Shown here one piece after another: positions 1-64,000 of a DNA stretch of 64,000 bases. This stretch comes from Rhabdophis nuchalis (taxonomy: Eukaryota > Chordata > Lepidosauria > Squamata > Natricidae), in assembly GCA_039707465.1 (NCBI GenBank), contig CM077643.1:248191919-248255918 (forward strand). Reading direction: 5' to 3'. The translations under genes were made by a program, and so were the position numbers. Numbering within the stretch: the first letter of the stretch is position 1; each line of letters begins with the position of its first letter. Below the pieces are notes generated by a model, which ran no database searches, had not been told where the DNA came from, and was given only the letters and a program-made list of their open reading frames with translations.

Positions 1-461
1 GAGAGGAGGAGGAGGGGGAAGCCCATTGGACAGAGCGTGCGGGAGAACGCAGGAGGATGGTGGGGGCTTTTCCTCCACCCTCGTCGACGGAGGGACTCCT
101 GGGTGGCGCCGGAGCAACCCTCCCTACGGCCGCCAGTTCCCTCCTCCGCCCGCGGAGCCTCCGCAGCCCCTGGAAGAAAACGAGTGGCCAGCATGCCAGC
201 AGGGGAGGCTCCGCCGGGGGGGGGGGGGAGGGAATCGGTGGCCGGTAGGAAGGGTTGCTCCGGCGGCGCCCAGGTGTTCCTCCGTCGACGACGGTGGAGG
301 AAGAGCCGCACTCCAACGGCGCGAACAGCCGCGCCTGCGTTCTCCCGCGTGGTCTGCTCAGGGGGCTGCCCCCTCCTCCTCCTCCTCTCCAGCCCTGCGG
401 CCCGGCTCCTACCCAGCCATGGACCAGCACCGGTCCGCGGCCCGGGGGTTGGGGACCCCTG
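1..461. mobile_element. Partial non-autonomous hAT-type element, GC-rich
   Basis: This GC-rich, CpG-rich block contrasts sharply with the AT-rich DNA that follows. It ends in GTTGGGGACCCCTG (448-461), the reverse complement of the CAGGGGTCCCCAAC-type terminus typical of a hAT MITE family; a related left end occurs at 28182. The left terminus lies outside the window, so the 8-bp duplication cannot be confirmed; its right half would be 462-469. A G homopolymer sits near 217-228. Long open frames here reflect CpG-rich composition and lack recognisable domains, so I do not call a gene. A promoter CpG island is the alternative, but the clean TIR-like end argues for a transposon. Confidence 0.6.
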
Positions 462-469
462 CTTTAAAC

Positions 470-1899
470 GCCTTACAGGCAGAAGTAGTCATATCAGAAG
501 GGCCCAACAGTTTAGCTCAATTCTAAAACTGCTCATATTTTAAACTGCAGTTTCTAAGCAAGTAAGTTCAGCAGTGACTTCACTTTTGCAGTTACTTCAC
601 TCTATCATCTCAGCGGAGAGTATTTCTGCTCTAATTTATTAACTCATTTATCTCTTTCTCTATGTCAATCTTCATTGTTTGGACTAATGGATTAGCCTAG
701 AAACCATGATTTTTTAAAAATAGCTTTCTTCAACCTCCAAACAAGTTTAGATTTGAAATTTCCAGAACTTTGACCAATATATTTGAAGGTGTTAGGGTGC
801 ATTGATTTTATTGTGCTAAGTAAATTGGGATTTTCTTCTAGACCAGCTGACAATTATTAAAGCTCACGCTAGTATTTACCAATCCATTGATATTGATCTA
901 TTGTTGTTCTGGCAGTATAAAGACTGTTCCTGATGCCTTTAGGTAGTCAATGCATGAATTAGTTTAATTGTTTATGACAATTCAATACATAGAATTGATA
1001 GGCTGGTTATAACATAGGCATTTCCCATAAATACAGAATATCCCAAACAAATTGCATTACACTTGGTTTACCTAAACTCAAAGTTGTGCATTTTCATATG
1101 CCTACAAACACACATGTAATGTAAACATTTATGCTATGTGCATAAAAAGGCATGTTATATTAATTGCATTACAACCCAAAAATTGGAGTATGCAAGCAGT
1201 GCTGGTTTGGTTACATAAGTGGATAACTACTTGTAATTACAAAAGTAATTGCTACAGAAGTGGTAACAAGTGCCTCCTTTTCTAAATGGCAATCCAATTA
1301 GAAAAATAATACATAAATTATATTTGTGGAAAGCTTAGAATGAGTTCAGTTGCAACCTTCTTTGTTTAAACTCAATTCCTTGCCAAAACAATAGTCAGTA
1401 TTATGCACCACATAGCTTTTCAGTTGTTTTAGACTTCAACAATTATTAGTCCCAGTCATCATGGTCAGTGGCAAAATATGTGCAACTTACTTCTAAGTTA
1501 CTAAGGGTAACAAAGTCTCCATGACTGTTATAGATTCTATAGAGTCTATCAGTGCATATCTGTGGGATACTGAAAAAGAACAACTGAAAATGAATGGCTA
1601 AAGGGCATAATTTACATTAGTGAGGCTCACAGAAGTGCCTTATTTTTAATTATAAACAGGGTAAGAAATAATGTACACTTTTATCGAATACAAATTTATT
1701 TATTTATGGCTGAAAACAATGCATAAAACCAGTTAAAAACAATGGAGTCCTTCCCACCGGGCAGCAAACCCAAACATCCTTACTGCTCAAGCCTCATCTT
1801 AGTCCAATGATTGGGAGAAGAGCCAGATCTTCACAGTCCTCCGGAAGGCTAAAATGTGGGGCTTTACAATCATACAATGTTATTATGAATGCAACAATA
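470..1899. other. AT-rich sequence without recognised genes
   Basis: All frames are short and broken. No splice-flanked exon, tRNA or clear repeat was recognised. It is probably unique or very old repeat-derived DNA. Confidence 0.4.
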
Positions 1900-1901
1900 T
1901 A

Positions 1902-2218
1902 CCATATTTTTTTGCCCCATAAGACACACTCTTTCCCCCCCCCCCCCCCCCACCAAGTGGATGGAAATGTCTGTGTGTCATTGCCACTCCTTTGATGAAT
2001 AGCAGCCGGGCCACAGTGGCAGAGTCCTTTTACAGTGCCGAACCCCACCTCTTCTGTCTCTTTTCCACAGTGCAGGTGTCAATAGGCAGAGGTGGCACAT
2101 AAGAGGACACCTATCTCAGGTGCTCTCAGACTCCACCTGATATCTTTTTTCTTGTTTTCCTCCTCCAAATCTAGCTGCGTCTTATGGTCAGGTGCATCTT
2201 ATAGTGTGAAAAATACGG
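1902..2218. mobile_element. Mariner-like MITE with TA target duplication
   Basis: The left end (CCATATTTTTTTGCC, then a sequence like ATAAGACACAC) and the right end (GCATCTTATAGTGTG, then AAAAATACGG) are imperfect inverted repeats of the 'CCGTATTTTTC...TATAAGACGCAC' type. Both ends are flanked by TA (1900-1901 and 2219-2220), the duplication made by Tc1/mariner-class transposases. The interior has an 18-base C run near 1935-1952 and no transposase frame, so the copy is non-autonomous. The family name is inferred; the TIR and TA are seen directly. Confidence 0.55.
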
Positions 2219-2220
2219 TA

Positions 2221-5200
2221 GTTATAATCTTTGTTTATGTAGTAGTTTAAGTAGTACCTTGAACATTAAATTATTTGAAGCCTATTGTCTTCCAGCAACT
2301 CCATGAAAATAGTTGGTGGAATGTTTCCAGCAATGAAGGTGGTACAGAAGAGAGGTGAGTCTAAACGTCTCCTACAAATTCATAACAAATGCAATGGATA
2401 TTAGCTTAACATTTACTGGTTCATGGCGGGATTAAATTCAATCACTGATGCTAAAGCCTAAGTAGCAAAAGAGATCATTTGACCAAACAACAGTAATATC
2501 ACTTTTGGGAGAAAACATGGGAAAAAGTAGAGGAGGATCCCCTTCCTGGGATCTGAAATATTAGTGGTAGTCACATGTCCAACAAAGAAATACTACTATG
2601 CGCTGCGGAATATTAAACTGATTCTGCATCCTGTATTCTGGTCTTACGATCACTATATTTCATTATCCTTCTGCATGTTGAAATGTAATACTTCCAAACA
2701 ATGGATAAATGGTCATTCTGGGACTTTGGAATTACTTAAAAGAATGGCCACAGGAATGCTGCCGATTGAATCATCCTAGAAATATGCTTATACTTCTTCA
2801 TAGTTGAATTTGTGAATTCTGGGTTGCGACCAGGACTGAAAAATATGTTTATTTTCTGCATTTGTCCTGCCTTACTCGTAGACAAGGAAATGGTATGGAT
2901 GTGCTGCCAAATCTGATCTAAGAGTCAATTTTATCTCAAGATCTGGGCAACAGCTATTGGATCAAATGAGCATGGCAGTTGCTTTAAGGACTTGAGAACT
3001 TCTTAATTCTGTGTTGCATAGGAAAAACTGAAATATATGTGGAATGGAAATAGAACAAGCTGATACTTCTGAGTATATTTTTCTAAGAGTTTTTACATAC
3101 TGTTCCTCTGATTTTTTAGTACATTTACCTCTGCTCCATCAGATGAGTAGCAACCTGTTGTTCCCAAGGCAGGTTTGTGTGGCTGTCCAACTATAACACA
3201 TAGATGTTGCCCCTAATTAAGATAGAACACTGTTTCCATCAACAGTTCCACCAGACTCCACTTGGCTGGGACCTAAAATTTGCTAGAATCTGGAACTGAA
3301 ATGTCCTTGGGACACACCTACGTCGAAACATAACTTGTTTTTAGATCGTCTGTACAAAGAAATCTTGGGCAAAATTAACATTTCTGTAAATGATGGTTGT
3401 TTGCTATTTCATTTAGGTTTTAAATGAGTGTTTGTACTGGCTCTAATGGGGGCTCCCAGGTGCCTAAACGTGCCAAATAAATTTGAGATGCAAGTGGCAG
3501 CAAAGTTTCATTTTGTCTACCAGTCCCTGAAAGCTGCTCGTTTCATATCTTCCACTGAAACAGAAAGAGGAAACAGGACAGTCTCCTTTTGGTGATCCAA
3601 TTTGTGCAGGGATTCACTTTCATGAATTACTTCCCAGTCTGATCCGAAATGACACAAATGATCAAGTGACAGAAGCCATCAGCTTTCTCCAAGGGTTGGT
3701 GAAAAGCTATATTTGTGTGAGATATGCTGCTTCTGTTGCCAATTGCTAGCCTGCCGTTATTGCTTTGCTTTCAAGTCTTTGCAGTCATCTGACTTAACAT
3801 TTGAGAAATGGGTGACAAAGATTACAAGGCAGATCAAAATAAGAGAGAAAACAATCTTTTTTTAAAGACTGCTGTAGCTAAGGAAGACTCAAGACTATTT
3901 CACTCATGGGCTGGGAATGAGATGAAAGCAGCTTCACTACGGGGAAACATGTTCTCAAAATCTATGGTTAAATGGAAAATGAGGAAAGGTCATTTGGTAA
4001 TGACCTGTCAACACTTTTCCTTGCCTATCTCCCGTTCTGTTATTTGGTAAGAAAGAGCAGTGGAAAAGATTATCCAATCCAGAACTCTAAATACTACTCT
4101 CTTAAACTTGGGACTCACCCTTTTGTGCTACTAATGGCAGAGAAAAGAGGTCCCAGCCACTCTTTTAAAGGATGCATTTTTACTGGTTTGCTTTTGTCTC
4201 ATTTCCAGCTCAAGGCAATGACAACATGCATTTAGCTGTTTCACTATAGAAGTAGTGTGTTCCCTCTTCTGCCAACACAAATGTTACCATTTAAATAATC
4301 TACATTAATCTTTCTCAGTGGTTCTTCATAACCATCAGGATTTGCAATTGGTCCATTGCCTTTTAGCTTTTTTGTAAGATCAGAGGACTGAACAGTAAAT
4401 AAACCATTTCTCCTTGCTTCTTCTGCCAGCCTGAGGATGGAATAGCATGAGAAGCTTGGGCGGGATGCAGGAACCAACTCTTTCCCCTTGGATATGAAAT
4501 TAAGAAATCATATGGCATCTTTTGCTCAGTGTGATAGTTAGGAAGTCATCTTATTCTGCTTGCCAAACAGCTCATTTCCATTTAATCTGTTTCTTTTCTT
4601 TTTCCAATTAAGATCATGCTAACCTAAGGTTTGAAAATGGACCATAGGCCCTTGTTTGGTCGCAGTTGTGATCAAGAAAGTCTTTGTAACTAATGTAACA
4701 GGTGCAATTAGCACTGGGGTTGTGCCTTTTCCTGGCCTGGGAGACCCTTCAGACAGTTACTCATGTCCTGGTTATCTCACAATTGTATTAGTGATATGTA
4801 AACTGTGCAGAATTGTGAGACTATCAGGCAATCTCAAAACTGGATGAAAGAGATACATTTGTCCAACTTTGCCTTATGGGAGTGTAGGCAAATTTGGCAT
4901 TTTCTGCAAAGCTGAATTATTCTCATTTCTCTCATAACCAATGTTTTTCTGTCTGCCTTTCTGACTGGCACTTCAAAAATTGAAGCAGTAGTTCCAGAGA
5001 AACCCTTGGCATTATACTTTGGAAAAAACCTACTAATGGCGCCCTACCTGCTTTGGATACAGAAGATCCTTGACTCAATTTCCAACATTTTTAGGTGGTC
5101 TAAAAAAAATTTCATTGCAGAGTTGGTGCAAGTCACCTGCAGACAATAATAAGCTATATAAAACAATGGTCTAGGTTGATATGTCATGGGAGCTTATTCT

Positions 5201-5620
5201 GTTCCCACCATCAGTATTTCTAAGAGAGTGCTACATAAAAGCTTTGATTGTGTTATACCTTTTCATTCCATGGCTGGATTCTTATATCACTTTTAGCTTT
5301 CTGTTGTGGTGTTAATGGCAATATTTTAGTGAGTTCTCAGGAATAGAGTTGTTTTTTGCAAATATATTTATAAGGCCAGTTTCTTTTTTTCAAAGGAAAA
5401 ATATACTAGGGGAACTCAAAATTAGGATTTGAAAAGATCCTGAAAAGGAGTTGGATCCACCTGCTATATATGGTAATCCTTTTGAGGCATTGCTTTTGAG
5501 GCATTGCTCTGAGCTGAGTATGTTCATTCAGTAAAAGGTGGTAGAAGTATCTGCAGTCAAGCCTTCTTAGCGATAGTTCCATTCTGTGGAAGTTTTTGTT
5601 TCATGATATCCAGATCAATC
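2221..5620. other. Unique-looking AT-rich stretch
   Basis: Only short unconvincing frames (at most about 90 codons) are present. A 14-bp direct duplication lies at about 5479-5508. No gene or mobile element was identified with confidence. Confidence 0.4.
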
Positions 5621-5624
5621 CTTC

Positions 5625-5791
5625 TACTTTAGTTTTATATGGGATTTTAGCGCAGGGTTAGTTTAATTTAATTTTATATTGTACTATGTTTGTGATGTTA
5701 TATGTATTTTAAATTTCCCTGTGCCTCGCCTCGAGTCCCTTCGGGGAGAGAGAGCGGGTTATAAATAAAAATTTATTATTATTATTATTAC
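5625..5791 (+). mobile_element. L2 LINE 3' end fragment
   Basis: The segment carries the L2 3' UTR signature seen elsewhere in the window on the minus strand: a 'gggattttagcgcaggg' block, then CCTGTGC...CGAGTCCCTTCGGGGAGAG, then 'gggttataaataaaa' and an ATT tail. It is severely 5'-truncated and has no coding part. Confidence 0.7.
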
Positions 5792-5822
5792 TTAGGAGAT
5801 GCTGTTCTCAGATTATCCTGTA

Positions 5823-6215
5823 CAGATAGTCCTTGACATAACAATCACAATGGAGTCCAACATTTCTGTTATTGACACATTTGTTAAGTGAGTTTTGCCC
5901 CATTTTGCGACCTTTCTTGCTATCTTTGTTAAGTGAATCACTGCAATGGATAAGTTGGTAACCCAGATGTTAAATGAATCTGATTTCCCCATTGACTTTG
6001 CTTGTCAGAAGATCACAAAAGTGGATCACATGACCTTGGGACACAGCAACGGTCATAAATATGAACCAATTGCCAAGCATCTGAATTTTGATCACATGAT
6101 TATGGGAATGCAGCAAAGGTCATAACTGTGAAAAACAATCAAAAGACGCTTTTTTCAGTGCCATTGTAACCTTGAATGGTCACTAAGTGAACTGTTGTAA
6201 GTTGAGTATTGCCTG
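5823..6215 (+). mobile_element. TIR DNA transposon (MITE) copy 1, TA-flanked
   Basis: It starts CAGATAGTCCTTGACATAAC and ends GTTGTAAGTTGAGTATTGCCTG, which are imperfect inverted repeats, with TA on both sides (5821-5822 and 6216-6217). The interior repeats 'gttaagtgagt' and 'ggtcataa' motifs and includes a 'gtgccattgtaac' block near the right end. Two more copies of the same family lie at 46616-46879 and 48240-48502. There is no coding capacity. TA flanks suggest mariner-type mobilisation, which is inferred. Confidence 0.65.
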
Positions 6216-6221
6216 TATTGC

Positions 6222-6296
6222 TTTGTTTTGCTTGATGTAAGGCACTCACAGTTGTTGGGAATTATGTGGTATACAAGCCTAAACAAATAAATACAT
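6222..6296 (+). mobile_element. Probable short L2 3' tail
   Basis: The string 'gtggtatacaagcctaaac' followed by AAATAAATA matches the L2 tail pattern (gcggtataaat... then AAAT repeats). The fragment is too short for certainty. Confidence 0.35.
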
Positions 6297-6299
6297 TTC

Positions 6300-7565
6300 T
6301 CTTGCCTTAGTGATTTAGTTCTAAATGGGTTAGAGATCCAGCATCTGGCTCTATCCAGTTACTTTATCATAGGTTTAGGATTAGTTTTTCTTTGGCTTCT
6401 GAGATTCGATCATATTTGGTTGGAGCTATTTAGAAAAAAAGTGTTTGATTCAGTTATAACTTGCTCTGTTTCCTACTCATTTACAGTTTAAATAAATATA
6501 CTCATGGGAAAGTCAGTTTTGTACAACATTGAATACTGGAGTTGGGCTTTGAGGAAATTATATGTGGAAAAGAACTAGGAGATTAATTCATTTCAGATAT
6601 TTATCTCCAAATTTGTTCCCAACAGTATATTTTCCAGGGATTTGTCCAGAATGGTCCTTGGTTTTAATGACTCACCCAACAGGTTTTCTTGTGTTCTATT
6701 GGAGAATGGTTGCATCTAAAAATGAAATGATTGGAAAAAAAAGGTTTAAGTATCTTGTTTCTTCACGGTCTTCCTAGCATCTGCCCAGAACATTTTAGAG
6801 TGATTTGAACTAAATATGACATTGCCAGCAAAATCAGCCAGTCTCTGAAAGATTGTATTCTACATTAGTTGTATATTCTCCTTAACATAAAATATCATGT
6901 AGAATAAATTGATGCCTGTTTGCAGGAATGGGGGAAGGTTTTTATGAGATTGTTGCCAGTAATTTCTATATTTAAAATGTACAGTATACCTTTAGAAACA
7001 AATTGCTGATGGAATGTATACTTTTAGTATGATTGTGGAGGATTTTGTAGGAAGAAAGTAATCCTTGAAGTTGTCAAGAACCCTCTCCTGATAAACCCCT
7101 TTCTCTCTCTCCTCAGGGAGATGGGTGATTTTAAAAATTAGGACAAGAAGTGTTATTCTAGCTGGAAAAAGGCAGTAACAATACATGTAAGTGAGTCAAG
7201 AGGAAAGTAGTTTGAAGAAAATTAGCAATTTTTGGCTATCATTTAAAAATGTTTATTAGAAAGAATGCATATAAATTCTAAGACAATTTATATGAAGCAA
7301 ATTAAAAGATACAATTTTTTTTCAGAATGTTCACACACCTTTAAAAGCATTCTAGATTCCTATTTAATGTCAAATACTTTAAAATATTTCCTTGATTGTC
7401 ACTTTCAGAATTGTTACTGAAAACACAAGAATGAATTTAGACAAGAGCAAGTTTAGGGCAATTCTGCTGTATACAGATTCATAAAAGGTTGAGTTAATTG
7501 TTTTTACCCTTGTCTCAAGCAGCATTGAAAATAAATTATCTACCTAGTATCACATAAGGGATTTT
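6300..7565. other. AT-rich sequence without recognised genes
   Basis: Short frames only, with no recognisable repeat family. Confidence 0.4.
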
Positions 7566-7567
7566 AT

Positions 7568-7810
7568 TTTATTCTAATTTATTTTAGAATTTTTGAGCCA
7601 ATGTTCATTCCTAGTGACCGCCTGGACAAGTCTGAAGTTTTCTTAGCAGAGGTTTTTTTTAGCAGTGATTTGCCATTGCCTGCTTCCCAGGGCTAAGGGA
7701 AAGTGACTGGGTCACTCAACTGACTCTGTGCCTATAGCAGAAGCAAAACCTAGTCTCCTGGTTTCTAATCTTAAATGCTGGTACTTAATGTCAGTTATGC
7801 TGCAATAAAA
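7568..7810 (-). mobile_element. Degenerate tRNA-derived SINE, minus strand
   Basis: The plus strand contains 'ctagtgaccgcctggacaag', 'gatttgccattgcctgcttc', 'agggctaagggaaagtgact' and 'gcaaaacctagtctcctggt' in order. This matches, as I recall it, the reverse complement of a squamate tRNA-headed SINE in which the B box falls in the 'ctagtctcc' area. The A-box end (7770-7810) is badly decayed. The identification is from memory of the family. Confidence 0.35.
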
Positions 7811-7814
7811 TTTG

Positions 7815-9829
7815 GTAATCTCTTTCTTACTAGTGCTATCTAATCGGCAAGGATAATTTTTAAAAAATGGACTTATGTTTTAATAATTTGGACATCACTT
7901 TTGGATTAAAAAGCATTTAACAATCTATTCTGTATATAACACTGCCATCACAAATGGCTTTTTACCATCTTTATGGCAATGATAATTCTAGACCATTCCA
8001 AATGTGAACAAATTGAACTGCCTTGAATCCACATAGTTTGGATTAACTGTGAAATGAGCATTGGAGAGAATTTTCACCCATTGTCCCTCTTAGCCAGCAA
8101 CTCCAATTTCCATATTATTTTAAATAATTGCTCATTTTTTTGTTCAATATGCAGTGCCTAGGGGACAGAAAAGGTGGGATTTGAAGGAATTCTTTCATTT
8201 ATACATAAAGATGCTTTTAAAATCTCTGCAATTTATTTATTTATTTGTTTGTTTGTTTATCAAATTTATATGGCCACCTATCTCACACGAAGTGATTTAT
8301 GAAATTACTTCCATTCATGTTTTCCCCCCCAATTTAGGTAACCAGTTTCTGAGGAAAACTATCACCCTTGAATCTGTGAGGAATGGTTTTATGTTGTTTA
8401 TTGTGATTTGTTATTTTAATCCCTGACTCTGCCTTCAGATAGCTATTCTGATATCTTTTCTACCAAGCTTATTTGATAATGACACCAGAGGATACCGGAT
8501 ACCGTGGACAATCTATCTTCTGTTGTTCCTATTCTCATCATAGCTTCCATCAGAACATCCAGCAAACTGCTGGACAATTCTAAGGATTGTTTTATATATA
8601 ACAATATATTTTATATTACACAGCAAAAGCAAAGGAAACATGCAGGGTCAAGTTCTGAGATAATGTTCACCTCAGCAAAGGAACAATAATGGTTAATTCA
8701 TTTCAAAGCATGATTTTTTCACTTGAGTCTGAAGAAGATTATATGGAGGTGTTTGACCACTTGTGAGTGAGAACGTCCTGCCTAAGGTTGTAAATATTAC
8801 ATTTGGAAACAACAAGAACTGACCTGTGCTTTTTGATGGATGCTCTGTGTTTTCATTCTGTATGTGGTTCTGCAGAGTTCTTGATTCAGGATGCGTTTGA
8901 ACTTTCCTCTTGCTTTATTCTTCCTGTGCAATAGCTGAATTTTTAGTTCAATAGATATCATCTAAAAATGCACGTGTCAAAGCTTTTCTCAGATTCCATC
9001 AATTTCTCCTGATTATGCAGTTTACCAATCTTGTCCTGTGTTATCCTTGAGAACAGACCTTCATTTCAAATTGAAGCATGGCTCTTTCACAGTGAAAGCT
9101 TGTTTGCTAGTCATCATTGTTTATTGCGTCTGGTGGAAAAAAACAAATCACTTTAAAATGGAGATTGAAGACGTAGGTTTCATCTTAATATTATTTCTTA
9201 TTAAGTTGGGTTTCTTGGGAACCAGCAACAAACATTTATGTGTAAATTCTCATCTGTTGCTATTGGAGTTTCTCTGGAAGTGAAAAAATCTCTTTCTTCT
9301 CAGATTCTGTATTTTAGAAACTAAGGCTGAGACAACAATGCAATCCGTTCTCAATTAAACTGAAGTGCTATTTTTTCACTGTTCTGTTTTTAATACATTG
9401 TGTGCTAAAGGCAGACAAGTTGTTTTCTATAAATGATGCCATTGTTTTTTCCCCTATTCCTAAAACTAGTTCCAGAGAAACAGGATTTATTGATATACTT
9501 CTAACAGGTTTTTGTATTTAATTTCTGTCGTGTTATCAGCACCAACGTTGTAATGAATTTGACTCATGGAAAGCAATGATTAATAGCCATTGGTTGTAGT
9601 GTTAGTTTTCATCCATGTCTCCTTTGTATTATCTTAACTATTGGAAAAGATCCATGGAATAATAAGTTGAATTGTATCACAGAATAGTGTAGAAGAATAG
9701 TAATCACTTTAGATTTTGGATACAGTGCAGTTTGAAAAATGAGAATATATTGACTAAATGGAGCCAAACCCTTAATTTTCTGGATTTACTTTGCTAGATA
9801 GCATATTACTCCTATAGCTCTTCTTGGTG
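7815..9829. other. AT-rich sequence, one possible old L2 tail
   Basis: At 8227-8300 an ATTT/GTTT tetranucleotide run followed by 'caaatttatatggccaccta' looks like an old minus-strand L2 3' terminus. The rest has no recognised gene or repeat. The frame at 8154-8426 largely spans this low-complexity tail and is not called. Confidence 0.35.
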
Positions 9830-9940
9830 ATGAAGTAGACAGGGTCCTCGATGCTATCAGTGCTATTACCTGCCAGTTAGATCCTTGTCCCTCCTGGATA
9901 GTGAAAGCCTCAAGGACAGTGACTAGCAGGTAGGTTTAAG
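9830..9940 (+). pseudogene. Short L2 LINE ORF2 fragment
   Basis: The plus-strand translation contains 'LDPCPSW' followed by 'SRTVTS', matching the '[19 protein letters not shown]' region just upstream of the L2-B reverse transcriptase domain (residues about 535-555 there). Only about 35 codons remain, with stops beyond. This is a decayed internal L2 piece. Confidence 0.55.
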
Positions 9941-9944
9941 CAAT

Positions 9945-11725
9945 GAATAGGAGGAATTATTTTATTTTCCAAATGCCTAGTAAAAAGTAGGAAAATTGTT
10001 TTCCTTAGCTATTCTTGATCCTTGACAAAATAGACATTTTACAACTTAAAATAAGGAAATATCTTGACACATTTCCTGCTACCCTCCCCAAATTCTAACT
10101 GAATGCCAATACCATATACCATATATTTAGACAATTTACATTCCCACTTTTTGAACTTCATTAAATATTTCTAAATTTAGGCGATGGGCCTTCATCATAA
10201 AATATAATTCCTAATCTGCATTCATAAAGATATGTGTCAGGGCTCCTTTTGCCACATTTTCTACAGTGAGAAAATGGGAGAGGGCCTGAAGTCGAAAAGG
10301 TAAAAGATAAAGGTATATTTAAAATATACCTTTGTAAAATATATACATATAAAAGATATGTATATATTTATATAAACTTCTAATCAAGAGGAGAGTAGTA
10401 TAAAGATAGTTTGAAAATGGCCACACTCTAATTTCACAGTTTAAGAAGGTATAATTATTTTTCTATCAGTAATTGCACAAAAGTGTAATCTATTGAATAC
10501 TATTTATGTACATTTGAAAAATATGTGAAATCTTTCTTATTGGACCTAATAGTCTCCAGACCTCAATCGGTTCCATCTAATGTATGTTGAGGAAAATGCC
10601 ACATGCTCCTTTAGGCATACTAATTTATCTATCCATCTGTTGAATCATAATAAGTACACCAAAGGCATTAAAAACAATCTGAAATTATTTTTATAACATT
10701 TGATTAGATTGGAGGGCATAAACAGACCGTGAATGTTACTAAGTGAACACATTGCTCTATTTTACTCTGTAGAAATTATAAATTATTTAGTAATTTAACC
10801 CATGACTGAAAAACCAACATTTTATGCAATTATTTGTTCATTTAGTCTTAACTGAGCACTGATTAAATACCTAGTTCTTAACTTAAATTTCTTGAAGTGT
10901 TTATATTTATCCATTATGAGAATTTCTTCAACAACTTAATGTAATAGTTATGTTGACAAATAATTCAATTTCCATTGTATTAATAACTATTATGATAAAT
11001 ATTAATACAGAACAAAGATTTGGCTTCCAAAGGAATTTTTGCTTCCACAATCTCTTTTTCTTTTAAATTCTATCTATTTAGATCTGATACTTTCTATCAG
11101 CAGTAAGATCGAGGTTACCTTGCTTAATTAAGGCTTTCAGCACTTTGATAGTTCTAAATAAAATTCTTTGAATCTGAATTTTAAGATAACTACCAGCAAG
11201 GAATTATTGCTGAAATGCATCTTCCTTGTAAACAAAGCTATTTTTGTTTATAAGTCTATAACAACAAATACTTACAAATGGTATCTCAAACGTTTATCTC
11301 AATGGTATCTCAAACCAGTTTAGTTACCGTTTCTCTTAGTAATTTAACTTTGGTCATCATTTTAAACAACTGCAGAATTAGTTTGGGTATTCTTAAAAAT
11401 ATTGGATTCTTATAACCCTAAATTCTTTTAGGTAAAATTGCTTCTAGTACACATCTCAACTATTTCCCCCCCAATTTTTTCTACAGCCCTTTCCAAAACT
11501 TTAATTTGGTCTTCTTGGCTCCTTATATTTTGCTTTTCTTCTACGCTGACTAATATTCCTTGTTAACAAAGGTATTAAAATTTTACAATGATTGAATATT
11601 TAATCATGATTTGTCATAAACACTCATTATTATTTATGTTGTCTATTTAGGTGTCCAATCTAAAGTTGGATGCCTAAAATTTAGCTGTCCAACTCAGGTT
11701 CATTACTTTGGGGGGCTAAATTAAT
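9945..11725. other. AT-rich sequence with an AT palindrome
   Basis: The block 10310-10333 is an inverted repeat ('aaaggtatatttaaaatata' plus 'cctt'), followed by more ATATA-rich sequence. No gene was recognised. Confidence 0.4.
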
Positions 11726-11727
11726 TA

Positions 11728-11742
11728 ATAATAAATAAATTA

Positions 11743-11829
<87 letters not shown>
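11728..11829. repeat. (AAT)n microsatellite adjoining an L2 tail
   Basis: About 100 bp of near-pure AAT/ATA repeats abut the 3' terminus of a minus-strand L2 fragment, so the microsatellite very likely grew from the LINE's own tail. The leucine-rich minus-strand frame through it is an artefact. Confidence 0.9.
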
Positions 11830-12335
11830 TTTAATTTATAAACCGCTCTCTCTCCCCGAAGGTACTCGAGGCGGTGCACAGGGAATTTAAAAATACATGT
11901 ATAAAACCAATACAATACAATATTAAAATAAATAAAACTAAAACCCTGCGCTAAAATCCCAAACTAAAACTAAGCCCTTAAAAACCCTAAAAAACAGTTC
12001 AATTACCCCAGGCCGGCCAAGCAGAAGAAATGTGTTTTTAATTTTTGACAGTACACATAGGATTAAACAGTACACATAGGATCTACAACCAGGGTAAAAA
12101 CAAACTAACCAATATCAAATCAATACTGTCAATGCATGGATTCAACCATGCCTCCAGATCCCCATACCCAGTACAATAGCATGTATTTTAAGCCCTTGCA
12201 AAAGGGGATCAGGAGGGGATCAGGAAAAGTCTAATCTCTGTGGGAGAGATATTCCAAAGGGCGGGCCCCGAGAGAGAAAAAGTCTCACAAGATGGGACCA
12301 GGAGCATGCCTCTTCTACCAGATGTAATAAGACAG
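11830..12335 (-). mobile_element. L2 LINE 3' end, degenerate
   Basis: Read on the minus strand it ends with the L2 3' UTR hallmark around 11840-11885 ('ctctccccgaaggtactcga' on plus, then 'ggcggtgcacaggga'). The 'accccaggccggccaagcag' block at about 12005, which lies near the stop codon in L2-A and L2-B, is also kept. Farther upstream a diverged C-terminal coding region is visible ('atattccaaagggcgggccc'). A 16-bp duplication ('acagtacacataggat') lies at about 12048-12081. Confidence 0.75.
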
Positions 12336-12339
12336 GTAA

Positions 12340-14040
12340 TTGGGAAAAAGTAGCATCTCAAATGATATAACTAGTTGTAATAGTTTAAAATGGCTAATTT
12401 TAATTATTGTATCCTTTTTCTATTCCATTTTCTTAAACTGTTTCTATTTCCAATCAATTATTTTTGAAACTATGAAGAGTTTCTAAATTATTATGCAAGC
12501 CTTCTTCAAAGCTAGTAAATGGATTCTGTAACAAATAATATGTTAGTCTCAATTATTGACTTTTCCAAAGCCTTTTGTAGCACTTGTAGCTTTAAAAAAA
12601 AAAATTAACAGTTCTTATTTTTGGTTATAATCCTAAGGAGTTTTCTGAGCCACCCCAGGTTTGCCTTTGATAATAATCTATTATTTTTTTATGTTCCATG
12701 TCTGTTGAAAGCATTTGAAGAGACTATCACTGGACAACGCAGACAGAAGTTTGGGTAGCCTTTAATATACTCTTTGGTTATTCTTTGAATTAGACTAATA
12801 TCCCCAAAGATTCCTGGATTACACCAAATATTTAAATCCTTTCCAGCAAGTTTTGGCAGTCTCATCCTCATTTTACATGATTTTTGGCAAAAGACCAGTT
12901 TAAACTTTTAGCAAGAGCAATCTTGTGTTTTTTCCCCTAGCAAGCATACAAAATGGTGCTAGAAAGAGATTAAAGAAGCTTGCTTCTCTGTTTGGTTTTA
13001 GAATGTACTAAATGATCGGGCACATCATTTTCATTTGCTCACTGACCTATTTCTCACTTTCCAAATTAATATACTAGCTAAGCAAAACAAAGTTATCCAA
13101 CTTATCATGGACCTTTCTGCATTCTGCATTGCAGGTCTGAGCTTGCAAAAATATGTATGCTACAAATAAAAACATCCAAAAATGGATCAGGTACATATAA
13201 ATAATGGTGGGATTTAAGTCAAATAAGATTGTATAATATGAAATCATGTACAAATAAAAGCGTATATAATAGCGTATAAAAGTCAATGCATATGTTCTTT
13301 TTATTGCAGTATGTGTGTTTTGAATTATGTCTGAGTGCATGCCAAACACATATTACTCAGTTATAGTTCATTCTTCTATCATGCAGTTCCCAACACACTG
13401 AGGCCAGGGAAATGCAGGCCTGATGAAAAAAAAAAATCCCCATCCATGTTTTGCAGCTTGGCATTTGGCTCTGTTAATCAGTCAATGCTGGTTGATGGCT
13501 AGAAGAAATATTTTCTTGACAGTTTTTGTTGGAATGCTGGACCTCTGATTATTGCATCCTTAGAGATAGGAGGAGCAAATCAGTATTGGAGAAACAGCGA
13601 CTGCCGCTTTCATCCTTCCTAGATGACAGGTTTCAGGTGACATTGGAAGATTCCACTTTGTCCCCAGGGGCAGAAGCATTGGCGGAATCCCAGAATTTCC
13701 CACATTGTCACCCTTATTATTCAATAGCTTCCAAACAAATGCCAAGCTGAGGAGCAGCACTTGTACAAACTCAGAAATCTAAGGTTCTTGGCTAGACAGA
13801 AGAAAGCAATAGCAAACTGCTTCTCTAGTAAAGCAATACAAAATACATGGCTGTATCTCCTAAGTCCATAGAAGCCAGCTTTACTGTTTTGTAACAATAA
13901 TCAGGAGACAAACACAGTGTCATTGATAGGAAAATAAGACCAGCCTCTTTTTCTCTTTCCCATATGGGCAAAGAGATGCCCTAGAACTTCTGAATCAAGG
14001 TCTGGAGGATTGAAGAGAAGCTAGCAAAGTAAAGCTTAAA
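12340..14040. other. AT-rich sequence without recognised genes
   Basis: No convincing exon or repeat was found. The overlapping opposite-strand frames near 13526-13760 lack domain-like features and are not called. Confidence 0.4.
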
Positions 14041-14044
14041 TTTG

Positions 14045-14585
14045 CCCTGTTTGAAGTATGATAGCTGTTCTGTCCTACGGCCTGTGAATAGCCCAGAACA
14101 CAGGCTTGGCTGTTTGCCACTGCTTAATTTCGAGATAACGAATTCTTTGGCTGAGAGCCCAGATAACTTATGTAATCCTAAATGAACAAACACGGCTAGA
14201 ATGCCAGATAGACTTTCTTGAATACTAATTCCAAACGGTTGTTTCCTGCAAATCTCCCTTCCCAATGTCTCACCTATAAGCTCTCTTGAGAGGGGCCACT
14301 CAACAACCACCTGATGCCTAATCACCATCTGTGAGCCTGCCTACGATGTAATTGCTGCCTCCGCCTCTCAGCCCTGCTCACTCTTGCATCATGGACAAAC
14401 TGCCTTTGATCCTTCCCACTGCTCCATGACCCAGGCACCTCCTGGTGGCCAACTAGCCTCTCTGATTCCTGCTGTGACTCTGAGCACTACCCAAGGTCTC
14501 CCTCATCTTCCAAAGCAGACTCATATGGTTCTTCGCTAGAAGAGTCCATCAGCAGCTGGATCACAACAGATAGCTCTAGTGACTC
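14045..14585 (-). repeat. Dispersed repeat family X, copy 1
   Basis: It aligns by eye with 52415-52850 in the same orientation. Shared blocks in order include 'gaggggccactcaacaacca'-like, 'agccctgctcactcttgcat'-like, 'gacccaggcacctcctggtg' and 'agaagagtccatcagcagct'. On the minus strand an acidic open-frame-like region (SSSEE-type) is followed by 'agcttataggtgagac', a TATA-like position. It may be an LTR or an LTR-retrotransposon segment, but the family was not identified. A CTCF-like core on the minus strand lies near 14440-14455. Confidence 0.5.
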
Positions 14586-14589
14586 TTCA

Positions 14590-16375
14590 GTTTCTCATAA
14601 GGTGCTGCCTACTAGGAACAATGGAGTATTGTAGGGAGTTTTGGGTTTACTTTATAGTCCTCCTTGTCTTTCATTCTAGTTTCTTAGCAATGATAGGAGT
14701 TTCCAACTTTTTTCTTTTTAAAGAAAAAGCATTATCTTTCTTTTATTTTTAAAGAAAAAAGTATTACCTTTAAAAAGGAACTCATTGAAGGAACAAAAAT
14801 ACTGAAAAAAGGTCTCAGTGTATGTGTTTTTTTCCATCACAAAAAGATGCAGTCTATTTGGCAGAAGGAATTTTGAATCTTCCAGAAGCCATATAAAAAT
14901 AATATTAAAAAAACAGACAAAAAATAAAAATAAAAAAACAGACTGTTGAAATGTGACGTTTAATATACTGTGTGAAGTCTGTCACACTCTAGCTAATCAA
15001 AGGTATACCCCTCTGCATTAGGGTTAGCAGCCTTATGAAAAGTAATCATCAATTGTGTTCGTGACATATATCATAAATGGCATTAAAATTGTCAGTTTAG
15101 TCCTCTGACTCTAAATTCAATACATTCAAACCTAAGTTGTAAACATTGCTGATCCTACTGTAATATTTCAGCAAGTGTATTAACAAGTCAAACAAGAAAG
15201 TAACCGGCAAATAACCAGAAAATGCCAAAGATTTGAACAAGAAAGAAAGGATGCTTTTACCTCAACAGAATCCTATTGCTTTCTAACCACTTCCCTGAAA
15301 CAATCCCATGGGCCATCCAGTTCACTACTTGAAAGGCTACATTAAATGTGATAAAATGCGTATAAGAGACTATGTCAAAACTAAGTCCAGCGCAGTTCTG
15401 CAAGATCCTAATGTTTTTCTAATTCCCTTGGAGAGGATGGTTCTTGAGGTTACACCGGGCTGCCTATAAGACTGATAATTTTTGACAGTTGCCCCTCCCC
15501 TCAAAAAGGGGGATATATTCATTGCCTCCTCACCAACAGGTCTTGTCAATTTATTTGCATTCTATTTGTAACTTCTAGGAGGAAGGCATAGCCATATGAA
15601 AGGGAGAATGTGCGAAGCCACAAACCTGGTTCAGAGGCTGGTCAGTCACTCTGGTGAGTATTTCATGTATATTCAGATCTTTTCACCCAAGAACCTAAGG
15701 CACAGTCAGATCTGTATGAGAATAATTGTACATGACAGTAAATCCACATTAACATTCAGTAATGCAAATAGAAAAAAATAAATATGTGACTCAAAAATCA
15801 GTTTCAGGCAGAACAGTTTTATACATGGTTGGTAGGGAAACATGCTCTCGATATTTTTATATTCTCAGCATTACAAACTGGCTCAGCTTAAAGGATTTAA
15901 ACATTTTGTTCACTGTAAAGAGAGTATCACAGCTGCAGAACTAAGCAAATTTTTAAAGAGCTGAATTCATGTTTTGATGAAAGAATCTATTTGTAGCAGC
16001 CTTATTTTTTTAAGCAACCTGCTGGGGCATAGGTATATTAGTTTTATAGAATTGCTTTTTCAAAATTACTTGATTTCAACATAGGTTGTACACAATGCAC
16101 CCTTTCTGAATGTAAGGTAAACAAATAATAGTTCTACATAAAATTGATTATAGACAGAGATTTCAATCTTTATTGAACTCCATGGGATTTGGTTATGATT
16201 AGAGATGTATAGAATTGTAATGTTTGTAAAGTTTACAGTATGGATGCTGATTTGGAAAATCTTTGATGTGAAGAATTTATTTACCTATCAATAATTCCAT
16301 AAAATATACAATTGGAAAATTATAGTCTAGACTAATATATAATATATAGTACGTAGTACATAGTACATAATATAA
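14590..16375. other. AT-rich sequence without recognised genes
   Basis: It contains A-rich runs at 14740-14945 and a TA-rich patch at about 16330-16380 that leads into the L2-A tail. No gene was recognised. Confidence 0.4.
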
Positions 16376-16377
16376 TA

Positions 16378-18769
16378 ATAAATATTTTTATTTTATTTTA
16401 TTAAATTTATACCCCACCCTTCTCCAAAATGGACCCAGGGCGGCGCACAGGAATATTAAAATACATACAAAAACATAAAAAATTTAAAAAACTTATTTGA
16501 TGAAAATCCTGTGCTAAAACCAAATTAAAATCCCCAAAATTTAAAACTATCTAAAAGTCATAATGGAGGTTACGTTAGGCCGGCTAGATGGAACAAATGT
16601 GTTTTTAGGCACTTGCGGAAGAGGCGGAGGTCAGAGATGGTGCGAAGTTCAGGGGGTAAGTCGTACCAAAGGGCTGGGCCCGCCACAGAGAAGGCATTCC
16701 CTTCCCCTGGGTGTCGCCAGTCGGCATTGTCCGGCCGACGGCACCCTGAGAAGGCCCTCTCTTGGGAGCGTATCGGTCTTAGGGATGTATGGGGCAGGAG
16801 ACGGTCTCGCATGTAACTAGGTCCCGAGCCATGGAGTGCTTTGAAGATGGTCATCAGAACCTTGAAGCGCACCCGAAAGACCACAGGAAGCCAGTGCAGC
16901 TCGCGCAGGATTGGTGTTATATGGGAGTGTCTGGGCGCTCCCGTGATCACCCGCGCGGCTGCATTCTGGACTAACTGCAGCTTTCGAGTGCACCTCAAGG
17001 GAAGCCCCATGTAGAGAGCATTACAGTAGTCCAGTCGAGACGTCACGAGTGCTTGAGTGACTGTACGCAGGGCATCCCGGTCCAGTAAGGGGCGCAATTG
17101 GCGCATCAGGTGTACCTGATGGAACGCCCCCCCGGCCACGGCCGCCACATGGTCCTCCATGGACAGCCGGGAATCCAGGAGGACACCCAAATTGCGCGCC
17201 CTCTCCACGGGGGCCGGTGTTTCGCCCCCAATGGCCAGAGTTGGAGTAATCTGGCTGAACAGGGGTGCCGGAAGCCACAGCCACTCAGTCTTGGACGGGT
17301 TGAGCCTGAGTTTGTTACTACCCATCTAGATCCAAACACCGGGACATCACCTCGGCGGCATTGTTGGGGTGGTCTGGGGTGGATATGTACAGCTGAGTAT
17401 CATCAGCGTACAGATGATATCCCACCCCAAAACCACGGATGATCTCACCCAGCGGCTTCATATATGTGTTGAATAGTAGGGGCGAGAGGACCGACCCCTG
17501 AGGAACCCCACATACGAGGGGTCTCGAGGCCGACCTCTGCCCCCCTGCCAACACATATTGCGACCGACCAGAGAGGTAGGACGAGAACCACCGCAAAACG
17601 GTGCCTCCCAGCCCCACCCCCCAGTCGGCGCAATAGGATACCATGGTTGATGGTATCAAAAGCCGCTGAGAGGTCTAATAGGACTAGGATAGAGGGATAT
17701 CCCCTATCCCGCGCCCTCCAGAGATCATCAACCAACGCGACCAATGCCGTCTCGGTGCTGTGACCGGGTCGGAAGCCGGACTGGCGTGGGTCTAGATAAT
17801 CAACTTCCTCCAAGTGTTGCGGAAACTGTTGAGCCACCACACTCTCTACAACCTTCACTAAAAAGTGAAGGTTGGAGACCGGACGATAGTTCTCTAATAA
17901 TGCTGGATCCAGGGACGGCTTCTTGAGGAGGGGCCTTACTATCGCCTCTTTCAAGACAGCAGGCAAGGACCCCTCACTCAAAGATGTGTTGACAATGCCC
18001 TGGAGCCAGCCTCGTGTCGTCTCCCAGGATGCCAGGACAAGCCAGGAGGGACACGGGTCCAATAAACATGTGGTAGCTCTAAGTCTCTTTGACAACTTGT
18101 CCATATCCTCGGTCGTAACAAAGTCAAACTCCTCCCAAGATGGTGTCTCAAGAACAGCCTCGGACCGTTCGACTGGACCACTGTCGATGGAGGGTAGTTT
18201 ATTCCGAATCCGAGTGATTTTCTCCTGCAGATAAATCCCAAATTCCTCTGCTCAACCCTGCAAAGGGGCTTCCCGCGGCCTCTGTTGAAGGAGGGAGTGG
18301 GTCACCCCAAACAGGACGGCAGGGCGGTTATCTGCGGATGCAATAAGGGTGGCACAATACTCGCGTTTGGCCACCCTTATCGCCACTAAGTAAGTCCTAA
18401 TATGGGCTCTCACTAGTGTTCAGTCGGCTTCGGAGCGAGAGGATCTCCATCTGCTCTCTAGGTGTCTCTTGTGGCGCTTCATCTCCCTCAGCTCCTCAGT
18501 GAACCAAGGAGCCTGGCTGATTCGTCGCCGCAAGAGAGGCCGCAAGGGCGCGACTTGGTCCAAGGCCCCCGTGGCCGCACTTAACCATGTGGCCACTAGG
18601 CCCTCAGTCGAGTCGCGGGGCAAGTCCACAGGAATTGGCCCAAGCTCCCTCTGGAACCTTACCAGGTCCATCAGGAGCCTGGGGCGGAACCATATAGGAA
18701 TATCAGGCTCCGCCTCCCCGCGGTGAGGTGCGGTGATCGGAAAGTCCAGCTGAAGGAGAGCGTGATCTG
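16378..18769 (-). mobile_element. L2-A LINE, 3' portion (interrupted by L2-B)
   Basis: This is the minus-strand 3' part of an old, near full-length L2 LINE. The 3' UTR and tail lie at 16378-16565 (on minus: ...CGCCCTGGGTCC..., 'gggtataaatttaataaaat'). The coding part runs from the stop near 16570 back to 18769, where homology to L2-B stops abruptly in the L2-B 3' tail. The missing 5' half reappears at 22135. L2-A and L2-B share orientation, so the younger copy landed inside an older relative. Confidence 0.9.
16570..18671 (-). pseudogene. L2-A ORF2 reverse transcriptase, broken
   Basis: The remnant of the L2-clade polyprotein is split into at least four frame segments on the minus strand: 18671-18420, 18104-17445, 17659-17318 and 17325-16570. 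Recognisable motifs are '[10 protein letters not shown]', '[15 protein letters not shown]', '[16 protein letters not shown]', '[13 protein letters not shown]', 'YHLYADDTQLYIS' (the YADD catalytic box) and the C-terminal 'FRVRFKVL..FKALHGSGP' block. Frameshifts around 17320 and 17650 and a decayed stretch at 18105-18419 rule out function. The intact L2-B frame is the reference used to place the breaks. Confidence 0.9.
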
Positions 18770-21700
18770 TAATAAATAATAAATAATAATAAAACTGAAT
18801 TTATTAACCGCTCCCTCTCCCCACAGGGACTCGGGGCGGTGCACAGGGAGAATAAAAACCATAAATATACAAAAATACATACAATTTAAAACAGATTAAA
18901 CAAACACCTGTGCTAAAATCCCATTAACTAAAAATCCCCACTCAATATAAATAAACAATTAAAAAACCCATAGAGAGAGAGACTACCCTAGGCCGGCCAG
19001 GCGGAAAAGATGTGTCTTTAGTTTCAGGCGGAAGGAGCGGAGGTCCGTGGTCGTTCTAATATCGGGGGGAAGGTCGTTCCAGAGGGCCGGGCCCGCCACA
19101 GAGAGAGCCCTTCCCCTGGGCGTCGCCCGCTGACAAAGTCTAGTGGACGGCACCCGGAGAAGTCCCTCTCTGTGGGAGCGAATCGGCCGTGAGGATGTGT
19201 GAGGCAGGATCCGATCCCGCAGGTAGCTAGGTCCCGAGCCATGGAGCGCTTTAAAGATGATAACCAGCACCTTGAAGCGCACCCGGAAGACGACAGGCAG
19301 CCAGTGCAGCTCGCGCAAGAGCGGTGTTACATGGGTAAACCTAGTGGTTCCCATAATTGCTCGCGCGGCTGCATTCTGAACTAACTGAAGCCTCCGGGTG
19401 CACCTCAAGGGGAGCCCCATGTAGAGGGAGTTGCAGTAGTCCAGTCGGGATGTCACGAGGGCATGAGTGACTGTGCGAAGGGCGTCCCGATCCAATAGGG
19501 GGCGCAATTGGCGAACCAGGCGAACCTGGTAAAACGCCCTCCTGGCCACGGCTGTCACTTGCTCTTCCATAGACAGCCGGGTATCCAGGAGGACTCCCAA
19601 ATTGCGCGCCCCATCCACAGGGGCAAGATGTTCGCCCCCTATGGCCAGCGTTGGAGAAAGCTGGTTGAATCGGGCAGCCGGAAACCACAGCCACTCGGTC
19701 TTGGTCGGGTTGAGCCTGAGTCCGTTACTTCCCATCCAGATCCGCACGGCTTCCAGGCACTGGCACATCACCGCTACGGCATCGTTGGGGTGGTTTGGGG
19801 TAGATATATACAGCTGAGTGTCATCAGCGTAGAGATGGTACTCTACCCCAAAACCACGGATGATCTCACCCAGCGGCTTCATGTATGCATTAAACAAGAG
19901 AGGCGAGAGGACCGACCCCTGAGGCACCCCACATGTGAGGGGTCTCGGGGTCGACCTCTGCTCTCCTGCCAACACAAATTGCGATCGGCCAGAGAGGTAG
20001 GAGGAGAACCACCGTAAAACGGTGCCTCCCACCCCCAACCCCCCCAGCCGATGCAATAGGATACCATGGTCGATGGTATCGAAAGCCGCCGAGAGGTCTA
20101 ATAGGACCAGGATGGAGGAACAACCCCCATCCCTGGCCCTCCAGAGATCATCCACCAACGCGACCAATGCCGTCTCGGTGCTATGCCCGGGCCGAAAGCC
20201 GGACTGGCGCGGATCTAGATAATCAACTTCCTCCAGGTGACGGGGAAACTGTTGTGCCACCACACTCTCGACAACCTTCGCCAGAAAGGGAAGGTTGGAG
20301 ACGGGACGATAGTTGGTTAAAAGAGCTGGGTCCAAAGAGGGCTTCTTAAGGAGGGGCCTCACCATAGCCTCTTTTAGGGAAGCAGGCAAGGAGCCCTCAC
20401 TCAAGGATGCGTTGACAACCTCTTGGAGCCAGCCTCGTGTCACCTCCCAGGATGCCAGTACAAGCCAGGAGGGACACGGGTCCAATAAACATGTGGTGGC
20501 TCGCAGTCGTCCACGTAACCTGTCCATATCCTCGGAAGCAACGGAGTCAAATTCCTCCCAAACAAGATCGGCCTCGTGGCATCCCACTGGGCCACGAATG
20601 GGGGCTAGCTCGTTCCGTATCTGAGCGGTTTTGTCCTGCAGAAAAGTCACAAATTCCTCTGCTCTACCCTGTAGCGGGGCTTCCCGCACCCTCTGTTGCA
20701 GGAGGGAACGGGTCACCCTAAACAGGGCGGCAGGGCGGTTTTCTGCGGATGCTATGAGAGTGGCGCAATGATGACGTTTGGCCACTCTCAGCGCCACAAT
20801 GTAAGTCCGTAAATGGGCTCTTACCTGTGTCCGGTCAGATTCGGAGCGAGTAGCCCTCCATCTTCCCTCTAGGCATCTCTTGCGGCGTTTCATCGCCCTC
20901 AGCTCCTCGGTAAACCAAGGAGCCGGGGCAGCTCGGCGCCGCAAGAGAGGCCGCAAGGGCGCGACCCGATCCAAGGCTCCCGCGGCCGCAGTATTCCATG
21001 CGGCCACGAGGTCCTCCATCGGGGCGCGGGTCAGGGGTACAGGAAGTGGCCCAAGCGCCGTCTGGAACCCAACAGGGTCCATCAGGCGCCTGGGGCGAAA
21101 CCAGATAGGAAGTTCTGGTTCCGCCTCCCCGCAACGGGGAGTAGCGGTCGGAAGGTCGAGTCGGAGAAGTGAGTGGTCTGACCATGACAAGGGTGTGATG
21201 ACTATATCCCCTATACCCAGATCACTCTTCCATTGGCCCGAGACAAAGATGAGATCCGGCGTATGTCCACCCTCGTGGGTGGGGCCTTGAATTAGTTGGG
21301 TCAGGTCCATGGCCGTCATGGAGGCCATGAACTCCCGAGCTGCCTCGGATGATTCGCCCAACGATGGCAGATTAAAGTCCCCCATGACTACAAGTCTGGG
21401 GGTCTCAACTGCCACCGTAGCGATCACCTCCAGGAGCTCGGGCAGGGCTGCTGCTACATAGCGGGGAGCCAGGTATACAACCAGCAAGCCCAACTGCCTC
21501 CCTAGGCCCCACTTCACGCAGAGGGACTCACAACCGGTAGTCTGAGGCACAATGGTCTCTCTCGGCTCAAGGCCTTCCTTGATAATGACCGCTACCCCAC
21601 CGCCCCTGCCTAGGGCCCGCGGCTGATGAAAAGCGCAGTAACCTGGTGGGCACATTTCGACGAGGGGAAGTCCTCCCTCGTGGCCCAACCAGGTCTCTGC

Positions 21701-22134
21701 AATTCCTACCAGGTCCGGCTCCCCCTCTGACACAAGGTCATGGACGAGGGGGGCTTTTTTGACCACGGACCTGGCGTTGCAAAACATCAGCCGCAGGCCC
21801 TGGCTCTGTATCCCCTGACCACCTAGCCTACGGGGGTTGTGGCACCCGACCGTTTGTAACCAACGGCCACGTGCCACCAACCGGGAGGATGGAACTTGTC
21901 TCCCCTCGGCCCTGCCCCTCCCCACGACCGTCTGGATTGATATGCCCTCCGGCGGACCAATTCGTAATTCCCCCCTCATATCGGATCCTTCCGTCTCCTC
22001 CCGTCGGCTACTGGTCCGGCCCCTTCTTTCATGTTGTTCTGTCTCTATCTGTCTATGCCCACCCCCCTCCCTGGGACCCCCTAAAATAACCAATAATTTA
22101 CCAATTAAAAATCCCCTAAGGCCGCGCTTCGCCC
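18770..22134 (-). mobile_element. L2-B LINE, nearly full length, nested in L2-A
   Basis: This non-LTR retrotransposon of the L2 clade sits on the minus strand. Its 3' tail is the AATA-type repeat at 18770-18795, followed upstream by the conserved 3' UTR (18796-18982). Its 5' end by homology is GGGCGAAGCG (reverse complement of 22125-22134); L2-A shows the same sequence at 23063-23072. It interrupts L2-A between 18769 and 22135 with only a few target bases lost and no clear long duplication. It is much less damaged than L2-A, so it is the younger insertion. GC content is far above the surrounding DNA. Confidence 0.92.
18983..22093 (-). CDS. L2-clade LINE ORF2: endonuclease plus reverse transcriptase
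   Basis: A single uninterrupted frame of 1036 codons. The product would nick genomic DNA and reverse-transcribe the element RNA at the nick (target-primed reverse transcription). The APE-type endonuclease covers residues about 100-315: FCNARS (104-109), AETW (132-135), MGDFN (237-241) and SDH (305-307). The linker is basic. The reverse transcriptase covers about 560-850: [50 protein letters not shown] and YADD (755-758). The C-terminal domain contains LQLVQNAAAR and FRVRFKVL. Codon 1 as given is TTG at 22091-22093; the first ATG is codon 39 (21977-21979), and the frame stays open to the 5' end of the element, so the true start is uncertain and slight 5' truncation is possible. All catalytic boxes seen by eye are intact, so it may encode active enzyme; activity is inferred. 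Confidence 0.93.
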   Translation of the reverse strand: MVILGGPREGGGHRQIETEQHERRGRTSSRREETEGSDMRGELRIGPPEGISIQTVVGRGRAEGRQVPSSRLVARGRWLQTVGCHNPRRLGGQGIQSQGLRLMFCNARSVVKKAPLVHDLVSEGEPDLVGIAETWLGHEGGLPLVEMCPPGYCAFHQPRALGRGGGVAVIIKEGLEPRETIVPQTTGCESLCVKWGLGRQLGLLVVYLAPRYVAAALPELLEVIATVAVETPRLVVMGDFNLPSLGESSEAAREFMASMTAMDLTQLIQGPTHEGGHTPDLIFVSGQWKSDLGIGDIVITPLSWSDHSLLRLDLPTATPRCGEAEPELPIWFRPRRLMDPVGFQTALGPLPVPLTRAPMEDLVAAWNTAAAGALDRVAPLRPLLRRRAAPAPWFTEELRAMKRRKRCLEGRWRATRSESDRTQVRAHLRTYIVALRVAKRHHCATLIASAENRPAALFRVTRSLLQQRVREAPLQGRAEEFVTFLQDKTAQIRNELAPIRGPVGCHEADLVWEEFDSVASEDMDRLRGRLRATTCLLDPCPSWLVLASWEVTRGWLQEVVNASLSEGSLPASLKEAMVRPLLKKPSLDPALLTNYRPVSNLPFLAKVVESVVAQQFPRHLEEVDYLDPRQSGFRPGHSTETALVALVDDLWRARDGGCSSILVLLDLSAAFDTIDHGILLHRLGGLGVGGTVLRWFSSYLSGRSQFVLAGEQRSTPRPLTCGVPQGSVLSPLLFNAYMKPLGEIIRGFGVEYHLYADDTQLYISTPNHPNDAVAVMCQCLEAVRIWMGSNGLRLNPTKTEWLWFPAARFNQLSPTLAIGGEHLAPVDGARNLGVLLDTRLSMEEQVTAVARRAFYQVRLVRQLRPLLDRDALRTVTHALVTSRLDYCNSLYMGLPLRCTRRLQLVQNAAARAIMGTTRFTHVTPLLRELHWLPVVFRVRFKVLVIIFKALHGSGPSYLRDRILPHTSSRPIRSHREGLLRVPSTRLCQRATPRGRALSVAGPALWNDLPPDIRTTTDLRSFRLKLKTHLFRLAGLG

Positions 22135-23072
22135 TGACAGGGGTGTGATGGCTAAATCCCCTATTCCCAGATCATGACTCCACTGTCCCGAGACGAAGAT
22201 GAGATCCAGGGTGTGTCCACCCTCGTGGATAGGGCCTAAAACTACCTAGGTCAGGCCCATGGCTGTCATGGAAGCCATGAACTCCCGAGCTGCACCAGAG
22301 GTTTCGCCTACCGACGGCAGGTTGAAGTCCCCCATGACTAACAGTCTGGGGGTCTCAACCGCCGCCTCGGCTATCACCTCTAGGAGCTCGGGCAGGGCTG
22401 TTGTTGCATAGCGAGGAGCCAGGTATACAACTAACACGCCCAACTGCCTCCCTAAGCCCCACTTCATGAGGAGGGACTCACACCCGGTCGTCTGAGGGAT
22501 CGTGGTCTCCTTCGGCTCAATACCTTCCCTAACCATAATCGCCACCCCCCCACCCCTCCCCAGGGCCCTAGGCTGATGGAAGGCTCGGTAGCCTGGTGGG
22601 TACATTTCCACGAGGGGTAGTCCTTCCTCGTGGCCCAACCAGGTTTCCGTGATACCCACCAGGTCCGGGTCCCCCTCTGACACAAGGTCATGGATGAGGG
22701 GGGCTTTTTGTATCACGGACCTGGCATTGGATAGCATCAGCCTAGGGCCCCAGGTCTGTGGTTCTTGCCCACCTAGTCTGCGATGGGAGCATGGGAGGTC
22801 GGAGCGCGTGACCGCCTGTAACCAGCGGCCATGGTCCTCCAACCGATGTCCATCCCATCTCCCACCACCCCTGCCCCTCCCCAAGACCGAATTGATGGAG
22901 AATACCTCAGTGGAAGTGACCCCCCCTTCTCCCTCCTCCGTTTCTCTACTTCCTCCGGCCGGCCTTATAATTTGGCGTCCCCCCATCTGACTATCCCCTC
23001 CCTCCTCCCTGGAACCCCCTAAAAGCCGAATTAAAAAATTAAAAAGGAACCCCCTGAGTTTGCGCTTCGCCC
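22135..23072 (-). mobile_element. L2-A LINE, 5' portion
   Basis: This continues L2-A beyond the nested L2-B. The plus strand resumes at 'tgacaggggtgtgatggcta', the counterpart of 21185-21204 in L2-B, exactly where the 3' portion at 18769 broke off. The 5' end is set at 23072 by matching the L2-B terminus. GC-rich sequence with an open minus-strand frame continues to about 23200, so the true 5' end may lie farther right. Confidence 0.88.
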
Positions 23073-23196
23073 ACCTCTCAGGAGCAATCAGTCCATCCTC
23101 GAGGTGGGCCCGTGTTAGACAAGGGGGCCAGGCCTGCGAGAGCGGAGACTCCCACAGGCAAAGGAGATCACGCCTAGAATACATCACTAAAAACAC
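22246..23196 (-). pseudogene. L2-A ORF2 N-terminal endonuclease, truncated by stop
   Basis: A 316-codon frame encodes the L2 N-terminal region and most of the endonuclease domain: 'LSNARSVIQKAPLIHDL', 'ITETWLGHEEG' and 'VMGDFNLPSVGE' are visible. It ends at a stop just after 'MTAMGLT', before the SDH motif that the same domain has in L2-B. The first about 40 codons extend beyond the L2-B 5' end and may be real L2 5' sequence or flank. The rest of the frame lies at 16570-18671. Confidence 0.85.
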
Positions 23197-23209
23197 AGAG
23201 GTTGTCCAT

Positions 23210-26040
23210 ACCTAGGGGACAAAGTGCAAGTCTGAAATAGGTCCAAAACAGAGTCCAGGGTAAAAAGTGACAAGTGCATATATGACTTTCCAACTCACAA
23301 TAATGACTTTGGGTACTTTACAAGTCCAACATCTGCATACAACCAATTTCATTGTAATTTTATTACAGTATTATTACAATGACAGTAAAGATTATTATTA
23401 TTATTATTATAATCCATGATGCTTGAGGTCAAATTAAAAAACTCAATCAGAAAAAACAGTTTTTGATGCTCGTGTATAGTATGCCATGTAATAATGAACC
23501 AGCCAAGTAACATATTGTTTATCTGGGGCGCCTACAAGCCTCTCTTTCATATTTTATATTCTCAATTCTTCTGTCACTGGTACTTTATTATGAATATACC
23601 TAAATTATATATTTAGAAATCCAGAGATTTCTAAATCTCTGAATGTAGAGATTGTGATTTCATCAACATTTATTAGACTTTCAAAAATATTCAATAAGAT
23701 TTCAATTCTCAGCTTCTTGACTTGAAAATTATCTTGCAAAAATTAAAAGAATTGAAGTTTCATATACATATATAATAGTAACCTTATGATACTACAATAG
23801 GCTACTGTTGATAGACTGCTTGATAGGAACTACTGTAGAATCTTTGGGGAAAATAGGAGTAATAATTTTCAATAATATCCATCAACATACCCATGTTTAC
23901 TTCTGGGTGTCACTATCTAAAAGGATCCAGATATCTTGTGGCATGAAAGATCTTTGCTAAAAATCCTGGAAAGTCACTACTTGTATTAATCAGTTCTGTA
24001 TAAAGTATCTTCCATCATTTATAAGGTTGCAGAAGCCATTCTTGATCATTTTACAAAACTAATTTGTCCCAATTGTTTTTGAGAAGAGATGTTAGATTTT
24101 ATAAATTTGGGTGAGGTCTGGCAAGGCAAGATCTTGAAGTGTTATAAGCAGACTGTCATACTGTTCATTTCCTGTCAAGATGCTTCTGCTATATTTAATA
24201 GCGGAGCAAAAATATGATTCATATGCCTAGCATGTCAAGTACATGAACACCATTATGAAGTGATGATGTGTTTACATACCCTTTGTAAGAAGATTAAAGG
24301 GTTTCTAATTGTCCCTTTCTTGAACCTAACCTAATGTTTTTGGTGTGTCCCATAGAATAATATTGAAAGAATGAACAAATCAGTGGTGGGACCATCTGAG
24401 ATTTGCCTAATTAGAACTCAAATTGTTCCCATATTGGAAGTTACATGCGTGTAATGCCTTTTGGAGCAAAGAATAGAAGAAATATGTAAAGGTCAGCCAA
24501 CAATACACTGCAATGAAGTCTATTTCCATTTTTTTCGAGAAAAGGACCTTTCCATGCAATAAGACACATTTTATTTTACTAGAAACAGATTTCAGAATGG
24601 TCTTATCCAGTCTGGAGGGGATTAATCCTGCAAACTATTGTAGATTCATATTAAAAAATTTTTTGATTGTGATGTAGTTCCATTTACTTTATGAGATAAA
24701 ATTCCTGTCCAGTGTGGAATATTAAGATATTGTAGTAGGACTATATTATTGTGATGGCATTGTATATTGCAATGATACATGATACTCTAATGGTATTTTC
24801 TGACATAAGATTTTATGTAGCAGATAAAAAAATAGCTTTTTCCCATCCCAACATCAATGTCTGTGATGTTCCCAGTCAAACTCTGAATACTGAATTGGAT
24901 GGAAATAATGCTGTATTCCAAGGAGACTGATCCAAGTTATTACCATTGTCATTAACAGAAGAGCAGCCTTCCTTCCTTCCTTCCTTTCTTCCTTCCTATA
25001 TTAAAATACTGCTTTTTACTCCATGTGATGATCGTGCATGTATGTCACTGGGCCAGAAGGAAGTATTATTTTGAGTGTAGGAACATTTGTAATCTTTTAG
25101 ACTGCTTTGTTCACAGTAAATTTCAACTTCATGCATTCTAGTGGATTTGAGATAGCTGGGCAAAGTCTATTGTGGGATAAAATAGCAATTCTTCTCATAT
25201 ATATGCACATTTGAATCTCTGTAGGATTGGTGGGGTTTTGCCAAAAAAATGTTCACAGGACCCCCCTCTTGATGAGAAAAATTATGAGTAAACTTGGGAG
25301 CACATTCACTCCTGGAAACCATATAAAAACCAATACATGGTGTTTTTCTTCTGCTAATGATGGCAGTTTGGCAATATTATCTGCTGAGATAATCAGCTTT
25401 GGTAGCAAAAATATTTCTCATCACTCCCTTTTTGGCTCAGTTCTCTGCGAGAGAAAAAGAGCAATGTAAATAGAGCCCGTGTGAGTGGGCTGTTAATGGA
25501 AAAGTTGCCAAGTCTACATGCAAGTTTTTATGTACAACAGCAATTATGGAAATTTCTCCTCAGCTTTTTAATTGGTAGAAGCTTACAGACTTTTTAAATT
25601 AAGATGTTGTCAAAAACGTGTTGCTGGCTATTCCTACCCTTATTGCCAAAGGAGCTTCTAAAACAACAAACATTATTAATATAAGAATCCCATGGCAGCT
25701 TCTTGTGGCTATATACCTAAATATTGTTCATAGAGCTCCATTGTCTTTCTCCCTAAATAATGAAGATATAATTTAAATAGCTAGACTGCTGCAGATTTTC
25801 TTTTTAATTGCTAATAAATTTGAGTGACATTTCTATAGTCCTCCTCTCCCCTGATATTAAGTGGTGGTTTGTTTCATCATCTATGTGTAACTTTGCCATC
25901 TCTACATTCTTTTAAAACTAAATTATTTACAATTTCAACAATATAACAAGAATTTAGCATAGATTTTATATCTGTTGGGTGAACTGAAAGGGATGCTGTG
26001 GATAAATTCACAAAGGTATGATAATATAATTTGTATTTTT
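23210..26040. other. AT-rich sequence without recognised genes
   Basis: It contains an ATT microsatellite at about 23393-23411 and a CCTT run at about 24967-24998. No gene or clear transposon was recognised. Confidence 0.4.
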
Positions 26041-26044
26041 TATG

Positions 26045-26520
26045 TATTAATTTATTAATCAAAATTAGACATCGCCTACCTAATTGACTCTGGGCGGTTT
26101 ACAGATAAAATCATACAGTATAAAAGATAAGAGTTGAAACAGAATGAAATCTGAAGGGAGTGCTTTCAGGCTCACACCAGCCACTCCCAAAGTGGCACGC
26201 TGCTCTTTGAGCCACACACAAATTGGCAAAGCCAAGTCTTCATGCTCTTTGGAAAGCTAAGAGAATGTGGGCCAACCTCACCCTTGGAGGCAAGATGTTC
26301 CATGGGTTGGGGACAATACAGAGAATGTTCTCTTCTTAGATCCCACCAGTAAGAATTCTTTAACTGACAGGGTCTGTAACATATCCTCTCTGCCTACCTG
26401 GGTAGGATGAGTTGGGACAAGATGCTTCCTTATGTAAACTGAACCCATTCCATGAAGGATTTTAAAGGTGATAACCAACACATTGAATTGGACTGGGAAA
26501 CAAACTGGCACCCCCAATGG
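26045..26520 (-). mobile_element. Old L2-type LINE 3' end
   Basis: The tail on the plus strand is 'attaatttattaatcaaaat' followed by a diverged 3' UTR ('gactctgggcggtttacaga'). Upstream on minus, a 79-codon frame (26278-26517) reads 'FPVQFNVLVITFKILHGMGS', clearly related to 'FRVRFKVLVIIFKALHGSGP' of L2-B. It is more diverged than L2-A and probably an older subfamily. Confidence 0.7.
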
Positions 26521-26524
26521 AGTT

Positions 26525-28180
26525 CACATTTTACTGCAGTCTGTTAAATAAATCACAATTGCTGGATTCACTCTTACAAAGTATTAACAACATACTGTAT
26601 GAATAAAACTTAAAAATTACCCCATTGCAACAAGAAGTATTAAAAACCATTAAATATAAGACACAATCTTAAGGCAAATTTTATTCTGAATATCTTAATT
26701 TTGACCAAGTCACAAAATGCTCATAAGGATAATAGTGTATCAGAAACATCAAAAGGAATATGCTTTACCCAGGGGAGAAATGCAAAGGTGGCCCCAGGGA
26801 GAAGTAAGGGTTGAACTTCTAGAGCAGGTGATAAAACATTGGGTGATGCAAGTTCACTGGTCTAATGGGCCATCATTATCCTACCACAAGTATTATTTGC
26901 ATAAAATAATAAAAATGGCAGCTGCTGACCAATGCAAAACACAAGAGCTCAGGAGCTTAGGATAACATGGCTGTCAGGGGCAGTATCCAATTGGTGGTGG
27001 AGGAGATATGTCCCAGCCACTGTAGCTAATCAGAAGGATGTGCAGCAGCCTTTTCCCTCATAAAAGTTTAAGTAGTATTAGTATTATAAGTGTTGTTGTA
27101 TGCCATTGCTATGGTAGCCAGGAAACCACAATGCTATTGCAAAGTATTAGTTTGGCTTGCCAAGGTACCAGCCCTGTTATAGGAAGTTGCATCACAGGAG
27201 GATGAGCTGGCTTTGCAATAGAGAGAAAGACAAGCATCTCTTCCTGCAGCATCACCCAAGGCTCTCTTCCTTCCCAGAGCTGCCTCACAAAAGGGCACCA
27301 TAACCAGGAAAATTCACAACCATTAAGAACCTAACTGTCTGCACAGAGTACAGCTTGTCTCCCCTAGCCATCTACTTGCATATAACATGTTTTCAAACTT
27401 TTAGGTGAGCAGGAGCTGTGGCTACTGTCAGGAACTCTCCCTGCCAGGATGATCTAGGACTTGAATTGCCAGAGCTGAGACCATCTCCAGCATTAACCTA
27501 CTGTGCCACCTCGTCTCCTACAATTCAAATGATCCAAATGGATCAAAAGTAGAGTTAAAACATAGAAGTAACAACTCTTCAGCTACTAAAGAGGGAGGGG
27601 GGGGGGAGAGGAAGAATTGCTTCTAGAATGCACTTTTTATTATTTTCTTAAAATTCAAAAAATATAATTCTTTAAGTATGTACATGCAATTCTTTTTTGT
27701 TTTGTTTGCACATCTTGACCAATAATACAGGTTTTTTTAATTAAAAAAAAATCAACGGAGATTAGATTTACAGCTTTGTCTTTGACCTTTGGACAAAGAA
27801 AATGGACTTAGAGTCAAAAGACTTACTGTTCAGCAGCAGAAATAAAAATATATGGCTTCAAACCATTCATAGAATTGATCCTTATAGATCAGCTATGGAT
27901 GTCTGCTACAAATTATGGCATCGATTTATTGAAATATGTATTTCTGTAAATGTGCAACTTGTACATTTTTGTTTCTTCTCTTTTACTTTTTCCCCTCCCT
28001 CTTATAATTTTTTAAAAAAAAATATTTCAGTTAGTTTTTAAGGAGCTGTTTAGGCTATCTTTGCTCATCCAGACTTTCCTAATTTTGTATTGGTTGGGCA
28101 ACATTTTATTGTGAGGCCTCGCCACAATGAATAGGTATCACAGTGTGGCCAACTAACTAGCTAATAAACACAAGACTAGA
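26525..28180. other. Unique-looking sequence
   Basis: A G run lies at about 27597-27607. No exon, RNA gene or transposon was confidently recognised. Confidence 0.35.
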
Positions 28181-28181
28181 T

Positions 28182-28358
28182 CAGGGATCCCCAACTATGG
28201 GTCCCTGGACCTACACCGGTCCGCGACATGCCAGAAACTGGGCTGTGCAAACAAGCAAAGCCCCATCTGCAGGATGCAGACAGTACACAAAACCACACTG
28301 TGGAAAAACCTCTCTTCACTGAATTGGTCCCTGGTGTCTAAAAGCTTGGGGGCCACTG
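28182..28358. mobile_element. hAT-type MITE (CAGGGATCCCCAAC terminus)
   Basis: It begins CAGGGATCCCCAAC and ends TTGGGGGCCACTG, imperfect inverted repeats. The flanking octamers gactagat (28174-28181) and gtttagat (28359-28366) match at 6 of 8 positions, fitting an aged hAT duplication. The 177-bp interior includes 'ccggtccgcgacatg' and has no coding potential. It is related to the element ending at 461. Confidence 0.65.
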
Positions 28359-28859
28359 GTTTAGATTGTTGCATAAACCCACCCTTTGTAATTAAGATTC
28401 AGTGTGTTTTATGAAATAAATAATGGCATCACTGCGATATAGCTTATCCTATTTAAATGTTCAATACACAGATGCTCCCCAAACGTAATAGATTTTCTGT
28501 CATTTATTCTGATCATCCAAAAAGCTCTGCTGTGGACAGAAAAACAGGAAGAAAAGTGCATTATATCACAATAATAATGGCCATGCAATATATTGCAATT
28601 TGTATATCATTAGCTCAGGTAGAAAATAAAGGGCTGTTGCTGAATGGGTCCTTTTGGAGAAGGGCAGGGTATAAATTTAATAAAATAAAAAATAAAAATA
28701 AAAGTCTGAATACTGTGTTTGTCTTGAAGTTTTCTTTTTCTAAGAGTAATAGACAAGTACAGTATGGTGGAGCGAGAGCCATATTGTATTTTTCTCTGCC
28801 AAGCACAGAAATCTCTCCAGTTCTGCCCATTCACCTCTGTGCTATTTTTTTTAAATTGT
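28359..28859 (+). other. Sequence with a short L2 3' tail
   Basis: At 28643-28702 the string 'ttggagaagggcagggtata' plus 'aatttaataaaataaa' is the terminal L2 motif, plus-strand, with no other L2 sequence retained. The remainder is unassigned. Confidence 0.5.
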
Positions 28860-29075
28860 ACATATTTCTCCAGAGATCTCCCTGTCTTGAAGGTGCTTTT
28901 TATCAAGAGGCAGCTGGACTTTCTGGTCTTTGAAGATGTTTCGCTTCTCATCCAAAAACTTCTTGAATGAGAAGCAAAACATATTCAGAGAAAAACTAGA
29001 AAGTTCAGTTACCTCATGAAAAAGGACCTTTGGGACAACAATGACCTGGATGACTGAGAATATCCATAGAGAACT
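28860..29075. mobile_element. Probable Penelope-like element terminal fragment
   Basis: Two imperfect inverted arms (28926-28955 and 28963-28989) each contain a short hairpin (CTTCT...AGAAG) followed by CGAAACATC or CAAAACATA. The flanks read 'ccttgaaggtgctttttatc'-like and 'gggacaacaatgacctggat', strings I associate with the ends of vertebrate Penelope-like retroelements. Hairpin plus GAAAC is the arrangement of the stem II side of hammerhead ribozymes reported in that group. The family assignment is from memory. Confidence 0.4.
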
Positions 29076-29079
29076 CCCT

Positions 29080-29878
29080 GTTTCTTCAATGGCACTAATT
29101 TTTCTATGACATTTTTCTTGTTAGCTAATCCTCTGATTCCAGCAAACACATCAATAGGATTTTGAACTGACATTTTACAATATTGAAAAATTGTGTAACC
29201 TATGGAAATCTGCTATTTTTCTCTTACACTGATTTGAATAGAGACATAATCTCCCATAAATAAATAAAATCCCAAGCAAATTTAGTCTTAATTCCTATCT
29301 GAATTAACTTTACAGAAAACAATCTATTATGTTCTACTAGCTACAGAGGCAGAGCAGGTAAAAATGAACTATTTTCACGAATCCAAGCAGTTTTTATTGA
29401 CCTGTGCTGTAATTATTTCCAAGCAGCAACATTTCCAGAAATGTATACTTATGCTCTAAATAAAATTTAAATAAAATTTTAATATACTTCCTTCCACACC
29501 ACAGTTTTGAGGTATCATAGAAAATTCTATGGATTATATGTAAGGTTGATATTATTTTAAAAGATCTATTTAGAGCTAGAGGATTTCGTACAGATTTTAT
29601 AAGTAGAGAGGTCAGCAAAATAATAATTCTCAGCAATTTCATCTGTAATCCTGTTTAAGCCTGTTTAAGGATTGCTGCTAAAAAAACTAAATTTACCATA
29701 CTTTATCCCAATTACAATTATTAATTGGGCATTTTGACAGAACTACTGCAAAGTGCTTTAGAAAAAATGGCCAGAGTGCAGCCAGAGCAATGTGCAATGT
29801 GCAACTAGATAAGACTCCAACTAGTATGATTATATCCAGACTATCATTTATAATACTTAGTAAATTCACCTCCTCCAG
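29080..29878. other. AT-rich sequence without recognised genes
   Basis: No recognisable gene or repeat. Short minus-strand frames have no domain-like character. Confidence 0.4.
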
Positions 29879-29879
29879 T

Positions 29880-30212
29880 TGTGTCAAGGTACTGAGGATT
29901 TAATAGCTGCCAGTTGATGTAAGATTGTAAACTGTAATTTGTAAGCTGTAGGCAAGGCTGATGAAATAAGATTGATTCATTGCAGCTATGGTGTAAGCCT
30001 TTTAAGACTCTGATGGGAGGCCCACACAAGTCTCTATATAGGTGGCTATTAGAGGGCGTCTCTTTCAGTGTGTATTCAGTTCTCTCCTTGTGTCTGTAGT
30101 GAATGGTAAGGGGATTTATCTCTGCATGTATATGTCTGTATATAGTTTGTAGATAAACCACTGTTAATTTTCTAAATCTCTGTATGCTGCGTTTTTGCTC
30201 CTGGGTTTATCA
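29880..30212 (+). mobile_element. Possible solo LTR
   Basis: The block opens with TGTGTCAAGG and closes with GGTTTATCACA (TG...CA ends). A TATA-like 'tctatatagg' lies about 150 bp from the start, and AGATAAACCA followed by a T-rich region near the end could serve as a polyadenylation signal. No duplicated flank was confirmed. It could be coincidental; family unknown. Confidence 0.35.
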
Positions 30213-30277
30213 CATAATATTAGTCACTCTGACAAGTTGGTTTGTCCTCAGGTGTTGAAAATGTCTTCTTTTGGCAG

Positions 30278-31120
30278 GTGTTTCTGGAAAAATACAGACA
30301 TACCAAAGAGACCAAAGTAAGTAACCAACTATTTTGTTTGTGTGAGAACCTGTAGCAGGTGTGGGGATGCAAAGGCAATCCTCCCTCTGCATCACACCTG
30401 ATCCTTCCCTTTTAATGGCCAGTCTTGAATCTCAGTCTTCTTGGTGGGTTAATATGTAACGTATTTTGTGAATATTGTTTAACAAGTGTTTTGCCATAAA
30501 AATGCAGAAAAGAAGCAGAGGGAAGAACTGCAATTGATGCATGAAAGGGAGCTGGAGGAACAAAATTTCACCATAGGAGCTGTATTTGCTTCTTGTAAAT
30601 TCTGCATCTTAGTTGGAAGATGAGAACAACTATCTTGCCAGCAAAATGACTCTCCTTATAAAGTTGAATAAGGAGCTGAAGAACAGAACAAAACACAATC
30701 TAGAAAGTGAGTATCATTTTAACTTAACATTTTAATTATTTTCATTTGAAAAAGAAAAGTGATTTATTTCTACTTCAGTTTGACTGTAGACGTTCTAATT
30801 CTTTTGTTAGGAGATGCTGACAAAGAGGACTACAAAGTCCTAATGGACCAACATGAAAAATTCCAGAAAGCCATAAGCAGAATGAAGACTCTATGTATTG
30901 TACATGATAATAAGAAATTAGAACAACCTCTTTAAGTGATATTTTATAATGCATTAAAAGTTAATTTTGATTGTACTTCATCAATTTCTTTTTACAGAAG
31001 ATCACAAAAGAAGCTGAGAAAAATAAAGAACTGGTAAGGACTTGAGACCAGGCAATTGATGCTGTCCATTCCGATCTTGTATCCCTATCAGTCTGGGGAA
31101 GACCAAGATGCTAAGATTTG
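30278..31120 (+). pseudogene. Decayed multi-exon coiled-coil protein gene
   Basis: Three exon-like blocks with good splice sites: 30508-30706 (acceptor AAATGCAG, donor GTGAGT), 30811-30935 (acceptor TTTTGTTAG) and 30998 onward (acceptor TTCTTTTTACAG). A smaller candidate exon lies at 30278-30316 (donor GTAAGT). Translations are charged and coiled-coil-like: KKQREELQLMHERELEEQ, then after a frameshift LEDENNYLASKMTLL and LNKELKNRTKHNLE. The split codon joins correctly to RDADKEDYKVLMDQHEKF and KAISRMKTLCIVHDNKKLEQ, then KITKEAEKNKELVRT, a TGA, and DQAIDAVHSDLVSL. Compatible phase between exons indicates a real spliced ancestor rather than a processed copy. At least one frameshift and two stops mark it as dead. 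I do not recognise the family. Confidence 0.55.
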
Positions 31121-31980
31121 TCCTTCTGTTTTTTTGGAGAGAAATAGACGTGTTTCAATTGATGACTCTCTACTTCATTCTAAAATATTTAACATTTTTC
31201 AGTCTCTGCTAGTCCAAAGAAACACCTGATTGCATACAAAAGGTCAATGATACAGTTTTTAAGACATTACATATTTTTATTCTGTAGAAAAGCTATCATG
31301 CAACATTTGGTAATAAAAATAAAATAAATTTTGCAACACAAAATTGTTATTTCACAGTATTAGGTATCAAGTGCAACAAGGTCATTTTGTATCACAATCA
31401 AGAAAATGATGATTCCCAACCATGGATAGTAGTGGAGATGGAGTAAGTATTTTGATATGTCCTTGCATCATTCTGAGTATGGCCAACATTTCTCTCATTC
31501 TGAATGTTAAAGTAATGTTTATACTTTTTAGGCTTAAATTAATCAAACAATGCAGAAAATAATACTATACCATTGCCCTTTTAAAATAGACTCATCAGGA
31601 CTTGCAGTTATCTTGGCAGAGATATTTTCATATGCCAAGTGTTTAATATTTGCTGCTGTTAAAACAAGGGGACTGAAGTATGAGTCCCAATATTTCTTTG
31701 CAATTTTAAAATAGTGATTTATTTCAGCATATGGCATCACATTTTACACCTCTTCACTTAACTACAACAGCGGTAACTGGTTCAAATTTGATATCACTTG
31801 AAGTTGTAACATGATGACTACCTTTATTATGAAAATTCTCCTTCATTACCAAATACACTCCTGAAAAAATTGCTTTTGGCATCCCCTTCTTGTCTGGAGG
31901 TCAAAGTGTGAGGAAAAGGCTTCTAGCAATTTGAATGTAATGCAGGTGGTTGTGCCCTGCAAGTTTCTGTCCTGAGTACC
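31121..31980. other. AT-rich sequence without recognised genes
   Basis: It lies between the coiled-coil pseudogene and the L1 remnant. Nothing was recognised. Confidence 0.4.
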
Positions 31981-31984
31981 TGGG

Positions 31985-33226
31985 ATGTTAAGAAAGAAGA
32001 ACTCAAGAACACCCAAGAGGAAGGCATCAAGCAAGCATTGGCTAACGATCGGTAGAAAGCATGCTAGGTTTGGAAAAGTCAAGTTCTATGCAGAATATGC
32101 AATTCTGGTCTCCAGGCAAGACAAAAGATTTAGGGTGGATATCCTAGACAAAGCACACAAATTCTTTGAACACCATTTCATACCAAATAAAAATCAGGAA
32201 AGCAGAGAGGAGATAGAAAGGAAAAGTCAAGATGAATTGCAAACAGAAGAAAAAGTTTTAGAGGAAGAAGAAAGAGTAAAGGGGGAAAATGAGCGGGTGG
32301 AACGAGAAGGTGCAAGAACAAAAGGACAGAGAGAGATTAGTACAACTAGAAGGGTAAGAAATGTACATAAATGAAAATATATGTACGGTATAATAGGGAA
32401 CTTCAATGCAATTGTGGATGCTAAAAAAGACTACAGAAGCAACAAACGAAATAAAAAAATAACTCTTCCAAAAACCTTTTTCGAGATGATACAAGAAATA
32501 GGTTTGCCAGATGCATGGAAAGAGTTAAAATCAAAGACAAATCAATATACATTCTATTTGAATATATATTCTATTCGAATAGACATCAATCGTGGTCAAG
32601 ACGAGATATGGTGTGGATGATGTCAGGAATGAGAACAGACATCGAAGAGGTAGATATAACAACAAATACATGGGCAGACCACAATCTCAAAAAAGTTACA
32701 TGGAAGGGACAAAAGAACAAATTGAGATGGACAATGAATCAAACCACCCTAAAAGACAAGGAGTTCACACAAATAGTGGAAAAAGAAATGAAATTCTTTT
32801 TTAAAGAAAATAGAAAAGAAGAAGCATCATTGCAAAATGTCTGGGATACAGCAAAAGCATATATGCGAGGACTAGCGATAACATATAGCAAGAAAAAGTA
32901 AGAAAAAGAAACAACAGCAAAATATATTACAAGATGAACTTAAAAGACTAGAGACAGAACTACAGAGGGACCCATACAAAACAAGAGAAAAGAGACCTAA
33001 TAAAACACAAATTGAACTTAATAGTGCAAGATGAAATGGCACAAAAAATTAAAATGGCGAAACAAAACTTGTTTGAACATGCAAATAAGCCAGGTAGATA
33101 GCATATGTTAAAAAAAGAAAAAGAGAAGAAAATGATACATAAATTACTAGATGAAAAGGGAATTCTTCAACATCGGAATGAGGACAAAAAGAAAATAACC
33201 CAGGAATTCTTCAGGAAACTGTATAG
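31985..33226 (+). pseudogene. L1 LINE remnant, 5' segment (ORF1 tail, endonuclease)
   Basis: The frame 31985-32374 has a charged, glutamate/lysine-rich C-terminus (ERKSQDELQTEEKVLEEE) and ends just before the next frame, consistent with an L1 ORF1 end; this part is tentative. From 32381 the frames match L1 endonuclease: GNFNAIVDAKKDYRSN, KTFFEMIQEIGLPDAWKEL, then in another frame WSRRDMVWM and WADHNLKKVTWKG. The endonuclease N-terminus is missing, suggesting an internal deletion at about 32380. At 33105-33226 the linker 'LLDEKGILQHRNEDKKKITQ' leads to FRKLYS, where a hAT element interrupts. Confidence 0.75.
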
Positions 33227-33637
33227 CAGGGGTGGGTTTCTGCCAGTTCTAAGCTCTTCTATAGAAGAGGTTCCACAAATCTACAGTACTGTTTAGAACC
33301 AGTTCCAGTTCCCTCCCCCCTGCCCATCTGCACATTTTTTTTCTAAAGGGTTAGGGGTTCAAGGGTCTTATAACTTGACAGTTTTAAGACTTGCGTGCTT
33401 CAAATGCCAAAGTTTCTGAGCCAACATTTTGATTGCTAAGCAAGAGCGTTGTTAAGTGAGTTTCACCACATTTTACAAGTTGGCCACGCCCACCCAGTCA
33501 CATGACTGCCAAGCCACTCCCACCCGGTCACATGGCCGACAAGCCAATCCCACCCAGTCACAGGGCCGGCAAGCCACTCCCACAAAGCAGGCCACACCTA
33601 CAGAAGAGGTTCTAAAAATTTTTGAAACCCACCACTG
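33227..33637. mobile_element. hAT-type MITE inserted in L1, perfect 8-bp TSD
   Basis: Termini are CAGGGGTGGGTTTC (left) and GAAACCCACCACTG (right), inverted repeats with one mismatch. The octamer ctgtatag flanks both sides (33219-33226 and 33638-33645). Removing the element and one octamer rejoins the L1 frame. Inside are about three 32-bp tandem units around 33481-33575 (CCACGCCCACCCAGTCACATG-like) and a 'gttaagtgagttt' segment resembling the TA-flanked MITE family. Confidence 0.9.
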
Positions 33638-33965
33638 CTGTATAGTCAAGAAAATATATCAGAAGACACTACTAAACAATATTTAGAAAAAGCTGACCTT
33701 ACCAAAATAATGGACACAGTGAGAATAATGTTAAATGAAAGAATAATGCCAATGGAAATAACAGAACCAATTAAAAGACAAAACAATAATAAAACACCTG
33801 GACCGGATGGGCTTCCAGCAAAGACTAGGACGGTCTTTGCTGGAGATCTGCAATGAAGCTTTATCAAAGGCCAAACTCCCCAAAACCTGGACAGAAGCAT
33901 ACATCACACTAATACCAAAAGACGTTACAGATCATCAACAGATTAAAAAACTACATTTTTAAATG
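33638..33965 (+). pseudogene. L1 LINE remnant, reverse transcriptase start
   Basis: This continues the L1 frame after the hAT insertion. Translation gives 'NNKTPGPDGLP', the conserved L1 RT entry motif, followed by a frameshifted 'CNEALSKAKLPKTWTEAY' and 'TLIPKDVTDHQQIK'. The element stops soon after, so the catalytic domain is absent. Confidence 0.8.
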
Positions 33966-35235
33966 AATTCATACATCCCGACCAGAACAGTTTATGATGT
34001 TAATTATAGAAGCTATAGTATTGTTTTCTCTACTAATAATTCAGCTACTTAAAATACTTTTGCAAATGTGAAAAGAAAAGCAGCATACCATAGTTGTTAT
34101 AGCCAATCAATACATCTATGTTGCTAGAACTGATGAAATGATATACTAAGCATAGGAAGGGCAGGCTGGATATCACACAGGCAGGTATTTCCATCTCTGC
34201 TTCCTGAGATGGCATTTCAAGAAGTAGCCCCCTCCCCCCCAGCTTTTGTAAAAGCAGTGAAAATGTATTCATTTTATGCAATTATATTAACTACAGTAAA
34301 TTGCATGAACATAATTTTGAAAGATAATATATTTAGTATAATTGGTATACATCATGTTATAGAATCTTCACGCAGAGATGCATGATGTGACAGACAATAT
34401 ATAATGTAAATAATTATAATTCCACTTTCTGTGGCTTCTCACTCCTACAAAACTTTGGGCATCTTACAAGGGTTAAAATGAGCAATATGAACTATTTAAA
34501 ACAACAATAGAGATGGTGTTGCCAGAGGATAAAACCAGCCAATTCATAACAAGCTATTCCAACTCTGTAGTGGGATCATATGAGCTGGCTCAAAGCCCAT
34601 GGAAAAAGAGGCTTGCAAGATATCAGGATTGGGGCTGTAGGGATCTCAGGGGTAATGCATGTTAAAATCTAATAATAATGACTAAATAATATTGACCCTA
34701 TGCTCAATCACCCAAAAAATTCTTAATAAGTGCATCTCATCAGCTAAAAATGTGCTGCAGGACCATGTTTTATATCTAACGCCAAAATATCCAAAGGAGG
34801 GAGGTGTGTGTGTGTGTGTGTATCATGAGCTTTGTGTAAATGAGATGGAAGTAGGGGAAAAAAGATTATTTGAAGATTTTATTAAGGAGAACAAACAAGA
34901 AAAATATTCTACGAAAGATACAGCATCTTGAAAGAGAATGATAGGAAAAGAAAGGCTGAATAAGAATGGTAGTTCAAGATTTGTATCTACGTTTGCATGC
35001 TTTCTTGCAGCACTGCCCTCTAAAAAGACATGCATTTCTCCTTATCTCTAAACCATGGAGACTGTTAGTGATGGAGTTTTGTTTACATTCTTTGCATTCC
35101 TGCATTTCTGCTGAGATAAATCTCCCAATTTAGGATGGAATTTTCCAGCCACAAACTAAACCTTGACACAAACCCATTGCCCCAAATCCCTAGCAGTGCT
35201 GAAACTAGTAAGGTAAATTTGACAAGGAAAGTATA
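33966..35235. other. AT-rich sequence without recognised genes
   Basis: A short GT repeat lies at about 34804-34820. Nothing else was recognised. Confidence 0.4.
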
Positions 35236-35237
35236 GA

Positions 35238-35580
35238 CCTGTTATGGTGAACCTATGGCATGCATGCCACAGGTGGCATGCGGAGCTATATCTGCTGGCA
35301 CCCGAGCCATCAGCTCCAGCGCAGATGTGCATGCCAGCCAGTTGATTTTCGGCCTTCCAGAGGGTCAGGGGAGATCATTTTTGCCCTCCCCAGGCTTCAG
35401 GAAAGCAGTGATGGCGAACCTATGGCACGCGTGCCACACGTAGCACGCGGAGCCATGTCAGCTGGCACGCCAAGCCTCACCAAATTGTCTTCCTGGTTTC
35501 TGATGCCTGTGCACCAATCAGCTTCCAAAAAGCAGCCAGCTGATTGGTGGGTGGGCCTGCGCACAGAAACCAAAAGTTAA
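35238..35580. mobile_element. Two head-to-tail hAT-like MITE pieces
   Basis: The first piece has 'atggtgaacctatggcatgc' near 35245. The second starts CAGTGATGGCGAACC at 35406 and continues 'tatggcacgcgtgccacacg', a near copy of the first start. No matching right terminus was found before the CR1 tail at 35700, so both appear truncated. There is no coding potential. Confidence 0.55.
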
Positions 35581-35699
35581 TTGAGTTGCTTGAACTTCCG
35601 GGATCCTCTTCTCCTGCTTGCTGCTCCAGTCCTCTATTGATTGTAAGTTCCCCAGATTAGCTGGGCTGGAAAATGTCTGAAGGGAGAAGGGTGGGAGCT

Positions 35700-36235
35700 T
35701 GGTAAGGCCATGGTATACTGCATTCAGTTTTGGTCACCAAGATGTAGAAAAGACGTGGAGACTCTGGAAAGAGTGCAGAGAAGAGCAACCAAGATGATTA
35801 GGGGACTGGAGACTAAAACATATGAAGAACGGTTGCAGGAAGTGGGTATGTCTAGTTTAATGAAAAGAAGGATCAGGGGAGACACAATAGCAGTGTTCCA
35901 ATATGTCAGGGGTTGCCACAAAGAAAAGGGAGTCAAGCTATTCTCCAAGGCACCTGAGGGCAGAACAAGAAGCAATGGGTGGAAACAAATCAAGGAGAGA
36001 AGCAACTTAGAACTGAGGAGAAATTTCCTGACAGAACAATGAATCATTGGAACAGCTTGCCTCCAGAAGTTGTGAATGCCCCAACACTGGAAGTCTTTAA
36101 GAAGATGTTGGATAGCCATTTGTCTGAAATGGCATAGGGCTTCCTGCCTAGGCAGGGAGTTGGACTAGAAGACCTCCAAGGGCCCTTCCAACTCTGCTAT
36201 TGTCTTGTCTTGTATTATTGTATTGTATCTATTAG
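35700..36235 (+). mobile_element. CR1 LINE 3' end
   Basis: A 5'-truncated CR1. The frame from 35710 reads 'QFWSPRCRKDVETLERVQRR', 'TYEERLQEVGMSSLMKRRIR' and 'RSNLELRRNFLTEQ', then after a one-base break 'NSLPPEVVNAPTLEVFKKM', which is the CR1 ORF2 C-terminus. The 3' UTR has the CR1 signature 'gcagggagttggactagaag' and 'cccttccaactctgctattg' and ends in a TATTGTATTGTAT tail. Confidence 0.9.
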
Positions 36236-36239
36236 CCAT

Positions 36240-36655
36240 ATACACAAACCTATTGGACTTTCTAACACTGGCTAAAATAGAAACATTCATTCATCTATTT
36301 AAAAAACAAATTTTGCCTCATCCAGATTCCAGGTGTTGAAGGGATCTCCTCCTCAAGAGTTGGGGGCAATACAATGATTTGCCCAAATGAATGCTTCCAA
36401 ATGAAGGACAGATACACCAAGAACTTCCATAACTCAACTAAAGGGTTGTAAGGGAGAGAATGGCAACAAGGGATTTGCTTTGTGGGCATTTGAGACACTT
36501 ACTTATGTGAAAAAGTTCACACCTCAAGGGGAAGAGTGTTATCAAACTTTTGACAGCAGAGCTAAATAATAAAACAAGAACAGTATGATGGCTGAAATCT
36601 TATGGCTTTATCGTTGTTCACTTTGGGGATCTTTCCTCTATCAAATAGGTTTTTA
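36240..36655. other. Unassigned sequence
   Basis: No gene or repeat was recognised between the CR1 tail and the second Helitron. Confidence 0.4.
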
Positions 36656-36660
36656 AAAGT

Positions 36661-37252
36661 TCTAGTCTTTTAAATTTTACAATATATAAGGCCAACTACC
36701 ACTCACTCATCATGAAATCTCCAGAACTGTAAAACCTACAAATTTGAAATTTGGCACCTATGTTTTTCTTGGCTTCTAGGTGCTCGTTAAGAAAGGATTT
36801 TTTGAAATGACCATCAGATCATCAGTATTCCTTATACAGTATTATATTAATATGCATCGATGCCAAGGAGTTAGATGTTCTACTCCCCCTCACTAGACCG
36901 TGTGTGTGTGTGTGTGACTCATCCAGCCTGCAGGCTTTACGTGTCAATTTATCAAGCCCGATCATAGGTGGGTTCGACCAAACCAATAATGGAATTCAGG
37001 CCTGGGTCCCAGAATCGGCAGTGACCCAGGCCTGCCACGCCTCTGAACCAGTTCCCTCACTGCTGCTGGGTCACCACCATTTTGGTTTTTAGTGACTGCA
37101 CGTGCACAATTCACTGCAAATTGTTATGCACATGCGCAAAGAACAATTTATATTGAACAGCGCGTGGGTTGTGAACCAGTAATAAACCTGGCAGCAACCC
37201 ACCCCTGAGCCTCATCACATAGTTTCGTAGTGAAGCATGGGTATCCAGCTAG
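36661..37252 (+). mobile_element. Probable Helitron, 3' end CTAG|T
   Basis: The 5' region (TCTAGTCTTTTAAATTTTAC, 'aatttgaaatttggcaccta') and the 3' end ('agcatgggtatccagctagt', with CTAG at 37249-37252 followed by T) resemble squamate Helitrons. The 5' boundary is uncertain because the base before TC is T, not A. It is interrupted by a hAT MITE at 36963-37207 and contains a short GT repeat at about 36900-36916. No Rep/helicase frame is present. Confidence 0.5.
36963..37207. mobile_element. hAT-type MITE nested in Helitron
   Basis: Termini are CATAGGTGGGTTCG and AACCCACCCCTG. Flanking octamers agcccgat (36955-36962) and agcctcat (37208-37215) match at 6 of 8 positions. It carries no coding capacity and is related by termini to the element at 33227. 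Confidence 0.65.
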
Positions 37253-37254
37253 TA

Positions 37255-37565
37255 TTTTTATATTGCTCAACTGTCTCATGACTTGGGCAATTTACACACA
37301 AAAATAAAGTAATTGCAAATAATAGTTACGCATGCCATTCAGATGCATCTACCACTCCAGAAGACCTTCAGAAGGAGATAGCTTTTCTTGCTTTGTAAAT
37401 TGCAAGAACCACACCCCCTTACTTGAAGGGACGAACTGTTTTATAACATGGGAGTTGCTCAGAAAAAGGCATGTCTCCGTAGTCCCATCTACCTCACCTC
37501 AAAGGGCGGAATTTGGAGAAAGGCCTTTGAAAAGATTGTACAAGGGAGACTGATTCTGGTGGTGC
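37255..37565. other. Unassigned sequence
   Basis: Nothing was recognised apart from short frames. Confidence 0.4.
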
Positions 37566-37570
37566 TCCAT

Positions 37571-37918
37571 CAGTGGTGGGTTCCAGATCCTGTTCCAACT
37601 GATACGGTTAGAATGGGCCCAGAGGCGTCCACATGGACACGCGCGGCATGCATGTACATACACGCGGTGTGTGCATGCATTGTACCTGCCAGCAAGGTCT
37701 CTGGAAGCCTCCACGATGCTCCGGCTGCTCGGCGAAGCATCGCGCAGGCGCTGTATGCATCATGCGCATGAGCGGAAGTGCCGAATTCTTTAAAGGACAG
37801 GTAAGGAACTTGGGTGGGCAGGTGGGGCCTCCGGAGCACTGAATTGAAATGGTACCCGGTGCTCCAGGCAGACTCCGGTATGCCTGTATCAGGGTGTATC
37901 ACCTGCAACTCACCACTA
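37571..37918. mobile_element. CpG-rich hAT-type MITE
   Basis: It starts CAGTGGTGGGTTCC and ends GCAACTCACCACTA. Flanking octamers tgctccat (37563-37570) and tgctgcat (37919-37926) match at 7 of 8. The interior is rich in CGCG/GCATGC alternations and unusually GC-rich for its setting. No transposase. Confidence 0.75.
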
Positions 37919-38862
37919 TGCTGCATGTACCCTGCTTTTGTGGCATTTTTGTTTTAAATATTAAAACCCACACCTTGAGTTGGTCCCAAGACCAACTGCA
38001 AGAACCAGTGCAGTGATCTCAATGTTAGTGTCCTACTGCTGAATTCATCTTGATCAGCAATCAGTCTGCTACATTTTGAACCACTTGCAAATAATAAAAA
38101 AGAAATTAAGATCAGATGTAAATAATTTAAAACACATGAAAGTAAAATTTGAAACATATAAGAATCAAGACAGCCTAATTAAAAAGTTATCGGCTTGACA
38201 CTAGAAAAATTGTAGAAGTTTTGGAAATCATAAAGCAACAAATAACAGCAATACCTGTGAACATGAAATGCTACAAGGCATGAACCATCCAATTCCAGCA
38301 AAACCAACTATTTCAATTAGACCAGAGGTGAGGCTACCAAAGTATAAATGGCAATAGTAGTTCTGAAAATGGAAAATGGAAATAAAGAGAAAAAAATCCA
38401 ATGTTTGGAAAGATCTATGAGAAACTCAAAAAGACTATAATAAAAATGCTAGATGGGTAAGAGAATTTGAAGATGACCTTAGAGTCACATTGTGATTGAG
38501 ATGGGTGACAAATCTATATAAATAAAAATGTAAAATAGTTTGTACGAAGCAGCTAATCTCAAAAACTACTGCACCGATTTACCTCAAATTTTCACACAAT
38601 GTTCCCAAGGACTTCCGATAATAGAATACATACTCATTTTGTGCCTAGCACACATGTGTCATGTGCAAGGTACACAAATGTAAAATGTACCCACTGATCA
38701 TGTTTTCACCTCCCTGTAGCCCCGCCAACAGGCTGCTTTTCAACTGTCATTGTTGGAAGAGACCTCATATGGAGGCCTCTTAGGGCCAAAAGAAGGCACT
38801 GAGATAGCAAACTGCCAGGTGGCCCATATAGAAAGAGAGAGAGAGAGAGGGAGAAATACAGT

Positions 38863-39222
38863 TTAATAAAAGAGGGACTTGAGGAGACATGATAGCAGCC
38901 TTCCAATATCTCAGAGGTTGCCACAAAGAAGAGGGAGTCAAACTATTCTCCAAAACACCAGAGGGCAGAACAAGAAGCAATGGGTGGAAACTAATCAAGG
39001 AGAGAAGCAACTTAGAACTGAGGAGGAATTTCCTGACAGTTCGAACAATTAACCAGTGGAACAGCTTGCCTCCAGAAGTTGTGAATGCCCCAACACTGCA
39101 AGTCTTTAAAAAGATGTTGGATAGCCATTTGCCTGAAATGGAATAGGGCTTCCTGCCTAGGCAGGGAGTAGGACTAGATGACCTCCAAGGTCCCTTCCAA
39201 CTCTGCTATTGTATTATTGTAT
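38863..39222 (+). mobile_element. CR1 LINE 3' end nested in Helitron
   Basis: It has the same C-terminal CR1 coding block as 35700-36235 ('AAFQYLRGCHKEEGVKLFSK', 'RTINQWNSLPPEVVNAPTLQ') and the same 3' UTR, with a TATTGTATTATTG tail. The hexamer tacagt flanks both sides (38857-38862 and 39223-39228), a plausible target duplication. Its frame (38889-39146) is less damaged than the copy at 35.7 kb. Confidence 0.9.
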
Positions 39223-39228
39223 TACAGT

Positions 39229-39567
39229 ATGTAGGTAGATAGGGGAATAGATAGAGAGGGAGAAATACAGTAGGTAGGTAGGTAGGTATATAGAGGGATA
39301 GATAGAGAGGGAGAAATGTAGGTAGGTAGGTAGATAGGGAGAAACACTGTAGGTAAGTAGGTAGGTAGGGTGATAGGGAGAAATACAGTAGGGAGGTAGG
39401 GAAGTAGGTGGATAGATAAATAGGGAGAAATACAGTAGGTAGGTAGGTAGGTAGGGGGATAGATAGGGAGAAATACAGTAGATAGGTAGGTAGAGGGATA
39501 GAGAGGGAGAAATACAGTAGGTAGGTAGAGGGATAGAGAGAGAGAAATACAGTAGGTAGGTAGGTTG
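39229..39567. repeat. Composite TAGG/ATAG minisatellite
   Basis: Repeating blocks of 'gagagggagaaatacagtag' followed by GTAGGTAGGTAGG and ATAGATAG, about 45-65 bp per unit with variable length. One unit start precedes the CR1 insertion (38842-38862), so the array pre-dated it. The frame on the minus strand is an artefact of the repeat. Confidence 0.85.
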
Positions 39568-41444
39568 GGGCTTATATAGTGGTTGTGTGTATGTGTGCAG
39601 TTGTAGATTTACACACAGATTGGTTGGCCATTTAACGAGACTGGGCCACAGCAACGCGTGGCCGGGTATAGCTAGTTTAATACATAAAAATAAAGGTAGT
39701 AAAAATCAAACGGAAGACCTAACAACAACAGAAAGAGTTAAATGGGAATGAAAAGAATTAAAAACTGGCCAATCAATCAATTACATGGCTTTTGGTTCAA
39801 ATATCTAACTAGCTTACAACCCAATTATAGCTAAACAGCTGAACGATGTATTTCATACAGGGGACATGAACAACTGATTAATAATAGTGGCCAAACTAAT
39901 CTTATTCAAAAAGACTCAGCAAAAGGGACAGCATCAAGGAACTAGTATGATAACATACTTGCCTACAATGTTGAAATTATTCATTGGCATGCTAACAGAC
40001 AATGTTCAAGGTAATTAATAGGAAAATTCTTTCTGGTAGAATAGGAGAAAATAAAAGGAAAAGCAGAGGTATAAAAAAATCAATTTCTGATTGATAAAAT
40101 GGTTCTGGAGAATTGCAAAAGCTGAAAAATCAATTTATACATGGCCTGGATGGATTATAGAAAGGCATTTGATTCATTACTACAGAGTTAGATCATCAAA
40201 AGTTTGGAAACAATGTGTGTCAGTAAAAACTTTAGAATGTTTACAGAAAAAATAATGAAGCAGTGGAAAATAGAATTAGTGGTTGGCAATGAAAACTATG
40301 GGCTTGTCAACATCAGCAGAGGCATCTTCCACGGTGACTCATTATCACCCTTATTATTTGTCATTGCCATGATCCTACTTTTAGTGATTTTGAAGAAAAC
40401 AAATCTTGGCTATCAAATAACAAGAAATGCTAATAAATCTCACATTTATATCGATGTTCTGAAGCTTTTAAAATCAGAAATCAAAATCCAGTCACTGACA
40501 AACATGATAAGAATTTTTAGCACAGAAATAGCAATGAAATTTAGCCTAGGGAAATGTGCTATGATAAATAAAGCAGAGTAAAATCACAAACAGCATTGGA
40601 ATTGAAATGCCATAATTGCCAAACCATCTATGGGCCATCAGGATGAAGTCTAGTTGGATAATATCAAGGATGGACATGTTAAAACTATGATTAGTAAAAA
40701 AGAGTGAGAAAATTGCTAATGATAAATACACTGCTGGAATTATGAACTGGACAAAAGCTGAACTGGACAAAAGCTAAAGATAGTTTGGGCTGAAAAATAA
40801 GAAAATTACATTACATCCCAATAGTGATATTGACGTTTACTTCAGGTCAAACAATTGAAGAAGAAGAACATACATTGGCTGATTATGTAAAAGATAGTCA
40901 AGCCAAATATAGATACAATTAAAACCTGGAACTTACTGAATGTACAGGAAACAAAACATAACTATCAAACTAATGTAAACCAAGCACAATGCATTGCATG
41001 ATCAGTTTCTACAAAAGATTTTGGGGAAAGGAGATAAAGATAAAACCCGGCAATAGCTTACAACTGGAAATTAAAAATAATACAAGCTGATGCTTGATTT
41101 TAATTCTGCAAAAGGAAGCTGTTTGAATAGTTGCAATCTGGGCCAGAATTGAAAAAATGTCAAATGGTTTTAAGTGCAAAAAAGAAACAGAAGAAACAGT
41201 AGATCAGGAAGGGTTAGAAGTTTGCACAAGCTGATTAGGAATGGCATAACTTTATTTATTTATTTATTTATTAAAGTCTTGTGCTGCCAATATTCCCTAT
41301 AAGGTTTCTGTGGGCATATTTGCCAAAATGATTCATTGGAACATCCATAAAAATTACCTTGTGAAGATAGTGGGAAGACAGAGTTGAAAAAAATAATTAA
41401 AAATGAGCAGGTTAAAATATTGTGGGATTTCCCAATGGGAAACC

Positions 41445-41855
41445 TCACCCATGGCAGCAAAAGAAGCTGCCATGCCATTGATCAAGGAATTCTGGTTGCC
41501 AGGAGAAGAGTCTTTTTCACCATGGCTCCCAACCTCTAGAAAATTGGGCCTCCTGAAGTTAAATCCATTCTCTTGGCCTTCTGTAGAGCCTTAAAACCTG
41601 GCTTTGCCAATTTGGCTATGGTCCTGATAGAGGCATGTAATCCTAGAGGTGATTAATGGACTGAGGGAAGATTCTACCTCCACTTCATTTCTACCTTCCT
41701 GGCCATCTTTGTTAATTTTAATGTTTAGGATCTTAATATTTTAATGTTTTACCTTGTTTACTGTTGTAAACTACATAGAGCCACCTGTAGGCAAGATGGG
41801 TCACATATAAATCTAATTAAATAAATAAATACATAAATAAATACAAAATGATAAA
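41445..41855 (+). mobile_element. Old L2-type 3' end inserted in the R4 remnant
   Basis: R4 homology stops at about 41445 and resumes at about 41870. The insert shows a faint L2 C-terminus ('gagaagagtctttttcacca' recalls the RRAFSVAGP region) and ends 'gagccacctgtaggcaagat', 'cacatataaatctaattaaa' and an AAAT/ACAT tail, as in diverged L2 3' termini. Boundaries are approximate. Confidence 0.55.
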
Positions 41856-42455
41856 GTGTTTGCTCATAATAACCAGGTGCAACTTTGCCTGAAAAGAAGA
41901 AAGTGTGGATAATTGATGTAGTAATTCCAGAAGATAGAATAGAAGACAAAGGATTGGAAAAGACCACAAAATATCAACATCCAAAATCAAAGTTGAAAGA
42001 TTATGGCATAAATTGGACATTATGAGTCCAGCTGTTGTTGACACACTGGTGCCATACCAAAAAAACCTTCAACAGCACTTAAAAAAATAGACCCATGTGC
42101 AATTACAAAAGGCCACACTGCTTGGATCCACACATAACTTATGCCTATATAATACTAGGTTTGAAGGAACAATTTGATGATATGAAGGCCAACATCAGTT
42201 AAAGAACTGGCAGCTGCAACATTGTTTTGAACAGATTATAATTCTGCTTATTTGAGAAAGATTTGATTAGTGGATAAAAAAACCAAATCTAGTCTAAACA
42301 TCTGGCTGATTATGCAACCAACCATAATAATATTGATTTAACTTATTATTCATTATGACATCCTGGATTCTTAAGAAGAACTCAATGTGTAGGAAGGCCA
42401 ATACCAGATGAAGAACTGATAGTTGTGATTTCACATTTTCATGTCTAAATAATAT

Positions 42456-42491
<36 letters not shown>

Positions 42492-42496
42492 AATAA
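42456..42496. repeat. (AAC)n microsatellite
   Basis: About 13 AAC units, then a few AAT. It separates the two R4-type remnants and probably derives from an R4 3' tail. Confidence 0.9.
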
Positions 42497-43860
42497 TACT
42501 GACAATCATTTTGAAGAAGATGAACCGTGGATACAAACTTGCAAAGGACTGAAAATTTCACACTTGATGTACATGGATGATTTGAAACTGTTTGATAAAA
42601 CAAAAGCTGAACTGAATTTATTAATTGAAAGCACAAAAGAATTTAGCGAAGGCATTGGTATGCAGTTTGGAATTGACAAATGTGCAACAATGGCAACCAA
42701 AGCAGGCAAGGTCATAGAGGATGATGGAATAGAACTTGAGAATGAAGAAATGATAAAGGCAGTAAAACCAGAAGAAGGCTACAAGTACTTGGGGATTTTA
42801 GAAGCCTCTGACAATGCATAATAAAGTCAAGGAATTAACTTCAGCCAAGTACATTCGATGAATTCGCAAGATATTAAAGTCCAAATTGACTGGAGGAAAC
42901 ATCATAAAAGCCCTAAGGCTATGCTCCGCAGGAATAATTGACTGGACAGAAAAACGAGGAAGCTGATGACAATGAATCATGCTTTGTACCCTAAAAGTGA
43001 TGTTGACCGATTATATCTACCAAGAGCAGAGGGTGGTCAAGGACTCCTACAAGTAAAGCAGACTGTGGAAGAAGAAAGACACAGCTTGAATGATTACATC
43101 CAGAAACTTGAACATTCTGACTCTACAAAGGGCCACCCTGCTTGGAACAGCTTATATCCTCCGACGTTACCTTGACAGTTCCTAGGTCCTTGGTTAGGAC
43201 TCGAGCTGTTGAGCTACCAACCAGCCCCAAAGGCTATGCATCTCACCAAAGATTAACTACAGAATAACTAGCAACAATGGTGCATTGGAACATCAAGAAA
43301 TACCACTGGCCTACAAGCAAGAACTGGTGAGACTACAAAGTAGATAAAGTAATAGAAAATGAAGAAACTGAAGTTCTCTAGGATTTCAGAATTCTTCAGA
43401 CAAGTATCTGCCACACAATAATCATCCTTAATTATTGTCAAAGAAGAAAGACAAAAAAGGCTGGATAGTAGATATTCCAGTGCATGGAGACAGTGGAATA
43501 GAAGAAAAACTGGAGAAAAGTACAAAATATAAAGATTTGGATAGAGGTACAACAACCACAGCAAAAGAAAGGTCAGATAGCATAGGTGGTAATAGGTACC
43601 AAACCATCTGAAGCACAACTTAAACACCATCATCATTGACAAATCACATCAATCACTTGCAAAAACAGCTTTATTTGGAACAGCTTACATCCCATGATAA
43701 AAATATTTAACACATCAAAATCTGCCTATCCTAGGTCCTTGTGAAAAACTCAGTAGGCGGATAAAAAGACCAAATCCAGGCTAAACATCTGCCTGACTCT
43801 ATGACCAAACATCACTGTCATCCTCATCATCCTCATTATCCAATCTTGCTGGGATTTAAT
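42497..43860 (+). pseudogene. R4/Dong-type LINE remnant B
   Basis: The open stretch 42564-42821 contains the RT catalytic box as YMDDLKLF followed by 'GIGMQFGIDKCATMATKAGK' and 'EGYKYLGILEASDN'. A second stretch 42966-43175 has 'NHALYPKSDVDRLYLPRAEG' and 'QGLLQVKQTVEEERHSLNDY'. These motifs are characteristic, to my knowledge, of the vertebrate R4 clade. The 3' end repeats the 'accaaatccaggctaaacat' block also seen at about 42285, so two copies of one family lie in tandem. Frame breaks after 42821 and 43175 make it inactive; the N-terminal part is missing. Confidence 0.8.
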
Positions 43861-43869
43861 TGAACTTGT

Positions 43870-44275
43870 TTTGACCCATCCAGTTTATAAAACCTTCTTA
43901 CCATTAAGTGCTCATGCCACCACTGTGTAATAAAAATTTTCCTTTTCATTTGAAACTTGCATATTTGGCTGGTTTGCTTTCCATTTTCTTATGTTTCTCA
44001 GTCTTGAATGGAAAGTAGCCAACCTTTCCTGCTCCATCTGTATGACGTACTATGCAGATGATTGAAAAGATTTTCCCTGCCCTTCTTGCATTTAGTGTTT
44101 TGTTATATGTATTTTAGTATTAATGCAGTACTTCTAATTACTCCAATTTTCCAATTTTATTTCAGCCAGCTTGTAACATCAAGTCCAAGAGAAAATATAT
44201 TTTATTTCAGCGGTCAAGAATTTTAAACAAGGAGTAGGAAAGAGACCAAGCCGGAATTAATTATAACACAACCTA
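43870..44275. other. Unassigned sequence
   Basis: Nothing was recognised. Confidence 0.4.
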
Positions 44276-44277
44276 TT

Positions 44278-44352
44278 AACTTTATTTATTTTATTTATTT
44301 TATTAGATTTATATCCCGCCCTTCTCCAAGGAGGACCCAGGGCGGCGACAAT
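44278..44352 (-). mobile_element. Minimal L2 3' terminus
   Basis: The plus strand reads ATTT repeats, 'agatttatatcccgcccttc', 'tccaaggaggacccagggcg', 'gcgaca'. This is only the last 75 bp of an L2 element. Confidence 0.75.
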
Positions 44353-44699
44353 TTGTGTCATCATTTTGTGTACAATTGATATCAATAAAAGACTAAAACA
44401 TTTAAACTGGGAAGAACTTTCTTTGCTCCTAAAGCTTTTGTTTTTTTAAATGGTCATCTTTAAACTTTTCAATCAGATTTGCAGAGGATTCTATTTGTAA
44501 GTTACATGTCTTCATATGGGAGCTAAGAATCATTGTAATGCTTGCCCTTAACAGCTCACATCCCATTTCATGTTATAATGGAGTGTAGTGACAAAATGGC
44601 ATAAATTTGCCTTAATAATTGATTTCTTGAAATGTGGTAGATAGGAATACGAATACCAATAAAGGAAAATATTTATAGGTCAGGATTGAAATGAAGAGT
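44353..44699. other. Unassigned sequence
   Basis: Nothing was recognised. Confidence 0.35.
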
Positions 44700-44825
44700 C
44701 TTACTAGCACTGATGATGTTACCTAGTTTGGGTAATGAAACGTCTTCAAGAAAACAAGCAAGAGCATCAAGAGAGAGAGAGAGAGAGTGCATCAAGGACC
44801 CCTCAGGAATATGAATGTAATGCAG
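44700..44825 (+). mobile_element. Probable Penelope-like fragment with hammerhead-like motif
   Basis: At 44710-44744 the order is CTGATGA, a 6-bp hairpin (GTTACC 44718-44723 with GGTAAT 44731-44736), then GAAAC-GTC. This reproduces a hammerhead core with a two-pair stem III. One extra U follows the CUGAUGA box and no complementary stem I flanks are present, so this copy is probably inactive. An AG repeat at 44772-44789 interrupts the downstream 'agcatcaag...gtgcatcaaggaccc' sequence. Link to Penelope-like elements is from memory of similar repeats. Confidence 0.4.
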
Positions 44826-44829
44826 AGTA

Positions 44830-46605
44830 TTCTACTTAATTTCACTAGATTGTATTTTAAGTCTCATCAGGGCTTCTAAACTAGAAATTACATTTCCCAG
44901 AAGATAAGGAGTGTAATTGTGTAGTTCTAAATTTATTTGAAGCCAGGTACTCCAATCCTCATCCCCCACATTTTTAGTGTTTATTGTAATAGCAGTAATC
45001 ATGATGAACTCACTCAGCATTAATAAGGCTGTCATATCTGCTTGTATAAGAAAGTCCTCTATACTTAATCATTAATTAACTGGGCTATTATATTAAAGTA
45101 TTACCAGACATGGTATGTAGAAATGGTTTACGTTATAATCTCCTAGCACTGAAACCATGTAAGATCTTTTCAACATGGTTTCAGCATGAGAAAAATGGCA
45201 ACTTGAAAAAAAAAGTGCAATGGATTTATGGCCAATCCGCAAGTGTGTCAAACATCACAGCCACTTATAGTTCTAAGATACACAAATACATTGTCATGTC
45301 AGCAGGAGTAGGTAGGACTCTATGTTTCAAAGGAATGTGAAAAATATAAATAGGAAATTTTAGAATAATTAATCTGAAAGGAAATTACTTAACACCTGTC
45401 ACCCTGATCTCAAACTGATAAACGTCTGGGAATTATAAGTTAAGTGTAAAGTGTCTTTTAATTTGTCCCAGCTTGGATGAAAAGTAGAACAATACCGGCT
45501 TATCTCTTTTTCCTTCTCTCTTTCTTTCTCTCACACATATCCACACTCCTGATTGAGATATCCTTTAGAATTTAACTAAAGCCTTTTGGGTTCTTTGTGG
45601 TTTCTGTCTTCTCCTTGCATCTCTGCTGATGACATGCAAATTACCCAACTTTTCTTTGAATTAGCTCTGAGAAAATAAATCAACTATTTTCATGAACTTT
45701 TTATCTGGCTCATTTCTATGATAAAAAAAAAAACAGTTTATCTTCCTAAGCGAAATCTGAACTAATATTGCTAGGAACATTTTTGCTACAGTGTTGATCT
45801 CTAATAGATTTGCACAAGCAAACAAACATTTTGAACAAAGGCTGATTAGAAAACATTGTTTCAAAGTTGTATTGTCTGTGTAGATCTGCACACACACAGT
45901 GGGTTGGTTAATTTGCTGCGAAAGATGTAGCTTTGGGGAGGCTTTGTGTATAAGAACATTTAGCTGGTTTTGAATATTGCTCCATATAGAATCAGAAGTT
46001 TAGTCTATATCTGAAATGAATAAAATCAGGAACTTAAAATAAGAAAGGGAAAATGCTAGCGTGTTTGTCATTAAATCTTCCCATGGTAATTTTTGACTCC
46101 ATCTATAACAAAGGATATAACATTTTCCTTGCATGGATGTGAGCCAGAAAAAAACAGCCTCTTGCTAGCCATATGGGAGGGATAACCAGCAGATCTCTCC
46201 CAAGTTCACTTTGATGGAGATTTTGCTTGATGGCCTTCTCTTCATCACAGCAATGGCGTCAGTCGTCAGCTTAATCAGAATATTTGAAGCCAGATGAGGC
46301 TACCTATTCTGGATGACATTTTAGGCACTTGCCTGGCAGTTCTACAGCATTACTGGGCTAAAAGTTAAAATCCTCATAATTATCTGAACAAAATGAAAAG
46401 GTGCAAGATTTTATTTTTTTTAAAATCTAATTTGTATGGGTTTTTAATATAGATTCTGCTAACGATTCAATACAAATTTAAAATGTATTTCAAAAGCGTT
46501 GGCATTTTTAGTCAGACTTTGTACTAATCAGTGCTGATCTGATTATTTCCCCCTGAGGTCGCTTTTTACTGTATAAACAAATGCTGAAAATCAAATGTTA
46601 ATTCA
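44830..46605. other. AT-rich sequence without recognised genes
   Basis: No exon, RNA gene or transposon was recognised. Confidence 0.4.
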
Positions 46606-46615
46606 CAAAGAGGTA

Positions 46616-46879
46616 CAGGTAGTCCTTACTGTGCATCTTACAATTGAACCCAAAATTGATGTTGTTAAGTGAAACATTTGTTAAGCGAGTTTGCCCCATT
46701 TTATGACTTCTTGCCACAGCTGTTAAGCAAATCATTGCGTTTGTTAAGTTAGTAATATGCTTCCCCATGGGGAAGCTGCAACAGTTGCATGTGTGAAAAA
46801 CGGTCATCAGTCACCTTTTTCAGTGCCATTGTAACTTTGAACGGTCACTAAATGAACTGTTGTAAGTTGAGGATTACCT
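46616..46879 (+). mobile_element. TIR DNA transposon (MITE) copy 2
   Basis: It starts CAGGTAGTCCTTACTGTGCA after TA and ends GTTGTAAGTTGAGGATTACCT near another TA. Internal blocks 'catttgttaagcgagtttgc', 'gtgaaaaacggtcat' and 'cagtgccattgtaac' match copy 1 at 5823-6215. The middle is shortened by a deletion. Confidence 0.65.
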
Positions 46880-46884
46880 TACTG

Positions 46885-48238
46885 CCTAACACACCAAGTT
46901 TATAGCATCAGTTAACATGGATTCTTCGATGATTCTGGAAACAAAAAGAGCTTTGAGTTTGGTAGGGTTGTTTTGGGGTTTTTTGGAAGGAATTTAAAAT
47001 GTATCTTATAAGAAAAGCTCTATTTGCAAATTTTGGATATCCACTGAATTTCATCCCCTTTTGATCTAATATAAAAATTATTGCCCCCAGAAAGTTTTGC
47101 TTCCCTGTTCTCATTTCCTAAACTGTTCTCATTTCCTAAACTGTTCTCATTTCCTAAACTGACATGTCAGGGAAATGGGAAAATAACTTCAGAAACAATA
47201 GCTTTGTGAGACATGAATGTATTTCTCACAACACAACCCTCATATACATATTTATGTATGATACAGAGTCAAAATGCAGTGGAAGAAGTCTAGTCTCCCT
47301 CCCTAAATGTTTAAGTAACAGAGTGACAACACATGGTTGGAGTATGAAATAGTAAAATAGATAGTGATCTGCCTTCAGGGTTTATTTTTTTCCTAGTAGA
47401 CATTTTCCTTGACAAATGGAAATGTACAGAAGGAGTATTTCACCTTCACCTTGAACTCATGCTTTACTTTCAACCCCTTCCCAGTTACTAATCAGATGAA
47501 AGTGCGAAGTTCCACAACAAGATAATTCACCTTGCATGGATGCAGTAAGTCTTTTTTTTTTTTTTAAAGCAAGAATTGTGCTCTGTGCCCCCTTCTGATA
47601 TTTCTCATCTGGAAATGGATCTATTTTAGTTTGCCTGAAAAAAAGGAAATATTTTTTTCCTGAGTTTTTTGTTTCTTTGTGCATTGTACTTCAAATAGAT
47701 AAGTGCCATTGCAGCGTGTTAAAAATATATTGTGTTTTCCCCAAATCAAGAAAGCCTATTTAGCATTTATAGAGCAGCATATCACTAATAAGATATTGAA
47801 TTCTGATTTGTGCTTAGAGTTGAACGGCGTTTTAATTGGTGACTTGTACATTTCCAAGCTTACTTCTGGACTGAGAGCGAAACAGGATGAAGAAGTTTAG
47901 AAACATTATGAGAAACATTCGCAGAACAGAATCAGCAGACAAAACAGGTTCGAGCTAGCCAAATCATCCCTGCAAACCACATATCTGCCTGTTCTTCATT
48001 AGAAGGTAGTTGTGGATTTGGATATCCTTTCCGTTCTCAAATGGATACATAGACTGTGCAGAGGATGTGATCCTGAGTTGTTTAAGTTGGAAGGAAGTCC
48101 TACTAAAATGAATTAGATGGGCTTCCAAAAGATGTGCATTTAAGTGCTGCACTTTCTGGTCTTCTCCAGTTCCATTCATATTACAATACTTGTATTCAAA
48201 TGGTAGATAGGGGCAAAGCCTATAGAACTGTGCAATTA
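46885..48238. other. AT-rich sequence with an 18-bp triplication
   Basis: Three near-perfect copies of an 18-bp unit ('ctcatttcctaaactgtt') occur at about 47108-47160. The rest is unassigned. Confidence 0.45.
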
Positions 48239-48239
48239 A

Positions 48240-48502
48240 CTGTGACATTTATGTTCATCACATTTATGATGACTGCAGTATCCCGGGATCATGTGAACCC
48301 TTTTTGCAACCTTCTGACAAGCCAAGTCAATGGGGAAGCCAGATTCACTTAACAACTGGGTTACTAATTCAACAAGTGCAGTGACTCACTTAATAACTGT
48401 GGCAAGAAACCTCATAAAAGGGGGGAAATTTCACATAACAAATGTTTCACTTAGCAACCAAAATTCTGGGTCCAATTATGGTCGTACATTGAGGATTATC
48501 TG
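48240..48502 (-). mobile_element. TIR DNA transposon (MITE) copy 3, reversed
   Basis: Reverse-oriented relative of the copies at 5823 and 46616. The plus strand carries 'gatcatgtgaaccc', 'aatggggaagccagattcac', 'cacttaataactgtggcaag' and ends GAGGATTATCTG followed by TA. The left end (the element's own 3' part) is truncated. Confidence 0.6.
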
Positions 48503-48509
48503 TAGTACA

Positions 48510-49198
48510 CACCAAGAAGTCGTGTCCTCCATCCTATATGGAAGTCTCTGTGAGATGGAGCAAACACTAGGATTTATAGATTCAGAAGGGCAGATCTAGG
48601 TCTCATCCATCTCATCTTCTTGCTCCACTCCCAGGACGATCTATTTCCTGATTGTCAAGGACTTTTCTCATATATCAGAGTCTCCATTATGTTTTCCTGA
48701 TCTATGGCTGGGGCAGGCTGAAGCCAGGTCAAGGTGATTTAGCAGAAAAAAATGTTGTTGTTTTCTGATGAAAAATGGAAGAGCTCCTCTTATTTGAATG
48801 TTGTAATTTATATAGAAGAAGAGTTTTTTCCAAGGTTCAGAGATCTGCTCTGTTCTGATTGGCATGTTGACCCTCTTTTCTGGCTGAAGAAGATTAGCTC
48901 TGCATTGTACTATGGATGCTGTAGGTTTATCAGGAAAAATTCCAACATGATATTTTCCTTGGGAAGAAAAAGGAAGAAACTATGTCAGCAGCATAAAGTA
49001 AGGGTAGTAAAGGAATGGAAATGGTGACAGATGAAGGCTGAACCTTCATTTCTTTTTATGCCCAGGCATATTGAAGGAAATACCTGTGGCTGCTTTGCAT
49101 GGAGCCTGAGGGCAATCACAACAAGATGCTGAAATGTAGTATTTGGCTCTCAAGGAAATATGTCCATGCAGTTCAATTGTTCTGCATAAAATTGTGGA
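48510..49198. other. Unassigned sequence
   Basis: No gene or repeat was recognised. Confidence 0.4.
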
Positions 49199-49202
49199 TG
49201 AC

Positions 49203-49502
49203 TGTTAGAATATTCATGACTGGGAGAGACATGGTAACAAGGTCAGCCAATGAATAGGCATAGCAACAGATCAGTCAATGGGAGCTGAAACAGATTGGAG
49301 CCTGGGTGTGGTTTAACCCTGCAGCTCTGTGCTGTGCTGAGAATTGAAACTGAAACTAGTCTTGTCTGTATTAAGCTCTGTGCTGGAAATGAAGCTCTGT
49401 CTGCTCTGAACTCTGAGATGAAACTCTTCTCTCCTACTTGTGTTCTGCTTGTAACTTCTACCATGTTGAAAGAATCTACTATTCCATCACCCTGGAGCTG
49501 AC
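49203..49502 (+). mobile_element. Possible LTR-like repeat
   Basis: It opens TGTTAGAATATTC and closes GAGCTGACA. It has 'gccaatgaataggcat' and 'gtcaatgggagctgaa' CCAAT-like areas, followed by a C/T-rich end with 'ccatgttgaaagaatctact'. The layout recalls a retroviral-type LTR, but no target duplication was confirmed. Confidence 0.3.
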
Positions 49503-49504
49503 AG

Positions 49505-50460
49505 GGAGGGGTCTTTGTTATGTGAATAGACTGGCTTGGCATCTTAATGGCCCATTGACAAAAGGGGAGTAGGCAGGAAGCTGCAGGAATTAAAGCATGT
49601 TTCTCCCTTTTCACATCCAGGGAAATGTAATATTCTGCCTTTTCAATATTTCCTAGGATATTTCATTTTTCTAGGGGATGGCTGGGTGATAACTTCCTAC
49701 AGTTCCATTATCCAAAGTATGACATTTTATTCCCCCCCTCCCTCTGTTTCCAAATAATAGCTGAGGTACATACGTGCTATGTAATATTTGAGCTGTTCCA
49801 CCCTAATTGTCTCCCATTATCTGTTTTCATCAATGAAGAATCCATCCCCACCCCAGGTTTGCTTTTCTGACTCTTGGAGCACTTTTAAGAGCATGTCCAT
49901 ATGTTCTTAGGTTATAAATGTGGAAAAATTCAAAATTAACATAATCGGCAAACTTCTGATTATATCAAAATGGAGTTGTTTAAAATTGTTGTTAATCAGA
50001 GTCATGATTCAGTGCCTTTGTATATACACATTCAGTATATAAACATACCTTTAGCCAGGACTCAGATTAATGACTGGTTTAAACAACCTTATTAAAACTC
50101 AATTTTTATGGAGTCACTTTTTAAAAACAAATCTCACACAACCTCAACTATACCTTTACAATAGAAAGAATGTTGTTGGAACATAATGGGAGACAGCTGT
50201 ACGAACGAAAAAGTTGTAGAATTAAAGTATTCTGATTAATGTTGGTAATCAAGGAATGTGGTTGTTTTAGAATTGTGTGATTGAGAATTACTGTTGAGAC
50301 TCTACGGAAAATCCAACCTTCTCTTCCCCAACTAACCAGGCATATCTTTAAAGCTTGCGATAAATAGACTGCATAAACAATTGATACTTTCTTGAGAAGT
50401 AACAACAATAACTCAACAAGATGGAACTGAAAAACACATGGATTTCTGTTATAACAGTTG
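49505..50460. other. Unassigned sequence
   Basis: No gene or repeat was recognised. Confidence 0.4.
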
Positions 50461-50469
50461 TATTTGGAT

Positions 50470-50760
50470 CAGTGGTGGGATTCAAATTTTTTTTACTACT
50501 GGTTCTGTGGGTATGGTTTTGTGGGCTTGGCTTGGTGGGCGTGGCAGGGAAAGGATACTGTAAAATCTCCATTCCCTCCCCACTCCAGGGGAAGGTTACT
50601 GCAAAATCCTCATTTCCTCCAGATCAGCTGGGACTCGGGAGACAGAGAATAGATGAGGATGGGGTCAGTCAGAGGTGGTATTTACCGGTTCTCCAAACAA
50701 CTCAAAATTTCCACTACCAGTTCTCCAGAACTGGTCAGAACCTGCTGAATACCTCCTCTG
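50470..50760. mobile_element. hAT-type MITE, perfect 8-bp TSD
   Basis: It starts CAGTGGTGGGATTCAAATTT and ends with a variant of AATACCACCTCTG. The octamer atttggat flanks it perfectly (50462-50469, 50761-50768). Internal 'actactggttctgtgggtat' and 'cagatcagctgggactcggg' blocks are shared with the copies at 51186, 57712 and 60616. The frame through it (50421-50795) lacks transposase features. Confidence 0.92.
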
Positions 50761-50951
50761 ATTTGGATATTTTATTTTACAGCACAGTGGAATGAGCCTA
50801 AGAGGGGTCTAGGGCTTTTCACTCCTTTTTATTCCTCTGCTGGACCTGCAAGAAAAACAATAATTCCTATTGTCTACATTTTTATGGAACACACAAACCT
50901 AAAATTATTGCAATTTGAAGTTCCTTTCTTTCAAGCATAGTTAAGATAAAC

Positions 50952-51067
50952 CAGTGGTGGGTTTCTGCAGGCTCGCACCTACTCGCAAGAGCCGGTTGGT
51001 GAAATTTAGAGAACCGGTGAGAGGGGGTTCCACCGGCGTACCTGGAAGTAAATCTGCCCGCCACTGC
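50952..51067. mobile_element. hAT-type MITE fragment (second subfamily)
   Basis: It starts CAGTGGTGGGTTTCTGCAGG and contains 'gagagggggttccaccggcg'. An end at CGCCACTG (51060-51067) is possible, but the flanking octamers do not match. It is followed directly by a GGAA-type array. Confidence 0.5.
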
Positions 51068-51078
51068 CAGTGACCCAA

Positions 51079-51190
51079 TGGGAAGGAAAGGAAAGGAAAG
51101 GAAGGAAGGAAAGGAAAAGAAGGAAGGAAGGAAGGACGGAAGGAAGGAAGGAAGGAAGAAAGGAAGAAAGAAAGAAAAAAAGAAAGAAAG
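51079..51190. repeat. (GGAA)n/(GAAA)n purine tract
   Basis: About 110 bp of GGAAA, GGAA and GAAA units between two MITE pieces. The serine/phenylalanine-rich minus-strand frame is an artefact. Confidence 0.9.
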
Positions 51191-51316
51191 TTCTGGAGAA
51201 CCAGTAGCAGAAATTTTGAGTAGTTTGAAGAATCAGTAAATACCACCTCTGATTTGCCCCACCCCCATCTATTCTCTGCCTCCCAAGTCCCAGCTGATTG
51301 GGAGGGAATGGGGATT

Positions 51317-51347
<31 letters not shown>

Positions 51348-51372
51348 TTTGTTTGTTTGTTTGTTTGTTTGT

Positions 51373-51416
<44 letters not shown>

Positions 51417-51798
51417 TTAGATTTCTAGACTGCCCCCTCTCCCCGACGGGACTCGGGGCGGTATACAGGTAAAAATTAAAAACTACTAAAACCATAACAA
51501 TACATACAAAGTTAAAATCAGATTAAATAATCCTGTACAAATTTATAAAAGTTAAAACTAAATCCATAAAACCGAATAAAATAATTTAAATTACAGACTG
51601 GGGCGAGAAGCATGAGTTAGGCCAAGCAGTATCCTTCCCCTGGAGTGGGGAGGGAATGGAGATTTTACAGTATCCTTCCCTTGGAGTGGGGAGGGAATGG
51701 ACATTTTATATTATCCTTCCCCAGCCACACCCACCAAGCCACACCCACCCAGCCACACCCACAGAACTGGTAGTAAAAAAAATTGAATCCCACCACTG
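51186..51798. mobile_element. hAT-type MITE (reverse) split by an L2 tail
   Basis: The left part (51190-51315) carries 'ttctggagaaccagtagcag', 'taccacctctgatttgcccc' and 'tcccagctgattgggaggga'. The right part (51627-51798) carries 'gtatccttcccctggagtgg' twice, CCACACCCACC repeats and the terminus 'ttgaatcccaccactg'. Together they match 57712-57972. The left terminus is missing, lost to the purine tract. A minus-strand L2 3' end separates the halves. Confidence 0.75.
51316..51626 (-). mobile_element. L2 LINE 3' end with expanded (ATTT)n tail
   Basis: The plus strand shows ATTT/GTTT repeats (51316-51415), then 'agatttctagactgccccct', 'ctccccgacgggactcgggg' and 'cggtatacagg', the L2 3' UTR read in reverse. 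The insert ends at about 51626, where the interrupted MITE resumes. Confidence 0.85.
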
Positions 51799-51799
51799 G

Positions 51800-52412
51800 T
51801 GGCAAGTGGAATCAGGTCTTCAAATTATTGAGTGAAAGGCTGCTGATATTTATTAGTTTTGCATTACCAAGCAGAAGCAGAAAAACTGTGTAGTAATACA
51901 GCCATTTTGTAACGAGACATTCACCAAACTAAATCTTCGGGCTGAAAGCTCATCCTTGTAAACTCAAAAGTGTCAGCAATGTGCCCTGGTAACATTTTTT
52001 TTATATGCCATGTCCTCAAGACAGTGTTTGTGTCTTATCAAAGCTCAAAGTTGTTTTTAGCAGGTTCTGGTTTTAATATTTTCCCTCAGAGTTTTTGTGA
52101 AGAATATGCTCTAATATTATTCAGTAATGTTGCTCCATGGTCTATACTAGGCTTTCCCTAAATATTATTTGCTGTTTTATGCTGTTGCAAGCAGGCCCAC
52201 CCATCTTTCTGGGCACTCTGCTTTGTGGCCATTTGTGGCCATTTCTATATTTATTGCAGATTGCCCAGAATCCTATTTTGTACAATGGGTGGCTGTTCTG
52301 CCCACTCCACCCCCACCCCACAGAACAAGATTGGCTACTTGCCACTATCTCTCTTGGCTGCTTGCCACTATCTCCTTGACTGCGAGTCTTAATTATAACA
52401 AATACAAAGCTT
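51800..52412. other. Unassigned sequence
   Basis: No gene or repeat was recognised. Confidence 0.35.
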
Positions 52413-52414
52413 GT

Positions 52415-52850
52415 TCAGACACGACTAACCAGAATCTACACGAAGCTGTATTCAAACGTTGTTCTCTGCAAATGCCTCCTCCTCACAGACTTCCTTATAA
52501 ACACTCTTGGTAGGGGCCATTCATTAAGCAGCTGAAACCAATTCAGGGCCTCCGAGCTCACTTCTGGCGTAACTGTAGCCTTCTCTTCTCAGCCCTTCGC
52601 AATCTAGCATCAGGGACAAACTGGCCCTGATCCTCCCCACTACTCCAAGACCCAGGTGCCTCCTAGTGGCCAGCCAGGCTCTCTGCTTCCTCAACGTCTC
52701 CCTCCTTCTCCAGAGAAGACTCTTAGGACTCCTCACTAGAGGAGTCCATCAGCAGCTCATCCGGAGCCGGCTGGGCCATCAACAGCTCATCCGGAGCCGG
52801 CTGGGCCACAGCAGCTCATCCGGAGCCGGCTGGGTTTAGGTGGCTAAACA
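52415..52850 (-). repeat. Dispersed repeat family X, copy 2
   Basis: It matches 14045-14585 block by block: 'cttggtaggggccattcatt', 'agcatcagggacaaactggc', 'gacccaggtgcctcctagtg', 'agaggagtccatcagcagct'. On minus an acidic SSSEE-type frame precedes 'tttataaggaagtc', a TATA-like site. A CTCF-like core (CCACTAGGAGGCACC on minus, one mismatch to consensus) lies near 52657-52671. Family identity unknown; possibly part of an LTR element. Confidence 0.5.
52747..52834. repeat. 30-bp tandem repeat, three units
   Basis: Three copies of a 28-30-bp unit ('cagctcatccggagccggct' core) at the end of family X copy 2. Copy 1 has only one diverged unit at the equivalent place, so the expansion is specific to this copy. 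Confidence 0.85.
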
Positions 52851-52854
52851 AATA

Positions 52855-53215
52855 GGATGAAACCAATAAATATAGTCCTGGTTGGACTACGTGGCATGGT
52901 CCTTGAAGAGCATTTGGAAGCTTCAGTTTGGGACACACCATCGTATACCTACATAATACCTTTACTACACGAATTGTGTTTGCTTTGGGTAGGCTTCCAA
53001 ATGCAATCCAAGGCACCCATTGCCAATTTTAAGATCCCATGTGTTTTGGGATCAGGTTACCTGCAGGACGGCTTATCCCCAATGATTTCCACTCATCCCA
53101 CCAAATCTGGTAGAGTCAGCATGCTCCAGGTCTTGAGGACATTTCATGCGTCCCCTTGGGGAAGTGATGTCATGTGGTGGGCCCTAAAAAGCAGGCCTTC
53201 TCTGTCATGATTCCT
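52855..53215 (+). pseudogene. Old L2-type ORF2 C-terminal fragment
   Basis: The 117-codon frame reads 'PLLHELCLLWVGFQMQSKAP', 'NFKIPCVLGSGYLQDGL' and 'PTKSGRVSMLQVLRT', which align with L2-B 'PLLRELHWLPVVFRVRFKVL' and 'FKALHGSGPSYLRDRI'. It resembles the old subfamily at 26278 more than L2-A or L2-B. The 3' UTR is not recognisable. Confidence 0.6.
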
Positions 53216-53219
53216 GCCC

Positions 53220-56150
53220 TCTGAAACAATCACCCCCTCATTGGATTCAGATTGTTAATTATCAGATCCATTTCTAAATACCATGTTTAATGTTCTTTTG
53301 AAAGAGTGCTAAATTCATCTCCCCAAATAGCTTAGTTGACAGCTTGCAAGGATGGAGGAGGATGTGGGATGAAGTAGGGGGAGCAAAACATCAATCACAT
53401 CACAGATGTGACTGGAGGATTTGTGAGCAGTGGCATTGTTAGCACTGACATTGATACCATTGGGGTCATCCGTGTGAGATAGATCAGAAATTCCTTGAGT
53501 GGTGCCTTCGGAGAGGAAATTGAAATTCTTGGGCTGGCCGAGCAAACTTAGCATAACTTTTAATGAGCTGGATTTTTCTCTCCTTGTCATCACTTTACAG
53601 ACACTGATGTATTGTTTCACTTTAATATTTTCTGCATTATTTTAGCTTTCTAATTATTCACAGTTACTGCCTATTTCCCCAGTAATAATTCCCAGTCCTC
53701 CTTGTATTTTAAAACATTGCGTTTAGGTTTACGGCATACCATGCATGTGAAGTTTTGACATCCTTGTGCGACCACAATAATCTCTGTTACACCCTCCCCC
53801 ACTTTCACTTGTTTATATGGAACCAGGATGAATGTCAGTTAGGGCCTCTCACTCCGGCTTTTAAATAACACCCCTCTCCGACTCAATTTATTTTATTCTG
53901 TAAAATTCTAATCGAAATTCCTTGGGGCTATTTGGCATGCTTTCTCAGTTGGCTTTCCTACGGCGGGGTCTTTGTGCATTTTGACTTGCGTAAGTTCTAC
54001 CCCTCCATGAACCTTTGGAAAATCAAATGTTATAATTAGAATGTTGTGAGCTCAGCACTTACATTTCTCAGGAGTTCCTGCAAACATTTGCTTTGGTTTC
54101 GGGCCATGATGGGGTCACTTCCCCAGAATTTTTTGTTGTTGTGGTTTATGCTTTCAGTGAAATGTTTCAAAAATGGCAACATTTCAGCGTGCTCTGTTTT
54201 CGCTGTGCCTAGCTTTAGTGGTCATTGGGACATTTATTTGTTGCTTCCAGTAACTTGCAACAGGTAAAATCTGCAGCTTAAAGTTTCTGTGTTGCAAGAA
54301 GGCTGGTACACAACTCCTTGGATGTGTAGTGCAGCTGCTTGATGTTTCACAGGTAAATGTTTCTTGTAAAATAAAAGTGACGCCTTTTCCTAAGATTTAA
54401 CGCATATTAATGCATATTTTAAACTGAAGCTGACATTCATATTGACACTGTTGAAAAAGCGTGTATATATTGATGTAGCACTAGTTAAGTGTTATCATTG
54501 TTTGGTTGCAATTTATTCTTCGGCAGGCTAAAACTCAGGCTACACCAGCAGGTTTTTCTGCATTTATAAGTGTAAGTTCTGTATTGCGTTCTGATTAACC
54601 TGGGAACAAGACTGCATAAATGAGGATTGAACTAAAACAATACCACTCTCTCTTTCCACTAATGGAGTCAACCCTACAATTTGGCAAAGAAAGATGATTG
54701 CCACAATTAACTGATTTAATTTGCCATGAAAGGACACGAGAGACCATTTAGATATTATTGTGCCACTTTCTTGCCAGAAAAAGATGCAGGCACTTACGGA
54801 GATTCTCTTTCTTAGGTACTAGAAAAACTTAATTCCTTGACTGCATTATATATATTTATTTAGAAGTGGGATGGGGAGCATTATGCTGGCCATTTATTTG
54901 ATTGTCATGACTTAGTTAAATAGATTGTTGAGATTTCTAAAATTATATAGCAGAACTGGCAGCACTGGAAGCCCCCAGTTCCAGTTACACAGTGGTGTAC
55001 ATTAGAAAATGCCAAGGTCCATCATGGATGTTTTTGACTGAACGGTTTCTCTGATTCTTGGTTTCCTATAATTTCAGAATTTTGGATGTGTATGTGTTAA
55101 ACTTTGAAAGCATAAGAATGTGCACTTAGGATGGACACCCAAGCAAATATGTTACTTTGGGAATGTGTGACTAACTCAAAAATGCTTTTTTCAAATAAGT
55201 TTATAGTGGTCAACCTCTTTGGATTACATGAGATTATTTTCTTCTCTAATTTGCTGAAGACTGTAAAAAAGAAAAAAAAATATAGAGACATTTTCTAATG
55301 TCACTTTAATTTGCAGAAGAATACAGCCAATACTGATTGTACAGTGAATATTTCTGAACTGATCATGACTTGATTGATTAGCAGATCTCCACTGTGAGCT
55401 ATGTGCAGATAATGGATTTCTTTAGCGTCTTCATTGTTTTCAAAAAGTCACAGAAGCAGCTATTGCCCAGTAGAGGGCACTGTAGCCCTGCTTATTCAAC
55501 CTCCACCTGCTCTTCTGAATGACCTCCCTTTGGACTCCATAGCTGAACCTTTTAAAACGTTTACATTTCCATGCTCCCGTTAGTTCTCTCAAGGGCTGCT
55601 TTAAAGAGCCAGCTCTCTAAGGCTCCTCCAGTCTTGTAGCGCCTTTTATATTATGTGTGCTTTCTGTAGCCCATGATGTCATATTACAAAATATGATCCA
55701 TCTGCATCACATGGGCAAGGCTGTGTACAGCTGGGCTTTGTGGGTTTGGCTGATGTAATCTCAAGGAATTTCATTTTCCATTTTAAATGGCACCTGTAAA
55801 AATAATCTTCAATTTTGTAACTTAAACACTAATACTTAAATTAGAAAAACTGTCAGGAAATATCTCCACGGTTTTGGAAAATAACTCCTCTCCTCCTCCT
55901 CTTAACTGACCTTTTGATAGATTTTTTGATCAGTCACAATAGACTAAAACTTTCAAATTGAATAAACAAAATCAAAATGCCTTCTTATCGTATTGTTAGT
56001 TACTAGATGTACAAATGTGCTGATCCTTCTGTTTCTATATTTGTATCTATTTACATACGGAGATATAGAGCTAAAAATTAACATAGGCGGCAGCAAATAT
56101 ATACATAAAAGCATTTCACTTGAATGAAAATGAAATTGCTCCTAATTAGT
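53220..56150. other. Longest transposon-poor stretch
   Basis: No transposon was recognised over about 2.9 kb. The part 54450-54830 is rich in homeodomain-type TAAT/ATTA motifs and has even composition, so conserved non-coding sequence is possible but unproven. A strong CTCF-type motif lies at 55467-55481. Confidence 0.3.
55467..55481 (+). promoter_or_regulatory. CTCF-type binding motif
   Basis: CCAGTAGAGGGCACT matches every position of the degenerate vertebrate CTCF core CCASYAGRKGGCRSY. Binding is inferred from the motif only. Confidence 0.4.
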
Positions 56151-56155
56151 GATAC

Positions 56156-56279
56156 CAGGGGTTCCCAAACTTGGCAACTTTAAGACTTGTGGGCTTTAAC
56201 TTCCAGAATTCCCCAGCTGGCTGGAATTCTGGGAGTTGAAGTCCACAAGTCTTAAAGTTGCCAAGTTTGGGAACCCCTG
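56156..56279. mobile_element. Near-perfect palindromic MITE
   Basis: CAGGGGTTCCCAAACTTGGC at the left is the exact reverse complement of the right end, and the whole 124 bp folds back on itself apart from a few bases near the centre (CCAGCTGGCTGG). Flanks 'agtgatac' and 'tgatagac' share TGATA, a decayed duplication. A diverged relative lies at about 57481-57630. Confidence 0.8.
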
Positions 56280-56284
56280 TGATA

Positions 56285-57475
56285 GACTTTGCAATACAGT
56301 AAAAGGGAGGTAAAAGTCGGTAAATTGCTTGATTGTGTGTCCTGTTTCTGCACTGAACTGAAGCGGTTGGAAAATGTTATAAACAAACAAATGGATATAT
56401 TTCCACATTATAAAGAGGGAAGACGTAGCATTTTCCTCTCAGCTTCAAATCACACCAGACTGCAGATTCTACCAACGATTCTATAGGTGTGGGATTTGTG
56501 AATTGGCCACAATGCCCATGGGGAAATTTTTCTTGATTTACCCACTCAGCTTAGAAAATCTGGAACTGAATATTTGGTGTGTTTTGCAAAGGTGTAAGAT
56601 TCAACAAGCATTCAAGATCTACGGGAATGGTTTATTTGTTTTGCATTTCTTGGAAATTCATCGCCTTAAATTGAGTTGTTCATTTTTTTAATTGTCCAGG
56701 AGATTCTTCCATGGAATGTTCCTTATGTATATTCACCACAACTTCTGCAGCACTCTGATAGACTCCATTCAAACAAATCCCCGTTCTTTCAAAGTAGCCA
56801 CTTGAAACTTGAAACCACGCAATAAATGCTAATAAGTTTCCTGCCTGGTAGTGCTCTTTAGACAGCTTATTTTTCATCCCTCCTTTCATGTGTGCCCTTA
56901 TTGATGACTTTGTCAGTACCACAAGTGTTCTTAGAGAAGACAAAAAGTAAACACCAGTCAAAGATGCAGGTCTGATAAGGTTGTGGAAGGTACACAGGAA
57001 ACGCTCTCTGAAGAACGGCTCCCAGTTTCCCCTCTTCGCACTTTGAAAGTTTTAAATTGCCAGGAGGCTGCTGTTTACAATTAGCTCAAATGGGAAACAC
57101 CATATTTCTTCATTACATTATCATTTACAGCACTACTATCACTTACATGAGACATAGATGCAGTTCTGGGAAAATAATAACCTTTTCCTCCTTCTCCCCA
57201 CCACAACCTCTGAAAAAGTTAATAATACTCTTAATATTTCAGTGGAAGTCATATGGAAAAAGGGAAACAATGGTTCATGGGGCCTTTTGCTGAAAGTTGG
57301 ACTGGAAGTATAGCTTGGGGGTAGGAGGGGGAACAGTCCATGCAGCTCAAACACAATGCTATCTTTTTGGGATCCCCCCCCCCTCCCGCCCTCCAAATAG
57401 TGATGGCAGACTTGAGTATACAAAGTGAACTCTTCTACTGATGTCCTAGAAAAGAAGAACAAGCCCGTTAAGACC
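56285..57475. other. Unassigned sequence
   Basis: A C run lies at about 57375-57386. No gene was recognised. Confidence 0.4.
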
Positions 57476-57480
57476 TTAGA

Positions 57481-57630
57481 AGGGTTCTTCTTAACCTTGG
57501 CAGCTTTAAGATGGATGGACGTCAATTCCCACAATCCCTCAGCCAGCAAGCTTCCAGCTTCCTTGCTGGCTGAAGGATTCTGGATATTGAAGTCTATCCA
57601 TCTTAAAATTGCCAAGTTTTGAAAGTACTG
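57481..57630. mobile_element. Palindromic MITE, diverged relative
   Basis: 'accttggcagctttaagatg' on the left and 'catcttaaaattgccaagtt' on the right are inverted, with a centre 'cagccagcaagcttcc...ggctg'. It matches the fold-back element at 56156 in plan and in several blocks ('ttggcaactttaag', 'attctgg'). Confidence 0.6.
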
Positions 57631-57711
57631 CCTTAGAGCCAGGCTAACTTGCATTCAAGGCCAACGCAAACTTCTGTTTAACTTCAAAAGTCCATCACAT
57701 ATGGTTCATTT

Positions 57712-57972
57712 CAGAGGTAGTATGCAGCCCAGTTCTGACGGGTTCTGGAGAACTGGTAGGGGAAATTTTGAGTAGCTTGGAGAACCGGCAAATAGGCTGT
57801 CCCCGCCTCTGCTACTTCCCAGCTGATCTTCTTTTGTTGCCCTGAACAGGAAAATGGAGCTGGAAAGCAGGTTAGTGGGGTGGGGAGGGAATGCGGATTT
57901 TGCAGTATCCTTTCCTTGCCATGCCCACCAAGCCGCACCCACAGAACCAGTAGTAAAAAAATCCCATCACGG
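57712..57972. mobile_element. hAT-type MITE, perfect 8-bp TSD
   Basis: It begins CAGAGGTAGTATGCAGC and ends AAATCCCATCACGG. The octamer gttcattt flanks both sides (57704-57711 and 57973-57980). Internal blocks match 51186-51798 in the same orientation and 50470/60616 in reverse. Confidence 0.9.
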
Positions 57973-57981
57973 GTTCATTTA

Positions 57982-60607
57982 GATAGTTTGGAAAAAACAA
58001 GCTGATCCTTCTCATTTGTGATATTAGGTGGGGAACAAGACAAAGAAAAATGAGTGTTTAAAAAAAAGAGAAAAAATATGACAGAGATATTAATGGGTGG
58101 TCCCATCTAATTGTGGCTCTGTTTCTAGCCACAATCTAATTCATCCCTATACATTGATATCATTCCAATGGATTGTATGTTTATGGTTACATGGTTCTAG
58201 GCAGAAAAAAGGTTGTTCATTTACATTTTGATCTCCAGGTTAGTAAACACAGTGTAATGGTGCAAGGGGAAGAGGAGATACAATTTTTGAATAATCTGGA
58301 TTCTTAATACAGCACCAGGATAAACCTAATGATTAGAAATGGATCGTCTAATCTTCAGTGTCTTTCTGGTTAAAATCCAGTTTGCGATTTTGGTGTTGAC
58401 TCTCGCCAGCTGTTATTGTTTTCTTTCGGATTGCTTGCATTATTACTTTTTTCAAAACTATAATTGAATTGAAGCTAGCTATAAATAAACAATATCCTTA
58501 ATATCCTGATATTTGATGAATATCCTAATATTTGATGAATATTTATAATGAATAAACCACACTTTTCAATATTAAAAGAAAATACTGTATATAGAATAAA
58601 CTGTAATAAAATACATGAATAAAAATGAATGTTCAGATGTATCTGCAGAACATAATTGGCTTTTTATGCAAAATGTACATAGTTTCTAATCCTAGTTTTT
58701 GATAACATTTTTGTTTGTTAAAATAATAATGGTTATTATTATTATTATTATTTACTGTTTGATTTTTGGTGTTTTTCAATGACAAGAAAGGGCACTGTTT
58801 GATTGCTAGCATTTCTACTCTGTCCTGCTCCAAGGGTTTGTTTAAATATCTAAAGTTGCAGTACCTTTGCAACACCATAAAACTGAACATATTGATTTAG
58901 TTAAAAAAAAAATACACAGCACTTTTTATTTAAAAAATCTCAGAGCAGTTTATAATAAAACAAAAAATTGCAGATACATTTTTATTATATTTTTTACTAA
59001 ATTCTGGTAGAAATAAGGGTCAGTTGTTAACCCAGGAGAAAAAGTATATTCCTGTGTATGGATCTGCATTAAGAAAGGGATCCAATTTTTGCTCCTTGTG
59101 AGCATGGAGGAAGAACAGGGCAAGTGAACCTCTTTGCCACGTTCCATAACATTCTGGAACTTTTAGAGGATGTAAGAACTCACCGGAAGAAGGAAACATT
59201 AGTGAGAAATGTGTTGAAATTAGACATTTGCCTACAAACATATGTTCTTTTTATTGAGTTACATATTACAGATTTCTGTTTTGATGAAACATATATTTCA
59301 CTCACCCAAACAGAAAATAATCTTGGATAAAGGGAAAGCTTTAAAGGTAGGCCTGTATAACCTCCCAGAGGCTATGCACCTGTGCACTTTCCAATATTTG
59401 CACTCAACATGTCAGCTGCAAATACTTTGTTTATCTATGCTTGCTATATATATTTGCTTAGCATTTCAAGAACACAATTAACATTACATCCCAGTGCTGT
59501 ACGGAATACCTGTTTGTTTTCCCTTTTCTTTTTCCTCGTGAAATACTGCTTTGTATGGCTGACACCAAAGATACTGGTTCTTTTGATATTGGGAACAGAT
59601 GTGTCCATTGACTATCATAGTCTACTGAAGAATGGATAGGTTATAGAAGGTTAACTTCAGGCATACCTTTCAATCTTGAACATTATTTCTTCTGCCTGGT
59701 TACTACATCTGCAAGAGCACGGCCTTTGAGCACAGACCTGCCCAACTTTTAAAAGCATGTTATTTAAAACCAGTCTTTACTTCTCTACAGTTGTCCATGT
59801 GCTTTTGAGTTGATGTTTGGTATGGAGAAATCAATCTAATGCTAATGTTCAGACATATTTGCATAAAGTTCCCCATAAACTTGGTCAAAATGTCCTTGTA
59901 AGGCTAAATCATGGACAACATTTAGGATCTCAACAAACTACTGCTGCTATTCACAATTGACTGGTGCTAGCAATATGCAATGAAATGCCATCATCTATAC
60001 AATGAGTACATATAAACTATATTAAGCAAAGTAGGAAGGATCAAAATTGGGTCAGTGTCACAAAATATGGTGGGTTTGAATGAATGATAAATGGTGGGGC
60101 AATGAATAGACAGGTGCATATCCTGATGGAATAAGTATCCTGGAGAATGTATTCTATGTGATTTAGAATTTGCATGAAAATTAATATGAGTGTTCTATAA
60201 ATAGGTTCTGTTTAGAAGATGGAGACTCCTGTGGGATCTAGCAGGATCCCATATATTTATCCCCATAAGTTCCAGGATCTTTCAATAGTAAATAAACTCA
60301 TAGAATCTTTGGAAGAAATCACATCACCCCCTTCAACATTTTTGTACCTACTGATGAACTTCTAGGGAAGACAGTGACGAAGAATGGAAAGGGGGGAGGG
60401 ACAACCAAGGGTATTGCTCCTCGCTTTGTGTACTCTGGCCCCTCAATGTGAGTTATCATAGATAGCACATTTAAATTGTTTCTCTTTGTGCTGGGGGCTT
60501 CTGGCTTTCTTCCTTTCCTTCCCTTCCTTTAGAATGATAGTAGGTGCCCAACTGTCAAGATAACACCTCTGCTATTGGTCGCAGCCTTCTCTACTGCAAC
60601 AGATGGC
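57982..60607. other. AT-rich sequence without recognised genes
   Basis: It contains an ATT microsatellite at about 58733-58751. No gene or clear transposon was recognised. Confidence 0.4.
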
Positions 60608-60615
60608 CCCCAGAC

Positions 60616-60849
60616 CAGTGGTGGGATTCACATTTTTTTTACTACTGGTTCTGGGGGAGTGGCTTGGTGGGCGTGGCTTAGTGAGCATGGCAGGGGAAGG
60701 ATACTACAAAATCTCCATTTTCTCCAGATCAGCTGGGACTCAGGAGGCAGAGAATAGACATGGGCGGGGCCAGTCAGAGGTGGCATTTACTCAAAATTTC
60801 CCCTACTGGTTCTCCAAAGCTGGTCAGTACCTGCTGAATACCACCTCTG
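60616..60849. mobile_element. hAT-type MITE, perfect 8-bp TSD
   Basis: It starts CAGTGGTGGGATTCACATTT and ends AATACCACCTCTG. The octamer ccccagac is duplicated exactly (60608-60615 and 60850-60857). It is the shortest copy of the family in the window. Confidence 0.92.
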
Positions 60850-60857
60850 CCCCAGAC

Positions 60858-61425
60858 TCATAAAGATCCAAGAGATGCTAGGTAAACTTGCTTATTATCA
60901 GCAAAGAGAACCACTTCCCTCACAGCTCGCAGCAAGACTGTAAGAAAGAGGATTAGAAAATTCCTGATGTATTATGGGAATATACTGGTCATAAATTATT
61001 TTACTTGCTGGAATTCGTTTACAGTTAAAAATACTGCAAAAGAAAATTATTTGAGAATAATGCTTGGTAAAGAATCATTTTGGGCGAAGTCATTGCTAAG
61101 GAACTTGACATCTTTGTTTCCTGTCCTCCTGCTCTTTCTTTTTCTTCCACTTAGCTAACCTTGCTACAACTAGGAGAAAAAACTGAGAAGCCTTCTCAGT
61201 AATGGAATGAATGCTTTTAAAAGGTGATGAACTTTCCCCCCCCTCTGGGAATATTTAGGCAGATGCTGCCAACTATCAGGGTTTTATAGGGATTTTCAAA
61301 ATGTACAGAGAAACTCACAAGATCTCTCCATTATGATGGAACCAGCTGTGGCATCTGCCACTATTCAGGGCATGAAATTAGAAGTGGCGTTGCTGCTACT
61401 GTCGGTCATTCTCCACCTATTCTTC
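60858..61425. other. Unassigned sequence
   Basis: No gene or repeat was recognised. Confidence 0.4.
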
Positions 61426-61427
61426 TG

Positions 61428-61912
61428 ACTATTTATATTTATATTATATTTATATTTATTTAAATTTATATACCGCCCTTCTCCACAGAGGACCCAGGGC
61501 GGCGCACAGGAAATTTAAAAGACATACAAAATACAATAAATATAATTTAAAAAACTATTAAATAATCCTATCCTGCGCTAAAACCAAAATTTAAAAACCC
61601 AATTTAAAACTACCTAAAAGTCCCCATGGGAGGTTAGGCTAGGCCGGCTTGTTGAAACAAATATGTCTTAAGACATTGGCGGAAGAGGCGGAGGTCGGTG
61701 ATGGTACGTAATTCAGGGGGTAGGTCATTCCAGAGGGCTGGACCCGCCACAGAGAAGGCTCTTCCCCTGGGTGTCGCCAGTCGGCATTGTCCGGCCGACG
61801 GCACCCTGAGAAGGCCCTCTCTGTGGGAGCGTATCGGTCTAAGGGATGTATGGGGCAGGAGGCGGTCTCGCATATAACTAGGCCCCGAGCCATGGAGCGC
61901 TTTAAAGATAGA
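61428..61912 (-). mobile_element. L2 LINE 3' end (L2-A-like)
   Basis: Tail and 3' UTR on plus: 'aaatttatataccgcccttc', 'tccacagaggacccagggcg', then the 'gctaggccggcttgttgaaa' coding end. The minus frame 61634-61873 (80 codons) reads 'RDRLLPHTSLRPIRSHREGL', 'RAFSVAGPALWNDLPPELRT', nearly identical to the L2-A C-terminus. It is 5'-truncated at about 61912. Confidence 0.9.
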
Positions 61913-61914
61913 TC

Positions 61915-62230
61915 ATCTGAAAAGAATTCACATCATCTGAAAAGAATTCACATCACTTTAGATGCTGTCCTTTTCAACAGAGCTAATTTTATACTTTGGT
62001 ATCTCTGACAACAAGCAAGTGCATGTATGTGTGAATCAGCCCAATGTTCTGACTACAAATTAGGGATATATACTAGATGTATATTTTTTGTCCAAATTTA
62101 TCCTTAGATTTAGCTGCTGTAGGCAATGTATTGTACAATGGAATAGGTTAATGCTACTGCGGGCTTTGGTAAGGTGAAAACGAATATATTATAAAAGCTT
62201 CTTCTGATTAAAAGAGGATGTTGATCATTA
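61915..62230. other. Unassigned sequence with a 21-bp duplication
   Basis: A 21-bp unit ('tcatctgaaaagaattcaca' plus one) is repeated in tandem at 61914-61955, right at the L2 5' junction. The rest is unassigned. Confidence 0.5.
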
Positions 62231-62233
62231 GGT

Positions 62234-62690
62234 GACCCACCCATTTACCTACTTCTTCCTTTCTTTTTTTTTCTTTTCTTTTCCTTTCCTTTCCTTTCCT
62301 TTCCTTTCCTTTCCTTCCTTTCCTTTCCTGACTTGTCCTTTTGCTTCCTGTCCTGTCCTGTCCTGTCCTGTCCTTTCCTTTCCCTTCCTTTCCTTTCCTT
62401 TCCTTTCCTTTCCTTTCCTTTCCTGACTTGTCCTTTTGTTTTCTGTCCTGTCCTTTCCTTTCCTTTCCTTTCCTTTCCTTTCCTTTCCTTTCCTTTCCTG
62501 ACTTGTCCTTTTGTTTCCTGTCCTGTCCTGTCCTGTCCTTTCCTTTCCCTTAATTTCCTTTCCTTTCCTGACCTGCCTTGCCCTGCCCTTTCCTGTCCTG
62601 TCCTTCGCTTTCCTCTTACCCCTTACCCCTTTCCCATATTCCTTCCTCCCTGCCTCCCTGCCTCCCTCCCTATTTCTTCTTCATCAGAAA
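62234..62690. repeat. Polypyrimidine (CCTTT)n tract with higher-order units
   Basis: About 450 bp of TTTCC and CTGTC pentamers on the plus strand, almost purine-free. The marker 'gacttgtccttttg' recurs at about 62330, 62424 and 62498, giving higher-order units of about 75-94 bp. Three overlapping Phe/Ser/Pro frames here are artefacts. Confidence 0.9.
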
Positions 62691-62744
62691 TTATTTTAAA
62701 AGTCCCAGATGTCCACAATATATGTATGTATATATGTATGTAAT

Positions 62745-62816
62745 CAGGGATACTGGTTAGCTCAAGGCATAGAGAAGCCTGCTTCGAATGCTGGAGAGCA
62801 CCAGTTCAAATCCCTG
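62745..62816 (+). other. 12-bp stem with B-box-like motif
   Basis: CAGGGAT (62745-62751) pairs with ATCCCTG (62810-62816), and ACTGG (62752-62756) pairs with CCAGT (62801-62805), leaving a TCAA bulge. Inside are TTAGCTCAAGGC, loosely A-box-like, and AGTTCAAATCC (62803-62813), one mismatch from the pol III B box. This resembles a tRNA-related promoter region but does not fold as a standard cloverleaf. Identical copies follow in monomers 2 and 3. Confidence 0.6.
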
Positions 62817-62821
62817 TAGGG

Positions 62822-62878
62822 AAGTATGGCCAGCTGACGAGGGCTAAGGAGCCCGAAATGGATCCATCCTGGTCTCTT
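62822..62878 (+). ncRNA. Type I hammerhead ribozyme, copy 1
   Basis: This is a self-cleaving RNA. Core: CUGACGA at 62834-62840 and GAAA at 62855-62858. Stem II: GGGCU/AGCCC (62841-62845 with 62850-62854, AAGG loop), with the canonical G-C at 10.1-11.1. Stem III: AUGG/CCAU (62858-62861 with 62864-62867), short, with a 2-4-nt loop. Cleavage is predicted after C62868 (AUC|C). Stem I: GGCCAG (62828-62833) with CUGGUC (62869-62874), one G-U pair, then an internal loop and a distal AAG/CUU helix (62822-62824 with 62876-62878), as in natural type I ribozymes where loop contacts speed cleavage. All conserved core bases are present. The short stem III may favour paired, dimeric action in multimeric transcripts. 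Confidence 0.9.
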
Positions 62879-63090
62879 AATTAATTATTATTAATCATCC
62901 CTTAAAGAAATTTAACACATATATAAAAAAAAAGACAGCAGCAATTTAATAGGTCTCTGTCTGGATGGTCTCTAGGTTGAGTCGAAGGACAGAGAAGGAT
63001 GACAAGTTTGTCTCCTCCCTTAAATAGGCCTAACAGGAAGCTGTAACAAAATATCCACTTCATCAATAAAGTCCTGTAGAAAGGATGATG

Positions 63091-63441
63091 TAATCAGGGA
63101 TACTGGTTAGCTCAAGGCATAGAGAAGCCTGCTTCGAATGCTGGAGAGCACCAGTTCAAATCCCTGTAAGGAAGTATGGCCAGCTGATGAGGGCTAAGGA
63201 GCCCGAAATGGATCCATCCTGGTCTCTTAATTAATTATTATTAATCATCCCTTAAAGAAATTTAACACATATATATAAAAAAAAGACAGCAGCAATTTAA
63301 TAGGTCTCTGTCTGGATGGTCTCTAGGTTGAGTCGAAGGACAGAGAAGGATGACAAGTTTGTCTCCTCCCTTAAATAGGCCTAACAGGAAGCTGTAACAA
63401 AATATCCACTTCATCAATAAAGTCCTGTAGAAAGGATGATG
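63091..63441 (+). repeat. 351-bp hammerhead satellite monomer 2
   Basis: It is nearly identical to monomer 1 throughout. Differences seen are G to A at 63170 (ccctgtaagg), C to T in the ribozyme core position 7, and a one-base extension plus substitution in the ATATA/A-run segment. The head-to-tail order is the product expected from rolling-circle or unequal-exchange amplification. Confidence 0.93.
63172..63228 (+). ncRNA. Type I hammerhead ribozyme, copy 2
   Basis: The core reads CUGAUGA (63184-63190), the most common form, and GAAA (63205-63208). Stems I, II and III and the distal AAG/CUU helix are identical to copy 1. Predicted cleavage is after C63218, exactly 350 nt from the site in copy 1. 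The only change from copy 1 inside the ribozyme is at N7, the one core position that tolerates any base. Confidence 0.9.
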
Positions 63442-63522
63442 TAATCAGGGATACTGGTTAGCTCAAGGCATAGAGAAGCCTGCTTCGAATGCTGGAGAGC
63501 ACCAGTTCAAATCCCTGTAGGG
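63442..63522 (+). repeat. Hammerhead satellite monomer 3, interrupted
   Basis: The first 81 bp are identical to the start of monomer 1, including the 12-bp stem and B-box-like motif. The unit stops just before its ribozyme where a hAT-like element begins. The rest may resume beyond the window. Confidence 0.9.
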
Positions 63523-64000
63523 CAGGCATGTCCAAAGTCAGGCCCGGGGGCCATTTGCGGCCCGGGGGTTGGTTTAATACGGCCCTCCAACAGCCCTCCC
63601 TGCTCTGTGTAAATGTGGCCCTCCCTTCCTCCCTCTGTCTCTGGGGCTGTGTGGCTGGGAGGGAGGTCGACGGAGGTTACGGATGCCTCCTCCCGCAGTG
63701 GGCGAGGGAGCAGGCGGGGTGAGCACCCAAGGCTACCGTCATCTTAAGCACCACCGAGGCTGTCGCCCGGCAGGGGCGTCAGTCAGGGAAGCCGGTCGCG
63801 CCTCCATCGCTGCACGTTTTGGGGCTGCGAAGCTGGGAGGGAGGTGAACGCGCGGCCCCAGAACGTCCGCTTGGCGCGTTCACCTCCCTCCCAGCCACGC
63901 AGCCCCAGAACGTGCGGCTCCCGCCGCATAAGGTCGCCCGGCAGGGGCGTCAGGCAGGGAAGATGGACATGCGGCCTCAGAACGTAAGCCGTGGTGCCTG
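63523..64000. mobile_element. hAT-like element, GC-rich, partial
   Basis: It begins CAGGCATGTCCAAAGTCAGG inside monomer 3, preceded by ctgtaggg (63515-63522), which would be the left half of an 8-bp duplication. The interior is very GC-rich with a large inverted repeat (arms 63811-63852 and 63875-63916) and a direct repeat of 'cgcccggcaggggcgtcag' at about 63764 and 63934. The right end lies outside the window. The frame at 63489-63722 spans the junction and is not a gene. Confidence 0.6.

Follow-up and report, generated by a model that had tools for sequence, protein, structure and literature searches.

The stretch of DNA analysed here, hereafter the window, is 64,000 nucleotides long, and close to its end lies an array of repeats arranged head to tail on the forward strand (62738-63522), of which two are complete and a third is partial. 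Unit 1 (62738..63087) is 350 bp long and unit 2 (63088..63438) is 351 bp long; they are distinguished by two substitutions and by the length of an A/T run. Element positions, prefixed q, are counted from window position 62741, which is q1. The units have a GC content of 0.40-0.41, and their length varies between 344 and 351 bp across the loci sampled from the rest of the genome. No open reading frame of 120 aa or more was found within them, the one that overlaps their first bases being microsatellite.

A TA/TG-rich microsatellite (62717..62740) precedes the array and forms the left side of the presumed target. At the other end, the first part of unit 3 (63439..63522) is interrupted by an insertion, which we take to be a hAT-like element; its first part occupies 63523..64000, and its ends read CAGGCATGTCCAAAGT... 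and ...GTTTGGACACCACTG. At locus L031 the whole insertion spans positions 1442-2974, the first of which is window position 63523, and is flanked by an 8 bp target-site duplication, CTGTAGGG, found at 63515..63522 of the window and at L031:2975-2982; this presumably fits the nnnTAnnn target of Buster-type hAT elements. The original prediction, made from the window alone, placed tandem repeats at 62741..63522. The tandem repeats are indeed there, but 63522 is merely the point of interruption, as unit 3 resumes behind the hAT-like element, beyond the end of the window, and stops at q323, where it is followed by TATG and then by TA/TG repeats.

Both complete units carry a type I hammerhead motif on the forward strand, at 62828..62874 in unit 1 and 63178..63224 in unit 2. 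Each consists of a CUGANGA core, a stem II of the form GGGCU-AAGG-AGCCC, the GAA trinucleotide, a 3 bp stem III closed by a GAUC loop, and a 6 bp stem I. In unit 1, stem I pairs 62828-62833 with 62869-62874, the core (CUGACGA) lies at 62834-62840, stem II at 62841-62854 and GAA at 62855-62857, and stem III pairs 62858-62860 with 62865-62867; the core of unit 2 reads CUGAUGA. Cleavage is predicted to occur after C62868 and C63218, bases that are 350 nt apart, as had been proposed. A pattern combining the core, the three stems and the cleavage base matched at just these two positions on either strand of the window, and not at all when the window was simulated 60 times with an order-2 Markov model, in agreement with the earlier claim of an intact core and stems in two monomers. 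The distal stem I helix that had also been described is present, but it is a weak AAG/CUU pairing, with 87.1% of cells paired among copies.

An Rfam scan of the window yielded no match reaching a gathering score, which, taken literally, goes against the expectation that a hammerhead model would match above threshold. The best match was to HH9 (29.7 bits against a cut-off of 52; E value 3.5e-5 for 1 kb) and involved the second copy only, whilst two older copies from the same genome reached 33.4 bits with Hammerhead_1, the cut-off of which is 34. Given this result, covariation was tested next, using 40 loci fetched from the 1.92 Gb assembly; as these were the best-scoring matches, they constitute a young and biased sample. 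They contain 172 copies of the hammerhead region, 161 of which fit the alignment pattern and gave 49 distinct, ungapped rows, and the pairing figures are conditional on that selection. Of the 11 copies left out, five are defective at a single base of the core or cleavage triplet, one is disrupted in both the core and stem III and another in stem III only, one lacks most of stem II, one has stem III shortened, and two are chimeras at an inversion junction.

Over the 17 base pairs of the hammerhead structure, 95.0% of the 833 cells are paired, as opposed to 33-52% when the partners are slid. Both sides have changed in 61 cells, compared with a mean of 17.1 in shuffled alignments, none of 500 being as high. 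Two other measures are weak: 8 of the 17 base pairs have changed on both sides, a figure that 22 of the 500 shuffles also reached, and 320 of them had as many further pair types. All four helices join in the covariation, with stem III switching as a pair from AUGGAUCCAU to AUAGAUCUAU. That 95% of cells are still paired, even though pairs have changed on both sides, means that the ribozyme has been under selection.

Folding predictions for the lone motif are less clear-cut, its stability being no greater than that of shuffled sequences. The probability of stem III is 0.01-0.03 and that of stem I in copy 1 around 0.2, and RNAalifold, when unaided, recovers stem II and replaces stems I and III with a different hairpin. 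By comparison, the predicted free energy is -45.6 kcal/mol for the double hammerhead of a dimer and -14.5 kcal/mol for a single hammerhead in a monomer. The optimal dimer fold predicted for copy 2 includes the double hammerhead, whereas that for copy 1 does not include it in full. Treated as a circle, the unit folds somewhat better than shuffled sequences (z -2.2; 1 of 100 as low).

Upstream of the hammerhead is a tRNA-like head (62758..62812, forward strand), repeated in unit 2 and at the start of unit 3. Its first 11 bases, TAGCTCAAGGC (62758-62768), resemble an A box, albeit one that fails the strict pattern, and it ends with a match to the B-box pattern, GTTCAAATC (62804-62812); tRNA models and ARAGORN found no match in this head. 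Use of the head by RNA polymerase III is plausible; polymerase III-like boxes occur in the Sm-alpha repeat of Schistosoma. The unit lacks TTTT, but this was dropped as proof of polymerase III use, being too common in the background (99 of 1,220 windows).

The mapping of copy number and array length, which the original prediction had put forward, revealed a family that is large and recently active. The exact young core, CTGANGAGGGCTAAGGAGCCCGAAATGGATCCATC, occurs 2,301 times in the genome and the exact older core, CTGATGAGAGCTAANNAGCTCGAAATAGATCTATC, 7,569 times, reversed-pattern controls giving none in either case; since these are exact matches, they are lower bounds. Short arrays of units are scattered across many contigs, none with more than six complete units among the 40 best-scoring loci, and no coding sequence lies between successive units in that sample; one array among the places listed shows seven cores. 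Relatives elsewhere were sought with two patterns in viral contigs and one in genome contigs, neither set giving a match, hence all comparisons are made inside one genome. The earlier note had raised the possibility of either a small, non-coding, ribozyme-bearing mobile element or a satellite. With a core conserved among genomic copies, as judged from both the covariation and the exact counts, and with sampled units in short, dispersed arrays that resemble separate insertions, the former is supported, in the shape of a retrozyme, and the latter is not.

Contrary to the suggestion that this might be an undescribed system, the class itself is known, and metazoan non-LTR retrozymes are described as carrying type I hammerheads and giving rise to RNAs of around 170-400 nt (PMC7229834). 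No squamate or reptile retrozyme was recognised in the open-access literature searched, within which the family and the evidence on its insertion look new. The axolotl retrozymes Rtz_331 and Rtz_353 (330 and 350 bp) likewise have a type I hammerhead in short tandem repeats, and hammerhead-bearing Penelope-like elements (PLEs) in the same genome; the weakness of their helix III, the palindrome in its loop and the better cleavage of their dimers are reported in the same source (PMC7229834). The weak helix III, the palindromic tetraloop and the apparent need for a dimer are thus common to both, being predicted features in the present case. The family described here differs in its tRNA-like head, its two fixed 3' ends at microsatellites, its diverging insertion pairs and its 3 bp stem III, as well as in having what is probably an amniote host.

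Sm-alpha, which is SINE-like, and newt satellite 2 are also ribozyme-bearing tandem repeats of a few hundred base pairs. They are likened to the present family by description only, and the arrays found here are short and dispersed; the satellite history of the newt repeat is also covered in PMC7229834. HH9 (RF02275), the best, sub-threshold match of the window, and HH10 are amniote intronic hammerheads, found as single motifs, as opposed to the thousands of copies here, many of them in tandem; the likeness seen here is in the core (PMC3088659, PMC6155905). It has been suggested that the intronic hammerheads derive from a repeat-borne one (PMC3088659), and those of humans and other mammals are described as isolated motifs rather than tandem ones (PMC7229834). 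If the genome is that of an amniote, this young tandem family would be a living example of the repeats thought to be ancestral to the intronic hammerheads.

The ends of the arrays are informative about the manner of insertion. At the 3' side, 35 of the 40 sampled arrays stop at one of two sites, both on the forward strand. Site 1, TTTAACACATATATA (62911..62925; q171-185), accounts for 24 arrays, which end at q173-185, and its motif is retained in older subfamilies; site 2, CCACTTCAT (63055..63063; q315-323), accounts for 10, which end at q323-325. The 35 include the window's own array, listed as ending at q84 through the hAT-like insertion, its true end being q323. The other five stop at q42, q52, q293, q305 and q341, the last of which, at L050, is cut by a sequence starting CAGGGGTCTCCAACCCCC that we presume to be another hAT-like end. 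In 29 of the 40 arrays, at least 15 of the 19 steps in the next 20 bp are TA, CA or GT-type dinucleotides.

The 5' starts, by contrast with these fixed 3' ends, are spread over q1-q330; six are listed at q1, though L053 and L067 visibly have more unit bases upstream. An inverted piece of the element is found at the 5' junction of 14 of the 40 arrays. Its outer end coincides with site 1 or 2 in six of these and lies elsewhere in the other eight, two of which cannot be judged. In L052, L055 and L057 the inverted piece has the same variants as the array it belongs to, which is not so in L039. Among the places listed on contig 1, neighbouring cores on opposite strands less than 1 kb apart diverge rather than converge, in ratios of 11:0 for young cores and 8:1 for older ones. 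Arrays fixed at the 3' end but variable at the 5' end, together with diverging pairs, are as expected from target-primed reverse transcription off both strands.

Many flanks contain a second short repeat, in which a minimal hammerhead overlaps an open frame (e.g. MMTSEILSKRCNNFSMPYTRENPRSQLCQHTYTRENLRKH) and which ends at TA repeats. A pattern search found 25 such pieces in 18 of the 40 loci, and BLAST detected them in 26 of the 40; there are none in the window. From the start codon to the repeat, the distance is 83-91 nt in 11 pieces, 110-119 nt in nine and 129 nt in one, the other four giving no value, and the pieces have two alternative ends within AC-rich sequence against the TA repeats. 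They are read here as pieces of PLEs, from which no joined reverse transcriptase frame was recovered, because the PLE of the green anole has a hammerhead at the start of its frame, an internal start of reverse transcription and AT-rich targets.

One motif of these pieces is present 1,924 times in the genome. The flanks, 78,909 bp in total, contain nine exact copies of it against an expected 0.079, and 11 of the older retrozyme core against an expected 0.31. Of 54 young clusters on contig 1, seven are found less than 1 kb from the PLE motif (shift mean 0.08; none of 3,000 shifts gave as many), and 3 of 14 lie less than 3 kb from an older retrozyme core, an outcome seen in 5 of 5,000 relocations. 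The controls for co-location were the window and genome-wide motif counts, and a common microsatellite preference may explain part of the co-location with PLE pieces. The PLE motifs also diverge in 12 cases and converge in none among the places listed. Of those on contig 1, short PLE pieces often form diverging pairs just 47-80 bp apart, as if both copies had stopped just upstream of the hammerhead.

PLEs have themselves been described as bearing hammerheads in tandem pseudo-LTRs (PMC7761336, PMC11167929), and both the targets and the layout of the ends are alike, which raises the question of whether the 350 bp units are simply the pseudo-LTRs of an autonomous PLE, there being no separate element. 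This is scarcely credible given that the PLE-type pieces in this genome have a different, minimal hammerhead that overlaps an open frame, and that the units are directly adjacent to one another throughout the 40 sampled loci, with nothing coding between them. No PLE with a pseudo-LTR matching the unit was found, nor was any full PLE recovered.

A closer comparison can be made with Poseidon, the PLE of the green anole. In this element the hammerhead is reported to lie where the frame starts and reverse transcription to begin 111-118 nt into the frame, at two adjacent sites; cleavage of AT-rich DNA and the extension of both strands are reported in vitro (PMC11167929). The hammerhead upstream of an internal AC-rich start, the two start sites, the AT-rich targets, the tandem arrangement and the extension from both strands all have counterparts in the present family. 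For 21 of the 25 PLE-type pieces found here, the distance between start codon and end is 83-91 or 110-129 nt, as compared with the anole start at 111-118 nt. PLEs, however, encode a reverse transcriptase and an endonuclease, whilst the unit described here is non-coding and has a hammerhead of its own sequence, with a stem III; hence it is not itself a PLE, but may work with one. Indeed, PLEs have been named as the likely mobilisers of animal retrozymes on the grounds of common features and co-occurrence (PMC7229834, PMC7761336). The scars of insertion seen here, namely the two 3' ends, the microsatellites, the diverging pairs and the pieces in the flanks, resemble those of the PLE-type pieces in the same genome, a resemblance that would allow the link to be tested using a single purified protein.

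A search for the mobiliser among GIY-YIG family proteins (150 of 1,267 candidates scored) identified no PLE endonuclease. It gave one match, at L071, which was rejected as a mobiliser since it looks like a host gene, presumably SLX1-like. The window does encode an endonuclease and reverse transcriptase (Pfam PF03372 and PF00078) in an open frame of 1,062 residues on the minus strand (18983-22171), which we take to be a CR1-like LINE. Together with the contig sizes, this LINE would be in keeping with a squamate genome. Such an element might instead have moved the same kind of retrozyme, PLE pieces lying nearby merely through a shared taste for microsatellites, which alone would co-locate the two; that a complete PLE frame was not recovered is in keeping with this. 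We nevertheless regard a LINE as an unlikely mover, as the PLE-type pieces resemble the retrozymes both in having two alternative ends in AC-rich sequence next to TA repeats and in forming diverging pairs. Additionally, the anole PLE is reported to extend both strands, something that, according to the same source, has not been demonstrated for R2 or human LINE-1 (PMC11167929).

The sequence and covariation of the hammerhead, the copy number, the fixed 3' ends, the microsatellite flanks, the diverging pairs and the co-location with PLE pieces are, in our view, probably best accounted for by a non-autonomous, non-LTR retrozyme that is moved by a PLE through target-primed reverse transcription, often on multimeric RNA. 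Its promoter, its cleavage, the form of its RNA and the enzyme involved would be as follows. An array would be transcribed, perhaps from its tRNA-like head, and the hammerheads would cleave part of the multimeric RNA, the best predicted fold being a double hammerhead formed via the palindrome AUGGAUCCAU. The PLE protein would then take RNA of unit length or multimeric, linear or circular, and cut TA or CA microsatellites, with reverse transcription beginning inside the RNA at either of the two AC-rich sites. Copying would proceed upstream across several units and halt at varied points, leaving short arrays with a fixed 3' end and a variable 5' end, and where both DNA strands acted as primers, the two cDNAs would join head to head.

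Whether the RNA copied is a circle of unit length or a multimer can be addressed from the DNA alone, by means of mixed arrays. With CpG sites masked, the mean difference between units is 1.51 within an array and 3.23 between arrays, with none of 2,000 permutations as low. Of the 19 alleles present in two to eight units, eight occur in a single array only, whereas permutations gave 0.3 on average and 7 at most. Both results fit one source RNA per insertion. However, in L039 and L040 the last, partial unit is without the variant of the full units, and the arrays of L046 and L049 are mixed, which suggests that the template was often a multimer, or that units were exchanged later. Rolling-circle copying of single-unit circles was consequently discarded as a sole route, as the mixed arrays speak against it. 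In L058 (971-3555), units 1 and 5 share variants, as do units 2 and 6, so that the pattern recurs every four units; either a tetrameric template or the duplication of a block could have produced it.

The likeness of units within arrays would also be expected if this were a satellite growing by unequal crossing-over and gene conversion, its hammerhead being a relic or serving to process satellite RNA, a role once proposed for newt satellite 2; the four-unit period of L058 is equally an expected product of block duplication. This nonetheless appears very improbable, in view of the short arrays on many contigs, their fixed 3' and variable 5' ends and their microsatellite flanks, together with the inverted 5' pieces that share the variants of their own arrays in L052, L055 and L057. 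Even so, some arrays may owe part of their units to growth at the level of DNA.

Returning to a retrozyme moved by a PLE, mutants of the anole hammerhead were reported to be without effect on insertion in vitro (PMC11167929), which fits multimeric templates. More tentatively, and with rather less than even confidence, the hammerhead and the AC-rich site downstream of it could be viewed as a module that parasitises the PLE protein by mimicking the order found in the PLE, a hammerhead followed by an internal start. It would be primed from both strands at microsatellites, its templates being mostly multimers that had been cut partly or not at all, with the ribozyme contributing to circle formation no more than to recognition by the PLE protein or release by it.

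The spacing of such modules varies. From the cleavage site to the repeat is 55-60 or 82-98 nt in 23 of the 25 PLE pieces, and 51-57 nt (q179/185) or 195 nt (q323) in the young retrozymes; in the older subfamilies it is 34-37 nt for B, with one at 60 nt, and 39-46 nt for C, D and E. The idea of a fixed distance from hammerhead to start, acting as a ruler, was abandoned because the spacing in subfamilies B and C/D/E departs from that of A. A motif resembling AACACAYA lies no more than 120 nt after the cleavage site in 118 of 126 copies of subfamily A, 9 of 11 of B, and 12 of 16 of C, D and E.
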